The translations under genes were made by a program, and so were the position numbers. A model generated the notes under the pieces. It was not told the DNA's origin. It saw only the letters and a list, made by a program, of their open reading frames with translations, and did no database searches. Below, in pieces: positions 1-64,000 of a stretch of 64,000 nucleotides of DNA (the stretch's first letter is position 1; each line of letters opens with the position of its first letter). This stretch comes from Teichococcus aerophilus (lineage in GTDB: Bacteria > Pseudomonadota > Alphaproteobacteria > Acetobacterales > Acetobacteraceae). The DNA is taken from the NCBI RefSeq assembly GCF_014490485.1, contig NZ_JACTVA010000014.1, forward strand, positions 1 through 64,000. The letters are read 5' to 3'.

Positions 1-419
1 TCGATATCGTCGTCGCCGGCCTCGGCACCGGCGGCACGCTCACCGGCATCGCCCGCGCCCTGAAGCCGCGCCGCGACGGCCTGACCATCGTCGGCGTCGA
101 GCCGGCCGAATCCGCCGTGCTCTCCGGCGACGATCCCGGCCCGCACGAAATCCAGGGTATCGGCGCCGGCTTCAAGCCGAAGGTGCTGGAGATGGAGCGG
201 ATCGACCTGCTGCGCCGCGTCACCGAGCGCGAGGCCTACGCCGCGGCCCGCCTCTGCGCCCGCACCGAGGGCCTGCCCATCGGCATCTCCTCCGGCGCCG
301 TCCTGCACACCATGCTCGACCTCGCCACCCAGCCCGAGCACCACGGCAAGCTCATCATCGGCATCGCCGCATCCTTCGCCGAACGATACCTCTCGACGGA
401 TCTCTTCCACGGGTTGTGA
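1..419 (+). CDS. cysK: Cysteine synthase A, C-terminal part (truncated by window edge)
   Basis: This is the end of a PLP-dependent O-acetylserine sulfhydrylase, which makes cysteine from O-acetylserine and sulfide in the cytoplasm. The reading frame is open from base 3 with no start in the window. The visible part has the glycine-rich phosphate-binding loop GLGTGGTLTG, the stretch IQGIGAGF, and the late GISSGA motif whose serine contacts the PLP ring nitrogen. It ends in the typical YLSTDLF tail, so the C-terminus is intact. About 139 codons are present, a little under half of the usual 310 or so residues. A cystathionine beta-synthase core would look similar, but no CBS domains follow. Confidence 0.9.
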   Translation, partial: DIVVAGLGTGGTLTGIARALKPRRDGLTIVGVEPAESAVLSGDDPGPHEIQGIGAGFKPKVLEMERIDLLRRVTEREAYAAARLCARTEGLPIGISSGAVLHTMLDLATQPEHHGKLIIGIAASFAERYLSTDLFHGL

Positions 420-498
420 CAGGCGCGCGGCAGGGCAGGGGGTGCGGCCAGGGCGCCGCGACCCCATCTGCTTCAGGCACACCGCGCGGAGAAGCCCG

Positions 499-1125
499 AT
501 GAAACAGCGCCTCGCCACGGCCCTGCTCGCCACCACATTGCTGGCCGCGTCAGCCGCGAACCTTGCCGCGCAGACCACGAACCAGGCACAGCCCCGCCCG
601 AACCTGCTGCCGACGCGCGACGTCGCCGTCACGTTCCAGCTGCAGGGCAGCGACAAGATCCAGGGCGACATCAACGCCTCCTGGCTGTCCAGCCAACGGC
701 TACTGCGGGTGGACAATGCCTCGGCCCCTGGCTGGGTGCTGGTGGAGGAACGGACGCGCCGGGCCTCCATGGTCATGCCGCAGGGGCTGGTGATGCGGCT
801 GCCGGACTCGCCGGAGGTGGCCATGCTGATGCAGAACCCGGAATCGCAGGGGCGCATCACCCGCCAGGGCCGCCGCACCATTGCCGGGCAGGGCTGCACC
901 GACTGGCGGCTGGACCGGAACGATGGAAAAAGCGGCGTCGCCTGCCTGACGGCGGATGGCGTGCTGCTGCGCCTGCAACAGACCGGGCGCCGCGAAATCC
1001 TGGAAGCCACCCGCGTCGCCTACGGGCCGCAGGACCCCACCCGCTTCCGCCTGCCAGCCGGCGCACCGCAGATCACTCTGCCGGAGGGACTTCGTGGGCT
1101 GCGCCTGCCAGGCATGGGTGGCTGA
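499..1125 (+). CDS. Exported protein of unknown function
   Basis: The ATG at 499 is preferred over an upstream in-frame codon because a GGAG lies just before it and it gives a clean signal peptide: MKQR, a hydrophobic stretch of about 15 residues, then cleavage near residue 24 (ANLAAQ). The mature part is about 185 residues, proline-rich at first (about 26-40), then a mixed beta-like region with two cysteines (GQGC and GVAC) that could form a disulfide in the periplasm. The overall pattern recalls periplasmic LolA or DUF4412-type beta proteins, but I cannot assign a family. It follows cysK by 80 bases and is probably transcribed separately. Confidence 0.7.
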   Translation: MKQRLATALLATTLLAASAANLAAQTTNQAQPRPNLLPTRDVAVTFQLQGSDKIQGDINASWLSSQRLLRVDNASAPGWVLVEERTRRASMVMPQGLVMRLPDSPEVAMLMQNPESQGRITRQGRRTIAGQGCTDWRLDRNDGKSGVACLTADGVLLRLQQTGRREILEATRVAYGPQDPTRFRLPAGAPQITLPEGLRGLRLPGMGG

Positions 1126-1178
1126 GGCGGAACCTGTGGCCAGGGTGACGCCTCCCCGGCCACGGTGGCCTTCGGCGC

Positions 1179-2753
1179 TCAGCGGCGGCCGATGTTCCAG
1201 TAGACTGGTGCCGGCGGGTTGATCACCCCGGTCAGTTCCGCCCGATGCGCCCGCAACTGGTACTGCACGCCGATCGGCACGTAGGGCACCGTCTCCAGCG
1301 CCCGCGCCTGGATCTCGGCAGCGATGACCTTGCGGCCTTCCAGATCCGCCGTGTCAGCGAAGCGCGCCCGCAATGCTTCCAACCGCTCGTCGCACGGCCA
1401 GCCGAACCAGGCACGCTCGCAATTGGAACGCAGGCCGAGATGGCTCAGAGGTTCCATCATATCCAGCCCGCCGGGGCCGGAGATGAAGATGGACCAGCCG
1501 TTGCGGGAAACCGGCTCCCGGCTCTGCCGGCGTGCCACTACCGTCGCCCAGTCCATCGCCTGCACGTCGGTCTTGATGCCGATGGAGCGCAGCAGCGCAT
1601 CCGCCACCACGGTGAAGGCGTGGATGTTGCTGTTCTCCGCGGCATCCAGCAGCACCGCAGGCGTGCCGTCATAGCCGCTGCGGCGCACCAGTTCCCGCGC
1701 CCGCTCCAGGTCCGGCGCCGGCCAGCCGGCAGTGGTGTAGAGGGGGGAGGAGCAGATGTAGAAGCTCTGGCACACCCGGCCCTGGGAGGGGTCGCTCATC
1801 ACCGCGTCCAGGAATTGCTGGCCGTTCACCGCCACCAACAAGGCTTGCCGCAGCAGCGGATTATTGAAGGGCGGCTGCGTGTTGTTCAGGCGGATCTGCT
1901 GCGCCACGCCCACCTCGTCCTGCCGCGCCACGGTGACGTTGCGGTCCCGCGCCAGCAGCGGCAGCAGGTCGGCGGGTATATCCTCGGCGATGTCGATCTC
2001 GCCTTTCCGCAGCGCGTCGATAGCGGTCTGCTGGTCCGGCATGATGCGCCATTCCACCCGGTCCACCCGCGCCACCTTGCCGCCGGCCAGGCCACTCGCC
2101 GGTTCCGCGCGCGGCTGGTAATGCGGGTTGCGAATGAAGACCAGCCGGTCGCCCGCCCGCCATTCCTCGGCCCGGAACATGAAGGGGCCGGAGCCGGTCT
2201 GGTCCGTCACCGCCTGCCCGGGCGGCGTCGCGGCGACGCGCGCCGGCATGATGAACGGCACCGGCGCCCCCGGCTTGCCCAGCGCCTCCAGCACCAGTCC
2301 CCAGGGCTGGTTGAGCGTCAGGCGGAAGGTGCGGGCATTCGCTGCCTCGAACACCGCGCCGCGCGCCAGCAACTGCTGGCCCATGCCATCATTCTGCGCC
2401 CAGCGCTTCAGGGACGCCGCCACATCCTCGGCCGTGACCGCCGTGCCATCGCTGAACATCAGCCCCGGCCGCAGCGTGAAAGTCCAGACCTTGCCGTCCT
2501 CGCTGCGGGTCCAGCTCTCCGCCATCTGCGGGCGGATGGCGAGGTCGGCATCCACGGCCAGCAACGTGTCGTAGATCATGTAGCCGAAATTGCGCGCCAT
2601 GGAATCGCTGCCCAGCAGTGGGTCCAGCGTCCGGACATCGCCGGAGGGCTTGACGCGCAGCACCGTCTCGGCGGTCGCCACGCGGCCCAGCGGCAGGGCC
2701 AGGGTGGCGAGCAACGCCGCCGCCAGCCAGGCCGGCTTCTTCATCACACTCAT
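1179..2753 (-). CDS. ABC transporter substrate-binding protein, family 5 (peptide/nickel type)
   Basis: A periplasmic binding protein of the SBP_bac_5 family (DppA/OppA/NikA), 524 residues, the usual length. The N-terminus has Lys-Lys followed by a hydrophobic core and cleavage near VATA-E (about residue 28). Family signatures follow: VRTLDPLLGSDS near the start of the mature protein, the DGKVWTFTLRPGLMFSDGTAVTAEDV region, and the late dyad YVPIGVQYQLRAH. No permease or ATPase genes are adjacent, so it is an orphan binding protein whose partners must be elsewhere. It lies downstream of, and on the same strand as, the ROK regulator (95-base gap), which may control it. The ligand cannot be predicted; peptides, glutathione and opine-like compounds are all possible. 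Confidence 0.92.
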   Translation of the reverse strand: MSVMKKPAWLAAALLATLALPLGRVATAETVLRVKPSGDVRTLDPLLGSDSMARNFGYMIYDTLLAVDADLAIRPQMAESWTRSEDGKVWTFTLRPGLMFSDGTAVTAEDVAASLKRWAQNDGMGQQLLARGAVFEAANARTFRLTLNQPWGLVLEALGKPGAPVPFIMPARVAATPPGQAVTDQTGSGPFMFRAEEWRAGDRLVFIRNPHYQPRAEPASGLAGGKVARVDRVEWRIMPDQQTAIDALRKGEIDIAEDIPADLLPLLARDRNVTVARQDEVGVAQQIRLNNTQPPFNNPLLRQALLVAVNGQQFLDAVMSDPSQGRVCQSFYICSSPLYTTAGWPAPDLERARELVRRSGYDGTPAVLLDAAENSNIHAFTVVADALLRSIGIKTDVQAMDWATVVARRQSREPVSRNGWSIFISGPGGLDMMEPLSHLGLRSNCERAWFGWPCDERLEALRARFADTADLEGRKVIAAEIQARALETVPYVPIGVQYQLRAHRAELTGVINPPAPVYWNIGRR

Positions 2754-2848
2754 GGTCGTCTCCTCACGGCGCGGGTCTATGTCCGCTGCTCAGGCATCAG
2801 GGTGGCCGCCGTGGTGGCACGGACGGTCAGGCAAACATCCGGGGCGTG

Positions 2849-4006
2849 TCAGGCCCCCGTGGCGAGGCCACCGGCCTCGACGAAGCAATGGGCGGCCCAG
2901 GCCAGCGCGCCGCGTGGCTCACTGCCCAGGTCGGGCGGCAGGAATTCCAACGTGATCCCGGCCTGCGCCAGGCCGCCGAACAGGCTGCGGTCCATCCCCG
3001 CGCCCACTGCCGCGCGGTCCTCCGGCGGCAAGGAGGCCGGCCAGCCGCAGATTACCACGCGCTCGGCCGGCAGCAGGTTGAGCGCATTGCCCAGCACGAG
3101 GCCGAGCCCACCCAGCATGTCTTGCACCGCCTGCCGCGCCAGGGCGCCGAGGGGGAAGCGGCCCGCCCAGCCGTCCCCCGCCTCGATCAAGGCGGCCTCC
3201 GGTACGTCCAGACGCTGCGCCAGGGCAGCGGTGGAAGCGCGGGCCTCCAGGCAGCCCCGGTGGCCGCAGCGGCAAAGCGGCCCTTTCGCGTCCAGCACCA
3301 CATGGCCGAGTTCCAAGGCCCGGATAGCGGCAGGCGGCTCCGCCGGGTCGATCCAGGCCCCAGCCACGCCGTGGGCCAGATAGACGAATAACTGCCGCCC
3401 CGGGCCCTGCCAGCCCGCCGGCCGGTGCAACTGCGCCGCCGCCTGTGCCACCACCGCATTGGCGATGGCGACCGGCACGCCAGGATAATGCTCCGCCAGA
3501 AGCCGCCGCAGTGCCAGCGGGTCGAGCGGCAGGATCGGGTTGGGCCGCGCATCGCCGCGATACCCTGGCAGGGAGACGCCGATCTGCCGCGGGTGAACGC
3601 CATGCTGGCTGGCAGCGGCAGCCAGGTCCCGCACGGCGGACGCCAGTGCCGCCGCCAATGCGCCAGGTTCCCGCGGCAGAGGCCGCCGCTCGACGAAAGC
3701 CGGGGAGGCGATGCCGCCGCCGCCGATGGTCAGCCGGTCACTAGCAATCTCGATGGCGGCGAAATGCAGGTCCTGGCTGAAGGTCACCATGGAGGTCGGG
3801 CCACCCGCATAGGGGGCCGGGCAACGTGGCTCCGCCACCAGCCCCTCTGCCTTCAGCTCGGCGATGATGCGGGAGACGCTGGCCTCGGTCAGCCGCGCCT
3901 CGGCCGCCAGCCGGGGGCGGTAGAGGCCGGGCGCGTTGCCATGGGCCAGCAGCCGCGCCATCAGCGCGGCGCGCGTCTGCCGGCGGCTGCGCGGCGAATG
4001 GTCCAT
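2849..4006 (-). CDS. ROK-family transcriptional regulator
   Basis: A 385-residue ROK protein of the NagC/XylR repressor type. Residues about 8-60 form a winged helix (SVSRIIAELKAEGLV is the recognition helix and wing). The rest is a sugar-kinase-like ROK fold with the cysteine-rich zinc motif CRCGHRGCLEA about two thirds along, which marks the family. The kinase glycine motifs are weak, as in ROK repressors. The gene is followed on the same strand by the family 5 binding protein, so it may respond to a sugar or sugar derivative and control that gene. A perfect 19-bp palindrome lies 14 bases upstream of its start (4020-4038) and is the likely autoregulatory operator. Confidence 0.92.
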   Translation of the reverse strand: MDHSPRSRRQTRAALMARLLAHGNAPGLYRPRLAAEARLTEASVSRIIAELKAEGLVAEPRCPAPYAGGPTSMVTFSQDLHFAAIEIASDRLTIGGGGIASPAFVERRPLPREPGALAAALASAVRDLAAAASQHGVHPRQIGVSLPGYRGDARPNPILPLDPLALRRLLAEHYPGVPVAIANAVVAQAAAQLHRPAGWQGPGRQLFVYLAHGVAGAWIDPAEPPAAIRALELGHVVLDAKGPLCRCGHRGCLEARASTAALAQRLDVPEAALIEAGDGWAGRFPLGALARQAVQDMLGGLGLVLGNALNLLPAERVVICGWPASLPPEDRAAVGAGMDRSLFGGLAQAGITLEFLPPDLGSEPRGALAWAAHCFVEAGGLATGA

Positions 4007-4019
4007 GTCCCCCGGTTCT

Positions 4020-4038
4020 TTCTTACACAGTGTAAGAA
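4020..4038. promoter_or_regulatory. Perfect 19-bp palindrome upstream of the ROK regulator
   Basis: TTCTTACAC-A-GTGTAAGAA has 9-bp arms with a single central base and no mismatch. It is AT-rich in a GC-rich neighbourhood and sits 14 bases before the ROK start codon. ROK repressors are known to bind AT-rich palindromes of about this size near their own promoters. The assignment as operator is inference. Confidence 0.6.
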
Positions 4039-4063
4039 TGCTGGCACCATTGGCGCCAGGCCG

Positions 4064-4519
4064 TCAACGGGCAGGCGCGGCATCCAGGAAGACAGGCTTG
4101 GCCGCCGGGTCCCAGGTGATGCCGGCCTCAGCCAGCGAAGGGGCCAGTTGCGCCATCGGCAACCGCAGGTAGCGCTCCAGCAACTGCAGATACAGGCCCA
4201 TGAAGCAGGGCCCATGGCCGTCCGAAGCACCGTCATGCGTGCTGCTGAGGGCGTGTGCCAACTCATGCAGCAGCACCCAGCTGGGCAGTTGCTCCGGCAC
4301 GCGCAGGCGTAGCCGGTTGGCATCGGCCTGCAGGCGGCGCGCCTGGCGGGGCAGGGGCTCGACGGCTGGCGGGTAGCGCAGGCCCAGCTCGGCCCAGATG
4401 GCATTCACCATCGGCTGCATCGCCGTGAAGGGCAGCAGATCGCCGCCATGCGGGGCGACATGCCGGTCTTCCCAGGCATAGACGCGGGCCCGCTGCCGGT
4501 CAGCCGGCCGGCGGCTCAT
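4064..4519 (-). CDS. SprT-like zinc metallopeptidase-fold protein
   Basis: A 151-residue cytoplasmic protein with the zinc-peptidase signature HELAH at residues 85-89 and, about 13 residues later, HGPCF, which supplies a third ligand as in SprT-like and WLM proteins (HExxH followed by HGxxF). There is no signal peptide or membrane segment. It overlaps the upstream DUF2786 gene by 4 bases (ATGA), so the two are translationally coupled. SprT-like domains in other organisms act on DNA-protein crosslinks, but the bacterial small forms are uncharacterised. DUF2786 and SprT-like domains are known to occur side by side or fused, which supports both calls. Confidence 0.75.
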   Translation of the reverse strand: MSRRPADRQRARVYAWEDRHVAPHGGDLLPFTAMQPMVNAIWAELGLRYPPAVEPLPRQARRLQADANRLRLRVPEQLPSWVLLHELAHALSSTHDGASDGHGPCFMGLYLQLLERYLRLPMAQLAPSLAEAGITWDPAAKPVFLDAAPAR

Positions 4520-5265
4520 GTCAGCCGGCCGCCCCCACCATCGCCCGTCACCGGGCGGTTCAGATTGACCCGCTCACCCGCTGCCTCGCCCTGGCGGAAG
4601 GCGCCGTCCTGCCGCAACTGGCGGCGGCCGCCGGAGACCAGGCGCGTCCCGGTCTCACGAAAGGCGTCGTCCACCACACGATGTTTCACGAGAAACAGCG
4701 CCGTGCCCGCCTGGCGCTGCGCGGCGACGCCGGCCTCGCGGGCCGCATGCATCGTCTCCAGCCGCTCCGCCAACCGCGCCGCCATGCCTTGCTGGAAGCT
4801 GGTGGACGCCTGCCGCAACCTGACCCCACGCAGTTGGGGCGAGCGCTGGCGGAAGGCGTCCAGTTCCACCGCCATGGCGCGGGAGATCACCTGGAACAGC
4901 CAGCCGGCCAGCACCGTATCCGTATCAAAGCCAAAGAAGATGTAGCGGGACCCCGCCTCGTCCCGCGCCAGCCAGACCTTGCAGTCGCAGAACCGGGCGA
5001 TCGCCGGCACGCAGCCATCGACCGGGCGCCGCTGGCGGCCGGGCAGGGGGATCTCCACCTGGACGCACTGACTCTCCCGGAGGTCGATCTCCTCCATGGT
5101 CAGGGCGTAGCGTTCCAGCAGGCGGCCGACCATCTCGGCCGCCGCCATCGCCTCCGCCTCGGTACAGCCGTTCGAGACCGTGCGCTCGGCCATAGCGCGG
5201 ATGCGGGCCTTCACGCGGTCAAGCTCAGTGTCCTGCCGCGGCGGCGCGGCAAACGGGTCAGGCAT
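4516..5265 (-). CDS. DUF2786 domain-containing protein
   Basis: A 249-residue protein whose N-terminal 60 residues match DUF2786: a helix DRVKARIRAMAERT, then GCTEAEAMAAAEMVGRLLERY and the acidic end TMEEIDL. The middle (about 75-190) has the region usually found after DUF2786 (DUF7168-like), with FCDCKVWLAR and a core FFGFDTDTVLAGWLFQVI. The C-terminal tail is basic and glycine-rich. It is the first gene of a two-gene unit with the SprT-like gene (4-base overlap). The function is unknown; in phages and bacteria DUF2786 proteins are often near nucleic-acid genes. Confidence 0.85.
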   Translation of the reverse strand: MPDPFAAPPRQDTELDRVKARIRAMAERTVSNGCTEAEAMAAAEMVGRLLERYALTMEEIDLRESQCVQVEIPLPGRQRRPVDGCVPAIARFCDCKVWLARDEAGSRYIFFGFDTDTVLAGWLFQVISRAMAVELDAFRQRSPQLRGVRLRQASTSFQQGMAARLAERLETMHAAREAGVAAQRQAGTALFLVKHRVVDDAFRETGTRLVSGGRRQLRQDGAFRQGEAAGERVNLNRPVTGDGGGGRLT

Positions 5266-5369
5266 CGTATCCAGCCAGGAATGACAATCGGGAACAGGGC
5301 GGCATCATAAGCCGGCGGCGGAGCCGGACAAAGCCGGTCCGCTACGCCAGCGGCCGCGGGCGCCGTGGC

Positions 5370-5762
5370 TTAGAGGCCCAGTCGGCCCAGAGCCTCGCGC
5401 AGTTCGGCGTTCGCGTAGGGCTTCGGCAGGAAATCGACCTGGCCATGGCCATTGAAGCGCAGCCGCAGCTCTTCCGTATCCGCGCCGCTGGCGATCAGTA
5501 CTGGTAAGCCAGGGCGGATAGCGCGGATTTCGCCCACCATGTCACGGCCCCGCGCCCCTGGGATGTTGATGTCCAGCAGTACCGCCTGCAGCCGCCCCTC
5601 GGCCGGGTCCAGCCGGGCGATGGCGGCGGCGGCCGTCGCTGCCTCCGTCGCACGGAAGCCCATGTCTTCCAGCATGGCCACGGTCACCATCCGGACGATG
5701 TGTTCATCCTCGACCACGAGAATGGTCGGCTGGGCGCCGTCGGTCATCTGGGTATCCATCAT
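5370..5762 (-). CDS. Single-domain response regulator (CheY-like receiver)
   Basis: A 130-residue stand-alone receiver domain. The acidic pair VEDE is at residues 17-20, the phosphoacceptor Asp64 is in VLLDINIPG, the conserved serine is in VLIASGAD, and the Lys-Pro pair is in FLPKPY near the C-terminus. There is no output domain, so it must act by protein contact or as a phosphate sink. The partner histidine kinase is not adjacent. Three in-frame ATGs (5762, 5759, 5747) lie close together, so the exact start is uncertain by a few codons. Confidence 0.9.
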   Translation of the reverse strand: MMDTQMTDGAQPTILVVEDEHIVRMVTVAMLEDMGFRATEAATAAAAIARLDPAEGRLQAVLLDINIPGARGRDMVGEIRAIRPGLPVLIASGADTEELRLRFNGHGQVDFLPKPYANAELREALGRLGL

Positions 5763-6012
5763 CGCTACTGCATCCTAGGGGAGGGAGCGGATCACCCTCC
5801 ATATGGTAACGCCGAGCGGGAGCTGGGGCGCAAGGCCCTGCTTATCGCGCGGAAGTGAGCCTCGTTGTAAGGAAACTCTCGCATGGCTGCCCGGTTGCGT
5901 CTTTCGGGCGATGTTTGCCTTTTGGGCCGTCACCATTGCTGCGGTGCAACTGGACCCGGGGCGGCATCGGGGGCATGGAGGGCGTCTGCCCTACCTTGGA
6001 GAACCGCCTCGC

Positions 6013-6258
6013 ATGACACCCGCCGACATCGCACGCGTTCAGACCTATCTGCGCCGCCTCCTGGGTTCGGAGAAGATTCGTGTCGTCCCCCCGGCGCGCA
6101 AGGGCCTGTCCGTCGAGATCGCCGTGGAGGATGAGGTGATCGGCACGATCCATCAGGACGACGAGGAGGGCGAGGTGTCCTACTCCGTCCACCTGACGAT
6201 CCTGGAAGAAGACCTGCCGCCACCGCCGCGCGACCCCGCCAAGCGCACCACGCGCTGA
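6013..6258 (+). CDS. DUF3126 family protein
   Basis: An 81-residue protein starting MTPADIARVQTYLRRLLG, the hallmark of DUF3126, a small family found almost only in alphaproteobacteria. The core AVEDEVIGTIHQDDEEGEVSYSV is beta-rich and acidic, and the C-terminus is proline-rich and basic. The longer frame from 5803 is not used because its extra 70 residues look like intergenic translation and the family begins at MTPA. The gene stands alone, with a GC-rich hairpin after its stop and the catalase gene converging on it. Its role is unknown; it is presumably cytoplasmic. Confidence 0.85.
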   Translation: MTPADIARVQTYLRRLLGSEKIRVVPPARKGLSVEIAVEDEVIGTIHQDDEEGEVSYSVHLTILEEDLPPPPRDPAKRTTR

Positions 6259-6264
6259 GACGAG

Positions 6265-6292
6265 GCGGGCCGGAAGCTTCATCCCGGCCCGC
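6265..6292. terminator. GC-rich hairpin between convergent DUF3126 and catalase genes
   Basis: GCGGGCCGG and CCGGCCCGC form a 9-bp stem around a 10-base loop, seven bases after the DUF3126 stop and before the catalase stop. No T-tract follows on either strand, so terminator function is only suggested by position. Confidence 0.4.
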
Positions 6293-6365
6293 GCTCCATC
6301 AACAGCCACTCGGCCGAAGGGCAGGCTGGCGGAACACCCCACCAACCTGCCGCAGCGCTTGCCGA

Positions 6366-7874
6366 TCAGTCCGCCGCGTGCGCCGGGCCGACATCCGCCG
6401 CTGTGGTCGGCGCCGAGGCCGGGGCGGTGTGGATGCGCTTGATCGCCTCCGCGACGCCGGCACCATAGGCCGGGTCGGCGCGGCGGAAATGCTCCAGCTG
6501 CCGTTCGATGATGAAGGGCGGCACGCCCTGCATGGCGCCGGCGATGTTCTCGAACAGCTGCAGCCGCTGCTCCGGATTCATCAGGCGGAACAGGTCGCCA
6601 GGCTGGCGATAGTCGTCATTGCCGTCCCGGTGGTTGTAATGATCGGCGTCACCGCTGATGCGCAGCGGCGGTTCCTTCGTGCCCGGAACCTCGACCGGCC
6701 CGTTGAACGAGTTGGGCTCGTAGAAGGCATCGGTGCCCTTCGGCGCATCGAAGCGCATGGCGCCGTCCGCGTGATAGGTGTGCACCGGGCATTTCGGCTT
6801 GTTCACCGGCAGCGCTTCGTAATGCGTGCCGACGCGATAGCGGTGCGCATCGGCATAGGCGAACAGCCGGGACTGCAGCACCTTGTCCGGCGAATAGCTG
6901 ATGCCGGGCACGACGTTGGAGGGCGAGAAGGACGCCTGCTCGATCTCCGCGAAATAGTGCTCGGGGTTCCGGTTCAGTTCCAGCACGCCGACATCGATCA
7001 GCGGATAGTCGCCATGCGGCCAGACCTTGGTCAGGTCGAACGGGTTGTACCAGTGCTTGTCGACATCCTGCTCCGGCATGATCTGCACGCAGACACGCCA
7101 TTTCGGGAACTCGCCACGCTCGATCGCATCATAGAGGTCCCGCTGGGCGCTCTCACGGTCCTCGGCGATGATCTCGTTGGCCTGCTTGTTCGTCCAGGTC
7201 TTGATGCCCTGCATCGACTTGAAGTGGAACTTCACCCAGTAGCGTTCACCGGCGTCGTTCCAGAAGGAATAGGTGTGGCTGCCATAGCCGTTCATCGGCC
7301 GGTAGCCCTGCGGCAGGCCACGGTCGCTGAACAGGATGGTCACCTGGTGCAGGCTCTCCGGCGAGAGCGACCAGAAATCCCACATCGCCGTCGGGCTGCG
7401 CATGTTGGTGCGCGGGTGGCGCTTCTGCGTGCGGATGAAATCCGGGAACTTCATCGGGTCACGGATGAAGAAGACGGGGGTGTTGTTCCCCACCAGGTCC
7501 CAGTTACCTTCATCGGTATAGAATTTCAGCGCGAAGCCACGCACGTCGCGTTCGGCGTCCGCCGCGCCACGCTCTCCGGCGACTGTCGAGAAGCGCAGCA
7601 GAGTCTCGGTCTGCGTCCCTGGCTGGAACACCTTGGCGCGCGTGTAGCGGCTGATATCGCCAGTGATTGTCAGCGTGCCATAGGCACCAGAACCCTTGGC
7701 ATGCACGACCCGCTCCGGAATCCGTTCCCGGTTCTGGTGCGCCAGCTTCTCGACCAGCTGGTAATCCTGGAGCAGCACGGGGCCGCGCGGCCCGGCCGTG
7801 ATGCTGTTCTGGTTGTCGGGGACGGGGGCACCCGCGGTGCTGGTCAGCGGCGGGCGAGTGGCTTCGTCTGACAT
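6366..7874 (-). CDS. katA: Monofunctional heme catalase
   Basis: A 502-residue small-subunit (clade 3) catalase that splits hydrogen peroxide into water and oxygen. Catalytic His58 lies in [12 protein letters not shown]. The distal asparagine lies in [13 protein letters not shown] (about 130). The proximal heme tyrosine lies in [14 protein letters not shown]. The NADPH-binding type C-terminal part follows. There is no signal peptide, so it is cytoplasmic. A clear Shine-Dalgarno (GGAGG) precedes the start at 7874. The upstream region carries one of the paired hairpin repeats and no adjacent peroxide regulator. A weak GATA-N5-TATC inverted repeat at about 7924 is not convincing as an OxyR site. 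The closing tail is alanine- and proline-rich. Confidence 0.96.
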
Positions 7875-8050
7875 GATTGAGGTCTCCTCCGTGGCAGGGC
7901 AGTGCCGGGAGGACTGTAGTAGAGATACAGCTTATCGGTGAAATTGAAAATTTAAGCGGGAATGATCGAGAGGGGCCATGATTGGGCGGCTCTCTCGGTG
8001 GGCTCGCTACGAGAAAAACGTCTGGCGGACAGGCTCTCGCCGGTTCATAG

Positions 8051-8254
8051 GAAGGCCGGGGAATTCCTTCCCCGGGCCCCATCTTCTTTTTGCGAGTTTG
8101 GCGTGCAGGCTGTCCGAACTGCGGGAGCTCTGAACCCGGATGGCATCACCTCGCGCCCATCCACCGCCAAAACCTGCCTCATGCAGCGAGGATGGAAAGC
8201 CCAGAAAACTCGAACAAGAAAGAAGGGGTCCGGGGAATTCTTTCCCCTGCCTTC
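8051..8254. repeat. Paired-hairpin intergenic repeat, copy A
   Basis: The left arm has the hairpin CCGGGGAA-TTCC-TTCCCCGG at about 8057-8076 followed on the + strand by GCCCCATCTTCTTTTTGCGAG. The right arm has the mirror order, an A-rich CGAACAAGAAAGAAGG then a hairpin GGGGAATTCTTTCCCC at about 8232-8247. The two arms are imperfect inverted repeats about 120 bases apart. Each hairpin is followed inward by a T-rich tract, so each could terminate transcription entering the element. It lies between the catalase start and the end of the binding-protein gene at 8448, within a 573-base stretch that otherwise holds only a lone iteron-like site and a hairpin. Confidence 0.75.
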
Positions 8255-8357
8255 TCTGGCCGCTGAATTCAGAGCCCAAAAAGCCGGGCAATACCGCCGG
8301 CGCTCCTTCATTCAACCTGTAAGACACCGGCAACCCGCTTCTGACCGCATCTGAACC

Positions 8358-8377
8358 TGGAATAGAGGGGTCGTTTC
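8358..8377 (+). repeat. Isolated iteron-like sequence
   Basis: TGGAATAGAGGGGTCGTTTC matches the iterons downstream of the rep gene (TGGAATAGACGGGTCG at 12864) at nearly every position. It is about 3 kb from the main origin cluster, outside any gene. It may be a remote Rep-binding site or a relic. Confidence 0.5.
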
Positions 8378-8400
8378 GCTAGGCAGATGCGTAAGACGAT

Positions 8401-8433
8401 CAGGCCGGGAGAAGGTAACCCTGTCCCGGCCTG
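8401..8433 (-). terminator. Hairpin after the 8448-10031 binding-protein gene
   Basis: CAGGCCGGGA and TCCCGGCCTG form a perfect 10-bp stem with a 13-base loop, starting 15 bases beyond the stop codon of the minus-strand gene. No strong T-run follows, so it may be a weak or factor-assisted terminator. Confidence 0.5.
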
Positions 8434-8447
8434 TCGCTCCGCCTGCT

Positions 8448-10031
8448 TCAGCGGCTGGGCTGGGTGCTTTCCGCCAGCGTCTGCTCGTCCACACGCGGCT
8501 CGTAGGTCAGGCCACGGCGCGTGGCCCAGACATTCTTCTGCGTGTGCAGCGGAATGACGGCGACGTCTTCCATCCCCATCCGCATCGCCTGCTGCATCAG
8601 CTTCTCGCGCGCCGTATCATCCAGCGTGCGCATCGCCTCGTCGGCAATGGCATCCATGCGGGGGTTGGAATAGCGGCCGTAATTGGCCAGGCCCATGCTG
8701 CGCGACGTATCCCGCGTGCCGATCACCGCCCGAAGGGAGGTGGAGGGCTCGCCGGTGCTGTTGCTCCAGCCCAGCAGGTAGGCCGAGGCCTCGAAGCGGC
8801 TGAGGCGGCCGATCAGCGTCGCCAGCGGGCTGGCTTCCACCTGGGTCTTCACGCCGATGCGGGACCACATCTGCGCCACGACCTGGATGATCTGCGAGTC
8901 ATTGATGTAGCGGTCGTTCGGCCCGCGCAGCGTGATGCTGAGGCCGTTCGGATACCCGGCCTCCGCCAGCAGTTTCTTCGCCCGCTCCGGGTCGAAGCCG
9001 ATGGCGGGAATGGACGGATCGAAGCCGAAGGAATCCGGCGGCATGAACTGGTTGGCCGCCAGCGCCACGTTCTCCATCACGCGCTGCACGATGGCGGGGC
9101 GGTTGATGGCGATGGACAGCGCCTCCCGAACCCGGCGGTCCTGCAGCGGGTTGCGTGCCAGTACCTCGCCGTTCGGGCCGCGCACGTCGGGGCTCTCGCT
9201 GTCGCGGAAGGTGTCCAGCCCCAGGAAGATCAGGCGGACGCTGTTGCCTTCCGCCAGGACGACGCGGTTGTCATTGCGGATGCGGCTGACATCGGCGGTC
9301 GGCACGTTGTCGATCAACGCGACGTCGCCGGAAAGCAGGGCGGCGACCCGCGCACCGGAATTGGTGATGATGCGGTAGTTCACGCGGTCCCAGCGCGCCC
9401 TGGGGCCCCAGTAGTTGTCGTTGCGCGTCATCTCCACGCGGTTGTTCGGGTCGTAGGAGACGAAGCGGTAGGGCCCGGTGCCGATCGTCGCCCGGCCGGC
9501 GTTGAACTCGGCGGAGGCGACATTCTCGCCGAGGCTGCGCGGCACGATGAAGATCTGCGCCAGATCGTTCGGCAGCAGCGGGTAGGGGGTCGGGGTCTTC
9601 AGGCGGATGGTGTGCGCGTCCACCACCTCCACGCCTGTGATGGAGCGGATGTAGACGGCGAAGGAGCTCGGGCTCTGCACCGTCGGCACACGGCGCAGGG
9701 TGTAGGCCACGTCCTCGGCGGTGAAGTCGTCGCCGTTGTGGAACTTGACGCCCTGGCGGAGCTTGAACTCCCAGGTCGTCTCATCCACCAGCCGCCAGGA
9801 TTCGGCGAGCCCCGGGCTCATGCGCGAATTGGCGTCCCGCTCGGTCAGCGTCTCGAACATATGGCGGGAGACCATGATGTTCGGCGTCAGCGTGTAGTAA
9901 TGCGGGTCGATGCTGGCCGGCGGGGCGCTGACGGCCATCGAGAGCGGCTCGGCCCGCGCCGCGGTCAGCGACAGGGCCGTCAGGGCGCAACCCAGCAGGG
10001 CGGCGCGCAGGCGCTGGGAGGGGGTGGTCAT
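8448..10031 (-). CDS. ABC transporter substrate-binding protein, family 5
   Basis: A 527-residue periplasmic binding protein of the DppA/OppA family. The signal peptide ends near ARAEP (about residue 27). The mature protein starts LSMAVSAPPASIDPHYYTLTPN, then has the family motif TWEFKLRQGVKFHNGDDFTAEDVAYTL (about 90-115) and ends with MEDVAVIPLHTQKNVWA. It overlaps the upstream M20 amidohydrolase gene by 4 bases, so the two form one operon. An amidohydrolase coupled to a peptide-type binding protein suggests uptake and hydrolysis of an N-acylated amino acid or small peptide (inference). No permease genes are nearby. Confidence 0.92.
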   Translation of the reverse strand: MTTPSQRLRAALLGCALTALSLTAARAEPLSMAVSAPPASIDPHYYTLTPNIMVSRHMFETLTERDANSRMSPGLAESWRLVDETTWEFKLRQGVKFHNGDDFTAEDVAYTLRRVPTVQSPSSFAVYIRSITGVEVVDAHTIRLKTPTPYPLLPNDLAQIFIVPRSLGENVASAEFNAGRATIGTGPYRFVSYDPNNRVEMTRNDNYWGPRARWDRVNYRIITNSGARVAALLSGDVALIDNVPTADVSRIRNDNRVVLAEGNSVRLIFLGLDTFRDSESPDVRGPNGEVLARNPLQDRRVREALSIAINRPAIVQRVMENVALAANQFMPPDSFGFDPSIPAIGFDPERAKKLLAEAGYPNGLSITLRGPNDRYINDSQIIQVVAQMWSRIGVKTQVEASPLATLIGRLSRFEASAYLLGWSNSTGEPSTSLRAVIGTRDTSRSMGLANYGRYSNPRMDAIADEAMRTLDDTAREKLMQQAMRMGMEDVAVIPLHTQKNVWATRRGLTYEPRVDEQTLAESTQPSR

Positions 10032-11230
10032 GCGTTGTCTTCCAGGCCCAGTTCCTGCTGCACCAGGCTGGCCCAGTAGGCCGCGCCGAGCGCCAGGATG
10101 TCGTCGTTGAAGTCGTAGAGCGGCGTGTGGACGTTGTGGAAACTGCCATCCGCGTTGACGCCGTTGCCGATGCGCATGAACACGCCCGGCTTCTGCTGCA
10201 GCATGAAGGCGAAATCCTCGCCACCCGTGCTCATCGGGAACTCACTGAGCTTTTCGGCGCCGACCACCGCCGCGGCCGCAGCCTCGGCCACCGGCACCTT
10301 GCCGGGGGCGTTGACGGTCGGCGGGCAAAGCGCCTCGTAGGTCAGCTCCGCCTTGCAGCCATAGGCATCAGCCAGCGTCGTCGCCAGGCCCTGCAGGCGC
10401 TGCTTGATGATGGCCTGCGCCTCAGGCCGGAAGTAGCGCGCGGTGCCGCGCACGACGACGCGGGACGGCATGACGTTCGGCGACCCGTAGGTTCCGCCGC
10501 TGACATGGCCGACGGAAAGCGCCGCGCTCTCGGTGGGCTTCAGGTTGCGCGGCAGGATGGTCTGCACGCCCAGCAGGAAATGCCCCAGCACCACGGTCGC
10601 GTCGGTTGCCAGATGTGGCGCCGCGCCGCCATGGCCGCCGGTGCCGGTGAAGGTGACGCCCCAGAAATCGGCGCCTGCCAGGATCGGCCCCGGCCGCGTG
10701 GCGAACTCACCCACTGGCAGGCCCGGCGTGTTGTGCATGCCGTAGACGGCATCGACCGGGAAGCGGTCGAACAGCCCGTCCGCGATCATCGCCGCGGCGC
10801 CGGTGCCGGCTTCCTCCGCCGGCTGGAAGATGAAATGCACCGTGCCGGCAAAATCCGGGTTCTCCGCCAGGTACCGGGCGGCACCGAGCAGCATGGTGGT
10901 GTGCCCGTCATGGCCGCAGGCATGCATCTTGCCCGGCACGGTCGAGGCATGGGCGAAGGTGTTCTCTTCCTCGATGAACAGCGCGTCCATGTCGGCCCGC
11001 AGCCCGACGGCGCGCTGGCCGGGGCGCTTGCCCTTCAGCGTGCCGACGACACCGGTCTTGCCGATGCCTTCTTCCACCTCGATGCCCCACTCCCGCAGCT
11101 TCGTGGCGACCAGCGCCGCCGTACGGGTTTCCTCGAAGCGGGTCTCGGGGTGGCGGTGGATGTCCTGGCGGATGGCGACGAGCTCCGGCTCATACTGCCG
11201 GATGCCGTCCAGAATGGGCTGGCGCAACAT
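10028..11230 (-). CDS. M20-family amidohydrolase (hippurate hydrolase type)
   Basis: A 400-residue metal-dependent aminoacylase/carboxypeptidase of the M20D group (HipO, IAA-amino acid hydrolase, AbgA-like). Metal-binding residues are seen in HACGHDGHTTMLLGAARYL (about 107-125) and in FQPAEEAGTGAAAMIADGLF (catalytic Glu-Glu pair). A late STGGEDFAFMLQQKPG supplies the last histidine-region motif. There is no signal peptide, so it acts in the cytoplasm. It is the first gene of an operon with the binding protein (stop-start ATGA overlap). The substrate is probably an N-acyl amino acid, but cannot be fixed from sequence. Confidence 0.93.
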   Translation of the reverse strand: MLRQPILDGIRQYEPELVAIRQDIHRHPETRFEETRTAALVATKLREWGIEVEEGIGKTGVVGTLKGKRPGQRAVGLRADMDALFIEEENTFAHASTVPGKMHACGHDGHTTMLLGAARYLAENPDFAGTVHFIFQPAEEAGTGAAAMIADGLFDRFPVDAVYGMHNTPGLPVGEFATRPGPILAGADFWGVTFTGTGGHGGAAPHLATDATVVLGHFLLGVQTILPRNLKPTESAALSVGHVSGGTYGSPNVMPSRVVVRGTARYFRPEAQAIIKQRLQGLATTLADAYGCKAELTYEALCPPTVNAPGKVPVAEAAAAAVVGAEKLSEFPMSTGGEDFAFMLQQKPGVFMRIGNGVNADGSFHNVHTPLYDFNDDILALGAAYWASLVQQELGLEDNA

Positions 11231-11316
11231 GAGAAGCCTGATCCTTCAGCGAAATCGGCCGCACAGTGACCGCCGGGAAGGGGCGGGTCAATCTGCAAGC
11301 GGTTGGAGCCGGCATC

Positions 11317-11493
11317 GGGAATCGACGGGTCGTTTTCTCTCTATGCCTTCTCTGCCGCCAGACCAATTGCGTTTCGGGTGGTGGAAAAGCGGGAATCGCA
11401 GGGTCGGTATGACGGCCTTACCGACCGATTCGGCGGCTTTCGGCGGCGTTGGAGTCGCGGGACGCCGCCTTTCGGGAATCGTGGGGTCGCTTT
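11317..11493 (+). repeat. Three dispersed iterons of the replication origin
   Basis: Direct copies at 11317-11336 (GGGAATCGACGGGTCGTTTT), 11391-11410 (GGGAATCGCAGGGTCGGTAT) and 11474-11493 (GGGAATCGTGGGGTCGCTTT). They are spaced 74 and 83 bases apart and point toward rep. The invariant core is GGGAATCG-N2-GGGTCG. Confidence 0.8.
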
Positions 11494-11555
11494 AGGTCGT
11501 CGTAGAAGCCGCTTCTGAAGCTGCCAGAGGCTATCCGAGCCGGTTTTGCACACAC

Positions 11556-11564
11556 TTATCCACA
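11556..11564 (+). promoter_or_regulatory. Perfect DnaA box
   Basis: TTATCCACA exactly matches the strong DnaA-box consensus. It lies between the dispersed iterons and the AT-rich segment, the usual architecture of iteron origins. A one-mismatch box on the minus strand (TTGTCCACA, 13078-13086) lies downstream of rep. Confidence 0.75.
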
Positions 11565-11570
11565 GAGGCG

Positions 11571-11645
11571 GTCAATCAGTGTCTGATTCTAGAGTCTATT
11601 AAGTAAAGTCTATTCCAAAATTCTTCGTTCATTTTCAATGGATTA
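11571..11645. other. AT-rich segment, probable DNA unwinding element
   Basis: About 75 bases markedly richer in A and T than the surroundings. It contains a direct repeat of AGTCTATT (11590-11612 region), an inverted repeat AATCAGtgtCTGATT at its left end, and AAAATTCTTCGTTCATTTTC. It sits between the DnaA box and the tandem iterons. The unwinding role is inferred from this position. Confidence 0.6.
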
Positions 11646-11652
11646 ACGCGGT

Positions 11653-11735
11653 GTTCCGACCCTTTCCTTCCCGCTTCCGACCCCTTCCTTCCCTAAACCG
11701 ACCTCTCCGCTCCCGAAACCGAACCTTTGATTCAC
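11653..11735 (-). repeat. Four tandem iterons with exact 21-bp period
   Basis: Reverse-strand iteron copies begin at 11653, 11674, 11695 and 11716. Examples on the + strand are GTTCCGACCCTTTCCTTCCC and AAACCGACCTCTCCGCTCCC. They diverge more from the consensus than the outer copies. The exact 21-bp phase (two helical turns) places Rep monomers on one face of the DNA. Confidence 0.8.
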
Positions 11736-11767
11736 TTCTCCCCCGGACCATCCACCGCCATGTGCCT

Positions 11768-11808
11768 CAAGCGACCCGTCCGCTCCCCAAAGCGACCCGT
11801 TGATTCCC
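11768..11808 (-). repeat. Two further tandem iterons, 21-bp phase
   Basis: CAAGCGACCCGTCCGCTCCC at 11768-11787 and AAAGCGACCCGTTGATTCCC at 11789-11808, on the same strand as the preceding block and 21 bases apart. The second copy is closest to the outer iterons. They probably overlap the rep promoter region. Confidence 0.8.
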
Positions 11809-11852
11809 TGATGCTGCACGCCGCGCCGTGAAGTGCTAGGTTGCCGGGCCCT

Positions 11853-12851
11853 ATGGGAATTGAAGGGTCGGAATCGGTGGTAGTGGCAGTGAGCGGTGGA
11901 CAGGAACTGACGGAGGCCGAACGCAAGCGCCTGGAGCGCTTCGAGCGTGCCAAGGCCAACCGGCGTGGCCGCAAGGCGCCGACCGTCATGCCGGCCCGCC
12001 TTGCCCGCACCTCGGCCTTCGCCCCCCGCAAGAAGGGGCTGATCACCGATAGCGGCTTCCAGCGCCTCTACGTCGTCCGCCCCCACACGGTGGTGGAAGT
12101 GCGGGGCAGGGAACTCGGTTCGCAGCATCGCGATGCCCTCTACGCCCTGTTCCGCATGCGCGCGAAGCGGACGGAAATGGCGCCGCAGACCGGCGCCCGA
12201 CCCCTGCCTTACTACCACACCGAGACCACTTGGCGCTCGCTGCTCTCCGCTACGGGCCGCACCGCGCATGTGAACAACCTCGGCACCATGCTCCGGGTCT
12301 TCGAGGAGCTGCGCTCCGTCAGCTTCCGGTTCTACCAGGGCGACTTCGCCCAGTACGAAGCCGCCAGTCAGAGCGGCCGCCTCGCCGCCGCAGGCTACTC
12401 CGACAACCTGCTCGGGCGCATCGAGTGGGACGGCATCACCCTCGATTCCCGGGTGAAGGTGGCCTACGGCGAATGGGTGCGCGACATGTTCGAAAGCCGC
12501 ACCCTCGCCAGCATCGACGGCGAAACGTACTTCAAGCTGCGCTCCGACTACGCCAAGGCCTTCTGGCCTTTCATCGATTCCCAACCTGACTACACCTGGG
12601 TGCCAGTTGAGACCCTCGCCGAGCTGGCCGGGCGTGACTACAAGGCCGAGACTACACGCCAGCGCCTGAAGTTCCGCGAGGAATGCCGCCAGGCCTTCGA
12701 GGACATGGTCAACGCCGGCGGCTTGGCATCCTGGACCTGCGAGGAAACCGGCAGCGGCCGCGCCAAATCCTACCGCTACCGCTATGTGCACGCCCTGCCC
12801 AAGCAAGGCAGCCTCGCCCTCAGCGCCGCCCCGGACGATCGTGACGCCTGA
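11853..12851 (+). CDS. Replication initiator protein (Rep, TrfA-like)
   Basis: About 333 residues, cytoplasmic. The N-terminal 45 residues are basic (ERKRLERFERAKANRRGRK), a likely disordered or DNA-contacting arm. The core LARTSAFAPRKKG, then RELGSQHRDALYALFRM and LLSATGRTAHVNNLGTMLRVFEEL, resembles the order of elements in TrfA and related iteron Rep proteins, which carry two winged helices. A second wing-like region is near TRQRLKFREECRQAFEDMV. The assignment rests mainly on context: iterons on both sides, a DnaA box and an AT-rich segment. The start is uncertain: ATG 11853, or GTG 11877 or 11883 where GAAGGG could serve as Shine-Dalgarno. No parA or parB lies beside it. Confidence 0.82.
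   Translation: MGIEGSESVVVAVSGGQELTEAERKRLERFERAKANRRGRKAPTVMPARLARTSAFAPRKKGLITDSGFQRLYVVRPHTVVEVRGRELGSQHRDALYALFRMRAKRTEMAPQTGARPLPYYHTETTWRSLLSATGRTAHVNNLGTMLRVFEELRSVSFRFYQGDFAQYEAASQSGRLAAAGYSDNLLGRIEWDGITLDSRVKVAYGEWVRDMFESRTLASIDGETYFKLRSDYAKAFWPFIDSQPDYTWVPVETLAELAGRDYKAETTRQRLKFREECRQAFEDMVNAGGLASWTCEETGSGRAKSYRYRYVHALPKQGSLALSAAPDDRDA
11855..11874 (+). repeat. Iteron overlapping the start of rep
   Basis: GGGAATTGAAGGGTCGGAAT lies directly after the probable ATG at 11853, in the opposite orientation to the six tandem copies. Binding of Rep here would block its own expression, a common mode of plasmid copy control. If translation starts at the GTG at 11877, the site overlaps the ribosome-binding site instead. 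Confidence 0.7.
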
Positions 12852-12863
12852 AGGCTTCCTGAC

Positions 12864-12916
12864 TGGAATAGACGGGTCGGATTGGCCTGGCGAAAGTGGA
12901 ATGGACGGGTCGTTTT
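12864..12916 (+). repeat. Two iterons downstream of rep
   Basis: TGGAATAGACGGGTCGGATT at 12864-12883 and TGGAATGGACGGGTCGTTTT at 12897-12916, 33 bases apart, starting 13 bases after the rep stop. Both share the GGAAT-N4-GGGTCG core and point away from the gene. Iterons on both sides of rep are unusual but known, and could act in handcuffing or incompatibility. Confidence 0.75.
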
Positions 12917-12935
12917 CGGCGTGCGTAGAGGAAGG

Positions 12936-12970
12936 TTGGGGACTGAATTCCCCAAGCCCCTTCTTTTTTC
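12936..12970 (+). terminator. Terminator of rep (single-arm form of the paired-hairpin repeat)
   Basis: A 7-bp stem TTGGGGA/TCCCCAA with a 6-base loop is followed by GCCCCTTCTTTTTTCTTCGAG. This is the same hairpin plus T-rich tract seen in the left arms of the dispersed intergenic repeats, but here the right arm is missing. It lies 85 bases after the rep stop. Confidence 0.7.
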
Positions 12971-13210
12971 TTCGAGTTCAAGGATGAGGATTTCAAGGGT
13001 TGGCAGTGGCGCCTGCATGGCCGCGGCAGATTGAAAGCCGGTCGCCGCCAGGCTTTTGACAGCCCAGGCCCTTGCCCTGTGGACAAATAAATCATGTCTG
13101 CGTTGCCGCTCGGCAGGCTCGTCCTGCTCAGTCAGGTAAACTGGAATACAAATCTGACGCGCTGACCGCCCATCCGAGCGCAACCCGAGAATGGGTTTGG
13201 CGGGGAGAGT

Positions 13211-13235
13211 TTGAGAGGGGCAGCGCCCCTCTCAA
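13211..13235 (-). terminator. Perfect palindromic hairpin after the CurA-like gene
   Basis: TTGAGAGGGGC-AGC-GCCCCTCTCAA is a perfect 11-bp stem with a 3-base loop, 19 bases beyond the stop of the minus-strand oxidoreductase. Between 12971 and 13210 I see no gene, only a one-mismatch DnaA box. Confidence 0.65.
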
Positions 13236-13254
13236 TCCACCGTAGCCCCGTTCG

Positions 13255-14274
13255 TTAATCCGCCAGCTTGATCACCAGCTTGCCGAAGTTCCGCCCTTCG
13301 AGCAGCCCTGCGAAGGCGTGCGGCATGTTCTCCAGTCCTTCCACGATATCCTCGCGGTAGCGCAACTCGCCCTTGGCGATCCAATCGGCCATGTCGCGCA
13401 GGAAGGCCGGGCGCTGGTCGGCGAACTCGCGCTGGATGAAGCCGCGGATCGTCAGGCTGCGGGTCAGCACCTGCCGCATCAGTCCCGGCACGCTTTCGGC
13501 GCCGGAGGCGCCGGCGCCATTATACTGCGAGATCAGGCCGCAGACCGGGACGCGGGCGAAGGTGTTCAGCAGGGGGAACACAGCGTCCCACACCGCACCG
13601 CCGACATTCTCGAAATACACATCGATGCCGTCGGGGCAGGCAGCCTTCAACTGCTCGGCGAAATCCGGCGCGCGGTGGTCGATGGCCGCGTCGAAGCCCA
13701 GTTCATCGCGCAGGAAGGCGCATTTCTTGGCACCGCCGGCGATGCCGACAGCGCGGGCACCCTTGATGCGGGCGATCTGCCCGACCGCGGAGCCCACCGG
13801 TCCGGTGGCCGCCGCCACCACCACGGTCTCGCCCGGCTTCGGCTGGCCCAGCGTCAGCAGCCCTGTGTAGGCAGTGAAGCCCGGCATGCCGAGCACGCCC
13901 AGCGCCGTGCTGACGGGCGCCAGCTTCGGGTCCAGCTTGCGCAGCCCTGCCGCATCCGCCACCGCGTGGGTCTGCCAGCCGGTATGGGACAACACGATGT
14001 CGCCCACCGCGAAGCCCGGGTCCTTGGATTCCAGCACGCGGGAGACCGAGCCGCCTTCCATGACCGCACCGATCTCGACCGGCGGGGAGTAGGATTTCGT
14101 CGCGTTCATCCGGCCGCGCATATAGGGGTCGAGAGACAGGTAGAGATTCTGCAGCACCACCTGCCCATCGGCGGGGGCGGGCAGCACCTCATCCTCGAAG
14201 CGGAAATGCTCCGGCCCGGGCTTGCCTTCGGGGCGGGCAGCAAGGCGGATCTGGCGGCTGGTGATACTGGGCAT
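13255..14274 (-). CDS. NADP-dependent oxidoreductase, CurA / leukotriene B4 dehydrogenase family
   Basis: A 339-residue medium-chain reductase without zinc, likely reducing the double bond of an enone with NADPH in the cytoplasm. The start is set at 14274 (MPSITSRQIRLAARPEG), which fits the family; the 70 upstream codons in the same frame are not coding. Motifs include LYLSLDPYMRGRMN near residue 50, the cofactor-loop region VVVAAATGPVGSAVGQIARIKGA (about 150) and IDVYFENVGGAVWDAVFPLLN. The stretch GLISQYNGAG is also characteristic. It is divergent from the HD-hydrolase gene, with 64 bases between starts. Confidence 0.93.
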   Translation of the reverse strand: MPSITSRQIRLAARPEGKPGPEHFRFEDEVLPAPADGQVVLQNLYLSLDPYMRGRMNATKSYSPPVEIGAVMEGGSVSRVLESKDPGFAVGDIVLSHTGWQTHAVADAAGLRKLDPKLAPVSTALGVLGMPGFTAYTGLLTLGQPKPGETVVVAAATGPVGSAVGQIARIKGARAVGIAGGAKKCAFLRDELGFDAAIDHRAPDFAEQLKAACPDGIDVYFENVGGAVWDAVFPLLNTFARVPVCGLISQYNGAGASGAESVPGLMRQVLTRSLTIRGFIQREFADQRPAFLRDMADWIAKGELRYREDIVEGLENMPHAFAGLLEGRNFGKLVIKLAD

Positions 14275-14307
14275 AGAGTGTGTCCTCTCTGACGTTGTCT
14301 TGCAGAT

Positions 14308-14327
14308 GGGGCGGTCCCGACCGCCCC
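14308..14327. promoter_or_regulatory. Perfect inverted repeat in a divergent promoter region
   Basis: GGGGCGGT-CCCG-ACCGCCCC has 8-bp arms and lies between the starts of the CurA-like gene and the HD-hydrolase gene. It could be an operator shared by both, or a chance GC hairpin. No regulator gene is adjacent. Confidence 0.35.
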
Positions 14328-14338
14328 GAAAGGCCGTG

Positions 14339-14938
14339 ATGTTCACGTTGATGGCGGCGCTGGAAGCCGATCTCCGCGCTCGGTATGAGGAGCCGCAGCG
14401 CTTCCACCACGGGCAGGCGCATATCGATGCGCTGCTGGCCCAATGGCGCCAAGGTCGGGCTGGCTGGCATGACCCGCAGGCCATGGAGCTGGCGATCTGG
14501 TTCCACGATGCCGTCTACCAGCCCGGCGCGAAGGACAACGAGCGGCAGAGCGAAGCGCTGCTGCGCCAGGCCCTTACCCATTGCATCGCGGCCCCGGTGG
14601 TAGCCCGCGCGGCACGGATGATCCTGGCCACCGAACGGCACGCCGTTCCCGCCGATCTTCCCACCGACGAGGCCGAGGATATCGCGGCATTCCTCGACAT
14701 GGATTTATCCATCTTGGGCGCCGAACCGGCGACATACGACGCCTATGCGCTTGCGGTGGAACGGGAATTCGTACCCGTGGTGGGGATTGCCGCGTGGCGT
14801 GCGGGCCGCGCCGCCTTCCTGCACTCGGCCCTGGCCTCCACCACCCCGCTATTCCAGACCGAAGTCATGCGCGAGGCCCTCGAAGACAGTGCGCGGGCGA
14901 ACATGGCGCGGGAATTGACGGGTCTGACCACCGGATAA
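14339..14938 (+). CDS. Predicted metal-dependent HD-superfamily phosphohydrolase
   Basis: A 199-residue cytoplasmic protein. The pattern RFHHGQAHIDALL (about 21-33), IWFHDAVYQPGAKDNERQS (about 57-75) and later FLDMDLSILG matches the COG4339 HD hydrolases, where the His residues and HD pair bind metal. The ATG at 14339 follows an AAGG and is chosen over more distal codons that would overlap the divergent promoter. The substrate is unknown; proteins of this group are usually stand-alone. The gene ends 94 bases before the DUF72 gene. Confidence 0.88.
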   Translation: MFTLMAALEADLRARYEEPQRFHHGQAHIDALLAQWRQGRAGWHDPQAMELAIWFHDAVYQPGAKDNERQSEALLRQALTHCIAAPVVARAARMILATERHAVPADLPTDEAEDIAAFLDMDLSILGAEPATYDAYALAVEREFVPVVGIAAWRAGRAAFLHSALASTTPLFQTEVMREALEDSARANMARELTGLTTG

Positions 14939-15031
14939 CCCAGGGCAAGGGCCAGCCGCCGCTCAAATTTCCACCAACCGATACGATGAGGGGATGATGC
15001 AGCGCCTGGCCACGCCTAGACTGCCGGCCGG

Positions 15032-15856
15032 ATGGCAGGGGGCAGGGCCTTGGCGAAAGCGAAGACGGGAACCACCCGGATCGGGGTGGGGGGCTGGACC
15101 TACGAGCCCTGGCGCGGGACCTTCTATCCGAAGGGGCACCCGCAGAAGCAGGAACTGCACTACGCCAGCCGGCAGCTGACCTCCATCGAGGTCAACGGCA
15201 CCTTCTATGGCGCGCAGAAGCCCGAGAGCTTCGCCAAATGGCATGACGACGCGCCGGAGGATTTCGTCTTCTCCCTGAAGGCGCCACGCTATGCCACCAA
15301 CCGGAAGGTATTGGCGGAGGCCGGTGCGTCGATCGAGCGCTTCCTCACCGGCGGGCTGACTGAGCTGAAGCAGAAACTGGGCCCGATCAACTGGCAGTTC
15401 GCCACGACCAAGATCTTCGACCCGGTGGATTTCGAGGCCTTCCTGAAGCTGCTGCCCGCCGAGGTGGACGGGCACGCCTTGCGGCATGTCGTCGAAGTAC
15501 GGCACCAGAGCTTCCAGGTTCCCGAATTCATCGCCCTGGCGCGGGCCTACAAGGTCGCCATCGTTCTGGCTGCGGACTCCCAGCATCCGCTGATCCCCGA
15601 TGCGACGGCACCCTTCGTCTATGCCCGCCTGATGGGAACGCAGGAGGGCGAGGCCCTGGGCTACCCGGATGAGGCACTGGACCAATGGGTGGACCGGGCG
15701 CGCATCTGGGCTTCCGGTAGCACGCCGGACGACCTCGCCCCCATCAGCGCCGACAGGCCGGCCAAGGGCGCGCGGGATGTCTATCTCTACGTCATCAGCG
15801 GCAACAAGGTCGCCAACCCGGCCGCCGCCATGTCGTTGATCGGCCGCATGGCCTGA
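15032..15856 (+). CDS. DUF72 domain-containing protein
   Basis: A 274-residue protein with the TIM-barrel-like DUF72 (YecE) pattern: RIGVGGWTYEPWRGTFYP near residue 20, SIEVNGTFYG about residue 50, FVFSLKAPRYATN about 80, HVVEVRHQSF about 150, and a late YLYVISGNKVANPAAA. The family is widespread and lacks an established activity. The ATG at 15032 is taken; a TTG six codons further is possible. It lies 58 bases upstream of the LysE gene but appears independent. Confidence 0.9.
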   Translation: MAGGRALAKAKTGTTRIGVGGWTYEPWRGTFYPKGHPQKQELHYASRQLTSIEVNGTFYGAQKPESFAKWHDDAPEDFVFSLKAPRYATNRKVLAEAGASIERFLTGGLTELKQKLGPINWQFATTKIFDPVDFEAFLKLLPAEVDGHALRHVVEVRHQSFQVPEFIALARAYKVAIVLAADSQHPLIPDATAPFVYARLMGTQEGEALGYPDEALDQWVDRARIWASGSTPDDLAPISADRPAKGARDVYLYVISGNKVANPAAAMSLIGRMA

Positions 15857-15914
15857 GTGGGCTGGCCGTGGCGCGCTCTTTTCCTCGTTGCGGAGCCGTC
15901 TATAGTCCGGGCGC

Positions 15915-16493
15915 ATGGAAGACCCCTTGCTGTTCACCCTGGCGGTGCTGGCGATTCTCGGCACGCCTGGCCCTACCAACACCCTGCTGGCCACGTCCGG
16001 CGCCGGCGTGGGGCTGCGGCGCTCCCTGGTGCTGCTGCCGGCGGAGGCCTGTGGCTACCTGATCTCCATCCTGCTGCTTGGCCTGGTGCTGGGGCCGGTG
16101 GTAGCGGCCTCGCCCGCGATCAGCATCGCCTTGCGGCTGGCTGTCGGCGCGTATCTGTTCGCCCTGGCGCTGAAGCTGTGGCGGCAGGGTGCGGTGGCCC
16201 GGGCGGATGCCGCGGGCATCGGCCCGCGCCAGCTATTCGTGACCACCCTGCTGAACCCTAAGGCGATCATCTTCGCGCTCGGCGTCATTCCGTTCGGAAC
16301 GGCCGGTGTGTGGGTTTACCTGCTGGGTTTCGTCGCCATGTTGGCTCTGGTGGGCTTCTGCTGGATCATGGTCGGGGCCGGTATCGGCCGACTGGCGCAG
16401 GCCGGCGGGGTGGCCCGGCTGGTGCCCCGGGTAGGGGCCGCCGCCATCGGCTTGTTCGCTGCCTTGATCGTCATGTCGCCATTGATGCGCTGA
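15915..16493 (+). CDS. LysE/RhtB-family amino-acid exporter
   Basis: A 192-residue inner-membrane protein with about six hydrophobic segments. The N-terminal signature LAILGTPGPTNTLLATSGAGVGLRRSL is typical of LysE/RhtB translocators (the PGP turn between the first two helices). NPKAIIFALGVIPF in the third segment is also conserved. It would export an amino acid or derivative. The gene lies 30 bases before the flavoprotein gene and may be cotranscribed, which would link it to a modified amino-acid-like product (inference). Confidence 0.9.
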   Translation: MEDPLLFTLAVLAILGTPGPTNTLLATSGAGVGLRRSLVLLPAEACGYLISILLLGLVLGPVVAASPAISIALRLAVGAYLFALALKLWRQGAVARADAAGIGPRQLFVTTLLNPKAIIFALGVIPFGTAGVWVYLLGFVAMLALVGFCWIMVGAGIGRLAQAGGVARLVPRVGAAAIGLFAALIVMSPLMR

Positions 16494-16523
16494 GCCGCAG
16501 CGTCCAGGACCGGAGAGAACGCC

Positions 16524-17828
16524 ATGATGCAACCCGCACTGGATGCCGGCCAGCCAGACGTGCTGGTGGTGGGCGGCGGCCCTGCCGGTTCCACCGCCGC
16601 GGCCTTCCTGGCCAAGGCAGGCCGCAAGGTCGTGCTGCTGGAAAAGGAGGCGCATCCCCGCTTCCATATCGGCGAAAGCCTGCTGCCCCGCAACCTGGAT
16701 ATCTTCGAGCGTCTGGGGGTACTGGAGCAGGTCCGCGCGATCGGCGTGCACAAGCCGGGCGCCGAGTTCGTCTCCGACCGCACCGGCCGCAGCTGTGCCT
16801 TTCCCTTCGCCCTGGCGCTGAACCGGGACCGCACCCATGCCTGGCAGGTCAAGCGCGCGGAGCTGGATGCGCTGCTGTTCAACAACGCCATGCAGCTCGG
16901 CGCCGATGCCCGGCAGGAAACCCGCGTCACCGATATCCGCCTCGGCACCGGTGGCGCACGCTCGGTCGTGACCGCGCGCACCGCCGCCGGGGAAACGCTG
17001 GAATGGCAGCCGCGCTACGTGCTTGATGCGTCCGGGCGGGACACCTTCATGGCGACGCGGATGAAGGTGAAGGATTCCAACAAGTACAACAACACGGCCG
17101 CCATCTACGCTCATTTCAAGGGCGTGACCCGGCGGGAGGGTGAACTGGACGGCTATATCAGCATCCACCTGGCCGAGGATGGCTGGTTCTGGCTGATACC
17201 GCTGCCCGGCGACGTGATGAGCATCGGCTTCGTCGGCAATCAGGCGGCCTGGAAGGGCCGTACCGGCACACCGAAGGAGCTGTTCCTAAGCCGCATCGCC
17301 TCCAGCCCCATGGTATCCGCCCGCACGCGCGATGCGGAGATGGTGTCCGAGATCTACAGCACCGCCAATTACAGCTACCGCGCCCGCCAGGGGCATGGCG
17401 ATGGCTTCCTGATGATCGGCGATGCCTATGGCTTCGTCGACCCGATGTTCTCGACTGGCGTGCTGATGGCGATGACGGCGGGGGAGCTAGGCGCGGAAAC
17501 CGCCGATGCGTGGCTGGACAATCCGGCACGCGGCCAGAAGCTGGCGGCGCGGACCAACCGCGAGCTCGCCCAGGCGATGGACCGCATCAGCTGGCTGATC
17601 TACCGCGTCAACGACCCGGTGATGCGCTCGCTGTTCATGGCACCGAAGAACACGCTGTGGATGCGGGATGGCATCATCAACATGCTGGCAGGCAACCTGC
17701 GCGGCAATTTGCGCGCGACCCTGCCGATCCTGTCGTTTAAGACCGTGTTCTTCGTCCTCTCCGCCCTGCACAAGCGCGGCCTGGGACCAGAGATGCCGGA
17801 GAAGGCTCCTTCCCCCGCCGGCGCCTGA
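16524..17828 (+). CDS. FAD-dependent oxidoreductase, flavin halogenase-like
   Basis: A 434-residue protein of the PHBH-fold flavin monooxygenase superfamily. The FAD site VVGGGPAGSTAAAFLAKAG starts near residue 14. Then comes FHIGESLLPRNLDIFERLG, the form of the GES motif seen in CmlS/pyrrole-type halogenases. GWFWLIPL at about 217 matches the halogenase WxWxIP motif, which blocks classic monooxygenation. A later GDAYGFVDPMFSTGVLMAM contacts FAD. Geranylgeranyl-reductase relatives share several of these features, so the activity is open. A good Shine-Dalgarno (GGAGAG) precedes the ATG. No carrier protein, NRPS or PKS is nearby. Confidence 0.82.
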   Translation: MMQPALDAGQPDVLVVGGGPAGSTAAAFLAKAGRKVVLLEKEAHPRFHIGESLLPRNLDIFERLGVLEQVRAIGVHKPGAEFVSDRTGRSCAFPFALALNRDRTHAWQVKRAELDALLFNNAMQLGADARQETRVTDIRLGTGGARSVVTARTAAGETLEWQPRYVLDASGRDTFMATRMKVKDSNKYNNTAAIYAHFKGVTRREGELDGYISIHLAEDGWFWLIPLPGDVMSIGFVGNQAAWKGRTGTPKELFLSRIASSPMVSARTRDAEMVSEIYSTANYSYRARQGHGDGFLMIGDAYGFVDPMFSTGVLMAMTAGELGAETADAWLDNPARGQKLAARTNRELAQAMDRISWLIYRVNDPVMRSLFMAPKNTLWMRDGIINMLAGNLRGNLRATLPILSFKTVFFVLSALHKRGLGPEMPEKAPSPAGA

Positions 17829-17843
17829 CGGCTAGCCGCCTGC

Positions 17844-18623
17844 CTAGGCGCCCGGCTTGGCGCAAGACAGCACGAAGCTGTTCCAGACGCCGATCCGCAG
17901 CCTCTGGCGCAACGGCGCGCCCTGCCGCTGCGCCGCATGGGGTCCGGACGGTTTCTCCACCCGGAAGTCGGTGAAGCCGGCGTCCTCCAGCATGGCGCGC
18001 AGGGCAGGCGGCCGCAGCCCACCGCTGAAATGCACGCGGCTCAGGATTGAATCATGCGTGGCGCGGTCCACGGCCGGGCCCGTGGCGCCCTGCCGCGCGC
18101 TCAGCCAGTCGGACACTGCCAGCCGCAGCCGCCCGACGGGCGACAGCCGCACATAGTCGCCATCCATGATGACGACGCGTCCGCCCGGCTTCAGCACTCG
18201 GAACCAGTCGCGGAACGCAGCCGCCGGGTCCACCAACGTCCAGACCAGATGGCGGCTGACCACGGCGTCATACCGACCCGCCGGCTCCCGCGTATCTTCC
18301 GCATCGCCCATGTACAGGCGGACATGCTTCGCGTTGGCGTGCTTGGCGCGGGCACGCAGCAGCATCGCCTCGGTCAGGTCCAGCCCGGTGACGTCGCAGC
18401 CAAGGCCGAGCAGCACTGCCGTCACCTCCCCGGTTCCGAAGGCCAGCTCCAGCACGTGGCGGGCGCCGGGGGCGGGGCCCATATGGCGGTCCAGCAACGC
18501 GGCCCAGGCGTCGCGCTCCGCCCCGGGGCGGATGCCGTGCCCGGGCGACTGGTCGAAGGTTTCGGCCCGCTTGGTCCAGTACTCGCGGATCTCTTCCTTG
18601 AGGCTGAAATTACCCTGGTGCAT
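17844..18623 (-). CDS. Class I SAM-dependent methyltransferase
   Basis: A 259-residue cytoplasmic methyltransferase. The start at 18623 (MHQGNFSLKEEIREYWTKRAETFDQSPGHG) fits the UbiE/Methyltransf_11 type, in which WxxRAxxFD precedes the SAM domain. Motif I is VLELAFGTGEVTAVLLGLG, where Ala-Phe replaces the usual Asp-Xaa of VLDxGxGTG, and the acidic motif II is GLDLTEAML. VLKPGGRVVIMDGDY is motif III. The C-terminal half has a helical lid. It converges on the halogenase-like gene, with 15 bases between stops. The substrate is unknown. Confidence 0.88.
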   Translation of the reverse strand: MHQGNFSLKEEIREYWTKRAETFDQSPGHGIRPGAERDAWAALLDRHMGPAPGARHVLELAFGTGEVTAVLLGLGCDVTGLDLTEAMLLRARAKHANAKHVRLYMGDAEDTREPAGRYDAVVSRHLVWTLVDPAAAFRDWFRVLKPGGRVVIMDGDYVRLSPVGRLRLAVSDWLSARQGATGPAVDRATHDSILSRVHFSGGLRPPALRAMLEDAGFTDFRVEKPSGPHAAQRQGAPLRQRLRIGVWNSFVLSCAKPGA

Positions 18624-18765
18624 GCGGGCCGTCCCCTGGCGCGGATGCGGCGCACTACCGCAAGCGGCGGCGGCCAACAAGCCTCGTCACGTCTGGACGC
18701 CGCTGCCGGGCGCGGTGCAGATGCCGCTCATGCACAGTGGAGGCGGAGGGCCGTCGGACGTGGGA

Positions 18766-19464
18766 TCACAGGTCCAGCTCGCCGAAGCGGTACCCCACGC
18801 CGGGTTCCGTCCGCAGCAGGCCCGCCACGCGGCCCAGCTTCTGCCGCAGGTGGCCGATATAGACGCGCAGATACTGCGCGTCCTCCACATGCGCCGGACC
18901 CCACACGGCGTTCAGCAACTGGTGCTGCGTCATGACCCTCCCCTGCGATCGCGCCAGTGTCGTCAACAGCTTCCACTCACGCGGCGTCAGATGCAGCGGT
19001 TCGTCCTCATCGATCCGTGCCAACCGGCGGTCCAGGTCGATGGTCAGCGGCCCGATCCGCATCGGCGTCTGGTTCGCCGCGACCTCGGTGGCGCCCGCCC
19101 GCCGCAACACGACGCGGATGCGTGCCAGCAGCTCGGCCAGCGCGAACGGCTTCTCGACATAGTCCTCCGCCCCGGCATCCAATGCCGCCACCTTGCCCGC
19201 CTCGTCCCCGCGCGCGGAGACGATGATGACAGGTGCCGCGCAGAACGCCCGCAGGCGCGGCAGCAGCGCGTGGCCGTCGATATCCGGCAGGCCGAGATCC
19301 AGCAGGATCAGGGCGGGATTGCGCGTGGCCGCCTGCCGTAAGGCATCATGCCCGCTTTCCGCACGGATCGGCTCATAGCCTGCGGCAGTCAGGGCCGGCC
19401 CCAGGAAGCGATGAATCTGCGGCTCGTCGTCGATGACGAGGATGCGGGGGCCGTCATTTCTCAT
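18766..19464 (-). CDS. kdpE: Potassium-responsive response regulator KdpE
   Basis: A 232-residue OmpR-type regulator. The receiver has VIDDEPQIHRFL, phosphoacceptor Asp in LILLDLGLPDIDG (about 56) and the lysine in YVEKPF (about 105). The C-terminal winged helix has LTPREWKLLTTLARSQGRVMTQHQLL and YLRVYIGHLRQKL, which matches KdpE closely. Its start overlaps the kdpD stop by 4 bases. Phosphorylated by KdpD when potassium is low, it would activate kdpFABC, whose promoter lies about 2.7 kb away beyond kdpD in divergent orientation. A matching direct-repeat site is at 22172-22188. Confidence 0.95.
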   Translation of the reverse strand: MRNDGPRILVIDDEPQIHRFLGPALTAAGYEPIRAESGHDALRQAATRNPALILLDLGLPDIDGHALLPRLRAFCAAPVIIVSARGDEAGKVAALDAGAEDYVEKPFALAELLARIRVVLRRAGATEVAANQTPMRIGPLTIDLDRRLARIDEDEPLHLTPREWKLLTTLARSQGRVMTQHQLLNAVWGPAHVEDAQYLRVYIGHLRQKLGRVAGLLRTEPGVGYRFGELDL

Positions 19465-22094
19465 GCGGGCAGCAGCACAGTCATACGGGTTCCCTTGCCG
19501 TCGCGGATCGGGCTGTCCGCCGCGATGCGTCCATCCATGGCGTGCACCAGTCCGCGGCAGATCGCCAGCCCCAGCCCGGTGCCGGCGGGTGCCTGGTCTC
19601 CCCTGCGGACGCGGAAGAATGGGTCGAAGATATGGATCAGCATGTCGGGTGCGATGCCGCTTCCCTGGTCCTCTACCGTGATCGCCACCTGCGGCCCATC
19701 GCGCCGTACGGCGACCACCACCTCGGTTTCAGCCGGAGAAAACTTGATGGCGTTATCGAGCAGGTTGGCCAGTACCTGGTCTATCAAGGCCGCATCCAGG
19801 CGCGGCGCCGGCAGCCGCTCGGCGATGTCGCAGCGGATCCGCCGGCCGCTGCTGCGCATCATGCGCTCGGCGGCGGTGCGCACCGCATCGCCCAGATCCA
19901 CCGGTTCCCGCTTCGGCTGCAGTTGGCCGTGCTCCAGCCGGACGATATCGACGATATTGCCGAGATAGCGGGTGAGGCGGATCGTCTCCTCCTCCGCCGT
20001 CGCCAGCAGGTCATCGCGTGCGGCCAGCGGCAAAGCCTCACCGGACAGGCGCAAGGTTTCCAACGCGCCGCGAATGGACGTGAGCGGCGTGCGCAAATCA
20101 TGACCGATGGAAGCGAGCAGGGCGGATCGCAATGCCTCGGTCTCCGCGCGCGCGGCGTTGCGGGCCTGATCCGCCATCAGTTGCGCCCGCTCTAGCGCGA
20201 TGGCGGCTTGGTCCAGCAACGCATCCAGCGCCCGGTCGTGCTCGGCATCCATCGGCGTGGCCATACCGCTCATCCGGAGCCCGACCAACCCGACGGTTCC
20301 CTGCGCCGTCCGCATCGGCCGGAACTGCCAGTCCGCCGAGGGCAGTGCGTCCGTGGCGAAGCCGGCGCGAGTACCCTTGGCCTGCGCCCAGCGTGCGGCG
20401 GCCATCGAGGCGGTGTCCGGCTCGATATCCACCGGCCGGGCCGCCCGCACCACCGGCTCGCCATCCAGCGGCAACAGCACGCAGGCCGGCCGGCCGGACA
20501 GCCCCGCCGCTTCCTGCGCCACCACCACCACCAGATCACCGGCCGAGCCGGCGGCGCTGACCTTGCGCGACAGCTCGATCAACCGCCGCAGCCCGAAGAC
20601 GCGTGCGCGGGCCGTCGCCACCGAACGGCCCAGGCCGCCCGTGGTGCCCGCCAGCAGCAAGGCGACGCAGAAGAAGATGGCCGCCCCCATCACCTCCTGG
20701 ATGCCGGAGAGCGCGAAGGTGAAGCGCGGCAGCAGGAACAGGAAGTCCCACACCAGGAACGCCAGCAATGCGCCAGCCGCTGCCGGCATCGGGCCAAACA
20801 TCGCCGCCAGGGCCACGACCGCGGCCAGGTAGATCATGCCCAGGCCGCCTTCCGGCACCGCGCCATCCGCGACCAGGCTGGCCCCGGTGGCGAGGCATAC
20901 CAGCACTGGCACCGCCGCCCAGCCAACCCAGCCGGGCAGGCCCCTAGCTTCCGCCCGCACCCGCCCCGGAACGGAAGTGGGCGCCGGTATCAGGTGCAGC
21001 GTGAAATCCGCCGCCTGCCGGATCAGCGTCGCTGTCAATGTCCGTCCGGTCAGCCGCCGCCAGCCCGCCGGCCGGCCCCGGCCGATGACGATATGCGTGA
21101 CGTTGTGGGCCCGCGCATGGGCCAGCACGGCGGGTGGCACGTCGCGCGCCACGGTGGTCTCCACCTCCGCGCCCAGCCGCTCAGCCAGGAGCAGTGCGGG
21201 GGCGGGGTCGAAGCGATCGGTGGCGCTGGCGGTTTCCACATGCAGGGCCAGCAGCGGCGCGCGCAGCACATCGGCGATGCGCCGTGCCTGCCGCACGACA
21301 TCCTCCGCCGTGGCATCGCGGCCGATCAATGCCAGCACGCGGTCGCCGGCCGGCCATGGCCCGGCGATGGCGTTGGCGCGCATATAGCCGGTGACGTCGG
21401 CATCCACCCGGTCCGCCGTGCGGCGCAACGCAATCTGCCGCAGCGCCGCGAGATTACCCTCGCGGAAGAAACCCTTCAGCGCCCGAGCGGCTTGTTCGGG
21501 ACGATAGATCTTCCCTTGGCGCAGCCGCTCCAGCAGCTCCGCCGGCGGAATGTCGATCAGCTCCACCGCATCCGCATCCGCCAGCACATGGTCCGGCACG
21601 GTTTCCTGCACGCGGATGCCGATGATGCGCGCCACATCCTCAGACAGGCTTTCCAGGTGCTGGACATTCATCGTCGTCCAGACCTCGATGCCGGCGGCGC
21701 GCAATTCCTCGACATCCTGCCAACGCTTGGGATGGCGGCTGCCCGGCGCGTTGCTATGCGCCAGCTCGTCCAGCAGCAGCACCTGCGGCCGCAGCACCAG
21801 CGCCGCGTCCAGATCGAACTCCTCCAGCGCCTGGCCGCGATAGGCGATGCGCCTGCGGGGCAGCACCGGCAGCGCGCCCAGCTGCGCCGCGGTTTCGGCC
21901 CGCCCATGGGTTTCCAGCAGGCCGACGAGCACCTCGGCGCCCGTGGCCTTCAGGCTGCGGCCTTCGCTCAGCATCTCGAAGGTCTTGCCGACGCCAGGTG
22001 CGGCGCCCAGGAACACCTTCAGCCGCCCGCGCCCTTCCTTCGCCGCCAGGGCGAGCAGGGTGTCCGGGTCCGGTCGGGGCGGTTCATCGGCCAT
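19461..22094 (-). CDS. kdpD: Osmosensitive potassium sensor histidine kinase KdpD
   Basis: An 877-residue inner-membrane sensor kinase. The start at 22094 (MADEPPRPDPDTLL) fits the family; 25 further upstream codons are open but rich in rare composition. Domains in order: the KdpD N-terminal domain with Walker A GAAPGVGKT near residue 27 and Walker B-like LLLDELAHSN about 115; a USP-like domain (about 230-370); four membrane helices (DUF4118, about 395-490); a GAF-like region; HisKA with the phosphorylated His in SIGHDLRTPLTS (about 662); and HATPase_c with DNAIKFSPAE and GTGLGLAICRGLV. It is cotranscribed with kdpE and divergent from kdpFABC, whereas many genomes place kdpDE after kdpC. Confidence 0.95.
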   Translation of the reverse strand: MADEPPRPDPDTLLALAAKEGRGRLKVFLGAAPGVGKTFEMLSEGRSLKATGAEVLVGLLETHGRAETAAQLGALPVLPRRRIAYRGQALEEFDLDAALVLRPQVLLLDELAHSNAPGSRHPKRWQDVEELRAAGIEVWTTMNVQHLESLSEDVARIIGIRVQETVPDHVLADADAVELIDIPPAELLERLRQGKIYRPEQAARALKGFFREGNLAALRQIALRRTADRVDADVTGYMRANAIAGPWPAGDRVLALIGRDATAEDVVRQARRIADVLRAPLLALHVETASATDRFDPAPALLLAERLGAEVETTVARDVPPAVLAHARAHNVTHIVIGRGRPAGWRRLTGRTLTATLIRQAADFTLHLIPAPTSVPGRVRAEARGLPGWVGWAAVPVLVCLATGASLVADGAVPEGGLGMIYLAAVVALAAMFGPMPAAAGALLAFLVWDFLFLLPRFTFALSGIQEVMGAAIFFCVALLLAGTTGGLGRSVATARARVFGLRRLIELSRKVSAAGSAGDLVVVVAQEAAGLSGRPACVLLPLDGEPVVRAARPVDIEPDTASMAAARWAQAKGTRAGFATDALPSADWQFRPMRTAQGTVGLVGLRMSGMATPMDAEHDRALDALLDQAAIALERAQLMADQARNAARAETEALRSALLASIGHDLRTPLTSIRGALETLRLSGEALPLAARDDLLATAEEETIRLTRYLGNIVDIVRLEHGQLQPKREPVDLGDAVRTAAERMMRSSGRRIRCDIAERLPAPRLDAALIDQVLANLLDNAIKFSPAETEVVVAVRRDGPQVAITVEDQGSGIAPDMLIHIFDPFFRVRRGDQAPAGTGLGLAICRGLVHAMDGRIAADSPIRDGKGTRMTVLLPA

Positions 22095-22171
22095 GGAGGC
22101 AGGATAGCCCTTGCCCCGGCGGGCCGACAGAGGCGGCATCACAACGCGGCCATGCCCAGAAACGCGCAATT

Positions 22172-22188
22172 TTTATGCGGCCTTTATA
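22172..22188 (+). promoter_or_regulatory. Probable KdpE-binding site
   Basis: TTTATG-CGGCC-TTTATA is a direct repeat of TTTAT hexamers with a 5-base spacer. This is the layout of the E. coli KdpE site (TTTATA-N5-TTTACA). It is an AT-rich island in the 194-base kdpD/kdpF divergent region, about 100 bases before the first small ORF. Function is inferred from similarity and position. Confidence 0.65.
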
Positions 22189-22288
22189 AGCCGCCACCCA
22201 ATCCCGCATCGCATTTTTGCGGGCCGCGCGCCTAACAGAATGATGCTCCGAGACAGGATGACCTGTCCGCTCCCCGAGAGAATCCTTC

Positions 22289-22372
22289 ATGACCGACATT
22301 CTGTTGCTGGCGTTGGGCCTCGGCTTCTTCGGGCTCATGGCGGCCTATGCCGCCGCCTGCGAACGGGTCTGA
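22289..22372 (+). CDS. Small membrane protein upstream of kdpF
   Basis: A 27-residue ORF, MTDILLLALGLGFFGLMAAY followed by AAACERV, that is one hydrophobic helix ending in a Cys-Glu-Arg tail. It lies 5 bases upstream of kdpF. Similar mini-proteins ending in CE(R/K)L, from memory, precede kdpF in other proteobacteria, so it is probably a real gene and not a chance ORF. It may be an extra lipid-like subunit of the Kdp complex or an unrelated membrane peptide. A GAGAG lies 7 bases before the ATG. Confidence 0.6.
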   Translation: MTDILLLALGLGFFGLMAAYAAACERV

Positions 22373-22377
22373 CCACC

Positions 22378-22464
22378 ATGTTCGACCTGATCCTGGGTGC
22401 CGCCGTCTCCCTGGGCCTGCTGGCCTATCTGCTATGGGCGCTGCTGCGCCCTGAGGATTTGTGA
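22378..22464 (+). CDS. kdpF: Potassium-transporting ATPase subunit KdpF
   Basis: A 28-residue single-helix protein: MFDLILGAAVSLGLLAYLLW then ALLRPEDL. The YLLWALLRPE end is the hallmark of KdpF (compare YLVYALLRPERF). It stabilises the KdpABC complex in the inner membrane. Its stop precedes the kdpA start by 3 bases, so translation is coupled. Confidence 0.9.
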   Translation: MFDLILGAAVSLGLLAYLLWALLRPEDL

Positions 22465-22467
22465 TCC

Positions 22468-24165
22468 ATGACGTTGATCGGATGGGCGCAGATCGCCCTC
22501 GTCGTCGCCGCCATCCTGGCGGTGGCGATACCGCTCGGCCGCTACATCGCCGCCGTCGCCTCCGGCCGGGTTGGCTGGCTGCGGCCGGTTGAAACCCTCA
22601 TGTACCGGGCGGGCGGCATCGATCCACAGCAGGGCCAGGGCTGGCGGCTCTACGCCATCTCCATGCTCGCGGTGAACGCGGCGGGCTTCCTGCTGCTCTA
22701 CCTCATCCTGCGCCTGCAAGGGATGTTGCCGCTGAATCCGCGCGGCTTCGAGGGCCTGTCGCCCTGGCTGGCCTTCAACACCGCGGTCAGCTTCGTCTCC
22801 AACACCAACTGGCAGGCCTATTCCGGCGAGGCCGCCATCTCCTACTTCGCGCAGATGGCCGGCCTGGCCGTGCAGAACTTCCTCTCCGCTTCCACCGGCA
22901 TCGCGCTGGCCCTGGCGGTCTCCCGCGCCTTCGCCCGCGGCGGCGTCAGCGATCTCGGCAATTTCTGGGCGGATTTCACCCGTGTCACGCTGTACGTACT
23001 GCTGCCGATGGCGACGGTCGTCGGCCTGGCCTTCGTTGCCATGGGTGTCCCGCAGACCTTCGCCGACTACGCCAGCGCAACCACGCTGGAAGGCGCGGCG
23101 CAAACCATCCCGCTGGGCCCGGCCGCATTCCAGATCGCCATCAAGCATCTCGGCACCAATGGCGGCGGCTTCTTCGGCGTCAACTCGCTGCATCCGTTCG
23201 AGGGGCCAAGCGCGCTGGCAACCGCGTTGCAGATCTGGTCCCAGGCTGTCATTCCCTTCGCGCTCTGCCTGACATTTGGCCGCATCGTCGGCGATCTTCG
23301 CCAGGGCCGAGCCCTGATGCTGGTCATGCTGGGCTTCGTGCTGGTGGCGACGCTGGCCATCTACGCCGCTGAGGCCTCCGGCAATCCCATCATGGCCGCG
23401 TTGGGCGTCGATCCCGCACAGGGCAACCTGGAAGGCAAGGACGTCCGCTTCGGCCTGGCGTTGGCATCGCTGTTCACCGCCACCACCACCGGCGCATCCT
23501 GCGGCGCGGTCAATGCCATGTTCAGCAGCTTCACGCCGCTGGGCGGACTGGTGCCGATGTTCCTGATCCAGCTGGGCGAGGTCCTGCCCGGCGGCGTCGG
23601 CTCCGGCCTCTACGGCATCCTCATCTTCGCCCTGCTGGCGGTGTTCGTCGCCGGGCTGATGGTGGGCCGCACGCCCGAGTATCTCGGCAAGAAGATCCAG
23701 GCGCGGGAGATCAAGCTGGCCATGCTGGCGGTGCTGGTGCTGCCGGCGACCATCCTGGGCTTCACAGCCGTGTCGCTGGTGCTGCCGCAGGCCGTCGCCT
23801 CCCTGGCGCATGCCGGGCCGCACGGGCTGTCCGAGATGCTCTATGCCTACACCTCCGCCTCCGGCAACAACGGTTCCGCCTTCGGTGGCCTGACGGCGGA
23901 TACGCCCTGGCTGAACACCACCCTCGGCATCGCCATGCTGCTGGGCCGCTTCGCCTATGTCGTCCCGGTCATGGCCATCGCTGGCAGCCTGGCTGCCAAG
24001 GTGAAATCGCCGGAAGGCCCTGGCACATTGCCGACGCATGGCCCGCTCTTCGCCGGGCTGCTGGCCGGCGTCATCCTGATCCTGGGCGGGCTGCAGTTCC
24101 TGCCGTCTCTCGCCCTCGGTCCGCTGGCGGAGCATTTCGTCATGCTCGCCGGCCAGACCTTCTGA
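22468..24165 (+). CDS. kdpA: Potassium-transporting ATPase subunit KdpA
   Basis: A 565-residue membrane protein with about ten helices, forming the potassium channel-like subunit of the KdpFABC pump. Selectivity-loop motifs characteristic of KdpA are visible: [18 protein letters not shown] (about 109), [20 protein letters not shown] (about 226), [12 protein letters not shown] (about 342) and [14 protein letters not shown] (about 464). Each carries the glycine-rich filter turn. The length matches the family. The gene lies in the order F-A-B-C, with 12 bases before kdpB. Confidence 0.97.
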
Positions 24166-24177
24166 GGTCCCGCAATC

Positions 24178-26238
24178 ATGGACACCAACATGCAAGCCGC
24201 CACGGTGGCTCCGCGCGGCGACGCCGCTCTGCTCGACCGCGCGCTGTTGCTGCGCGCGGCAGGCGATGCGCTGGTCAAGCTCAACCCGGCGCGGCTGATC
24301 CGCAACCCGGTAATCTTCGTCACCGAGGTCGTCTCCATCCTCGTCACCATCCTGTCCGTCGCGGCGCTGGTGCGGGGGGAGGCGTGGGGCTTCTTTGCCG
24401 CCATCGCCGCCTGGCTGTGGTTCACCGTGCTCTTCGCCACTTTCGCGGAAGCAGTGGCCGAGGGCAGGGGCCGTGCCCGGGCGGAGAGCCTGCGCCGCGC
24501 GCGCACCGATGCGCGCGCCAAGCTGCTGCTGCGCGCCGATGACCGCAGCCTCTGGCAACCACGCTCGGCTACCGACCTGCGCAGCGGCGACATCGTCCTG
24601 GTGGAATCCGGCGACCTGGTTCCTTCGGATGGCGAGGTGATCGAAGGCATCGCCAGCGTCAACGAAGCCGCCGTCACCGGAGAAAGCGCGCCCGTCATCC
24701 GTGAAAGCGGCGGCGACCGCTCGGCCGTCACCGGCGGCACCCTGGTCGTCTCCGACTGGATCGTGGTGCGCATCACGGCCGCGCCAGGCTCCACTTTCAT
24801 GGACCGGATGATCCAGCTGGTCGAAGGCGCATCCCGGCAGAAGACGCCGAACGAGATCGCGCTCGACATCCTGCTGGCCGGCATGACGATCATCTTTCTC
24901 ATCGCCGTGGTCAGCCTGGTCGGCCTCGCGTCCTGGAACGGTAATCCGCCTGGCGTGCCGGTGCTGGCTGCGCTGCTGATCACGCTGATCCCGACGACGA
25001 TCGGCGGGCTGCTCTCCGCCATCGGCATCGCCGGTATGGACCGGCTGGTGCGCTTCAACGTCATGGCCACGTCCGGCCGCGCGGTGGAAGCCGCCGGGGA
25101 CGTGGACGTGCTGTTGCTGGACAAGACCGGCACCATCACCCTGGGCAATCGCCAGGCCGCCGCCTTCCACCCCGCGCCGGGCGTCGAGGCCGGCCGGCTG
25201 GCCGAGGCCGCGCTGCTGTCCTCCCTGGCGGACGAGACCCCTGAAGGCCGCTCCATCGTCGCCTTCGCGCGGGATCATCACCACCTGCCGATACCGGTGC
25301 TGCCCGCCGATGCCAAGGTGGTACCCTTCACGGCGCAGACGCGCATGTCCGGCCTGGACACCGCCGATGGCAGCTATCGCAAGGGCGCGGTCGAGGCCCT
25401 GGCGGCCGCCATCGGCGCCGAACTACCCGCGGCGGTGCGGCAGGATGTGGAGCGCGTCGGCCGCAGCGGCGGCACTCCGCTCGCCGTTTCCCACCAGGGC
25501 CGGTTGCTCGGCGTCATCGAGCTGAAGGATATCGTCAAGCCCGGCATCCGCGAGCGCTTCGCCGCGCTGCGCCGCATGGGCATCCGCACCGTGATGGTCA
25601 CCGGCGACAACCGCCTGACCGCCGCCGCCATCGCCACCGAAGCCGGCGTCGACGATTTCATTGCCGAGGCGACCCCGGAAGACAAGCTGCGCTACATTCG
25701 CGAGGCCCAGGCCGAAGGCCGCCTCGTCGCCATGGCCGGCGATGGCACCAATGACGCGCCCGCCCTGGCCCAGGCCGATGTCGGCGTCGCCATGCAGACC
25801 GGTACGCAGGCGGCGCGCGAGGCCGGCAACATGGTCGACCTGGACAGCGACCCGACCAAGCTGATCGAGGTGGTGGAGATCGGCAAGCAGCTCCTGATCA
25901 CCCGCGGTGCGTTGACGACGTTCTCCATCGCCAACGACGTCGCCAAGTACTTCGCCATCCTGCCCACCATCTTCGTCGCCTCCTACCCGCAACTGCAGGC
26001 GCTGAACCTGATGCGGCTGACCAGCCCGGAAAGCGCCATCCTCTCCGCCGTCATCTTCAACGCCCTGATCATCGTGGCGCTGGTGCCGCTGGCCTTGCGC
26101 GGCGTGCGCTACACGCCCGTGGGCGCCGCCGCGCTGCTTCGGCGCAACCTGCTAATCTACGGGCTGGGCGGCATCGTCGCGCCGTTCATCGGCATCAAGC
26201 TCATCGACGTCATCCTCACCCTGCTGGGATTTTTCTGA
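24178..26238 (+). CDS. kdpB: Potassium-transporting P-type ATPase subunit KdpB
   Basis: A 686-residue P1A-type ATPase that powers potassium uptake. Visible motifs: the actuator loop [15 protein letters not shown] (about 165), membrane motif [20 protein letters not shown] (about 265), the phosphorylated Asp in [13 protein letters not shown] (about 314), [13 protein letters not shown] in the nucleotide domain, and the hinge [21 protein letters not shown] (about 520). A SPE motif near [15 protein letters not shown] completes the P-type core. The start ATG at 24178 follows a weak ribosome site in the short gap after kdpA. Confidence 0.97.
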
Positions 26239-26241
26239 GCC

Positions 26242-26805
26242 ATGGCCAACATCCTTCGCCCCGCTGCGACCACGGTGCTGCTGTTCACCGGCCTGCTCGG
26301 TCTGGCCATGCCCTTCGCCATGACGGGCATCGCCGGCGCCATCTTCCCGCTTCAGGCCGGCGGCAGCCTGGTCGTGCAGGATGGCCGCGTCATCGGCTCC
26401 GCTCTGATCGGCCAGTCCTTCACCGCGCCGCGCTACTTCCACCCCCGCCCTTCCGCCGCCGGTGAGGGCTACGACGCCGCCGCTGGCGCGGCCTCCCAGC
26501 TCGGCCCCACCAGCGCCAAGCTGGTCGATGCGGTGCGGGAGCGCGTGGCTGCCGCCGGCCCTGCCCCTGTGCCGGCCGACGCCGCCATGGCCTCCGGCTC
26601 CGGCCTCGACCCGCATATCAGCCCGGAGAATGCCGAGCGGCAGATCGCCCGCGTCGCCGCCGCCCGCAACATGCCGGTGCCCCGCTTGCGCGCGCTGCTG
26701 GCCGAGCATGTGGAAGGCCGGGAACTGGGCATCCTGGGAGAACGCCGCGTCAATGTCCTGGCGCTCAACCGTGCGCTGGATGCGGCGGATCGTTCGGGGA
26801 GGTGA
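26242..26805 (+). CDS. kdpC: Potassium-transporting ATPase subunit KdpC
   Basis: A 187-residue protein with one N-terminal membrane helix (about residues 11-35) and a periplasmic domain. KdpC motifs are GSALIGQSFTAPRYFHPRPSAA (about 53), SQLGPTSAKLVDAV and ASGSGLDPHISPENAERQIARVA, ending with LLAEHVEGRELGILGERRVNVLALN. KdpC may act as a catalytic chaperone that raises ATP affinity of KdpB. It starts 3 bases after kdpB. Its stop codon is followed at once by a paired-hairpin repeat, which probably terminates the operon. Confidence 0.96.
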   Translation: MANILRPAATTVLLFTGLLGLAMPFAMTGIAGAIFPLQAGGSLVVQDGRVIGSALIGQSFTAPRYFHPRPSAAGEGYDAAAGAASQLGPTSAKLVDAVRERVAAAGPAPVPADAAMASGSGLDPHISPENAERQIARVAAARNMPVPRLRALLAEHVEGRELGILGERRVNVLALNRALDAADRSGR

Positions 26806-27048
26806 AGGCCGGGGGAAGGAATTCCCCCGGGCCCCATCTTTTTTCTGCGAGTTTGGAGTGTGGTCTGGAACCGGAGGGTTGGTTCCATTGATATAAGGCC
26901 ACTCAGGGCTACGCCCCACAGATGCTGGAAATCATCGCCCTCCAGCCCAACTGACCGAAATGGAGCAGCGGGCCAGCTTTGCCGGCAACTGCTCGTTAAA
27001 ACAAAAAAAGAAAGGAAGGGGTCCGGGGAATTCCTTCCCCGGCCTTCC
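26806..27048. repeat. Paired-hairpin intergenic repeat, copy B
   Basis: This copy fills nearly the whole gap between the kdpC stop (26805) and the stop of the minus-strand oxidoreductase (27053). The left hairpin CGGGGGAA-GGAA-TTCCCCCG is followed by GGCCCCATCTTTTTTCTGCGAG. The right arm has AAAAAAAGAAAGGAAGGGG, then CCGGGGAA-TTCC-TTCCCCGG. Each arm looks like an intrinsic terminator for the gene next to it, with T-tracts facing inward. The 130-base middle has no recognisable gene. Confidence 0.8.
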
Positions 27049-27052
27049 TTGT

Positions 27053-28435
27053 TTACCCTTCTTCCGCGGCCTTCAACCCACCCAACAACGTCGGAATCAG
27101 CTCTGACACGGTCGGATGGATCGGCACCGCCCAGCGCAGCACCGGGAAGGGTGTCCCGGCATGCATGGCGTCCAGCAACCCGTGGATGGCTTCGTCGCCT
27201 TCCACGCCCAGGATGGCGGCACCCAGGATCTGCTGGGTCTCCGCATCCGCCACAACCTTCATGAAGCCCTGCGTCTCCCCTTTCTCGATGGCCCGCCCCA
27301 CGCGGGTCATGGGGCGCTTGGAGAACAGCAGCTTCCGGCCAGTGGCCCGCGCCTGTGCATCCGTCATGCCGACGCGGCCCAGGGGTGGGTCGATATACAG
27401 GGCGTAGGCCGGAATACGCTGGCTGACCCTGCGGCTGTCGCCATCCAGCATGTTGGCGGCCAGGATCTCAAAATCATTGTAGGCGGTGTGCGTGAAGGCG
27501 CCGCGCCCGTTGCAATCGCCCAGCGCCCAGATGCCGGGCACGTTGGTCGCCAACTCGTCGTTCACGGTGATGTAGCCGCGCGCGTCCATCGCCACGCCGG
27601 CGGCATCCAGCCCCAGCCCATCGGTGTTCGGCCGCCGCCCGGTGGCGACCAGCACGTGGGAACCGATGGCGGCGGGCTCGCCGCTGCCGCCATCCAGTTG
27701 CAGGGCGATGCCGTCCGGATGTGGTGCCAGGCCGATGCAGGCGGCGCCGGTATGGATAACGATGCCCTCCGCTTCCAGCGCATCGCGGATGGCCTCGCTG
27801 ATATCCCCGTCCTCGCGCGGCAGCAGCCGCTCGCCGCGCTCCACCACCGTCACCTCCGCGCCGAACCGCCGGTACATCTGGGCGAATTCCAGCCCGATAT
27901 AGCTGCCGCCCACCACCAGCAGGTGCTCCGGCAGCGTGTCCAGCTCGATTATGCTGCTGCTCGTCAGGTGATCGACGCGGTCGATGCCGGCGATGGCTGG
28001 CACCAGCGTCCGTGCGCCGACATTCAGGATGATGCGCGGCGCCGTCAGCGCCTCCATGCCAATGCGGATGGTACGGGCGTCCTGGAAGCGCGCATGCCCG
28101 TGCAGCAGCGTCAGCCCCTGCATGCCTCCCAACCATGATTCCAGCCGGCCGCGCGCATCGGTGGTGACCTTCGCTGCCCGCGCCCGCACCCGCTTCATGT
28201 CGACGCCGACCGGCCCGCTGGCCAGCACGCCCCATTGCGCCGCGTGGCGGGTGACATGGGCGGCGCGCGCACTGGCCACCAGCGCCTTGGTCGGCATGCA
28301 GCCGCGATTGACGCAGGTGCCGCCGAGCACGTCGCGTTCCACCAGCGCCACGCGCATGCCCGCCTCGACCATGCGCGCGGCCATGGGTGGCCCGGCCTGG
28401 CCGGCCCCGATGATGATGGCGTCGAATTCTTTCAT
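27053..28435 (-). CDS. Pyridine nucleotide-disulfide oxidoreductase (mercuric-reductase-like)
   Basis: A 460-residue flavoprotein of the lipoamide dehydrogenase/MerA superfamily. FAD site: IIGAGQAGPPMAARMVEAG at residue 7. Redox-active cysteines: CVNRGCMPTKALVASAR (about 42 and 47). NAD(P) site: VVGGSYIGLEFAQMYRRFGAEV near 170. Second FAD contact: GIWALGDCNGRGAFTHTAYND. Dimer-interface His-Glu pair: PIHPTVSELIP near the C-terminus. There is no N-terminal HMA domain and no C-terminal Cys pair, so mercury reduction is unlikely. It overlaps the DUF4126 gene by 4 bases. Confidence 0.93.
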   Translation of the reverse strand: MKEFDAIIIGAGQAGPPMAARMVEAGMRVALVERDVLGGTCVNRGCMPTKALVASARAAHVTRHAAQWGVLASGPVGVDMKRVRARAAKVTTDARGRLESWLGGMQGLTLLHGHARFQDARTIRIGMEALTAPRIILNVGARTLVPAIAGIDRVDHLTSSSIIELDTLPEHLLVVGGSYIGLEFAQMYRRFGAEVTVVERGERLLPREDGDISEAIRDALEAEGIVIHTGAACIGLAPHPDGIALQLDGGSGEPAAIGSHVLVATGRRPNTDGLGLDAAGVAMDARGYITVNDELATNVPGIWALGDCNGRGAFTHTAYNDFEILAANMLDGDSRRVSQRIPAYALYIDPPLGRVGMTDAQARATGRKLLFSKRPMTRVGRAIEKGETQGFMKVVADAETQQILGAAILGVEGDEAIHGLLDAMHAGTPFPVLRWAVPIHPTVSELIPTLLGGLKAAEEG

Positions 28436-28911
28436 CGCAGGCTCCAGACAACCAGGAACGCGGCGATGATGGCCACCGCGTCTTCGATCAATGCCGCAGG
28501 CAGGTCCCGCCCGAAGCGGGCGGCCATCCAGCCGCGCGTGGCCGCACCACCCAGTGTGCCGGCCAAGGCGCCCAGCAGGCCGGCCGCGGCACCACCCCAG
28601 GCCGCGCCGCCCCAGCCCGCCTGCCCCTGCAACGCCAGTGCCGCACCGCAGAGGGCGCCAACCACGAGGCGCGTACCGAATTGCAGCGGCACCTTGCGGC
28701 TGGGCGTGCTGGGCAACTGGTCCGTGATCAGTTCACCCACCGCCAGCAGGGTCAGGACCCAGGGCGTATAGGCGTAGCCGAGGAAGGCGAGGGGAGTGCC
28801 GCCAAGCGCCGGGGTACCCATCGCCGCTCCCCAGGCGATGGCGGCGGGGGCCGTCATCGCCCGCAGGCCGGCCACGATGCCGATGATGAAAGCCGCCAGC
28901 CAGAGTTCCAC
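28432..28911 (-). CDS. DUF4126 family membrane protein
   Basis: A 159-residue membrane protein with about five hydrophobic segments rich in Ala and Gly. The start ELWLAAFIIGIVAGLRAMTAPAAIAWG and the central VGELITDQLPSTPSRK match DUF4126, whose members have the GLRxxTAP and DxLP(x)TPxR patterns. The end carries two more helices with EDAVAIIAAFLVV. It is upstream of and coupled to the disulfide oxidoreductase (4-base overlap), a recurring arrangement that suggests a shared redox or membrane role (inference). Confidence 0.87.
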   Translation of the reverse strand: MELWLAAFIIGIVAGLRAMTAPAAIAWGAAMGTPALGGTPLAFLGYAYTPWVLTLLAVGELITDQLPSTPSRKVPLQFGTRLVVGALCGAALALQGQAGWGGAAWGGAAAGLLGALAGTLGGAATRGWMAARFGRDLPAALIEDAVAIIAAFLVVWSLR

Positions 28912-28988
28912 GCTCCGCCCTCCGCGCGATTCGGCCAGAGCCTAACAGCTTCGCCGCGCTCTCCGCAGCAGGGCCGTGGCCAGCCGGT

Positions 28989-30230
28989 CTATTTCGGCGC
29001 GGCGCCCGCCTGCAGCGGGAAGGCGCGGTACAGCAGCAGGTAGAGCAGCGCGCCCAGCCCCAGGCTGGCTGCCGCGACTTCCAGCGACAGGGTGAAGCCA
29101 GCGGCATGGCTGGCGGCGCGGCCCAGCAGGATGGCCACCATCGGCGGCCCGGCGATCTGCCCGATGCCGTAGACGGCGGTTAGCAGGCCCATCAGGCTGG
29201 TGGCCTGGGCCGGCCGCAGCCGCCGTGCCTCATGCATGGCGAAGAAAGTGATGGCGGTGAAGGGCAGCCCCAGCAGCAGGCTGCCGGCGACGAAGCCCGC
29301 ATCGGTCGGCCAGGCCAGCGGCAACAGGATGCTCAGGCCCTGGATGACGTAGCAGCCCAGCAGCAGCAGCCGCCGGTCGATCCGCAGCGGCACCACCCGC
29401 GTCATCAGTGCCCCGGCGATGACGCCGAAGCCGAAGACCGGCCAGAAGTAGTTGCTGAGGGTGGAGCCGGGCAGTGCCTCCCGCGCGATCACCGGCAGGA
29501 AGGTCGCGGTGATGATGTAGCCGAAGCCAGCCAGCCCATAGGCCAGCACGAACAGCAACTGTTCGGTGGAATAGAAGCCGGATTCGCCGGTCCGGCCCGG
29601 CATGGCCGGCGGGGGCGGTGCGTCATGGCCCTGGAAGACGCGCCAGATCACCAAGGTCAGGAAGCCGGCCAGCAGCCCGAACACGCCCCAGGCGGTGGCG
29701 GAACTCTGGCCGTGCGACGCCATGGCGCTGGCGGCGAGGCCGGAGACGGCGATGCCGATGCCCGGCCCGGTATAGATGATGCCCCCCAGCGACGCCCGGC
29801 CCAGCCGCGCCAACTGCCCCAGGCACCAGCCGGAGGCACAGACGAAGACGATGCCGGTGACATAGCCGGCCAGGAACCGCAGCGGCGTCCAGAGCGCCGG
29901 AATGGTTGCCACCATCGCCAGCGTCAGCAGCGTGGTGATGGCAAGCCCGTAGCGCACCAGTGCCGCGCTGCCGGGAAAGCTAGGCCCGATCCGCCGCCGC
30001 AGCGCCGGCAGCGCCATGCAGGACAGCGCACCCAGCAGGTAGCCCAGGTAATTGGCGGTGGCGAGGCGGCTGCCGCCTTCCAGGTCGATGACGCCGTCAT
30101 GCAGCATCATCGGCAGGATCGGCGTGAAGGCGAAACGCCCGATGCCCATGGCGGCCGACAGGCACAACGCCCCCGCCAGTGCGATGACAGCCGGGGATGC
30201 ATCCCGGCGGGGGGCGTAGGGGGCCGTCAT
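28989..30230 (-). CDS. YbfB/YjiJ-family MFS transporter
   Basis: A 413-residue inner-membrane protein with about 12 helices. The start at 30230 (MTAPYAPRRDASPAVIALAG) gives the family N-terminus, in which the first helix is followed by GIGRFAFTPILPMML, a signature of the YbfB/YjiJ group. ATANYLGYLLGAL in the second helix is also typical. The substrate is unknown. The gene is separate from the DUF4126 pair (77-base gap). No regulator is adjacent. Confidence 0.9.
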   Translation of the reverse strand: MTAPYAPRRDASPAVIALAGALCLSAAMGIGRFAFTPILPMMLHDGVIDLEGGSRLATANYLGYLLGALSCMALPALRRRIGPSFPGSAALVRYGLAITTLLTLAMVATIPALWTPLRFLAGYVTGIVFVCASGWCLGQLARLGRASLGGIIYTGPGIGIAVSGLAASAMASHGQSSATAWGVFGLLAGFLTLVIWRVFQGHDAPPPPAMPGRTGESGFYSTEQLLFVLAYGLAGFGYIITATFLPVIAREALPGSTLSNYFWPVFGFGVIAGALMTRVVPLRIDRRLLLLGCYVIQGLSILLPLAWPTDAGFVAGSLLLGLPFTAITFFAMHEARRLRPAQATSLMGLLTAVYGIGQIAGPPMVAILLGRAASHAAGFTLSLEVAAASLGLGALLYLLLYRAFPLQAGAAPK

Positions 30231-30348
30231 GCTGGGTCTCTCTCCTGGCCTGGGCGTCTCGGTCGACTGCCAGCGGTATCGCACGGCCCGCCCCGGCACG
30301 CACGCCACCCGGGGCGATCCCTGCCATGCGGAAGCTTGGATGCCAGGC

Positions 30349-30855
30349 TCAGGTGGCGGGCGGGTGCAGCCGTGTATCCAGCGCGAAGGCCTCCTGGTCC
30401 TGCACGACGTAGCCCGTAGCCGCGTCCGCGCGCAGAAAGATCAGGTTCCAGCTCCGCGTCGAGACGGCACTGGGAATGGCCACGAAGCGGTGCCGCGCCA
30501 GCAGCGCATCGCCGAATGCCTGCTGTCCGGCGCTGGGGATGCCCGGGCGCAGCCAGTTCGGGTTCGGTACATCGGCGGGCCGCACCACATGCACGGCGGC
30601 GGGCTCGCCGATCGTCAGCGAGGTCAGCACATGCGGCACCGTATCCAGCGCCTTGAAGCCCTTGTGCAAGGCCACTTCCAGGATGGCGGTGGAGGGGTCG
30701 AGCGAACAATACACCGCCCGCACGCCCCGGCTGTTCCAGCGCCCGCCGACTTGATAGGCGCCTTCGCCGCTATCCCAACTGGTGGTGAAGCGGGCCTGGT
30801 CCAACCGCCAGGCGACCAGCCCGCCCTGGCCAAGCGGCGCGGGCAGCGGCGTCAA
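30349..30855 (-). CDS. RES-domain toxin (NAD+ phosphorylase type)
   Basis: A 168-residue protein with the RES fold: an early Arg and GGRWNSRGVRAVYCSLDPSTAILEVALH (about 38-65) carrying the Arg, Tyr and Glu thought to form the active site, and a late serine in IPSAVSTRSWNLIF, followed by the asparagine. RES toxins such as MbcT degrade NAD+ by phosphorolysis. It is the second gene of a toxin-antitoxin operon, overlapping the Xre antitoxin by 4 bases (ATGA). All expected motif residues appear intact, so it is probably active. Confidence 0.92.
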   Translation of the reverse strand: MTPLPAPLGQGGLVAWRLDQARFTTSWDSGEGAYQVGGRWNSRGVRAVYCSLDPSTAILEVALHKGFKALDTVPHVLTSLTIGEPAAVHVVRPADVPNPNWLRPGIPSAGQQAFGDALLARHRFVAIPSAVSTRSWNLIFLRADAATGYVVQDQEAFALDTRLHPPAT

Positions 30856-31361
30856 GCGTAGACGCCGTACTCAAGCCGCTGCAGGAAATCCTCCACCAGC
30901 TCGATCCCCGCCGGCGTGGCCAGCAGGTCGATCGGCCGCCGCTGGTCCAGCCCGATCGCCGGCCGTTCCAGCCACTGCTCCGCATCCTCCTGGGAGCCGA
31001 GCACGAATGTCGCCTTCGCCAGGATGCTGGCGAATTTCCAGGCCCGGCCGCTCTGCTCGGCATTCAGCGGCTTGGAGGGCGCCTCCCGCCGCCGCTGGAA
31101 GGTCCGCAGGCTCATCCCGACGGCCTTTTCCAGCGAGGCGGTCTTCCGCAGCACCAGCAGGTTGTCCACCAGATGCCGCAGGGCCGTGCCGGGCAGCCCC
31201 TGCATCAACAGCTCATGCGCATCCAGCGGGCCATTCAGCGGGTGGCGCAATACGCGGCTGCCGCCCAGCAGCGCGGCCACCCGCTGCAATTCCATGGCCT
31301 CGCCCGCCGCCGGGGCGGTGCCAGCGATCGCTGCCATCGGAGCCTCCGTCATCTGTCGCAT
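30852..31361 (-). CDS. Xre/MbcA/ParS-type antitoxin of the RES toxin
   Basis: A 169-residue antitoxin. The middle (about 70-120) has the Xre-like helix-turn-helix EKAVGMSLRTFQRRREAPSKPLN, and the C-terminal DUF2384 domain has FVLGSQEDAEQWLERPAIGLDQRRPIDLLAT followed by GIELVEDFLQRLEYGVYA, which plugs the toxin site in known complexes. It may start at 31361 or at the ATG three codons later (31352), which lies inside a repeated sequence. Two direct repeats over the start (31350-31380) are likely operator sites for self-repression. Confidence 0.92.
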   Translation of the reverse strand: MRQMTEAPMAAIAGTAPAAGEAMELQRVAALLGGSRVLRHPLNGPLDAHELLMQGLPGTALRHLVDNLLVLRKTASLEKAVGMSLRTFQRRREAPSKPLNAEQSGRAWKFASILAKATFVLGSQEDAEQWLERPAIGLDQRRPIDLLATPAGIELVEDFLQRLEYGVYA

Positions 31362-31380
31362 TCAATATGACATCTGTCGC
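31350..31380 (-). promoter_or_regulatory. Direct repeats at the antitoxin promoter/start
   Basis: CATCTGTCGC occurs at 31350-31359 and again at 31371-31380, exactly 21 bases apart. On the coding strand these read GCGACAGATG, and the inner copy contains the antitoxin start codons. The 21-base phase puts them on one DNA face, as expected for a dimeric or tetrameric autorepressor. Confidence 0.6.
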
Positions 31381-31387
31381 CGCCATT

Positions 31388-32776
31388 TCAACGCTCGAAG
31401 CGCCAGGGTGTCGTGCTCTCCTCGTTCGGGTCCAGGGTCAGGCGGTGCTCCAACGGCGGAAAGGCGCGGCTGCGGCACTCGGCGCGGTCGCACAGGCGGC
31501 AGGAAAGGCCGATGCCGATCTTCGCCTCGGCCGGGGCGATGCCGTCCGCGTACACCACCTCCGCCGCCCGGCCGATGTCGCAGCCCATGGCGACCACATG
31601 CATCGGCGGCGGTTCCCCCCAGCGCTGGGTCGGACCGGTCAGGGTGCGGGCGAAGCAGAGGAAGGTGGCGCCATCCGGCAGCTCCGCCACCTGCACCCGC
31701 ATGCTGCCGGGGGTGGCGAAGGCGGTATGCACCACCCAGCGCGGGCAGGAACCGCCGAAGCGTGCGAAGGGGAACCCCGCCGCCGAGAAGCGCTTGTCCA
31801 CGTTCCCCGCCGGGTCCACCCGCAGGAAGAAGAACGGCACGCCGCGCTGGCCGCTGCGCTGCATCGTCGCCAGCCGGTGCGCCGCCTGTTCGAAGCTGAC
31901 GCCGAAGCGCGCCGCCAGCAGGTCCAGGTCATGCCGCAACGTCCGCGCGGCGGCTAGGAAAGCGCCATACGGCATCAGCAGCGCGGCGGCGGCGTAGTTG
32001 AGCAGGCCGATGCGGAACAACGCCGCCGCCTCCGTCGTCGTCGGCGCGGCCGGGGCCAGGATGGCCTCCACGGCATCCCGCGCTTCCAGCAGCATCAGCT
32101 GGAAGGCCATCTGGAAGCCGCGGCTCTCGCGTGGCTGGAATTCGGAAAGTTCCAGCAGGCGCGTAGCCGGATCGTATCGGCGCAGGCTGCCTTCCAGCGG
32201 CCCGACGCGCACCCGCACGCCATGCACGCGCCGTAGCCGTTCCGCGACGGCGTGATTCAGTTCCGCCGGCGCGGCGCCAAGTTCCTCGCCGATCGTCTCG
32301 GCCACCTGTTCCAGCGCCGGGAAGTGGTTCGCCTGCTGGTGGAAGAAGTCCCGCGTCTCCTCCGTCGGCAGCACGATGCGGCGGCCGCTGGGCAGCGCCA
32401 GCCCGCTGGAATCCTCCCGCGCGACGCGCAGCGCCCGATACAGGGCCAGCATGGCGCGCGCTGCCTGCGGTGCGCCCGCGGCCAGGGTGCGGATCTCACC
32501 GTCCGGCAACTCCTCCAACCCCAGTATCGGGTCGGCCAGCACTTCCCGCAGCCCGCTTTCCAACTGCCGCTCCTGGCTGCCGGAGAGGCAATCGAGGTCG
32601 ACCTGCAAGGTCTGCCCCAGCTTGATCAGCAGCGAGGCGGTCACCGCCCGCTGGTCGTGCTCGATCAGGTTGAGATAGCTGGCGGAGATGCCAAGCCGTC
32701 CGGCCAGGGCCTGCTGCGTCAGGCTCTGCTCCTGCCGCAGGCGGCGCAGCGTACGGCCAATCAGCGGGCGCGCCAT
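31388..32776 (-). CDS. Short-chain fatty acyl regulator (ScfR/RamB-like)
   Basis: A 462-residue regulator. The Xre helix-turn-helix at residues 8-65 (SLTQQALAGRLGISASYLNLIEHDQRAV) is followed by an IrrE-like/DUF2083 region. A cysteine-containing C-terminal segment GLSCRLCDRAECRSRAFPP is typical of the ScfR/RamB/MccR family that controls glyoxylate and propionate genes. It is divergent from isocitrate lyase (143 bases between starts) and so is the likely regulator of aceA. Its own leader has three TTTAC repeats at 32777, 32786 and 32794, which may be part of an operator. Confidence 0.92.
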   Translation of the reverse strand: MARPLIGRTLRRLRQEQSLTQQALAGRLGISASYLNLIEHDQRAVTASLLIKLGQTLQVDLDCLSGSQERQLESGLREVLADPILGLEELPDGEIRTLAAGAPQAARAMLALYRALRVAREDSSGLALPSGRRIVLPTEETRDFFHQQANHFPALEQVAETIGEELGAAPAELNHAVAERLRRVHGVRVRVGPLEGSLRRYDPATRLLELSEFQPRESRGFQMAFQLMLLEARDAVEAILAPAAPTTTEAAALFRIGLLNYAAAALLMPYGAFLAAARTLRHDLDLLAARFGVSFEQAAHRLATMQRSGQRGVPFFFLRVDPAGNVDKRFSAAGFPFARFGGSCPRWVVHTAFATPGSMRVQVAELPDGATFLCFARTLTGPTQRWGEPPPMHVVAMGCDIGRAAEVVYADGIAPAEAKIGIGLSCRLCDRAECRSRAFPPLEHRLTLDPNEESTTPWRFER

Positions 32777-32919
32777 TTTACAACCTTTACGATTTTACAG
32801 GGAGGTCTGTGAAGGCGAAGACCTTCTTGCAGGCATCTTCTGACTTTGCCGGGTGATCTTCAGGGCCGCAACGTGAATGATTCACACAGCCAAACGGCCC
32901 ACATGACACGGAGACGACG

Positions 32920-34254
32920 ATGCCAAACAACCCGGCCCCTTGCTACGCCCCTGACGGCGCTAACGCCGCCGGCAGTGCGGACCGCTTCGCCGGCATCCGC
33001 CGCGACTACACCCCGGCGGAGGTGGAGCGCCTGGCGGGCTCCTTCCGCATCCGCCACACCCAGGCGGAGAACGGCGCCCGCCGCCTGTGGCAGCTGCTGC
33101 ACAGCGAGGCCTTCGTGAACACGTTGGGCGCATTGACTGGCAACCAGGCGCTGCAGCAGGTGAAGGCCGGGCTAAAGGCGATCTACCTCTCCGGCTGGCA
33201 GGTGGCGGCGGACGCCAATTCGGCCGGGGCGATGTACCCGGACCAGTCGCTCTACCCGGTGGACTCCGTGCCGACGGTGGTGCGTCGGATCAACAACGCG
33301 CTGCGCCGCGCCGACCAGATCGCGCATCTGGAAGGGCAGGGCGACCGCACGGAATGGATGGCCCCCATCATCGCCGATGCGGAGGCCGGCTTCGGCGGCC
33401 CGCTGAATGCCTATGAGCTGATGCGCGCCATGATCGAGGCCGGCGCCGCCGGCGTGCATTTCGAGGACCAGCTGGCCAGCGAGAAGAAATGCGGCCACCT
33501 GGGCGGCAAGGTGCTGGTGCCGATCAGCCAGCACATCCGCACCCTGAACGCCGCGCGCCTGGCCGCGGATGTGGAGGGCGTGCCTACCGTGCTGCTCTGC
33601 CGCACCGATGCGGAGAGCGCCCAGTTGCTGACGGCCGATATCGACGAACGCGACCGTCCCTTCATCAGTGGCGAGCGAACACCGGAAGGGTTCTTCCGCA
33701 TCAGGCCCGGCATCGGCAAAGCCTACGCCATAGCCCGTGGCCTGGCCTATGCGCCCTATGCCGACCTGCTGTGGTGGGAGACCTCCGAGCCCGACCTGGA
33801 CGACGCCCGCGCCTTCGCCGAGGCCATCCACCGCGAGTACCCGGGTAAGCTGCTGGCCTATAACTGTTCCCCCAGCTTCAACTGGAAGCGGAAGATGAGC
33901 GAGGCGCAGGCGGAACGCTTCCAGCGCGAGATCGGCGCCATGGGCTACAAGTTCCAGTTCATCACTCTGGCCGGCTTCCACAGCCTCAACCACGGCATGT
34001 TCCGCCTGGCGCGCGGCTACCGGGACCGCGGCATGGCGGCCTATTCCGAGCTGCAGCAGGCCGAGTTCGCGTCCGAGGCCGATGGCTACACCGCGACGCG
34101 CCACCAGCGCGAGGTCGGCGTCGGCTATTTCGACGCGGTGGCCACGGCGGCCTCCGGCGGCACATCGAGCACCACCGCCATGGCCCGCAGCACCGAGGCC
34201 GCGCAGTTCCACGACCATCACCCTGCCCCCGCCGCCCCGGCGATGGCCAAGTAG
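32920..34254 (+). CDS. aceA: Isocitrate lyase
   Basis: A 444-residue cytoplasmic enzyme that splits isocitrate into succinate and glyoxylate in the glyoxylate shunt. The catalytic loop KKCGHLGGK lies near residue 190. Upstream are [10 protein letters not shown] and the metal-binding [12 protein letters not shown] (about 149) with HFEDQL. Downstream are CRTDAE and YNCSPSFNW, and the C-terminal lid has [10 protein letters not shown]. The final 40 residues are low-complexity ([13 protein letters not shown], then [14 protein letters not shown]). No malate synthase gene is adjacent. The divergent ScfR-like gene suggests control by acyl-CoA status. A terminator follows at 34453. Confidence 0.96.
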
Positions 34255-34266
34255 AGGATGCCTCCC

Positions 34267-34428
34267 ATGGATCACGAACAGGATTTCGACGACGGGCTGG
34301 TGCACCACCATCACTGGGCCGCCAAGCCCGCCGTGGCAGCCCGGCCGCACCGCCTGCCGGGCCCGCCCGATACCTCGCTGATCCCAACGCCGAGCACCGC
34401 CTACCGGGACGACGATCTGGAAGGCTGA
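34267..34428 (+). CDS. Small unknown protein downstream of aceA
   Basis: A 53-residue ORF (MDHEQDFDDGLVHHHHWAAK at the start) with a natural run of four histidines, several prolines, and an acidic end YRDDDLEG. GAGG lies 9 bases before the ATG at 34267; another ATG three codons earlier is less well placed. It sits 12 bases after aceA and before the terminator, so it is probably cotranscribed. The reading frame is clean and ends at the edge of the unit, but I recognise no family. A metal-binding role for the His run is speculative. Confidence 0.5.
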   Translation: MDHEQDFDDGLVHHHHWAAKPAVAARPHRLPGPPDTSLIPTPSTAYRDDDLEG

Positions 34429-34452
34429 ACTCTCCACGGATCGCCGCCCGGC

Positions 34453-34486
34453 ACGGGCCACCGCTTAGGCGGTGGCCCGTTTGCGT
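34453..34486 (+). terminator. Terminator of the aceA operon
   Basis: ACGGGCCACCGC-TTAG-GCGGTGGCCCGT forms a perfect 12-bp stem with a 4-base loop. It is followed by TTGCGTT, a short imperfect T-tract, 24 bases after the small ORF stop. Confidence 0.8.
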
Positions 34487-35249
34487 TGACGCGCCCCCGC
34501 TGAGGCCTGAGGCGTGACGGTGCGTTACGCGGCGTCAAATAAATCGATTCCGGATTGAATATCGGTGGCGATGGCGGGTGGCGGCCCAGAGTATTGGATC
34601 AGCCGCCCCGGTCTTTCCGATTCATCAGGCTTCGGCCCGTTTCCGCGTGACGCGGTAACGTCGGCCTGCCTGTCCGGCCCGCCCTTTCAGGCCGTGACCA
34701 TCCATTCAGCAGACATCTACAGATGCAGGTCAGCTATGCTGCGCCGCACAATGCTGCCTGCGATGCCCCGGCAGGGCTGCAGATGCCGCGTTGAACCTGT
34801 TGAATTGTCGTGATTCAGACCGCCCAGGCGCCTGCCAAGCCAAGGCTCACTGAGCGTTCGGACTCGGCAAGCAATCGTCAAGCGAAGCCGGGAGCCGCCA
34901 GTAACTCCTGTGAAGAAATGGCGACAAATACCTAACCTTACCAACAGCGGTCTCGTCGCCCGGCTTTGCATCTACTGGCTCTCACTGCTCCGCTCCAGCC
35001 GGATGAGGCGGGGCGCCGGGCCTGAGCCGAACATTATGTTTACGCATCGGAATTGCATAACTGTAAGATTTTTCGACGATATTGCAATCCTCACAGAATT
35101 GTGGGATCAAATCCCCGGTGCCAGAGTCTTGACAGTTTGGCGCTGAGTCTTGGTCGGGAACGTGGATTCAATAACGAATCAATTTTATTGATTATGTACT
35201 GAGATCACAACGAACTTCCCAAGGTTTTTCTTCGAAGGATTTATCCTGG
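34487..35249. other. 763-base intergenic region without a convincing gene
   Basis: No ORF here has coding character. The left 500 bases have mixed composition. From about 35020 the DNA becomes AT-rich (TAAGATTTTTCGACGATATTG, then TCAATTTTATTGATTATG near 35185), which is unusual here and probably holds the promoter of the 35250 gene. A TTGACA lies at 35128, but no clear -10 follows at the right spacing. An RNA gene or control leader cannot be excluded. Confidence 0.4.
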
Positions 35250-37790
35250 ATGCAGATTGATTTGAACCTGGAGAATGCCGGGGCCGATACCCTTGCGGGC
35301 GGCATCACGACATTCGGACAGGTCTTCACCCAGGGCGAAGTCAGCGCAAAGGCTGGCCTTGTCGCCACGGTGAACGGCGTCGACATCCCGGTGCAAATGG
35401 ATGTTAAGACGACCTATGCCGATGGCTCGGTCAAAATGGCCGTGCTGTCCATGGCTCGTCCCGACCTCCCGGCAGGGGCTATCGTGGATGTCGCCCTGTC
35501 CACGGTGGCCTCCGCCACCGCTTCCACGCCGATCGATCTCTCTTCGGCCCTGAACAGCCATTCCTTTGCGGTGGATCTCACCAGCCAGGGCCAGACCACC
35601 CATGTCGACGTTCTGGCCGCGCTGAAGCAGGCGCTCGCCGACGGCACTGCCAGCTTCTGGCAGAAGGGCGACTTGGCAACCCAGGCGCGGGTCGAGATCC
35701 CGCTTGATGGCTCCCAGCGCCTGATCTTCGACGTCACCGCCTTCAAGGGCGGCGGGATGAGCGTCGAGGCGCAGTTCAACAATGACGGTGTCATGGGGAC
35801 CGATGGCGGCCGGGTCAACTACAAGGTCGCCGTCTCCATGGACGGCCAGGTGGTGGCTGAGGAGCATGTGAACCAGGCTCAGTACCAGAACTGGCACCAG
35901 AGCTACTCGTCCAACGGTACCGATGGCGGCCAGGGCCTGGGCGATCCCGCCGAAGGCTGGCTGAACATCCGTCAGGACATCGCGCATCTGCAGGCCACCG
36001 GCGCGGTTGCGCATTACGACCTTACCGTCGGTATCTCGGACACGATGCTGGACGGCTTCGCCACCGCGACCCAGTCCAATGGCTGGGGTGACCCGCTGGC
36101 GACCAACGAAGTCAGCCAGTTCATGCCCGGCACCGGCGCGCGTGCCGATATCGGCATCACCACGGAATCCAACACCGCCTGGCTGATGTCCCAGGACCCG
36201 CGCGCCGCCGCTTACGCGCTGGGTCAGGCCGAGACCGCCAGCGCCGTCACCTGGCATCTCTGGGACACCGCCAACAAGGGCTGGCTCAGCACCGAAGATT
36301 ATCCGAGCCTATGGACGGATGAGCGCGGCGGCACCGGCTCGGCTGGCGATGCCTCCTCGGGTGGCCTGACGCAGCAGATCGGCAACAGCTCCGGCTGGGA
36401 CCTGGATTCCGCGCATCAGCCGGACCTGTCCTACGTCCCGTACCTGATGACCGGCCAGCGCTGGATGCTGGACAACCTGAACGCCCAGGCCAGCTGGAAC
36501 ATCGTGGCGCAGTGGCCGTCCGACCGCGCCAATGCCAACGACATCGTGGTCGACGGCAACCAGGTGCGCGGCGCCGCCTGGGCGCTGCGCCAGATCGACG
36601 AGGCCGCCTGGGCCGCGCCGGATGGCAGCGCCGAGAAGGCCTACTTCACCGAAGCCTCCGAAGCCAACTGGTCCTGGCTTGTCTCCAAGATCCCGGAATG
36701 GACGGCGGAGCAGGGCGAGGCGCATGGCTGGTTGCCCGGCGTCTACGGCGTCGATGGTGCCATGCCGCCGTGGCAGCAGGATTATTTCGCCTCCACCGTC
36801 ATCGCCGCCGCCAGCCGCGGCAATGCCGATGCGCTGACCTTCCTGGAATGGCAGACCAACTTCCTGGTCGGTCGCTTCACGCATGAAGGGCAGGGCTTCG
36901 ACCAGCATGACGGCGCCGCCTACCTGATCGCCATCGCGGATGGCAGCGGCAAGCCGTACCAGACCTGGGCCGAGATCGGTGCGCAGACGGACGCGCATGG
37001 CTGGTCCAACAACCAGGGTTGGGACAACAGCCAGGGCGACTACGCGCAGCTCGCACTCGCCACTCTCGCCGGTATCGCGCACCTGACCGGCTCGGCCGAG
37101 GCCGCCGCCGCGTACGAGGCGCTGGTGGCCGACAACGCGCCCTTCAGCACCGCGGCGGACTTTGCCCGTGACCCGACCTTCGCGCTGGCCGCGCCGGGCA
37201 CGATCAACATCTCGCCCACCCTTCCGGTGACGCCGCCGGTGGTGATCCCGCCGATCACGATTCCGCCCGTCGTCATCCCCCCTGTGGTGACGACGCCGGA
37301 GATCACGCTGCCGGGCACCCCGTCCTCCAGCACGGATGGCAGCGGCACCCCGGTGGTCACTCCGCCGACAGACACGACGCCGGCCAAGCCGCTCGACCCG
37401 GCCGGCAGTGTCTCGCTCTCCATCTGGCTTGGTGCCGATTCCTGGCGCGGAGATCCGAAGGCGATCGTGACCGTGGATGGCGTCACCGCCTTCCATGGCA
37501 ACGTCTCGGCCAGCCATGAGAGCGGCGGCATGGAGATCCATCTGGGCGATGTCTCCGCGCGGGACACGCATGTGGTGGAAGTGGAGTACCTCAACGATGT
37601 CTGGGGCGGCGATCACAACCACGACCGCAACCTGTATGTCGAGGATGTGCGCCTGAACGGTGTGTCCACCGGTGATAGCGCACCGATGGAGAAGTCCGGG
37701 ACGGTGACGTTCGACGTCTCATACCAGGATGACCCGCAGCACGCCGTGGCGCCTGCCATGGTGGTCACCGACCACATCTTTATCAGCTGA
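35250..37790 (+). CDS. Large modular protein with CBM60-like C-terminal domain
   Basis: An 846-residue protein, acidic and without a classical signal peptide. Residues 1-100 are a beta-rich domain (GGITTFGQVFTQGEVSAKAG then ADGSVKMAVLSMARPDLPAG). Residues about 270-640 are helical, Trp- and Asp-rich (YLMTGQRWMLDNLNAQASW, RGAAWALRQIDEAAW, FDQHDGAAYLIAIADG), suggesting an alpha/alpha-toroid. Residues 650-715 are a Pro/Val/Thr linker with repeated IPPVV units. Residues 716-846 resemble calcium-dependent xylan-binding CBM60/36 modules (VTVDGVTAFHGNVSA, then NDVWGGDHNHDRNLYVEDVRLNG). Secretion by a type I route is possible. I do not recognise the catalytic family, if any. A GAAGGA precedes the ATG. 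Confidence 0.75.
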   Translation: MQIDLNLENAGADTLAGGITTFGQVFTQGEVSAKAGLVATVNGVDIPVQMDVKTTYADGSVKMAVLSMARPDLPAGAIVDVALSTVASATASTPIDLSSALNSHSFAVDLTSQGQTTHVDVLAALKQALADGTASFWQKGDLATQARVEIPLDGSQRLIFDVTAFKGGGMSVEAQFNNDGVMGTDGGRVNYKVAVSMDGQVVAEEHVNQAQYQNWHQSYSSNGTDGGQGLGDPAEGWLNIRQDIAHLQATGAVAHYDLTVGISDTMLDGFATATQSNGWGDPLATNEVSQFMPGTGARADIGITTESNTAWLMSQDPRAAAYALGQAETASAVTWHLWDTANKGWLSTEDYPSLWTDERGGTGSAGDASSGGLTQQIGNSSGWDLDSAHQPDLSYVPYLMTGQRWMLDNLNAQASWNIVAQWPSDRANANDIVVDGNQVRGAAWALRQIDEAAWAAPDGSAEKAYFTEASEANWSWLVSKIPEWTAEQGEAHGWLPGVYGVDGAMPPWQQDYFASTVIAAASRGNADALTFLEWQTNFLVGRFTHEGQGFDQHDGAAYLIAIADGSGKPYQTWAEIGAQTDAHGWSNNQGWDNSQGDYAQLALATLAGIAHLTGSAEAAAAYEALVADNAPFSTAADFARDPTFALAAPGTINISPTLPVTPPVVIPPITIPPVVIPPVVTTPEITLPGTPSSSTDGSGTPVVTPPTDTTPAKPLDPAGSVSLSIWLGADSWRGDPKAIVTVDGVTAFHGNVSASHESGGMEIHLGDVSARDTHVVEVEYLNDVWGGDHNHDRNLYVEDVRLNGVSTGDSAPMEKSGTVTFDVSYQDDPQHAVAPAMVVTDHIFIS

Positions 37791-37846
37791 GGTCGGGCTG
37801 ATTTCGATGACTGGCTGAGCACGCCATCATCGTTTGCGTATGAAAC

Positions 37847-37878
37847 ACACGGGGCGGCCCCTTGGGTCCGCCCCGTGT
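37847..37878. terminator. Bidirectional terminator between convergent genes
   Basis: ACACGGGGCGG and CCGCCCCGTGT form an 11-bp stem with a 10-base loop, 57 bases after the modular protein gene and 22 bases beyond the stop of the minus-strand PEP-CTERM gene. On the minus strand it is followed by GTTTCAT. Confidence 0.7.
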
Positions 37879-37899
37879 TCCTGCACGTTGGCGGTCGGA

Positions 37900-38679
37900 T
37901 CAGGCCGCGCGGGCGGCCCGGCGACGGCGCGCCACGCCCAGCGCTGCCAGGCCGAAGCCGAACAGGGCGAGGGACGCGGGCTCCGGCACGCGGATCTCAC
38001 GCACCAGCTTCCGCTCGATCGCCTGGGCGAAGTCGCCGAAGTCGTTGGCGATTTCCAGGAAGCCGTTGGCGCCGCCGACGATGCTGTTCTGGTAGAACGC
38101 AGCCACGCCAGCCTCGCCCAGAATGGCCAGGCCGTTGATGGTGTCGACGCCGCCAGCCAGCGCATTGTTGCGGGCAGTGGCGGTATTCACGCCATCGTTC
38201 TGCACGCCGTCACCGGAGACGTCGATGACCTGGCGCGCGGACTCGTAGCCATTGTTGTTGAACAGCGGCGCTGCGAAGTTCAGCGCGTTGCCCGGTGCCG
38301 TCTGGCCGCTATAGGCACGGGCGATGCTGTTGATCGCGGCGGCGAAGGAGTTGGCGGTGGTGGCGCTGTTGATCAGCGTCCAGCCGACCGACTGCGTCGC
38401 CTGGCCGGCGCCGGACCACTGGATGAAGTTGACGGCGATGGCGCCGCCCACGCTATCCAGGATCGCGGCCTGCACGGCGGCGCTCTGGAAGGCCTGGACG
38501 TAGCCCTGCTTCTGCAGGTTGTACTCGCTGGTGTCGATGCTGCCTGATACGTCGATCAGCAGCGACAGTTCCAGCCCGACCGGCACGGCATAGGCCGGGG
38601 CGGTGAAGGCAACGGGAGCGGCGATGACTGCGATGGCAGCCAGTCCTCTCACGGAGCGGCACATCGTCAAGACTGACAT
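37900..38679 (-). CDS. DUF1194 (vWA-like) protein with PEP-CTERM sorting signal
   Basis: A 259-residue exported protein. A strong AGGAGG precedes the ATG at 38679, which decides the start. The signal peptide ends near APAYA (about 32). The mature domain has the MIDAS-type DVSGSID at about 45, matching DUF1194, with DVSGDGVQN further on. The C-terminus is VPEPASLALFGFGLAALGVARRRRA, a textbook PEP-CTERM tripartite tail that would be cut by an exosortase. No exosortase or polysaccharide genes are in the window. It is likely surface-bound or released; the role is unknown. Its upstream region is very AT-rich (38755-38800). Confidence 0.92.
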   Translation of the reverse strand: MSVLTMCRSVRGLAAIAVIAAPVAFTAPAYAVPVGLELSLLIDVSGSIDTSEYNLQKQGYVQAFQSAAVQAAILDSVGGAIAVNFIQWSGAGQATQSVGWTLINSATTANSFAAAINSIARAYSGQTAPGNALNFAAPLFNNNGYESARQVIDVSGDGVQNDGVNTATARNNALAGGVDTINGLAILGEAGVAAFYQNSIVGGANGFLEIANDFGDFAQAIERKLVREIRVPEPASLALFGFGLAALGVARRRRAARAA

Positions 38680-38854
38680 TGGATAATCCTCCTGTACGGA
38701 AGCCGGCCTTGCTGGCTGCCTCCAGCCACAGCAACAGCAAGCCCCGTGCCAGGATATAAAATTCATATTTAACAGTGCATTATAACATTAACATTCCGAT
38801 AAGTGATCGACCTGTAAGGATGGTGCGTTGCAAAAGTCCAGCTCGCGCTCGGCC

Positions 38855-39688
38855 TCAGCCCGCCGCATCCCAGGTGGGTGCGAGGCCTGGGGGGCTCACC
38901 AGGCGCCCATCCGGACGCGCCAGGGCGTGGATGGCCGCCATCTCCGCCGCGTCCAGCACAAGGTCGGCGATGGCCAGGTTCTCGGTCGCCCGGTCCTCCC
39001 GCACGGTCTTGGAGAGCGCCACGACGCCTTCCTGCTGCACCAGCCAGCGCAGCACCACCTGCGCCACGCTCCGGCTATGCCGGGCGGCGATGTCGCGCAG
39101 CACCGGGTCCTGCAACACCTTGCCATCGGCCATGGGGTAGTAGGCCGTCAGCGCCATCCCCGCCGCACGCGCGGCCTCCAGCACGAAGGACTGGTCCAGA
39201 TAGGGGTGGTACTCCACCTGGTTGGTCACCAGCGGCGCGGCGCTCAGCCCTGCGGCCTCGGCCATCTGGGCGGTGTTGAAGTTGCTGATGCCAATATGCC
39301 GCGCCCTGCCAGCCTGCCGCACGGCATTCAGCGCGCCGATCTGCTCAGCCAGCGGTACGGCGTCGTTCGGCCAGTGCAGCAGCAGCAAATCCACGTAGTC
39401 GGTGCGCAGCCTGCCCAGGCTCTCATCGACCGAGCGCTGCAGGTCCCCCTGGCGGTAACGGTCCACCCACACCTTGGTCGTCAGGAACACCTCGCCCCGG
39501 GCTATGCCGGAGCGGGCGATGCCTTCGCCCACCGCGGCCTCGTTGCCATAGGCCTGGGCGGTGTCGATATGGCGGAAGCCGAGCTTCAGGACCTGCGGCA
39601 CCATGCGCACCACATCCGGCTCCGCCATTCGGAAGGTGCCGAAGCCGAGGGCGGGGATCTGCGCGCCATGCGCGATGACGTCATGCAT
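38855..39688 (-). CDS. Aldo/keto reductase (2,5-diketo-gluconate reductase-like)
   Basis: A 277-residue NADPH-dependent reductase with the TIM-barrel AKR fold. The catalytic tetrad is visible: Asp and Tyr in GFRHIDTAQAYGNE (about 40-52), Lys in VFLTTKVW, His in DLLLLHWPND (about 108). The cofactor motif near the end is VALSKTVREDRATENL, and GISNFNTAQM is the other conserved block. The start at 39688 (MHDVIAHGAQIPALGFGTFRM) fits the family. It stands alone and the substrate is unknown. Confidence 0.93.
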   Translation of the reverse strand: MHDVIAHGAQIPALGFGTFRMAEPDVVRMVPQVLKLGFRHIDTAQAYGNEAAVGEGIARSGIARGEVFLTTKVWVDRYRQGDLQRSVDESLGRLRTDYVDLLLLHWPNDAVPLAEQIGALNAVRQAGRARHIGISNFNTAQMAEAAGLSAAPLVTNQVEYHPYLDQSFVLEAARAAGMALTAYYPMADGKVLQDPVLRDIAARHSRSVAQVVLRWLVQQEGVVALSKTVREDRATENLAIADLVLDAAEMAAIHALARPDGRLVSPPGLAPTWDAAG

Positions 39689-39806
39689 CGGTGAAAACTC
39701 CAGGACATTGCGTTGGCCCGCATATGCGCCCGATGCCGGCGCGGCTGTATTCGCCACGCCGGACAATCACCTGTGCCGTGAATTCACCAACAGGGGCCTC
39801 GGCCGG

Positions 39807-40127
39807 TCAGTCGAGCCCGACAGTCTGGATTACCTCGAACCCCTCGAATTGCGGCGGGCCGAGATAGAGCGGCTTGCGCTCGCCAGCGCCGCGATGCGCC
39901 GCCCGAAAGGCTTCCGACTGCGTCCAGGCCTCGAAATCCGCTTTGTCGCGCCAGACGGTGTGGGAGGAATAGAGCGCGTGGTCCTCCCGCACCGGGCCGC
40001 GCAGCAGGTGAAATTCGACGAAGCCGGGCACGGTCTTCAAGTGGGAATCCCGGCTCAGCCAGACCTCCTCGAACTCCGCCTCGGAGCCTAGGGCCACCTT
40101 GAACCGGTTCATCGCGATAAAGGTCAT
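39807..40127 (-). CDS. Antibiotic biosynthesis monooxygenase / heme-degrading monooxygenase-like protein
   Basis: A 106-residue ferredoxin-like (ABM) protein. The start at 40127 gives MTFIAMNRFKVALGSEAEFE, followed by PGFVEFHLLRGP and YSSHTVWRDKADFEAWTQSEAF, the order seen in HmoA/IsdG-type heme monooxygenases (Asn near the N-terminus, Trp in the middle, His late). The heme-degrading role is inferred. It is divergent from an FMN oxidase-fhuF operon, and a perfect palindrome lies between them (40148-40164), which supports an iron or heme theme. A generic ABM quinol oxygenase is the alternative. Confidence 0.8.
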   Translation of the reverse strand: MTFIAMNRFKVALGSEAEFEEVWLSRDSHLKTVPGFVEFHLLRGPVREDHALYSSHTVWRDKADFEAWTQSEAFRAAHRGAGERKPLYLGPPQFEGFEVIQTVGLD

Positions 40128-40147
40128 GGGCGGCTCCTGTGCGGTTT

Positions 40148-40164
40148 TTGCGAAGAGTTCGCAA
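40148..40164. promoter_or_regulatory. Perfect palindrome in the divergent heme/iron promoter region
   Basis: TTGCGAA-GAG-TTCGCAA has 7-bp arms and a 3-base spacer, and begins 21 bases upstream of the minus-strand start. Its size and TTGCRA-type half-sites resemble alphaproteobacterial Fur-family operators. FhuF and a heme-monooxygenase-like protein are the flanking products, so an iron-responsive operator is plausible but unproven. Confidence 0.5.
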
Positions 40165-40242
40165 TATGCTAAGCCTGCCGCCCCTGCCTGTCGAGCCGGA
40201 CCCCGGCCTTGTCTTCCCCGCCGGCCAAGGAACCCTGCCTGG

Positions 40243-41325
40243 ATGCCCGTCATCCCCCCCGACATCGCCGCGGTCGCCGATTACGAGCCGCATGCCCGCC
40301 AGCGCCTGGATGCCGCCATCTGGGCCTCGATCACCGGCGGCAGCGCGGATGAGCATACCGTGGCGGAGAACCGCGCCGCGTTCGCCCGCATCCGCCTGAA
40401 CAACCGCGTACTGGCCGACATGTCCGGCGCCCATACCAGGCTGGAACTGTGCGGCCAGGCGCTGGAGCACCCGATCCTGCTGGCCCCCACCGCCTGGCAC
40501 CGCCTGCTGCACCCGGAAGGGGAGGCGGCGACGGTCATGGGTGCCTCCGCCATGCGGGCCGCCATGGTGGTCAGCGCCATGGCCAGCCTGCCGCTGGAAG
40601 CGATCGCCAAGCGGGCGACCTCGCCCCTGTGGTTCCAGCTCTACGTGCAGCCGGATCGCGCCTTCACCCACGCGCTGGTGCAGCGGGCGGAAGCGGCCGG
40701 CTACGGCGCCATCGTCGTCACCATCGATGCGCCGGTCACGCTGCGGAACCAGGAGCAGCGCGCCGGCTTCCGCTTGCCACTGGGTATCGAGGCAGTGAAC
40801 CTGCGCGGCGCCCAGCCGCCCCCGCCACCCAAGGCCGCCGCGCATGAGAGCGAGGTCTTCAACGGCCTGCTCGCCGGTGCCGCCACCTGGGAAGACATCG
40901 CCATCCTGCGGGCGCGGACCAGGCTGCCCCTGCTGCTGAAGGGCATCATGACGCCGGCGGACGCGCTGAAGGGCATCGAGATCGGCGCGGACGCGCTGAT
41001 CGTCTCCAACCACGGCGGCCGGGTGCTGGACACCCAACCGGCCAGTATCGACGCCCTGCCGCGCATTGCCGAGGCGGTGGCGGGGCGGGTGCCGCTGCTG
41101 CTGGATGGCGGCATCCGCAGGGGTACCGACGTGCTGAAGGCGCTGGCGCTGGGCGCCCGCGCCGTGCTGGTCGGGCGCCCGGTGCTGCACGGCCTGGCCG
41201 TCGGCGGCGCCACCGGCGTCGCCCATGTGCTGAAGCTGCTGCGGACGGAGTTGGAGATCGCCATGGCGCAGACCGGCTGCGCCACTCTGGACGCGATCGG
41301 GCCGGAGGTCATCTGGCGGCCATGA
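40243..41325 (+). CDS. FMN-dependent alpha-hydroxy acid oxidase
   Basis: A 360-residue TIM-barrel flavoprotein of the lactate/glycolate oxidase and mandelate dehydrogenase family. Visible are SAMASLPLEAIAKRA and WFQLYVQPDR (FMN pocket), VVTIDAPVTLRNQEQRAGF, LLLKGIMTPADA (Lys at N1 of FMN), catalytic His in VSNHGGRVLDTQPAS (about 254) and DGGIRRGTDVLKALALGARAVLVGRP. The start at 40243 follows AAGGAA. Its stop overlaps the fhuF start by 4 bases. The link with a ferric-siderophore reductase is unusual; the oxidase could act on a hydroxy-acid ligand of iron (inference). Confidence 0.93.
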   Translation: MPVIPPDIAAVADYEPHARQRLDAAIWASITGGSADEHTVAENRAAFARIRLNNRVLADMSGAHTRLELCGQALEHPILLAPTAWHRLLHPEGEAATVMGASAMRAAMVVSAMASLPLEAIAKRATSPLWFQLYVQPDRAFTHALVQRAEAAGYGAIVVTIDAPVTLRNQEQRAGFRLPLGIEAVNLRGAQPPPPPKAAAHESEVFNGLLAGAATWEDIAILRARTRLPLLLKGIMTPADALKGIEIGADALIVSNHGGRVLDTQPASIDALPRIAEAVAGRVPLLLDGGIRRGTDVLKALALGARAVLVGRPVLHGLAVGGATGVAHVLKLLRTELEIAMAQTGCATLDAIGPEVIWRP

Positions 41326-42095
41326 TCGACAGCCTCGCCCCGGTGTTCGAAGGTCCGCTGGCCTTCGTGCGCGATGTGCTCTCCCTCCGCGTCGCCCCTG
41401 GCGAGGGCGAGCCCGTCCGCTGCGCCGACCTGCTGCGGCCGGAGGTGCTAGAGGGATTGTTGGACCGCTACGCCGTGCAGCACCAGGGCGCCGACAGGCG
41501 CGCCGTCGTCTCCATGTGGACGCAGTACTATGCCGCCCGGCTGATCTACCCGGTGCTGGGTGCCAACCTGCTACTGGGCCGCGACCTGCCGCTGGCACTA
41601 GAGGACACGGTGCTGCATGTGGCGGAGGACGGCTCCCCCCTCGGTTTCTGCATCGCCGATGAGGGCGGCCCGGTCGCCGATGCCGGCATGGCGCGCTTCG
41701 CACCGCTGGTGCGGCAGCACCTGGCGCCGCTGGTGGGCGCGGTGGCCTCGCTCGGCCGCGTGGCGCCAAAGCTGGTCTGGAGCAACGCCGGCATCCGCTT
41801 CGCCGGCACCGCCAACATCGCCCGGCGGCAGAACCAGCTCTCACCGCAGTCCCAGGCGGATATCGACGCGCTCCTGAACAACCGCTGCTGGCCGGATGGC
41901 TGGGACAACCCGTTGTTCCAGCCCTACCGCACTGTGGAGACCTGCGGCGAGGCCGTGGAGCGCCGCCGCGTCTGCTGCCTGCGCTACCTGCTGCCGGCCT
42001 TCGAGGGCTGCGGCGTCTCCTGCCCCCTGCCGGATGGCCGCGGCCGCAAGCCGGAACCCGCCCAGCGCCATGAAGGCCAATCGACATTTGGCTGA
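41322..42095 (+). CDS. fhuF: Siderophore-iron reductase FhuF
   Basis: A 257-residue cytoplasmic [2Fe-2S] protein that reduces ferric iron from hydroxamate siderophores. The C-terminal cluster motif CC-x11-CGVSC (VCCLRYLLPAFEGCGVSC) is the FhuF signature with four cysteines. Mid-protein WTQYYAARLIYPVLGANLLLGRDLP and PKLVWSNAGIRFAGT are also typical. It is coupled to the FMN oxidase gene (ATGA). No siderophore receptor or ABC genes are in the window. The last 15 residues are basic and Pro-rich. Confidence 0.9.
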   Translation: MIDSLAPVFEGPLAFVRDVLSLRVAPGEGEPVRCADLLRPEVLEGLLDRYAVQHQGADRRAVVSMWTQYYAARLIYPVLGANLLLGRDLPLALEDTVLHVAEDGSPLGFCIADEGGPVADAGMARFAPLVRQHLAPLVGAVASLGRVAPKLVWSNAGIRFAGTANIARRQNQLSPQSQADIDALLNNRCWPDGWDNPLFQPYRTVETCGEAVERRRVCCLRYLLPAFEGCGVSCPLPDGRGRKPEPAQRHEGQSTFG

Positions 42096-42104
42096 GGGCG
42101 CCAG

Positions 42105-42330
42105 GGAAGGTCAGGGGAAAGAAATCCCCTGCGTAAATGTATATGTTTACGCCATCCTGTTTTCTGTCAGTTGGCGTGGGCCCTGGAGACCGGCAGGTAG
42201 GCCACCTGGGCTGAACTAGCAGCCTTCGGCGGCACCCAGTCTGATACGGAAAGGGCGACACCCCCACAGCCACGCCCAAAAGACTCGAGGAAGAAAGATG
42301 GGGTCCGGGGAATTCCTTCCCCGGCCTTTC
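42105..42330. repeat. Paired-hairpin intergenic repeat, copy C
   Basis: The left arm begins 10 bases after the fhuF stop. It has the hairpin CAGGGGA-AAGAAA-TCCCCTG, then an added palindrome GCGTAAA-TGTATATG-TTTACGC and CATCCTGTTTTCTGTCAG. The right arm has CACGCCCAAAAGACTCGAGG, then AAGAAAGATGGGGT and the hairpin CCGGGGAA-TTCC-TTCCCCGG. The spacer between arms is about 100 bases. Unlike other copies there is no minus-strand gene to its right. The remaining 42331-42641 stretch holds a near-palindrome (42363-42386) and a Shine-Dalgarno for the MATE gene, but no gene. Confidence 0.75.
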
Positions 42331-42362
42331 CAGCGTTTGGCCGAATATCGATCCCGCGCAAG

Positions 42363-42386
42363 GCTCGCCCTCCGCGGAGAGCGAGC
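42363..42386. other. 24-base near-perfect palindrome upstream of the MATE gene
   Basis: GCTCGC-C-CTCCG-CGGAG-A-GCGAGC is symmetric except for one base pair per arm. It lies 256 bases before the MATE start in an otherwise empty region. It could be an operator, but the distance is large and the composition is GC-only, so chance is not excluded. Confidence 0.3.
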
Positions 42387-42641
42387 ACATCCCGGCGTTT
42401 GGCTGGCGTGCGCTCATTCCCGTTCAAGTTGCGATGAACACCCGCTCAGATACGGCATCGGACAGTGCAACACGGACTGCGAGTTCAGGACCGGCCAGCC
42501 ACCCAGCAGGCCGGGCCCTGCGGCCGGGTCGCATAGAAGCTGGAGGCGCACGGCTGGGCGCGGCACGCGCAACTGTCGGGGTCGTGCGGTTGCGCCCTGC
42601 GCCCCGCCATCATAAGCCGACTCCCTGAAGGAGCGTCCGTC

Positions 42642-44024
42642 ATGACTTCCCCGATCCCGGTCCAGGCCCAACTGCCCCCAGCCCGCAGTTGGGGCGGTGA
42701 GCTGCGCGCCATGCTGCTGCTGGCCTGGCCCCTGGCGCTGACCAATCTCTCGCAGGTCGCGCTGCTGGTGACGGACACCATCTTCCTCGGCCATCTGGGT
42801 GAGATCCCGCTGGCGGCGGCGACGCTGGGCGGCAACCTGCACTTCATCGCCATGGCGCTGCCCTTCGGCCTGGCCTTCGCCGCCACCGCCATGATGGCGC
42901 AGGAGAAAGGGCGCGTCCGCGGCCACATGCGCGAAATGCGCCGCACCTTCCGCCAGGCCTGCTGGCTCGGGGTGCTGGTGTATATTCCGATCGCCGTCAC
43001 GCTGTGGAACAGCGGCCCCATCCTGCGTGCCACCGGCCAGGACCCGTCGCTGGCGGACGCGGCACAGACCTTCACCCGCGCCATGATGTGGGGCCTGCTG
43101 CCCTTCTATGGCTTCATGCTGCTGCGCGGCTTCCTCTCGGCGCTGGAGCGGCCACGCGCCGCGCTCTGGGTCTCGCTGGCGGCGGTGGGGCTGAATGCCG
43201 TGCTCAGCTACGCGCTGGTGCTGGGCGGCTTCGGCGCGCCCTCGCTCGGCGTGCTGGGTGCGGGCATTGCCAGCGCCACCTCCAACGCCTTCATGTTCGT
43301 CGGCCTCGCCATCCTGGTATCGCTGGACCGGCGCTTCGCCCGTTTCCGCCTCGCCGGCCGCTTCTGGCGGGCGGACTGGCGGCGCATGGCGGAGCTCACC
43401 CGCATCGGCCTGCCCATCGCCGGCACCATGCTGTTGGAAATCGGCATCTTCAGCGGTACGGCGCTGGTGATGGGTTGGTTCGGCCCGGCGGCGGTGGCGG
43501 CGCATGCCGTGGCGCTGCAGGTAGCCAGCGCCGCCTTCATGATCCCGATGGGCATCAGCCAGGCCGCCACCGCCCGCGTCGGCCTGGCCGCCGGCGCCAC
43601 CGATCCGCTGGGCGTCCGCCGCGCTGGCTGGACCGCCATCGGGCTCGCCGCCGGCTTCATGGCCCTGACCGCCACGCTGCTGTTCCTGCTGCCGGACCGC
43701 CTGGCCAGCCTGTTCCTCAGCGAGGAATTCGCCGACACGCGCCGCCTGGCCGCGACACTGCTGATGGTGGCCGGGCTGTTCCAGCTGGCTGACGGTGTCC
43801 AGGTCGCGGCGGCCGGCGCCCTGCGTGGCCTGAAGGATACCAGGCTGCCGCTGCTGTTCGCCGCGCTTGGCTACTGGGGCCTCGGCCTTCCCATCGGCCT
43901 GCTGTTGGGCTTCCCGCTGGGCATGGGTCCCCTTGGCATCTGGTTCGGCCTTGCCGCCGGCTTGGCTGTGGTGGCGGTCCTGATGACGCTGCGCTGGCGG
44001 AAGCTGGCGTTCCTGCGGGCCTGA
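42642..44024 (+). CDS. MATE-family multidrug/metabolite exporter
   Basis: A 460-residue inner-membrane protein with twelve hydrophobic helices in two homologous halves. Family signatures: LAWPLALTNLSQVALLVTDTIFLGHLGE at helix 1 (residues 23-50), LARGFLSAL-like LRGFLSALERPR in the middle, and the second-half repeat GLPIAGTMLLEIGIFSGTALVMGWFG. It closely resembles NorM-type exporters, which use sodium or protons. GGAG lies 8-9 bases before the ATG. The substrate cannot be predicted; the gene is not clearly cotranscribed with either neighbour. Confidence 0.94.
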   Translation: MTSPIPVQAQLPPARSWGGELRAMLLLAWPLALTNLSQVALLVTDTIFLGHLGEIPLAAATLGGNLHFIAMALPFGLAFAATAMMAQEKGRVRGHMREMRRTFRQACWLGVLVYIPIAVTLWNSGPILRATGQDPSLADAAQTFTRAMMWGLLPFYGFMLLRGFLSALERPRAALWVSLAAVGLNAVLSYALVLGGFGAPSLGVLGAGIASATSNAFMFVGLAILVSLDRRFARFRLAGRFWRADWRRMAELTRIGLPIAGTMLLEIGIFSGTALVMGWFGPAAVAAHAVALQVASAAFMIPMGISQAATARVGLAAGATDPLGVRRAGWTAIGLAAGFMALTATLLFLLPDRLASLFLSEEFADTRRLAATLLMVAGLFQLADGVQVAAAGALRGLKDTRLPLLFAALGYWGLGLPIGLLLGFPLGMGPLGIWFGLAAGLAVVAVLMTLRWRKLAFLRA

Positions 44025-44042
44025 GCGCTGCCATCAGGGGGT

Positions 44043-44240
44043 TGAAGAAAGCCGGGGAAGGAATTTCCCGGGCCTAGGAAGGCGCTTCAAGTTCAGGCGC
44101 CGCCGCACAATGATCTTCGGCCCTCGCACCTTCAGCACCCGATATTCCAGTATTCAGCTGCGCACGGCCCCTAAGCCCCCGCCAAACTCGCAGAATGAAG
44201 AAGGGGCATGGGGAATTTCTCCCCCAGCCTTCCTTTCTTC
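44043..44240. repeat. Paired-hairpin intergenic repeat, copy D
   Basis: The element lies between the MATE stop (44024) and the protease stop (44246), which converge. The left hairpin is CCGGGGAAGGAATTTCCCGG. The right arm is CCGCCAAACTCGCAGAATG, AAGAAGGGG and a mismatched GGGGAATTTCTCCCCC hairpin next to the protease stop. The left T-tract is degenerate (GCCTAGGAAGGCGCTTCAAG). Confidence 0.7.
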
Positions 44241-44245
44241 CCCGC

Positions 44246-45337
44246 TCAGCGCTCGCAGCGAATGAACACCGTGCTGCGGTTGGCGATCTCGCCCACATCC
44301 GCCGCGCTGCGTTCCGTGCCGCCGCTGTCGGCGGTGGCGGGCGTCAGGCCGGCGCGGCGCAGGAACTCCACGGCCGCCGTGCCTTTCACGGCGAAGTTGA
44401 TGTTCTGGGCAATATCCCCGGTGCGCTGGGAGACCGCGCTGGCGTTCAGCTTGCTGACCACGACGCCGACGATGTTGCCGTGCAGGTCCAGCAACGGCCC
44501 GCCGGAATTGCCCGGCTGTACCGGCGCGCTGATCTGGTACTGGCCGGGATTGTTCCCCAGCCCATTCAGCCCGTTCACCTCGCCCCGCGTCAGCTTGGGG
44601 TCGGAGGAAAGCAGGCCCGGCAGCGGGAAACCGTAGGCGATGACGCCTTCGCCGCGCCGCACCTCCGGCTGCGCCCGGAAGGGCAGGGCCGGGCCAGGAT
44701 TACCCGGCACGACCAGCAGCGACAGGTCCAGATTGGCATCCACCCGTGCCGGCGGCACGGCCGGCAACATCCGCCCATCGGCGGTGCGGACGAAGATCTT
44801 GTCGCAGCCATTCACCACGTGCTGGTTGGTCAGCACCCGGTCCGTCGCCACCACGAAGCCGCTGCCGCTGGAGACGGCCCTGGCGCGCGGGTTCGGCGCG
44901 CCCGGCGCCGGCTGGGTCGGCGCGGTGGCGGTTGCCGCACGTACCGCGCCTGGTTCCAGCACTGCGCGGGGCGTGGCGCAGATATCCTGGTTCCGCAGCA
45001 CCGCTTCCCGCCCGTCGGCCAGCACCAGGCGGATGTCGAAGCGGCAGCCGGCCTCGGCATCCGGGCGCAGGGTCAGCGCCTTTTCGGTCGGCATCGGGCC
45101 CGGGGCCAGGTTGTTGCCCCAGTCCGGCCGGCCACTGCGCACGGCATACACCGCGCTGGCATCCTGCCCGGTGCGGTTGACGATCTGGAAGCGGTTCTGC
45201 GCCTGCTGGGCCAGCGCGCCACCGGCCTGCAAGGCCAGGGTCATGGCCAGGGCGGCTGCGAGCGGTGCCGCGGTGAGGCGGAACCGGCGCGGGGCTGGGG
45301 CAGGGGGGATGGCGAGGCGGATCGGGGAGGGGTCCAT
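44246..45337 (-). CDS. Exported trypsin-like (S1C) serine protease
   Basis: A 363-residue protein. The start at 45337 (MDPSPIRLAIPP) is likely; an earlier ATG at 45373 is possible but would run into the copper promoter region. A basic N-region is followed by a hydrophobic core and cleavage near GALAQQ. The catalytic triad is visible: His in VLTNQHVVNGC, Asp in ANLDLSLLVV, Ser in VQPGNSGGPLLDL. It lacks PDZ domains, unlike DegP. The pre-protease region (about 35-130) is a beta-rich segment with two cysteines. It would act in the periplasm or outside the cell. Confidence 0.9.
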   Translation of the reverse strand: MDPSPIRLAIPPAPAPRRFRLTAAPLAAALAMTLALQAGGALAQQAQNRFQIVNRTGQDASAVYAVRSGRPDWGNNLAPGPMPTEKALTLRPDAEAGCRFDIRLVLADGREAVLRNQDICATPRAVLEPGAVRAATATAPTQPAPGAPNPRARAVSSGSGFVVATDRVLTNQHVVNGCDKIFVRTADGRMLPAVPPARVDANLDLSLLVVPGNPGPALPFRAQPEVRRGEGVIAYGFPLPGLLSSDPKLTRGEVNGLNGLGNNPGQYQISAPVQPGNSGGPLLDLHGNIVGVVVSKLNASAVSQRTGDIAQNINFAVKGTAAVEFLRRAGLTPATADSGGTERSAADVGEIANRSTVFIRCER

Positions 45338-45388
45338 GCGCGCGGATGTTCCCTGCCCCGCGTCCGGCGTCAATCGGCGTTACGTGCC

Positions 45389-45419
45389 TTGACCTTCCCA
45401 TAGTGGGAATCCCTACATG
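45389..45419 (+). promoter_or_regulatory. CueR-type copper promoter of copA
   Basis: A -35 TTGACC (45389-45394) and a -10 TACATG (45414-45419) are separated by 19 bases. The spacer holds the dyad CTTCCCATAGTGGGAATC, the shape expected for CueR (CCTTCC-N6-GGAAGG). A 19-bp spacer is the hallmark of MerR-family activated promoters. The -10 ends only 7 bases before the copA ATG, so the transcript may be leaderless. Confidence 0.8.
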
Positions 45420-45426
45420 GCCCGGT

Positions 45427-47793
45427 ATGCCCGATACAGCCACTCTCGCCCCCAGCCTGTCCCTGCCCATCTCCGGCATGACCTGCGCCAGCTGTGCCGG
45501 CCGGGTCGAGCGGGCCCTGCGAAAGGTGCCGGGTGTCGAGGACGTCTCGGTCAATCTGGCCGCCGAGCAGGCGCAACTGCGCGGCACCGCGCCCCTCGCA
45601 GCATTGTCCGCCGCCATCGAGGGCGCCGGCTACTCGGTGGAGGAGACCACGCGGGACATCGGCGTCACCGGCATGACCTGCGCCAGCTGCTCTGCCCGGG
45701 TGCAGCGGGCGCTGGAGCGGGTGCCGGGCGTGATCTCCGCCAGCGTCAATCTGGCCAATGAACAGGCGCATCTCCGCCTGTTGCCGACGGTCGAGACCTC
45801 CGCGCTGGCAGCAGCCCTGGAGAAGGCGGGCTATGCCCTGGCCGCCGTCACCGAGGACGCCGCGCCTGACGCGGCGCCGGGCCATCGGGCCGAGGTCGAG
45901 CTCGGCATCGCTTTCCTGCTGGCCGCGCCGTTCCTGATAGGCATGCTGGGCATGGCTTTCGGGCAGGACTGGATGCCGCCGGGCTGGGCGCAGCTGCTGC
46001 TGGCGGCCCCGCTGCAATTCTGGCTGGGCGCCCGGTTCTACCGCGCTGGCTGGCGTGCCTTGCGCGCCGGCGTCGGCAATATGGATTTGCTGGTTGCGCT
46101 GGGCACCAGCGCCGCCTTCGGCCTTTCGGTCGTCCTGCTGTGGCAGGGCGTGCATCACCTGTATTTCGAGGCCGCCGCGGTCGTCATCGCCTTCGTCCTG
46201 CTCGGCCGATATTTCGAGGCACGGGCGAAGCGTGCCACCGGGGCCGCCATTGCTGCCTTGCTGGCCCTGCGGCCGCGCACCGCCCGCCGCCTGGATGCGG
46301 CGGGGCAAGAGCAGGAGGTCGCCCTGGCCTTGCTGCGCGTCGGGGACCGCGTTGTCATCCGCCCCGGCGAGCGTGTGCCCGCTGATGGTACCATCGAAGC
46401 CGGCGAGGCTGGCCTGGATGAAAGCGCGCTGACCGGCGAAAGCCGCCCGGTGGAGAAGGGGGTCGGCGACGCCGTTGCCACCGGCACCGTCTCGCTCGAT
46501 GGCCGGCTGGTGGTGCAGGTCACCGCCGTCGGCGGCGATACCCGCCTGGCGCAGGTGGCAGCGCTGGTGCAGGCCGCCCAGGCCAGCCGCGCACCGGTGC
46601 AGAAGCTGGTGGACCGCGTCAGCGCCGTGTTCGTCCCAGCGGTGGTCGGCATCGCCGTGCTGACCTTCCTGGGTTGGCTGCTGGCCGGCGCCGGGCCGGC
46701 GGTGGCGCTGCTGCACGCAGTCGCCGTGCTGGTCATCGCCTGCCCCTGCGCCCTGGGCCTTGCCACGCCCGCCGCCATCATGGCCGGTACCGGCGCCGCG
46801 GCCCGCGCCGGCATCCTGATCCGCGATGCCGTGGCGCTGGAGCAGGCGGGGCATATCAGCCTCGTCGCCTTCGACAAGACCGGGACGCTGACGGAGGGCC
46901 GACCTAGCCTCGCCGCGCTGCACCCCGCCGCGGGCATCGCCGGCGAGGCCGCCCTGGCGCTGGCCGCCAGCCTGCAGGCCGGCAGCGAGCACCCGCTGGC
47001 CCGCGCCGTGTTGCAGGCGGCCGGTGGCCAGCCGGCGGCGGCGGAAGCCTTCCGAGCCCTGCCGGGTCGGGGCGTCGAGGGCGTGGTGGATGGCCGCCGC
47101 TTGGTCCTCGGCAGTACCCGCGTGCTGGAGGAAAACGGCCTGCAACCCGGCCCGCTGGACACACTGGCCCGGGCCGAGGCCGCGCAGGGCCACACACTCT
47201 CCTGGCTGATCGAAGCCGGTAGCACCCCGCGCCTGTTGGCGCTGCTGGCCTTCGCCGATGCGCCGCGCGCCAGTGCTGCCGATGCCGTCAACGCCTTGAA
47301 AGCCCAGGGCGTCGCCGTCGCCATGCTGACCGGCGATGGGCCGGACGCCGCCGCCAGCGTCGCCGGGGCGCTGGGCATCGGCCAGGTGGCGGCCGGTATC
47401 CTGCCGGATGGCAAGGCGGCCCAGGTGACGGCCTGGCAGCGGGAAGGCCATCGCGTCGCCATGGTCGGGGATGGCGTGAACGATGCCGCCGCCCTGGCCA
47501 GCGCCGATCTCGGCATCGCCATGGGCAGCGGCACGGATGCCGCGATCGCCGCCGCGCATGTCACGCTGCTGCGGCCGGACCCGGCGCTGGTGCCTGCCAC
47601 CTTGGCCATCACTCGCCGCACTTTGGCGAAGATCCGCCAGAACCTCGTCTGGGCCTTCGGCTTCAACGCGCTGGGCATCCCGCTGGCGGCGTTCGGCGGC
47701 CTTTCTCCGGCGCTGGCGGGGGCGGCAATGGCGTTCTCTTCGGTGGCGGTCCTGTCCAACGCCTTGCTGCTGGCTCGCTGGAGGGCTGCATGA
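45427..47793 (+). CDS. copA: Copper-exporting P-type ATPase CopA
   Basis: A 788-residue P1B-1 ATPase exporting Cu(I) to the periplasm. Two N-terminal metal-binding domains carry GMTCASC (Cys20/Cys23 and Cys85/Cys88). Eight membrane helices follow; the sixth has the transport motif VIACPCALGLATPAA. The phosphorylation site is FDKTGTLTEG (Asp about 483), the nucleotide domain has GSEHPLARA, and the hinge is GDGVNDAAALASADLG. The start ATG at 45427 has no Shine-Dalgarno and lies 7 bases after the -10, pointing to leaderless translation. Its last codons overlap cueR by 4 bases. Confidence 0.96.
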   Translation: MPDTATLAPSLSLPISGMTCASCAGRVERALRKVPGVEDVSVNLAAEQAQLRGTAPLAALSAAIEGAGYSVEETTRDIGVTGMTCASCSARVQRALERVPGVISASVNLANEQAHLRLLPTVETSALAAALEKAGYALAAVTEDAAPDAAPGHRAEVELGIAFLLAAPFLIGMLGMAFGQDWMPPGWAQLLLAAPLQFWLGARFYRAGWRALRAGVGNMDLLVALGTSAAFGLSVVLLWQGVHHLYFEAAAVVIAFVLLGRYFEARAKRATGAAIAALLALRPRTARRLDAAGQEQEVALALLRVGDRVVIRPGERVPADGTIEAGEAGLDESALTGESRPVEKGVGDAVATGTVSLDGRLVVQVTAVGGDTRLAQVAALVQAAQASRAPVQKLVDRVSAVFVPAVVGIAVLTFLGWLLAGAGPAVALLHAVAVLVIACPCALGLATPAAIMAGTGAAARAGILIRDAVALEQAGHISLVAFDKTGTLTEGRPSLAALHPAAGIAGEAALALAASLQAGSEHPLARAVLQAAGGQPAAAEAFRALPGRGVEGVVDGRRLVLGSTRVLEENGLQPGPLDTLARAEAAQGHTLSWLIEAGSTPRLLALLAFADAPRASAADAVNALKAQGVAVAMLTGDGPDAAASVAGALGIGQVAAGILPDGKAAQVTAWQREGHRVAMVGDGVNDAAALASADLGIAMGSGTDAAIAAAHVTLLRPDPALVPATLAITRRTLAKIRQNLVWAFGFNALGIPLAAFGGLSPALAGAAMAFSSVAVLSNALLLARWRAA

Positions 47794-48179
47794 ATATCGG
47801 CAACGCCGCCAAGCTCTCGGGCGTCACCACCAAGATGATTCGTCATTATGAGTCGCTGGAGCTGATCCGCTCCCGCCGCCTCTCCAACGGCTATCGGGAC
47901 TATGAGGCGTCCGATGTCGCGCGGCTGCGCTTCATCCGCCACGCCCGGTCCCTGGCCTTCCCGCTGGAGGATGTGCGGAAGCTGCTGGCGCTCTGGGCCG
48001 ACCATAACCGTGCCAGCGCCGATGTGCGCGGCATCGCCCTGGCGCATGTGGAAGCGCTGGAAGCCAAGGCGCAGGCCATGCAGGCGATGGCCCGCAGCCT
48101 GCGTCACCTGGCCGCGCATTGCTGCGGCGATTCGCGGCCTGACTGCCCCATCCTGGATGAACTGGAAAAGACACTATGA
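47790..48179 (+). CDS. cueR: Copper-responsive MerR-family regulator CueR
   Basis: A 129-residue regulator. The winged helix starts MNIGNAAKLSGVTTKMIRHYESLEL, as in MerR proteins. The C-terminal metal loop HCCGDSRPDCPIL has the two cysteines spaced as in CueR, plus a Cys-Cys pair, and marks Cu(I)/Ag(I) sensing. It is embedded between copA and copZ with 4-base overlaps on both sides, so it autoregulates its operon from the promoter at 45389. It would activate by untwisting the 19-bp spacer. Confidence 0.95.
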   Translation: MNIGNAAKLSGVTTKMIRHYESLELIRSRRLSNGYRDYEASDVARLRFIRHARSLAFPLEDVRKLLALWADHNRASADVRGIALAHVEALEAKAQAMQAMARSLRHLAAHCCGDSRPDCPILDELEKTL

Positions 48180-48379
48180 GTGAGACGATCGAACTGACGG
48201 TGCGCGGCATGGATTGCGCCCATTGCGTGCGTGCGGTGACCCAGGCCATCCAGGCCGGGGACCCGGCCGCGCAGGTGGCGGTGGACCTGGCAAGCGGCAA
48301 GGTCCGCGCCACCACCAGCCTGCCGCGCGATCGGGTGGAAACGGCGATCCGCGAGGAAGGCTACGACGTCGCTGCCTAG
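48176..48379 (+). CDS. copZ: Copper chaperone CopZ (HMA domain)
   Basis: A 67-residue ferredoxin-like HMA protein with the metal site GMDCAHC (CxxC at about 13-16) and a typical end TAIREEGYDVAA. It would carry Cu(I) to CopA. It is the third gene of the copA-cueR-copZ operon (4-base overlap with cueR). The collapsed hairpin repeat after it (48406-48450) probably ends the transcript. Confidence 0.94.
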   Translation: MSETIELTVRGMDCAHCVRAVTQAIQAGDPAAQVAVDLASGKVRATTSLPRDRVETAIREEGYDVAA

Positions 48380-48405
48380 GCCTGCGGGCTGGGCGATGGA
48401 CGGTT

Positions 48406-48450
48406 GGAGAAGGAATTCCCCAGAGAAGGTGCCCGGAGAATTCCTTCTCC
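48406..48450. terminator. Collapsed paired-hairpin repeat after copZ
   Basis: GGAGAAGGAATTC (48406-48418) and GAATTCCTTCTCC (48438-48450) form a perfect 13-bp inverted repeat around 19 bases. The two arms look like the hairpin halves of the other intergenic repeats with the middle lost. It lies 27 bases after the copZ stop. Confidence 0.65.
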
Positions 48451-48562
48451 GGCCTTTCGCCGCTTCAGCGGACGATTCGCGTTGCACGGTTTGTTCATGC
48501 TGCCCGTGGCAGAAAGAGGCGATGCAGGCTGGCGCCTTCCGCCGGCGCAAGGGCACACCGCG

Positions 48563-49126
48563 ATGACGAACGACCGCACCCCCGGCCCCGATGAAACTGG
48601 CTCCAGGGAGCCGGGCGCCGAATCTCCGCCCCCCGGCTACACTAACCGGCGTTTCACCGGCTACGGCGGCAGTGACGAGGCGACGCGGCAGCAGATGCTC
48701 CTGGAAGCGCAGGCTGCCCAGGTCAAGCAGGCGCTGACCTCCCCGGCACTGAACCCGGTCATCTCCCGCCTGCGGGAGGATCTGGACCGATTGCTGGACG
48801 CGTTGCCGGAGGACCCGGCCCCGCCACCGCCGTCCGGCGCCGAGACCAGCATGGCCCATAGCCTCGACCACTGGTCGCTGGCCTGGCGCCAACGCGCCCT
48901 AGCGGACCTCGATGAACGCGTGGCGGAGATGAAGCAGGTCTATGTCATCCACCGGGGGGACAGCCACCGCCACCTGCTGTTCGTGGACCGCCAGGGCCGC
49001 CACATGCTGGCGGTGCAGCCGCAGGAGCCCGCCTCCGCCCTGCGCTACAACAAGCTGGCGCAGGGCACCGAACTGAACGACCTGTACGGGCCCTTCGCCC
49101 GGCTCTCCGACACGCCCAGGGGTTAG
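48563..49126 (+). CDS. Protein of unknown function
   Basis: A 187-residue soluble protein. The start at 48563 (MTNDRTPGPDETGSREPGAE) avoids the upstream hairpin. The first 35 residues are disordered and Pro/Gly-rich; residues 35-65 are helical (SDEATRQQMLLEAQAAQVKQALT). A central PEDPAPPPPSG linker precedes a compact C-terminal domain beginning with LADLDERVAEMKQVYVIHRG and ending DLYGPFARLSDTP. No membrane segment or signal peptide is present. I do not recognise a family. It is 97 bases from the CoA-transferase gene. Confidence 0.7.
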   Translation: MTNDRTPGPDETGSREPGAESPPPGYTNRRFTGYGGSDEATRQQMLLEAQAAQVKQALTSPALNPVISRLREDLDRLLDALPEDPAPPPPSGAETSMAHSLDHWSLAWRQRALADLDERVAEMKQVYVIHRGDSHRHLLFVDRQGRHMLAVQPQEPASALRYNKLAQGTELNDLYGPFARLSDTPRG

Positions 49127-49222
49127 CGGCGGGGTAAAACGGCCTCGCCGGTCCGTCAGAGGGTTTCCACCGGGCCGGAGCGCGCTACTCTGCTCCGCGC
49201 CAGTCGGAGGAAATACAACGCC

Positions 49223-50395
49223 ATGCTGCCGCTCTCCCGCTTCACCGTGCTTGATCTCACACGCGTCCGCTCTGGCCCCACGGCCGTCCGGCAACTCGCG
49301 GACTGGGGCGCCAACGTCATCAAGATCGAGGCGCCGGAAGAAGTGGATACCGGCAAGGGCCTGGGTGGCGACGCGCTGGGGCCGGATTACCAGAATGTCC
49401 ACCGCAACAAGCGCGCCATCACCCTGAACCTGAAGAAGCCGGAGGGCATTGCCGCCTTCCGCCGCCTGGTGGCGCAGGCGGATGTGGTGGTGGAGAACTA
49501 CCGCCCCGACGTGAAGGCCCGGCTGGGCATCGACTACGATGCGCTGGCCGCGATCAATCCGCGCATCGTGCTGGGCAGCATCTCCGGTTTCGGCCAGGAC
49601 GGCCCCTACGCCAAGCGGCCGGGCTTCGACCAGATCGCCCAGGGCATGGGCGGGCTGATGAGCGTGACCGGCCTGCCGGGCCAGGGCCCGGTGCGGGCCG
49701 GCATTCCCGTGGCGGACCTGACCGCCGGCCTGTACTGCGCCATCGGCATCATGGTGGCGTTGCTGGAGCGGGAGCAGACCGGCAAGGGCCGCTGGGTCCA
49801 TACCAGCCTGCTGGAAGCCATGGTGGCGATGATGGACTTCCAGGCCACCCGCTGGACCATGAAGCAGGACGTGCCGCAGCAGGCTGGCAACGACCACCCG
49901 ACCACCATTCCCACCGGCCTGTTCCGCACCAGCGACGGCGTCATCAACATCGCCGGCGGCGGTGGCGAGATGTGGCGCCGGATCGTCGAGGTGCTGGGCA
50001 TCGAGGAAGAGGCGAAGGACCCCGATCTCGCCACCGACAAGCTGCGTGCCCAGAACCGGCAGAAGACCAACGCGGTGCTGCAGGCGCGGCTGGAGAGCGA
50101 CACCTCCGCCAACTGGGTCAGCCGGTTCAACGCCGCCGGCGTGCCCTGCGGCCCGATCTATTCGATGGACCAGGTCTTCGCCGATGAGCAGGTGAAGCAT
50201 CTCGGCCTCGCTTGGCCGGTGCAACACCCGAAGCTCGGTGAGATCGAGCTGGTGCGGCCACCGATGCAGATCGCGGGGGTCGAGCCGCCGCGGGTGCCGA
50301 CGCCGGAGCGCGGGCAGCACACTAGTTCCGTGCTGCGCGAATTCGGCTTCGCTTCGGAAGAGATCGACAGCCTGCGCGCGATGAAGGTGATCTGA
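49223..50395 (+). CDS. CaiB/BaiF-family CoA-transferase
   Basis: A 390-residue type III CoA-transferase that moves CoA between a carboxylic acid and an acyl-CoA. Family blocks are LPLSRFTVLDLTRVRSGPTA at the start, DVVVENYRPDVKARLGIDYDALAAINPRIVLGSISGFGQDGPYAKRPGFD in pieces about 90-140, the catalytic-aspartate region PVADLTAGLYCAIGIMVALL (about 169), and the C-terminal CGPIYSMDQVFADEQVKHLG. It is 3 bases upstream of the D-tartrate dehydratase gene, so the pair is an operon and may serve one dicarboxylate substrate. The GGAGG before the ATG supports the start. Confidence 0.95.
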   Translation: MLPLSRFTVLDLTRVRSGPTAVRQLADWGANVIKIEAPEEVDTGKGLGGDALGPDYQNVHRNKRAITLNLKKPEGIAAFRRLVAQADVVVENYRPDVKARLGIDYDALAAINPRIVLGSISGFGQDGPYAKRPGFDQIAQGMGGLMSVTGLPGQGPVRAGIPVADLTAGLYCAIGIMVALLEREQTGKGRWVHTSLLEAMVAMMDFQATRWTMKQDVPQQAGNDHPTTIPTGLFRTSDGVINIAGGGGEMWRRIVEVLGIEEEAKDPDLATDKLRAQNRQKTNAVLQARLESDTSANWVSRFNAAGVPCGPIYSMDQVFADEQVKHLGLAWPVQHPKLGEIELVRPPMQIAGVEPPRVPTPERGQHTSSVLREFGFASEEIDSLRAMKVI

Positions 50396-50398
50396 CCG

Positions 50399-51583
50399 AT
50401 GCGGATTGTCTCCGTCCGCGATGGCGTCGCGCCGATCGCCAGTGACATCGCCAATGCCTATATCGATTTCTCGAAGATGACGGCCAGCATCGTGGCCGTC
50501 ACGGTCGAGGATGGCAGCGGCAAGCGCGCCACCGGCTTCGGTTTCAATTCCAATGGCCGCTACGCCCAGCCAGGGCTGCTGAAGGAACGCTTCATCAACC
50601 GCCTGCTGGAGACGCCGGAGGTGGCGCTCTCCACGCCGGAAGGGACGCTCGACCCCGCCGGTGCCTGGGCGGCGATGATGAAGAACGAGAAGCCCGGCGG
50701 CCATGGCGAGCGCAGCGTCGCCGTCGGCGTGCTGGACATGGCTTTGTGGGATGCCGCGGCCAAGCTGGAGGGCGTGCCGCTCTGGAAGCTGCTGGCCGAG
50801 CGCTATCGCCAGGGCCAGGCGGATGACAGCGCCTGGATCTACGCCGCCGGCGGCTACTACTACCCCGGCAAGGGCGTGGAAGCGCTGGTCGAGGAAATGC
50901 GGCGCTACCTCGGCATGGGCTATTCGGTCGTCAAGATGAAGATCGGCGGTGCCCCCGGCACGCCGTTGCGGGACGCGCTGAAGGAAGACGTCGCGCGCAT
51001 CGAGGCCGTGTTGAAGCTGCTGGGCGGCGATGGTTCACGCCTGTGCGTGGATGTGAATGGCCGCTTCGGCCTGCATGCGGCGCTGAGCTACGGCGCCGCG
51101 CTCGCCCCCTATAAGCTGCGCTGGTACGAGGAACCACTGGACCCGCTGGACTACAGCACCCACGCCGCGCTGGCCGAGCACTATGTGGGCCCCATCGCCA
51201 CCGGCGAGAACCTGTTCAGCATGGTCGATGCGCGCAACCTGATCCGCCACGGTGGCCTGCGCGCCGACCGCGATATCCTGCAATTCGACCCGGCGCTGTC
51301 CTACGGCCTGGTCGAGTATCTGCGGACGCTGGACATGCTGGTCAGCCATGGCTGGAGTCCGCGCCGCTGCGTGCCGCATGGTGGCCATCAGTTCGCGCTG
51401 AACATCGCCGTCGGGCTGGGGCTGGGCGGCAACGAAAGCTATCCGGAAGTCTTCGCACCTTTCGGCGGCTTCGCCGACGATACGCCGGTGGAAGACAGCC
51501 GTATCAAGCTGCCGGACAGCCCGGGTATCGGCTTCGAGCGGAAATCCGCGCTTTACGCCGTACTGAAGCAACTGGCCGATTAA
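50399..51583 (+). CDS. tarD: D(-)-tartrate dehydratase (enolase superfamily)
   Basis: A 394-residue enolase-superfamily enzyme. Its blocks closely match the Bradyrhizobium D-tartrate dehydratase: AYIDFSKMTASIVAVTV, SNGRYAQPGLLKERF, KPGGHGERSVAVGVLDMALWD, YAAGGYYYPGKG and YSVVKMKIGGAPG (catalytic Lys-x-Lys about 180). Metal ligands lie in CVDVNGRFG, WYEEPLDPLDY and ATGENLF, and the acid/base histidine is in CVPHGGHQFALNIAVG. It converts D-tartrate to oxaloacetate. The preceding CoA-transferase and later transporters hint at hydroxy-dicarboxylate use, but no tartrate permease is adjacent. Confidence 0.9.
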   Translation: MRIVSVRDGVAPIASDIANAYIDFSKMTASIVAVTVEDGSGKRATGFGFNSNGRYAQPGLLKERFINRLLETPEVALSTPEGTLDPAGAWAAMMKNEKPGGHGERSVAVGVLDMALWDAAAKLEGVPLWKLLAERYRQGQADDSAWIYAAGGYYYPGKGVEALVEEMRRYLGMGYSVVKMKIGGAPGTPLRDALKEDVARIEAVLKLLGGDGSRLCVDVNGRFGLHAALSYGAALAPYKLRWYEEPLDPLDYSTHAALAEHYVGPIATGENLFSMVDARNLIRHGGLRADRDILQFDPALSYGLVEYLRTLDMLVSHGWSPRRCVPHGGHQFALNIAVGLGLGGNESYPEVFAPFGGFADDTPVEDSRIKLPDSPGIGFERKSALYAVLKQLAD

Positions 51584-51742
51584 GGCAGCATGGCCGCCGG
51601 CTGGCCTAGCCGGCGGCGTGTGCTCTATCGGAGGCCGCGACGGTGCTCTGCGGATAGCCAAGGTGTGCCGTCCGACGAATGCCGGAAGGGAAAGGCGTTA
51701 CCTGCAGTCCCTTCCGTAGAAAGCAGCCGCACCCGGCCAATA

Positions 51743-51787
51743 AAAAACGGCCTGGTTGCACGCCATATCGGCGTGCGGCCAGACCGT
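51743..51787 (-). terminator. Intrinsic terminator of the 51812 small gene
   Basis: On the minus strand CGGTCTGGCCGCACGCC pairs with GGCGTGCAACCAGGCCG (17 bp, with two G-U pairs) around a short loop, followed by TTTTTTATTGG. This is the strongest intrinsic terminator in the window. Confidence 0.9.
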
Positions 51788-51811
51788 TCCAGGCTGAGGC
51801 GCTGTTGAGCC

Positions 51812-51988
51812 TCAGTAAGGGCGGTAAGAACCCAGCATGAAGGTGTTCTTGTCACCCCAGCTGTTCCAGTTGCCATTCATTTCGGCCAGCTCGGCATAGG
51901 CAGCACTCTCGCGCTCCATCCGGGCGATCTTGATCGCGTCTTCGCGGCTCTTCGGGGCACTGCGGCGATCGATCAGCTTGCTGTCCAT
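51812..51988 (-). CDS. Small unknown protein with strong expression signals
   Basis: A 58-residue ORF: MDSKLIDRRSAPKSREDAIK, then helical IARMERESAAYAELAEMN and a Trp/Asn-rich end GNWNSWGDKNTFMLGSYRPY. A perfect AGGAGG lies 8 bases before the ATG, and a strong terminator lies 25 bases beyond its stop, so it forms its own transcription unit. These signals argue that the ORF is real and well expressed. I recognise no family. It could be a small stress or RNA-binding protein. Confidence 0.75.
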   Translation of the reverse strand: MDSKLIDRRSAPKSREDAIKIARMERESAAYAELAEMNGNWNSWGDKNTFMLGSYRPY

Positions 51989-52183
51989 GGTCCGGCCTCC
52001 TTGTCTGGAGTCAGAAATAGGGCAGAGCCTTGCCACATTCCAGCCTTAAATCGGGCGGGGCCGGTCACGAAGACGCCATAATCTCAGCATTTCCGTCATG
52101 AAACGCGAACAAAATAGAAACAAAAGATGGTTTCGGGCGCTCACCTCGCCCAAATTTGGCCCTGATTAAGGCAAGGCCTCCGC

Positions 52184-52612
52184 TTAACCCGGGTTGCTGC
52201 GGCTACCCAGTGGCGTGATTTCGACCATCGCGGTCCCTTGCTGCCGCATGCCCAGCTGGGTGGCGATCTGCGGGCTGACATCCAGCACCCGGCTGCGCAG
52301 ATGCGGCCCCCGATCCTGGATGGTCACCACCGCCGTGCGGCCATTCTCCAGGTTCCGCACCCGTGCGCGGGTGCCCAGTGGCAGGGTCCGGCTGGCGGCG
52401 GCGTTGGAATTGCGGTCGAACCGCTCCCCATTGGCCATGCGGCGCCCATGGAAGCGGCTGCTGTAGTATGAAGCCCGGCCCCGTTGCGCATGGGGCGCCG
52501 CATGATGGGCCCGGGCGCCGGTCTCCCGGTGTCGTTCCCGCGCCACGGCGGGTGCGGTGGCGGCGCTGGCAGCCAACAACATGCCAATCGTGGCCCAGGT
52601 CAGGATTCTCAT
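52184..52612 (-). CDS. rlpA: RlpA-family septal-ring lytic transglycosylase-like lipoprotein
   Basis: A 142-residue exported protein with a double-psi beta-barrel. The signal peptide ends near VARERH (about 25), and a His-rich stretch follows (HRETGARAHHAAPHAQRG). The RlpA core is GRASYYSSRFHGRRMANGERFD, then RTLPLGTRARVRNLENGRTAVVTIQDRGPH and RVLDVSPQIATQLGM, with the conserved catalytic Asp-Arg-Gly-Pro. No cysteine lipobox is present, so it may not be a lipoprotein. No SPOR domain is present. It cleaves glycan strands in the periplasm in other bacteria. Confidence 0.92.
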   Translation of the reverse strand: MRILTWATIGMLLAASAATAPAVARERHRETGARAHHAAPHAQRGRASYYSSRFHGRRMANGERFDRNSNAAASRTLPLGTRARVRNLENGRTAVVTIQDRGPHLRSRVLDVSPQIATQLGMRQQGTAMVEITPLGSRSNPG

Positions 52613-52879
52613 CGGGTGTGACCCCCCTTTTCCCTCCGGATCAAACTATTGAAATATATGGGGATGACCGGCGGCTGCCGCCACCCGTCCAGACATGCGC
52701 CGGCTCGCCCGGCGAATGTGGCAGAGGAAGGTTAGGAAAACGCGGATGCCGGCTTGGGCGCCGCAAACCCAGCTACAGCGCCAATGTCAGGTGCGACCAA
52801 CCGGGCCGCATGGAGCCTGAGAGGGGAGAATCGGCCCACCCAAACTTTCCCGTGATGCCTTCGGCCGTGGAATAGGGCC

Positions 52880-53629
52880 CTAACCGGCCATGCCCAGCTT
52901 GCGCCGCATCTGGTCCCGCCGCGTGCCCTGGCGCTGCAAGGCACGCAGCCGGTCCTGCAAGGCTTCGATGTAGTTCTGCCGGGTGCGCAGGATGTGCTGG
53001 TCCAGGATCTCGGGCAGGTCCGCGGCATCATCTCCGGCGAAGATCGCCACGATGCGCTGGTGGTCGGCGAACGATCGCGCTGGCTCGCCCTTGCTGGCGA
53101 AGGCCAAGTGCGTCCGCAAGGCGGAAACGCGGCCGAGGCACATGTCATAGGCTTCGGCCAGGTGACGGTTGCCACAATGGGCGAAGAAGGCGAGGTGAAA
53201 GGCCATGTCGGCCCGGCCGTAGAGCCGCATGTCGCCCTGCGCCTGGGCCTGAACCATGCTTTCCACCGCCGGTCGCAATTCCGCCAGCGTGGCGGCGGCG
53301 GCGCGTTGCAGGGCCAGGCTGGCGGCCTTGACCTCCAGCATCGAGCGGAACTCGCACAGCTCGGCGATATCGGCCTCAGTGGGGTTGAAGACGAAGGTGC
53401 CGGATTTGGGCACCACCGCTACCAGCCCCTGTGTCTGCAACAGCCGCAATGCTTCCCGCACCGGCGTGCGGCTGACGCCGAAGGCGGCGGCGAGGCCGTC
53501 CTCCGACAACGCCTCGCCCAGGTCGAACTCGGCGGAGATGATGGCGGCGCGGATGCGTTCGGCCAGCTGCGCGCCCAGGGACGGGTTCCGCTCTGCCTGA
53601 CCTGCCACCCGCATCGTGCCCGTCTCCAT
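52880..53629 (-). CDS. GntR-family (FadR/FCD subfamily) transcriptional regulator
   Basis: A 249-residue regulator. The N-terminal winged helix has LAERIRAAIISAEFDLGEALSEDGLAAAFGVSRTPVREALRLLQTQGLV (pieces about 18-66). The FCD ligand domain follows, with SMLEVKAASLALQRA, FHLAFFAHCGNRHLAEAYDMCLGRV (metal-binding His) and a late HQRIVAIFAGDDA. It lies next to an MFS permease on the same strand and upstream of a divergent SDR operon, so it probably represses carboxylate or sugar-acid use. The likely operator lies near 55190-55215, where AACATGTAT is the best candidate (weak). Confidence 0.93.
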   Translation of the reverse strand: METGTMRVAGQAERNPSLGAQLAERIRAAIISAEFDLGEALSEDGLAAAFGVSRTPVREALRLLQTQGLVAVVPKSGTFVFNPTEADIAELCEFRSMLEVKAASLALQRAAAATLAELRPAVESMVQAQAQGDMRLYGRADMAFHLAFFAHCGNRHLAEAYDMCLGRVSALRTHLAFASKGEPARSFADHQRIVAIFAGDDAADLPEILDQHILRTRQNYIEALQDRLRALQRQGTRRDQMRRKLGMAG

Positions 53630-53726
53630 CCATTCCCGACCTTCTTAGAGCGTCACGGCCCGGCAAGGAATCGCCGAAAGCCATGGCGCAGCCGGCGGCG
53701 CTCCCATGCCGCCGGCCGTGATCGCC

Positions 53727-55034
53727 TCAGCTGTCCCGCCGCGCCTTGAGCGACAGGCAGATGAAGCAGCCGATCACCGGGAAAACGGCCAGGGCCAACA
53801 GGGCGTAGGTGAAGCTGCCCGTCCCCTCCCGCACCCAGCCCACCAGGGACGGGCCGAAGAAGCCGCCCAGCTGGGCGAAGCCGTTGATGGCCGCCAGGCC
53901 ACCGGCCGCCGCCGCGCCGGTCAGGAACTGCGTCGGCAGCGTCCAGAACACGCCAAGCGTCGCCCACAGCACGAAGGCGGAGCAGCACAACAGCACCAGC
54001 CCGATGATGGGGGAGGGGGCGAAGGCGCTGGCCGCCAGGAACAACCCCCCCAGCAGGCCGCTGAAGGCGGTGTGCAGCTTGCGCTCCCCGGTGCGGTCGG
54101 AGCTGCGGGCGATGACGATCAGGCCGATGGCGGCGAAGACGAAGGGGATGGCGGAGACCAGCCCGGTCTGCACATTGCTGAGCCCGCCGATGCTTTTCAC
54201 GATCTGCGGCAGCCATAGCACGACGCCGTAGATGGCGATGCCGTTGCACATATAGACCAGCGTCAGCAGCCAGACGCGGGCATCCTTGAAGATGGCGCGG
54301 AAGTCTTCCATCCCGTGGCTGGAGACGGTGGCCTGCTCTTTGCGGAGTTCGGCGATCAGCCAGCCGCGCTCCTCGGTGCTCAGCCAGCGGCGGTCGTCTT
54401 CCGGCCGGTCGATCAGGTAGAAGAAGGTTACCACGCCGAGGATGATGGCCGGCAGGCCCTCCAGCAGGAACATCCACTGCCAGCCGGAAAAGCCCAGCCA
54501 GTCATGCGTGCCGCTGATCAGCCAGCCGGAGAGCGGGGCGCCGATGACGGAGGAGAGCACCGTGGCCGTCATGAAGCCCGCCACCGCGCGGCCACGCTCC
54601 TTCGCCGGGAACCAGTAGGTCAGATACAGCAGGATACCAGGCGCGAAGCCGGCCTCCGCCACGCCCAGCAGGAAGCGCAGGATGTAGAAGCTGGTCGGCC
54701 CTGCGGTGAAGGCCATGGCGCAGGAGATGATGCCCCACGTCACCATGATGCGCGCGATCCAGATCCGTGGCCCGACCTTGTGCAGGATCAGGTTGCTCGG
54801 CACCTCGAACGCCATGTAGCCGAGGAAGAAGATGCCGGCGCCGAAGCCGAAGATCTTCGGTGTCAGGCCGAGTTCCTCGTTCATCTGCAACGCCGCGAAG
54901 CCGACATTCACGCGGTCGAGGTAGTTGATGATGAACAGGACGAAGCAATACAGCACGATGCGAATGTAGAGCTTCTTGGTCACGCGCTCGCGGATGCCGG
55001 TCGGGGCCTCCGCGACGGTCGCTGCATAGGACAC
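53727..55034 (-). CDS. MFS transporter, anion:cation symporter (ACS) family
   Basis: A 435-residue permease with twelve helices. The GTG at 55034 is chosen because AGGAGG lies 6 bases before it; the more distal ATG at 55109 has no such site and adds a non-family sequence. Family motifs are INYLDRVNVGFAALQMNEELG at helix 1, FLGYMAFEVPSNLILHKVGPRIWIARIMV in two pieces, and the central KERGRAVAGFMTA. ACS permeases import phthalate, tartrate, glucarate or 4-hydroxyphenylacetate. Given the tartrate-type enzyme 2 kb upstream and the SDR/PEPM operon beside it, a hydroxy-acid is the likely cargo. Confidence 0.94.
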   Translation of the reverse strand: MSYAATVAEAPTGIRERVTKKLYIRIVLYCFVLFIINYLDRVNVGFAALQMNEELGLTPKIFGFGAGIFFLGYMAFEVPSNLILHKVGPRIWIARIMVTWGIISCAMAFTAGPTSFYILRFLLGVAEAGFAPGILLYLTYWFPAKERGRAVAGFMTATVLSSVIGAPLSGWLISGTHDWLGFSGWQWMFLLEGLPAIILGVVTFFYLIDRPEDDRRWLSTEERGWLIAELRKEQATVSSHGMEDFRAIFKDARVWLLTLVYMCNGIAIYGVVLWLPQIVKSIGGLSNVQTGLVSAIPFVFAAIGLIVIARSSDRTGERKLHTAFSGLLGGLFLAASAFAPSPIIGLVLLCCSAFVLWATLGVFWTLPTQFLTGAAAAGGLAAINGFAQLGGFFGPSLVGWVREGTGSFTYALLALAVFPVIGCFICLSLKARRDS

Positions 55035-55239
55035 GCCATTCCTCCTCTTTGGCGCCATCGGCGCGGCGTCGGCGGGGCGTTTCCATGCGCGGGCATGGTG
55101 GTCCGGCATGGCCGGGCCTGTCCTGGATCATCCTCGACGCCGCGGTTTCGATAGCGGCTTGGCGCGGACGCTAGCGGCCTTGCGTCTGGAACACAAGAAC
55201 ATGTATCCTAGATTGAAACTGAAGAACGAGGAGGAACCC

Positions 55240-56022
55240 ATGACTCTCCAGACCGGCGGCACCCCCGCACCGGCACCATCCCTGGCGCCCGATGCGCTGG
55301 CGGGTTCCTGCGTCATCGTCACCGGCGGTGCCTCCGGCATCGGGCGTGCCATCGTCGATGCCGTGGTGGCGCATGGCGGCAAGGCCATCGTCTGGGACAT
55401 CCAGGACGCCGCGCTGCGGGACTGCGCCGCCCGCCATGGCGATGCCGTCACCGTCGTGAAAGTGAACGTTGCCGACAGCGCTGCCGTGCGGTCGGCGGCG
55501 GCCGCCTTGCCGGACGGCTTCGCGCCGACGCATCTGGTCAACAATGCCGGGATCATCGGCAAGCTCATGCCGCTGGCGGAGCTGGAGGCGGAGGAGATCG
55601 ACCGCGTCCTCTCCATCAATCTGAAAAGCGTCCTGTACTGCACACGCGCCTTTCTCAACCACCGGGCGCCGCACCCTTATGCGTCCATCGTCAATCTCTC
55701 CTCCATCGCGGCCCGCACCGGCGGCATGCCGGGCAATGCGCTCTACGCGACCACCAAGGGCGCCATCGCGTCCCTGACCCGCGCCGCGGCGAAGGAGCTG
55801 GCGCCGGAGGTGCGCGTCAACGCACTGGCGCCCGGCATCATCGATACGCCGATCCAGGCGGACTCGCTGGGGGACCGTGCCAAGCTGGCGGAGATCGCCA
55901 AGGTCATTCCCCTGCAGCGCGTCGGCGTGGCAGAGGAAGTGGCGGCGGCGGCGCTCTGGCTGCTCTCCGGCGCCTCCGCCTATGTCACCGCCACTATCGT
56001 CGACGTCGCCGGCGGCCGCTGA
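55240..56022 (+). CDS. SDR-family oxidoreductase
   Basis: A 260-residue short-chain dehydrogenase. A GAGGAGG just before the ATG at 55240 decides the start; upstream codons in the same frame are excluded. The cofactor motif is VTGGASGIGRAIVDAV (about 28), NNAGIIG (about 100), the active serine is in NLSSIAARTGG and the Tyr-Lys pair is in YATTKGA. The C-terminal region ends AYVTATIVDVAGGR. It is the first gene of an SDR-PEPM/ICL-S9 unit, 25 bases ahead of the next gene. It would oxidise a hydroxy group on a small acid or sugar acid. Confidence 0.95.
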   Translation: MTLQTGGTPAPAPSLAPDALAGSCVIVTGGASGIGRAIVDAVVAHGGKAIVWDIQDAALRDCAARHGDAVTVVKVNVADSAAVRSAAAALPDGFAPTHLVNNAGIIGKLMPLAELEAEEIDRVLSINLKSVLYCTRAFLNHRAPHPYASIVNLSSIAARTGGMPGNALYATTKGAIASLTRAAAKELAPEVRVNALAPGIIDTPIQADSLGDRAKLAEIAKVIPLQRVGVAEEVAAAALWLLSGASAYVTATIVDVAGGR

Positions 56023-56047
56023 ACCAAGAACGCAGAGGAACGACAGG

Positions 56048-56914
56048 ATGAGCAATCCCGCAACGGCGCTGAAGGCCCTGCTGGCCCGTGGCGAGATCGT
56101 CATGGCACCCGGCGCGCCGGATTCCCTGACGGCACGGCTGGTGGAGCGCGCGGGCTTCCCCGCCATCTACATGACCGGCCTCGGCGCCACCGCCAGCCGG
56201 CTCGGCACGCCCGATATCGGCCTGCTCAGCCAGACGGAGATGACGGAGCATGCGCGCAACATGACGCGTGTCGTCTCCATCCCCGTCATCGCGGATGCGG
56301 ATACGGGCTATGGCGGCCCCTCCAACATCCACCGCACGGTGCGGGAGTATATCCAGGCCGGGGTCGCCGCCATCCATCTGGAGGACCAGGTGGCCCCCAA
56401 GCGCTGCGGCCAGCTGGCCGGCATCCGGCTGGTGGATGCCGAGGAAAGCGCGCTGCGCCTGCGCTGCGCCGTCGCGGCACGTGGCGACTCCGACCTGCTG
56501 GTCATTGGCCGCACCGACGCCCTGGGCGCCGCCGGCATGGACGAGGCGCTGCGCCGCGCCAGGCTGTACCAGGAGACCGGCATCGACCTGGTCTTCGTCG
56601 ACGGGATCAAGAAGATCGCGGAGATCGAGGCGGTGGCGAAGGCCATCACCGGCCCCAAGGTCGTCTCTATCGTCGATGGGACGGAGACGACGGCGCTGAC
56701 GGCGGCCGAGCTGCAGCAGATGGGCTTCTCCGTGGTGCTCTACGCCGTCAGCACGCTGTTCACTGCCGCCAAGGCCATCGGCGACACGCTCTCCGAGCTC
56801 AAGCGCAGCGGCACGCCCAAGGCTCGTGCGGGCGAGATGATCAGCTACGGCGAGTTCTGCGACATCGTGGACCTGCCCTTCCATCAGTCCTGGGCCGACC
56901 GCTTCGGCGGTTGA
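56048..56914 (+). CDS. Isocitrate lyase/PEP mutase superfamily enzyme
   Basis: A 288-residue TIM-barrel enzyme of the ICL/PEPM family (oxaloacetate decarboxylase, methylisocitrate lyase or carboxyphosphonoenolpyruvate mutase type). Visible are PDSLTARLVERAGFPAIYMTG (about 24), the Mg-binding PVIADADTGYGG (about 80), IHLEDQVAPKRCGQLAG (the KRCG loop replacing KKCGH), IGRTDALG and FVDGIKKIAEI. The KRCGQ form lacks the catalytic Cys-Gly-His of isocitrate lyase, so that reaction is unlikely. The start at 56048 follows ACAGG. It is the second gene of the SDR operon. Confidence 0.9.
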   Translation: MSNPATALKALLARGEIVMAPGAPDSLTARLVERAGFPAIYMTGLGATASRLGTPDIGLLSQTEMTEHARNMTRVVSIPVIADADTGYGGPSNIHRTVREYIQAGVAAIHLEDQVAPKRCGQLAGIRLVDAEESALRLRCAVAARGDSDLLVIGRTDALGAAGMDEALRRARLYQETGIDLVFVDGIKKIAEIEAVAKAITGPKVVSIVDGTETTALTAAELQQMGFSVVLYAVSTLFTAAKAIGDTLSELKRSGTPKARAGEMISYGEFCDIVDLPFHQSWADRFGG

Positions 56915-56945
56915 TCCGGCGGCGGGAAGCGGCTGACATGCTGGC

Positions 56946-58730
56946 ATGTCGGATCTCTCTTCTCGCCTCGATACGCTGCTGGCGGCACCCGCCGCCACGG
57001 CCCCTTCCTACGCCGCGGACGGCCGGTTGTACTTCCTCTGCGACGCTGGCGGCTCCGCCCAGGTCTGGGAACTGCCGGCCGATGGCGGCCCGGCCCGGCC
57101 CCGCAGCGCCCATCGGGACGCCGTTGCCTTCGTCGCCGGCAGTCCGGCGGATGGCGGCGCCGTCTTCGGCCGGGACCAGGCAGGGGATGAGCGGGTGCAA
57201 CTGCACGCCCTGCCGCCGGACGGCGATGCCAGGGCGCTGACCAGCGACCCGCGCACCATCCATGGCTGGGGCGCCTTCTCCCCGGACGGGCGCTTCGTCG
57301 CCTGCACGGCCAATGACCGGGACCCGGCGCATACCGACCCCTGTGTCATCGAACTCGCCAACGGGCGGATGACGCGGCTGCTGGAGGTCCAGGGTCCGCA
57401 CGAGCTGCCCGCCTGGCACCCCGATGGCCGCGCCGTCATCCTCTCAACCGCGCCGGAGAGCTTCCGTAGCGACCTTCTCCAGGTGCTACTGGAAGGCAGG
57501 CAGGCCGCCCCGCTGACGCTGGCGGATGGCGCCTGGCGCCACATGAACCCGCGCTTCCGCAAGGATGGCAGCGGCTTCTGGCTGCTATGCGACCGGGAGC
57601 GGGACTTCCTCGGCGTTGCCTTCCAGGAAGCGACCGGGGAAGCGCCGCGCTTCCTGTTCACGCCGGAAGCGGATGTCGAGAAGCTGGAAGTCTCGCCTGA
57701 CCAGACCCGGCTGGCCGTGGTGGTGAATGAAGGCGGCTTTTCACGCCTGTACTTGCTGGATGTGGCGGGCGAGGTACTGGAACGCTCCACCCACCCCGCA
57801 GGCGTCATCACCAAGATCACCTGGCGGCCCGATGGCGGCGCGGTGGCCTTCGACCTTGCCCGCCCGACCCATCCCGGCACGCTCTGGCTACACGAAGCCG
57901 GCGCCGCCGAGGCGCGCCGCATCTTCGCCGCCGCCGAGGCGCCGGAGGGATTGCGGGATTGGGCCACCGTCTCCTTCCCCACTTTCGACGGAAGGGACCT
58001 CCCCGCCTTTCTCGCCCTGCCGGCCGGGGAGCCCCCGGAAGGGGGATGGCCGGTGCTGGTCTGGGTCCATGGCGGCCCGGCGGCACAGGCGCTGCCCAAC
58101 TGGCGGCCCGACCTGCAGATGATCCTGTCGCTCGGCATCGCCGTGCTGGTGCCCAATGTGCGCGGTTCCACTGGCTATGGCCGCGCCTATGCCGCGCTGG
58201 ACGACCGCGAGAAGCGGCCGGACAGCGTGCGGGACCTGGCCGCCGCCCATGCCTGGCTGGCGGCGCAGGACCGCTTCGACGAAGCGCGCATCGGCATCAT
58301 GGGGCAGAGCTATGGCGGCTGGATGGTGCTCTCGGCCGTCACGGAGCAACCGCAGCTCTGGGCCGCCGGCATCGACTATTACGGCATCGCCCGCTGGAAG
58401 ACCTTCTTCGAGAAGACCGGCCCCTGGCGCATCGGCCACCGCGCCGCCGAGTACGGGGACCCGGTGCGCGATGCCGCGTTGCTGGAAACGCTCTCCCCGC
58501 TCCACAAGGCGGACCGCATCATCTGCCCCATGTTGGTAGCCCAGGGCATGACCGACCCGCGCGTCCCGCCCCACGAAAGCCAGCAGATCGTCGAAGCCAT
58601 GCGCCACCGCAACGTGCCCGTCGAATACATGACCTTCGCGGATGAAGGCCACGGCTTCCTCAAGCGCGACAACCGCCGCGCGGTCTATCTCGGCGTCGGC
58701 AACTTCCTGGCGCGGCATCTGGTTGGCTGA
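56946..58730 (+). CDS. S9-family prolyl oligopeptidase-like peptidase
   Basis: A 594-residue serine peptidase with an N-terminal beta-propeller (about 1-330; repeats such as GAFSPDGRFVACTANDRDP and VEKLEVSPDQTRLAVVVNEGG) and an alpha/beta-hydrolase domain. The catalytic serine is in GIMGQSYGGWMVLS (about 457), the Asp in GMTDPRVPPHES, and the His in DEGHGFLKRDNR. No signal peptide is present, so it is cytoplasmic. It follows the ICL/PEPM gene by 31 bases and may be cotranscribed, although a peptidase is an odd partner. A hairpin repeat follows. Confidence 0.93.
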   Translation: MSDLSSRLDTLLAAPAATAPSYAADGRLYFLCDAGGSAQVWELPADGGPARPRSAHRDAVAFVAGSPADGGAVFGRDQAGDERVQLHALPPDGDARALTSDPRTIHGWGAFSPDGRFVACTANDRDPAHTDPCVIELANGRMTRLLEVQGPHELPAWHPDGRAVILSTAPESFRSDLLQVLLEGRQAAPLTLADGAWRHMNPRFRKDGSGFWLLCDRERDFLGVAFQEATGEAPRFLFTPEADVEKLEVSPDQTRLAVVVNEGGFSRLYLLDVAGEVLERSTHPAGVITKITWRPDGGAVAFDLARPTHPGTLWLHEAGAAEARRIFAAAEAPEGLRDWATVSFPTFDGRDLPAFLALPAGEPPEGGWPVLVWVHGGPAAQALPNWRPDLQMILSLGIAVLVPNVRGSTGYGRAYAALDDREKRPDSVRDLAAAHAWLAAQDRFDEARIGIMGQSYGGWMVLSAVTEQPQLWAAGIDYYGIARWKTFFEKTGPWRIGHRAAEYGDPVRDAALLETLSPLHKADRIICPMLVAQGMTDPRVPPHESQQIVEAMRHRNVPVEYMTFADEGHGFLKRDNRRAVYLGVGNFLARHLVG

Positions 58731-58744
58731 ATAGGGAGCGGGAA

Positions 58745-58998
58745 GGGGAAGCTGGGAAGGAACCCCATCAAACCTACAGGTTTGATCCTTCTATTCTCTG
58801 CAAGGTTGGCGGCGCGCTTTGGGGTGGAGAGCGGACGCCCCTGATGATTGTCATCATCGGCCACAAGGGCTGAACGCTCAGCCGCCGGAGGCCATAGTCC
58901 TCCGGCGCAGCCGTTCTCAGGACTGCCCGCTCAGCAGCCACGCCCAAGAAACTCGAAAAAGAAAAGAAGAGGTCCGGGGAAGGAATTCCCCGGACTTC
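58745..58998. repeat. Paired-hairpin intergenic repeat, copy E
   Basis: This copy fills the gap between the S9 peptidase stop (58730) and the kinase stop (59005), which converge. The left arm is degenerate (GGGAAGGAACCCC) but carries a perfect palindrome ATCAAACC-TACA-GGTTTGAT followed by CCTTCTATTCTCTGC, itself terminator-like. The right arm has CACGCCCAAGAAACTCGAAA, then AAGAAAAGAAGAGGTCC and the hairpin CGGGGAA-GGAA-TTCCCCG. The middle has no gene. Confidence 0.7.
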
Positions 58999-59004
58999 TG
59001 CGCT

Positions 59005-60699
59005 TCAGCGGCCCAGCCGCCCCGCAACCGCCTGCATCCACACCAGCACGGCGCTGGCCCCCGCATCGGGCGCACCTAATGCCCGCTCGCCCAGATAGGC
59101 GGCGCGCCCCAGCCGCGGGCGCATGCTGGCGGTGGCCTCGGTGCCGTCCGTGGCGGCCTGCAGCGCAGCCCGCCACGCATCGGCGGGGGGTTGGCGGGCC
59201 TCCACCGCCTGGGCGAACGCGGTCGCGGCGGGGGCCAGCGCATCCACCATGGTGCGATCCCCCGCGCGGGCGCCGCCCAGCTCGCTGATGGCACTGACGG
59301 CCTGCGAGAAGGCTTCGGACCATTGCGCCGCGTCCGGAGTGTTGCCAGGCAGGTGCCGCGCCGCCCGCAGCAACGCGGTGGCATAAAACGGGCCGGAACT
59401 GCCGCCGATGGCACGGCGCATGGCATCGCCCATCGCGGTCAGGGTGGTCGCGGGGGTGGCCCAGGCGGTGTCCGGCAATGCGCGGATCGCCTCCGCACCC
59501 CGCACCATGCTGATGCCAAGGTCGCCATCGCCCGCGCGGCTGTCCAGCGCGGTCAGCGCCGCTTCCTGGGCGACAAATGCATCGGCGACCGCCAGCGCGG
59601 CGGCCTTGAGCGCTGGGGCCAGCAGGCCAGGCGGAATGTCTTCGCGCTGCAAGGCGGGCTGCTGCGCGGCGGATATCATCTGGCGCGGGCCGACGCGGCC
59701 ATCACCCGGCCAGGCGGGGGCAGCGCAGGCGGCATCCAGCCGGGCCAGCCGGGCATCGTCGACGCGCAGCACGGTCAGGGAACAGCCGGGCATCTCCAGC
59801 GCGGTCATGAAATTGCCGCTCCAGGCGCGCTCCACCACTAGCCCCTCCGCCCGCAGCGCTTCCAGCGCCCGCCGGGCGACGATGGCCAGCTCCATCGGCG
59901 GCGTGCCGCCCAGGCCGTTCACCAGCAACGCCACCCGCTCACCCTCGCCGAGCCCGGCATCGGCCAGGATGGTGCCCAGCAGCTCGTCCACCAGCGCGTC
60001 GGCCGGCTGGGCCGGGACGCGGCGCACACCCTGCTCGCCATGAATGCCCAGGCCCAGCTCGATCTCACCCTCGCCCAGCGTGAAGCCCGGCTTGCCGGCG
60101 GCCGGAACGGTGCAGGAGCCAAGCGCGACGCCCATGCTGCCCAACGCGGCGCTGGTGGCCTCCGCCTCCGCCACCACGTCGTCCAGCGCCAAGCCGGCGG
60201 CCGCGGCGGCACCGGCCACCTTGTGCACCAGCACCGTGCCGGCGATGCCGCGGCGCCGGGCGGGCTCCACCGTGTCCCGCAACGCCACGTCGTCGGCCAC
60301 CACCACCACGCGGGTGGGAATGCCCTCCGCCGTCGCCAGCTCCGCCGCCAGGCCGAAATTCAGCCGGTCACCCGTGTAGTTCTTCACCACTAGCAGGGCG
60401 CCACGCGGCCCTGCGGCGGCACGGATGGCCGCCAGCACCGCATCGACGCTGGGGGAGGTGAACACGTCCCCCGCCACCGCCGCTGTCAGCATGCCGGCGC
60501 CGACATACCCCGCATGGGCCGGCTCATGCCCGCTGCCGCCGCCCGAGATGACGGCGACCGGCCGCGCCGCCTCCGGCGGCAGCCCGGCCTGGAGAACCAC
60601 ATCCTCATCCTCCAGCAATGCCTGGGCCGGGTGCAGGTCGACCTGCCCCTCCAGCATCTGCCGCACGACATGACGAGGATCGTTCACCAGCTTTTTCAT
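59005..60699 (-). CDS. Dihydroxyacetone-type kinase, fused DhaK-DhaL
   Basis: A 564-residue ATP-dependent glycerone kinase. The DhaK domain (about 1-330) has VISGGGSGHEPAHAGYVG with His58 and the covalent substrate His in LGIHGEQGVRR (about 219). The DhaL domain (about 350-564) has the metal/ADP motif SRAGDGDLGISMVRG, then GGSSGPFYATAL and GDRTMVDALAPA. It probably phosphorylates dihydroxyacetone, glyceraldehyde or a tetrulose such as erythrulose. It is divergent from a LysR gene (159 bases) and near a zinc dehydrogenase, suggesting a polyol route. The fusion means no PTS partner is needed. Confidence 0.93.
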   Translation of the reverse strand: MKKLVNDPRHVVRQMLEGQVDLHPAQALLEDEDVVLQAGLPPEAARPVAVISGGGSGHEPAHAGYVGAGMLTAAVAGDVFTSPSVDAVLAAIRAAAGPRGALLVVKNYTGDRLNFGLAAELATAEGIPTRVVVVADDVALRDTVEPARRRGIAGTVLVHKVAGAAAAAGLALDDVVAEAEATSAALGSMGVALGSCTVPAAGKPGFTLGEGEIELGLGIHGEQGVRRVPAQPADALVDELLGTILADAGLGEGERVALLVNGLGGTPPMELAIVARRALEALRAEGLVVERAWSGNFMTALEMPGCSLTVLRVDDARLARLDAACAAPAWPGDGRVGPRQMISAAQQPALQREDIPPGLLAPALKAAALAVADAFVAQEAALTALDSRAGDGDLGISMVRGAEAIRALPDTAWATPATTLTAMGDAMRRAIGGSSGPFYATALLRAARHLPGNTPDAAQWSEAFSQAVSAISELGGARAGDRTMVDALAPAATAFAQAVEARQPPADAWRAALQAATDGTEATASMRPRLGRAAYLGERALGAPDAGASAVLVWMQAVAGRLGR

Positions 60700-60858
60700 T
60701 GGGCATTCCTGCTCCCTGCGCAGGCGGCATCAGGAAGGCGGTGCGGGCAAAAAGCAAGCCCGCCTGCTTTCCGCCCCGCCGCCCCTTGCCTTCGGGGAGT
60801 ACGGCGAACAAGACAGCGTCGTGCGCCCATACCCCGCCCAAGCCCCGCGCCCCGCGCC

Positions 60859-61767
60859 ATGCTGACCCTGCGGCAGATCGAGGTGCTGCGGGCGGTGCTG
60901 CGTGCCGGTACGCTGGTCGGCGCGGCGAAGCAACTGGGGATCGCCCAACCCACCGTCACCCGCATCGTCCGGCGGATGGAGGACGTGCTCGGCGTCTCGT
61001 TGTTCGACCGCAGCGGCGGCCGGCTGAACCCGACCGACGAAGCCCGCCGCATCCTGGGCGAGATCGACCGCGCCTTCGATGCCCTGCGCCTGGCGGTGGA
61101 CCGGGCTGCGCGCAAGGTCCGCAGCGGGGAAAGCCGCTTCCATGTCGGTGCCTCGCCCAGCCTGGGGCGGGCGCTGGTGCCGCAGGCGCTGGCCGGGCTG
61201 GCGGCGACGCACCCGGAATTGTCGCTGCGGCTGGATGTGCTCTCCGTCAGCCAGGTCGTCGCCTACCTGACCGATGGGGTGGGGGAGGTGGCGGTGACAC
61301 TGTTCCCCATCCTCCAGGCCGGCATCCACAGCCACCGCATCGGCACGGTGGATCTGGTGGCGGTGGTGCCGCGCGGCTGGCCGCAGGCCGCCCGTCGTCT
61401 GATCCGGCCAGAGGACCTGCAGGGGCTGCCGCTGGCCGTGTTCGATTCCCCCGTGGTGCATGGGCAGATGCTGAATGCCTTCCTGGCGCAGGGCGGCGCC
61501 ACACCCGGCCGCACGCATCTGGTGCGCTTCGCGGAATCCGCCGCCGCGCTGGCGGAAGCCGGCATGGCTGTGGCGCTGATCGACGCCTGCAGCGCCATGG
61601 CTGTGCGGCATGACCGCGTGGTGCGGTTGCCCACCACCAGCGCGCGGCGCTTCGACATCTATGTCCACCGGGTGCTGGACCGCATCCAGGGCCGCTTCAT
61701 GGCGCCCTTCGAAAGCCTTCTCGCGGAAGGCATTGCCGCGCTAGGTCCCGACGCTTCTATGTCCTGA
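60859..61767 (+). CDS. LysR-family transcriptional regulator
   Basis: A 302-residue regulator. The start at 60859 (MLTLRQIEVLRAVLRAGTLVGAAKQLGIAQPTVTR, in pieces) gives the standard helix-turn-helix at residues 1-60. The effector domain has FHVGASPSLGRALVPQALAGLAA, DGVGEVAVTLFPI, and a late ALAEAGMAVALIDACSAMA. It is divergent from the DhaK-DhaL gene, so it is the likely regulator of that gene or of the binding protein 109 bases downstream. Frame-open sequence upstream of 60859 overlaps the kinase gene and is not used. Confidence 0.94.
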   Translation: MLTLRQIEVLRAVLRAGTLVGAAKQLGIAQPTVTRIVRRMEDVLGVSLFDRSGGRLNPTDEARRILGEIDRAFDALRLAVDRAARKVRSGESRFHVGASPSLGRALVPQALAGLAATHPELSLRLDVLSVSQVVAYLTDGVGEVAVTLFPILQAGIHSHRIGTVDLVAVVPRGWPQAARRLIRPEDLQGLPLAVFDSPVVHGQMLNAFLAQGGATPGRTHLVRFAESAAALAEAGMAVALIDACSAMAVRHDRVVRLPTTSARRFDIYVHRVLDRIQGRFMAPFESLLAEGIAALGPDASMS

Positions 61768-61875
61768 GGCTATAGCCGCCGCTGCCATTCGCCGTTGCAC
61801 CTTTCCCCGAACGGCCTATCCAATGCTGCCACCGGCACCGCCAAGAATGCCAATTATGTCTGGAGGACATCGCTC

Positions 61876-62862
61876 ATGATCACCTTCCCCCGTCTCGGGC
61901 GTCGTGCGGCTCTGGGCGCCAGCCTTGGCCTGCTGCTGCCCGCCGCCGCCCGTGCCCAGGGCGCCGCCTGGCCGACCCGCGCGCCCAGCATCATCGTGCC
62001 CTTCGCCGCCGGCGGTGGCGTCGATGTCGCCACCCGCACCGTGGCGGATGCGGCCGGCACCATCCTAGGCCAGCGCCTGGTCATCGAGAACCGGGGCGGC
62101 GGCAGCACCATTCCGGCCACCCAGGCCGTCACCCGCGCGCAGCCGGACGGCTACACCATGCTCGCCGTGCCGACGACGACGGTGATCAACCCCGCCTTCC
62201 GCAACGACATCCCGTATGACTGGAAGACCGAGCTGGTGCCCGTCGGGCTGATCGCCAAGCTGCCCTTCGTGGTGGTGACCAGCGCCAACTCCCCGGTCAA
62301 GACGATGCAGGAACTGGCGGAGGCCACGCGCAAATCCGGCCAGCCGCTGACCTTCGGCTCCGGCGGCAGCGGCACCGTGGCGCATCTGGCGGGCGAGCTG
62401 TTCGGCCTGCGCGCCGGCATCGAGACCCAGCACGTGCCCTACCGGGGCGAGGCCCCGGCGCTGACCGACACCATCGGCGGCACGCTGAACGTGATGTTCT
62501 GCACCCTGGCCTCCGCCAGCGGCCAGATTCAGAGCGGCACCCTGCGCGCCCTGGCGGTGACCACCGCGCAGCGCGTGCCCGGCATGCCGGATGTGCCCAC
62601 CGTGGCCGAGCAGGGCTTCCCTGGCTACGACGTCTCCGCCTGGGTGGCACTGGCCGTGCCGCGCGGCACGCCGGCGGCGCCGATCCAGGCGCTGAACCAT
62701 GCCTTCAATGAGGCGCTGAAGCAGGCCCCGGTGCAGCAGCGCCTGGCCACGCTGGGCGCCGTGCCCGCCGGCAGCACGCCGGAGGAACTCGCCACCTTCA
62801 TGGCGGCGGAGGCCACGCTGTGGGCCAAGGTCATCACCGACGCCAAGGTGCGGATGGAATAA
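61876..62862 (+). CDS. Bug-family (TctC-type) periplasmic substrate-binding protein
   Basis: A 328-residue tripartite tricarboxylate-type binding protein. The N-terminus MITFPRLGRRAALGASLGLLL has a twin-arginine-like RR followed by a hydrophobic core and cleavage near ARAQG. Typical Bug blocks are IIVPFAAGGGVDVATRTVADA (about 40), VIENRGGGSTIPATQAV, DGYTMLAVPTTTVINPAF and HVPYRGEAPALTD. The late PGMPDVPTVAEQGFPGYDVSAWVALAVPRGTP is diagnostic. The TctAB permease is not adjacent, as usual for these orphan proteins. It may serve the same substrate as the neighbouring kinase or dehydrogenase genes. Confidence 0.95.
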   Translation: MITFPRLGRRAALGASLGLLLPAAARAQGAAWPTRAPSIIVPFAAGGGVDVATRTVADAAGTILGQRLVIENRGGGSTIPATQAVTRAQPDGYTMLAVPTTTVINPAFRNDIPYDWKTELVPVGLIAKLPFVVVTSANSPVKTMQELAEATRKSGQPLTFGSGGSGTVAHLAGELFGLRAGIETQHVPYRGEAPALTDTIGGTLNVMFCTLASASGQIQSGTLRALAVTTAQRVPGMPDVPTVAEQGFPGYDVSAWVALAVPRGTPAAPIQALNHAFNEALKQAPVQQRLATLGAVPAGSTPEELATFMAAEATLWAKVITDAKVRME

Positions 62863-62875
62863 GGGAACTCGCCGC

Positions 62876-63904
62876 ATGCTCGCGCTTCGCAAAACCCAGC
62901 CGGCACCGGGCCTCGTGCTCACCGATGTCCCCGAGCCTTCGCCTGCACCGGGCGAAGTGCTGGTGGCGGTGGAGGCGGCGGGCATCTGCGGCACCGACGT
63001 GCATATCGCCGACTGGACGGCCGGCTACGAATCCATGACGGCCGGCATGCCGGTCACCATCGGCCATGAATTCGCCGGCCGCATCGCGGCGTTGGGCGAG
63101 GGGGCGCTGGGCGTCTCGGTTGGCCAGCTGGTGACGGTGCGCCCCTCCACCGTCTGTGGCCGTTGCGCCGCTTGCACGGCGGGGGACCCTGATGCCTGCA
63201 CCGGCCGGCGCGGCATCGGCATCGGCCGTGATGGCGCATTCACCCGGCTGGTGCGCGTGCCGGCGCTCAACTGCGTCGCCGTGCCGCCCAGCCTGGACCC
63301 GGAGCTGGCGGCGATGACCGAGCCGCTGAGCGTCTCCCTGCACGCTGTCGACCTGGCGCAAGTGCGGGCCGGGCAGCGGGTGCTGGTGCTGGGCCCGGGG
63401 CCGATCGGCCTGGGCATCGCCATGTTCGCGGCGGCCGCGGGGGCCGAGGTGGTGCTGGCCGGGCATGGCGATACCACCCGCCTGGCGGTGGCGCGCATGC
63501 TGGGGCCCATTCTGGCGCTGGACCTGGCGGGCACGGATCTGCCCACCACCCTGGCCGCCCATGGCCAGGATGAGCCCTTCCACGCGGTGATCGAGGCTGC
63601 CGGCGTAACCAGCGCCGTGCAGGACGGGCTGCTGCGGCTGCGCAAGGGCGGCACCTTCGTCGTTGCCGGCATCCACGCCCGGCCGGCCCCGATCGACCTG
63701 ACGCGGCTGGTGCGGATGGAGCAGACCATCCACGGCGCCTACCGCGCCCCCATTGCCGATTGGTCCCGCGTGCTGGCTTTCATGGCCCGGCATGCCGAGA
63801 CGGTGCGCTGCATGATCACCCACCGCCTGCCACTGAAGGATGCCCTCGCGGGCATCGAACTTTCCCACAAGCGCGAAGCCGGCAAGGTGATCCTGCTGCC
63901 ATGA
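62876..63904 (+). CDS. Zinc-dependent alcohol/polyol dehydrogenase
   Basis: A 342-residue medium-chain dehydrogenase. The catalytic zinc is held by Cys in GICGTDVHI (about 39) and His-Glu in IGHEFAGRI (about 62). The four structural cysteines are present (CGRCAACTAGDPDAC). The NAD site is VLGPGPIGLGIAMFAAAAG (about 164). It resembles sorbitol/threonine dehydrogenase-type enzymes. It starts 14 bases after the Bug gene and its stop overlaps the next ORF by 4 bases, so the three form an operon. The kinase facing it could phosphorylate the ketose product (inference). Confidence 0.94.
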   Translation: MLALRKTQPAPGLVLTDVPEPSPAPGEVLVAVEAAGICGTDVHIADWTAGYESMTAGMPVTIGHEFAGRIAALGEGALGVSVGQLVTVRPSTVCGRCAACTAGDPDACTGRRGIGIGRDGAFTRLVRVPALNCVAVPPSLDPELAAMTEPLSVSLHAVDLAQVRAGQRVLVLGPGPIGLGIAMFAAAAGAEVVLAGHGDTTRLAVARMLGPILALDLAGTDLPTTLAAHGQDEPFHAVIEAAGVTSAVQDGLLRLRKGGTFVVAGIHARPAPIDLTRLVRMEQTIHGAYRAPIADWSRVLAFMARHAETVRCMITHRLPLKDALAGIELSHKREAGKVILLP

Positions 63905-64000
63905 CCGCCCCGTCTTTCCTGGCGCTGTGGAACGGCGTGCAACCCGGCCGCCAGGACGAGTATGAGAACTGGCACAGCACCGAGCACATGCCGGAACGCC
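63901..64000 (+). CDS. Start of an EthD/ABM-like small protein (truncated by window edge)
   Basis: Only 33 codons are visible: MTAPSFLALWNGVQPGRQDE, then YENWHSTEHMPER. The W-x-x-x-EHMPER pattern recalls ferredoxin-like EthD or DUF4286-type proteins, in which a catalytic or binding His follows. The start overlaps the dehydrogenase stop (ATGA), so it is translationally coupled to it. The rest lies beyond the window, so the family is tentative. Confidence 0.6.
   Translation, partial: MTAPSFLALWNGVQPGRQDEYENWHSTEHMPER

Follow-up and report, generated by a model that had tools for sequence, protein, structure and literature searches.

We find that the region at 11.3-12.9 kb of the stretch analyzed here (64,000 nucleotides, hereafter the window) very probably comprises an active replication origin, together with the gene for its initiator, that drives a large (~430 kb) secondary replicon in a Roseomonas-type bacterium. 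As judged from its sequence, there is strong support for an iteron origin of a secondary replicon, which we read as autoregulated and as belonging to a megaplasmid or chromid with ParAB; replication, binding by the Rep protein and control by methylation are its predicted activities. This reading is supported by the layout of the sequence, its conservation, the replicon context, the resemblance of the modeled Rep fold to known initiators and a peak of GANTC sites.

Iterons flanking the rep gene

Seven exact and five degenerate copies of the motif GGAAT-N4-GGGTCG, in both orientations, flank a gene for a 324-residue protein (rep, 11877..12851, forward strand) and lie on both sides of it. A pattern search confirmed the arrangement given in the preliminary description, with three dispersed forward copies, six reverse copies at 21-bp phase in two blocks, one copy at the rep start and two after the stop; direct repeats clustered next to the gene for an initiator are what is looked for in an iteron-type origin. 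The three forward iterons (11318..11332, 11392..11406 and 11475..11489) are all exact, and when compared among seven aligned orthologous loci the first and third are exact in every one, while the second keeps its position in all seven with one mismatch in two of them. On the reverse strand, block 1 (11657..11734) holds four copies, at 11657, 11678, 11699 and 11720, in 21-bp phase and with one to three mismatches, and block 2 (11772..11807) holds two copies 21 bp apart, at 11772 (two mismatches) and 11793 (exact). The copy at 11793 is exact in all seven loci and the one at 11772 is not general. Another forward iteron, exact here and in each of the seven loci, covers the presumed ribosome-binding stretch of rep (11856..11870) and directly precedes the likely GTG start at 11877, which makes it the likely site of rep autorepression. 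Past the rep stop, two further exact copies follow on the forward strand (12865..12879 and 12898..12912), the second of which is reversed with one mismatch in L024.

The exact sequence GGAATNNNNGGGTCG occurs only ten times in the whole 5.66-Mb genome, with eight copies on the contig of the window and seven of these inside 11318-12912. The reverse copies have 0-3 mismatches across 11 fixed bases, the weakest being that at 11699 (three mismatches, read by eye), and degenerate copies weigh only by their phase and their conservation in relatives because GGAATNNNNGGGTCG with up to two mismatches has 39 matches in the 64-kb window against 23.7 expected.

For the upstream alignment we used seven distinct orthologous loci (L009, which is the window itself, L010, L013, L015, L023, L024 and L025), some of which are duplicated by L011, L012, L014, L026, L044 and L045. 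The elements kept in otherwise divergent DNA are the positions of all three forward iterons, the array of reverse copies, the terminal reverse copy and the iteron ahead of the start codon, along with eight bases of the GGAGTCGCG box, parts of the DnaA-box region and two AGTCTATT repeats. Counting iterons with no more than one mismatch, each of the seven loci has between 7 and 11 close to rep. Along the complete plasmids of two relatives, p546-1 (441 kb) has nine exact iteron sites, seven at rep and one more as the distal copy described below, and all eight exact sites of p1318-4 (320 kb) are at rep.

DnaA box, AT-rich segment and a conserved box

The preliminary description had placed a perfect DnaA box among the iterons, along with an AT-rich segment, and both were borne out. 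The box, TTATCCACA (11556..11564, forward strand), is the sole copy in 64 kb, where 0.02 would be expected; it is exact in three of the seven loci and takes the form TTATNCACA in one further locus. GC content falls to 33-35% in 60-base windows across 11570-11659, compared with mostly 55-75% across the 2.2 kb profiled. This dip contains a likely unwinding element (11582..11614, forward strand), AT-rich and made up of TCTGATTC followed by two AGTCTATT direct repeats 14 bp apart, both of which are invariant in all seven loci. The DnaA box and AT-rich region that accompany the iterons of an iteron-type origin are therefore both present in the window, the box being exact in 3 of 7 loci.

Between forward iterons 2 and 3 stands a further element, the GGAGTCGCG box (11451..11459, forward strand), which contains a GANTC site. 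In all seven loci, divergent elsewhere, eight consecutive bases out of the nine are invariant, so that the conservation extends beyond the GANTC site.

A recurring distal iteron

One lone exact iteron lies well away from the cluster, beyond an ABC-protein gene (8359..8373, forward strand). We found a single forward iteron within about 80 bp past the stop of this gene, 3.3-3.5 kb upstream of rep, in all six loci examined (the window, L044, L045, L023, L024 and L025; the seventh, L015/L026, ends short of the site), exact in three and with one mismatch in three. The surrounding DNA can be aligned among L045, L023 and L025 but matches that of the remaining loci poorly, and the site has a shifted position in the window. 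The recurrence of this distal iteron is new here, and by analogy with RctB sites outside ori2 we regard it as a candidate site for titration or handcuffing (origin pairing).

The Rep protein and its family

For rep we prefer the GTG start at 11877, the same residue as the start in the p546-1 annotation, over a longer frame from a TTG at 11841. The longer, 336-residue frame gave no match to any Pfam or NCBIfam model; a few weak profile matches (E 0.0044 or worse) were to unrelated families and are not credible. The preliminary description had suggested comparing Rep with the TrfA and RepA families, and at the level of profiles this kinship failed, with no match to TrfA (PF07042), RPA, RepC or Rep_3 (PF01051), but the predicted fold does resemble iteron initiators. 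Likewise, none of 21 members of the Rep family matched Pfam Rep_3 or TrfA or gave any credible family match, and a PDB search by sequence returned no credible match to Rep. A structure model built from 21 sequences (mean pLDDT 69.5, pTM 0.55) was compared with the PDB using Foldseek, yielding five matches with E<0.001, of which three are chains of RctB (domains 2-3) and the others R6K Pi bound to iteron DNA and RepE54. All are twin winged-helix initiators (E 1.7e-7 to 3.3e-4), but at a TM-score of only 0.39-0.50 of the query and for a model of middling quality (pLDDT 69.5). Within these limits the model is most like the iteron initiators RctB, Pi and RepE.

Rep homologues were found by tblastn on 19 plasmid records. 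In genome searches, 12 of 58 relatives had a match, as did 16 of 299 genomes drawn evenly from the order, a count that includes the own genome and one, G290, matched over 44 positions only. Among three other plasmids read, the homologue adjoins a ParA-type gene on two, p2META1 and pSR-4; in R. mucosa pSKB0092-3 no ParA gene is annotated within 6 kb of it. In-frame TGA flags in Rep relatives proved to be the natural stop in both cases checked (L017 and L018). The own genome also has a second Rep of the same family (G000:C96:11662-12606, L021), 60% identical and located on a 28.8-kb contig, with a GGGAGCA iteron and a weak ParA-type match ~4 kb away.

Literature searches turned up nothing on this Rep family, nor did the portions of PMC2680597 available to us, which concerns M. 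extorquens plasmids. RepQ, RepY and RepW, as presented in part of PMC9025767, were considered and tentatively set aside; no Sulfitobacter record appeared in the plasmid tblastn. The rrn plasmids of Aureimonas and Oecophyllibacter are described, in the part of PMC10645730 consulted, as Rep_3, a family that Rep fails to match.

The replicon that carries rep

Orthologues of Rep (93-97% identical) are found on two Roseomonas plasmids, p546-1 of R. haemaphysalidis and p1318-4 of R. marmotae, which share the neighbours of rep in the window on both sides as well as the iterons. A ParA-type ATPase and ParB stand at the start of both plasmids, the pair being ~12-23 kb from rep, and neither plasmid has a RepC, RPA, Rep_3 or DnaA match at E 0.001. 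RepC and RPA of the same genomes are on other contigs, where the Rep_3 matches fall inside RPA genes; the full DnaA is on contig C1 of both relatives, apart from the rep plasmid. A genome search for TrfA gave no match, but had no positive control. The RepC in an operon with RepA and RepB that defines RepABC is absent from the rep plasmids, which have parAB without repC, and the plasmid-type replication and partition genes expected of a chromid are present. The proposal of a megaplasmid or chromid is therefore supported by the orthologous locus on two ParAB plasmids with dnaA elsewhere. A conserved chromosomal context with dnaA on the same contig had been named as the observation that would speak against it, and what we found in both relatives is rep on plasmids and dnaA on other contigs. 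Among the cargo genes listed there, catalase and kdp were seen.

In the draft assembly the window belongs to contig C46 (94,868 bp), and synteny with either relative puts C69 ahead of it and C53 behind it. Joined in this order, the three draft contigs form a 433,758-bp scaffold (1,100 N included), which suggests that the window belongs to a replicon of roughly 433 kb. Large parts of the scaffold, including nearly all of the window from 14 to 40 kb with the kdp genes, have no counterpart on p546-1 or p1318-4. The kdp stretch itself (14300-39800) is nearly absent from both plasmids that share its flanks, as if inserted between conserved neighbours.

By similarity search, tRNA-Gly(CCC) is found only on this secondary replicon in three genomes (L053:10782-10856, L077:4769-4843 and G000:C53:88528-88602), although 5 of 17 genus members have no close copy; its placement hints at chromid status, one mark of which is core genes missing from the chromosome. 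The only other similar tRNA found in those three genomes is Gly(GCC). On another replicon, two initiator families stand side by side: of four genomes searched, three have RepC, and in all three an RPA-type initiator gene stands ~0.4 kb ahead of it (G000:C50:849-2487, G001:C4:428201-429826 and G007:C3:418980-420605).

GC skew

A check of GC skew around 11.5 kb, as called for in the preliminary description, came out differently on the complete plasmids and on the own scaffold. The detrended cumulative minimum falls at 424.5 kb on p546-1 and at 298.4 kb on p1318-4, 2-4 kb from rep. Using a two-arm skew model, the rep bin ranks 8 of 441 on p546-1 and 13 of 320 on p1318-4, with the best bins at 426 and 306 kb; the best score was reached by 0 of 300 block shuffles for p546-1 and by 12 of 300 for p1318-4, where the signal is only moderately strong. 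The switch near rep thus holds for both plasmids, but on the own 433-kb scaffold rep ranks 272 of 433 and the skew favours an origin ~180-190 kb away, whose score none of 300 shuffles attains. This contrary result may stem from the joins between draft contigs and from DNA that the relatives lack.

GANTC sites at the probable origin

The 620 bp before rep contain 6 to 10 GANTC sites across the seven loci, compared with a mean per 620-bp window of 0.39 on p546-1, 0.62 on p1318-4 and 0.66 on C46. On each of these three replicons the window with the highest count is the rep origin, as is the maximum of the 433-kb scaffold (10 versus 7 elsewhere). At the origin the density outside the iterons is still 6.6-10.6 per kb versus 0.6-1.1 overall. 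The observed counts in the seven group-A loci were reached by 0, 19, 2, 6, 5, 0 and 1 of 300 dinucleotide shuffles; 13 other Rhodospirillales loci gave mixed results (0 to 93 of 300), and there was no excess in eight Hyphomicrobiales loci and L035 (132 to 300 of 300). A CcrM-type gene with a RAMA domain was found in three of three genomes, and the frame read from L127 has DPPYNL, which we take to be the motif of a CcrM-type methylase. The GANTC peak at an iteron origin is new here, and coupling of the origin to methylation is our hypothesis from its sequence. GANTC-rich origins are described for repABC in parts of PMC11514494 and PMC6090056, the latter treating GANTC, in the sections consulted, for repABC replicons and C. 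crescentus. A search combining GANTC with iterons led to PMC6090056 and to PMC2865523, which concerns Vibrio.

Iteron type and Rep clade

We ran a de novo repeat search around 25 Rep homologues and found that in most of them the iteron has GGAAT or GGAAC. The half that follows reads GGGTCG in the clade of the window, GGGTCA in L027-L029, GGGAGCA in the C96 copy and L030-L032, GGGGCA in L017 and L018, GGGGTA in L019 and L022, a TGCCG type in L033 and L034, GCCACA in L037-L039 and CACAAG in L035. The repeats are weaker in L036, L040 and L046, GGAGG replaces GGAAT in L043, and L042 falls outside the frame. Most relatives examined therefore retain GGAA, with the other iteron half varying with the Rep protein clade. 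All three pairs of co-resident Rep genes that were read have different iterons (C46 and C96 of the own genome, L018 and L022 of G005, L032 and L033 of R. aerilata), a count that leaves out L040/L041 and the two of G323.

The six-base halves were typed by hand in a frame of our choosing. A Mantel comparison of iteron half with Rep distance over 23 loci gave r = 0.76 (reached in 0 of 10,000 permutations), and with one row for each of eight types r = 0.35 (2168 of 40,320). This set omits L035, L036, L040, L043 and L046, which fit the GGAAT frame more poorly, L035 and L043 having clear repeats; restoring the five gave r = 0.72 for 28 loci (0 of 20,000) and r = 0.36 for 12 types (130 of 20,000). 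Both sets exclude L042, which cannot be placed in the frame, L041, with 81 bases upstream only, and duplicates. Iteron type is clearly associated with Rep clade in these sequences, while graded co-change of iteron half and Rep distance appears weak. The variable half might, as a hypothesis, serve as a compatibility code.

Alternative explanations

It could be argued that the locus is a remnant of an old plasmid integrated in the chromosome or a larger replicon, with a silent iteron origin and with replication under the control of some other initiator. The skew of the own draft scaffold, which strongly marks another place, would agree with this, as would the several initiator systems in the same genomes and possible initiators of families beyond those searched. 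We nonetheless consider such a remnant improbable, given that two relatives have the locus on 441-kb and 320-kb plasmids that lack RepC, RPA, Rep_3 and DnaA matches, that GC skew marks rep on both, and that Rep and the origin elements are conserved amid divergent surroundings. Far less probable still is that the gene encodes a transcription factor for which the repeats serve as operators, without any role in replication. One site does overlap the translation start of the gene and others lie past its stop, but the modeled fold resembles RctB, Pi and RepE, the DnaA box, AT-rich repeats and 21-bp phasing accompany the sites, and homologues stand beside a ParA-type gene on two plasmids.

A different objection applies to methylation only and is quite possible, if short of our favoured account: the GANTC peak could be a by-product of AT-richer DNA and of the GGAATC in the iterons, with no methylation control. 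Origin DNA is 56-61% GC in the seven loci compared with mostly 65-74% along the plasmids, and the lack of excess in Hyphomicrobiales, the mixed outcome in other Rhodospirillales and the group-A locus reached by 19 of 300 shuffles all fit a by-product. Against it, the other six group-A loci were reached by only 0 to 6 of 300 shuffles, and the high density persists outside the iterons.

A model of the origin

Returning to an active iteron origin as the preferred reading, we infer Rep binding, DNA opening, replication, autorepression and methylation control as its activities. Rep would bind the iterons, and the 21-bp phased array would set it on one face of the helix beside the AT-rich AGTCTATT repeats, which would open with the help of DnaA and then take the helicase. 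Rep on the iteron over the rep ribosome-binding site would lead to self-repression, and titration of Rep or pairing of origins would fall to the iterons past the gene and to the distal one at 8359. Initiation would be coupled to CcrM methylation through the GANTC sites of the iterons, of the unwinding element and of the GGAGTCGCG box, and segregation would be left to the ParAB pair.

A broader proposal is tentative and somewhat doubtful, namely that Acetobacteraceae have, beside repABC, a family of iteron chromids and megaplasmids in which the GGAAT half is fixed, the other half is a clade-specific compatibility code, initiation is licensed by CcrM and origins are counted through the distal iteron. 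If true, the clade-specific half would let several such replicons coexist, and licensing by CcrM would parallel that by Dam at Vibrio ori2. The series of iterons is also ready-made material for studying site recognition by an initiator, and with the GANTC peak the coupling of an iteron origin to the cell cycle can be tested in a system other than Vibrio. If iteron origins drive replicons of 300-440 kb in Alphaproteobacteria, such replicons escape recognition by initiator, because 18 of 19 plasmid records annotate Rep as a hypothetical protein (the other lists no feature).

Comparison with known systems

Iteron plasmids of the Rep_3, Pi, RepE and TrfA kinds have iterons about two helical turns apart, a DnaA box, an AT-rich region and an iteron at the gene start. 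The window locus has that layout and the Rep model resembles Pi and RepE, but none of the 21 family members matches Pfam Rep_3 or TrfA, and the iterons of the window point either way and stand both before and after the gene. With repABC replicons the rep plasmids share ParA and ParB genes of RepA- and RepB-like length on the same plasmid and a GANTC-rich origin; in contrast, they are without RepC, their initiator is ~12-23 kb from parAB, and they have iterons rather than an origin inside repC. According to the part of a review consulted (PMC6090056), chromids are of iteron types or repABC types, with the latter exclusive to Alphaproteobacteria.

The origin is also similar to Vibrio ori2 and its initiator RctB, domains 2-3 of which are the best fold matches of the Rep model (E 1.7e-7). 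As outlined in the sections of PMC6090056 seen, ori2 likewise has a single DnaA box, an AT-rich element, iterons holding adenine-methylation sites and initiator sites outside the core. The fold alignments show 11-12% identity, and there is no PDB match by sequence. Unlike ori2, the window origin is alphaproteobacterial, with GANTC in place of GATC and with 15-base iterons phased at 21 bp where ori2 has 12-mers spaced by 10 or 11 bp.
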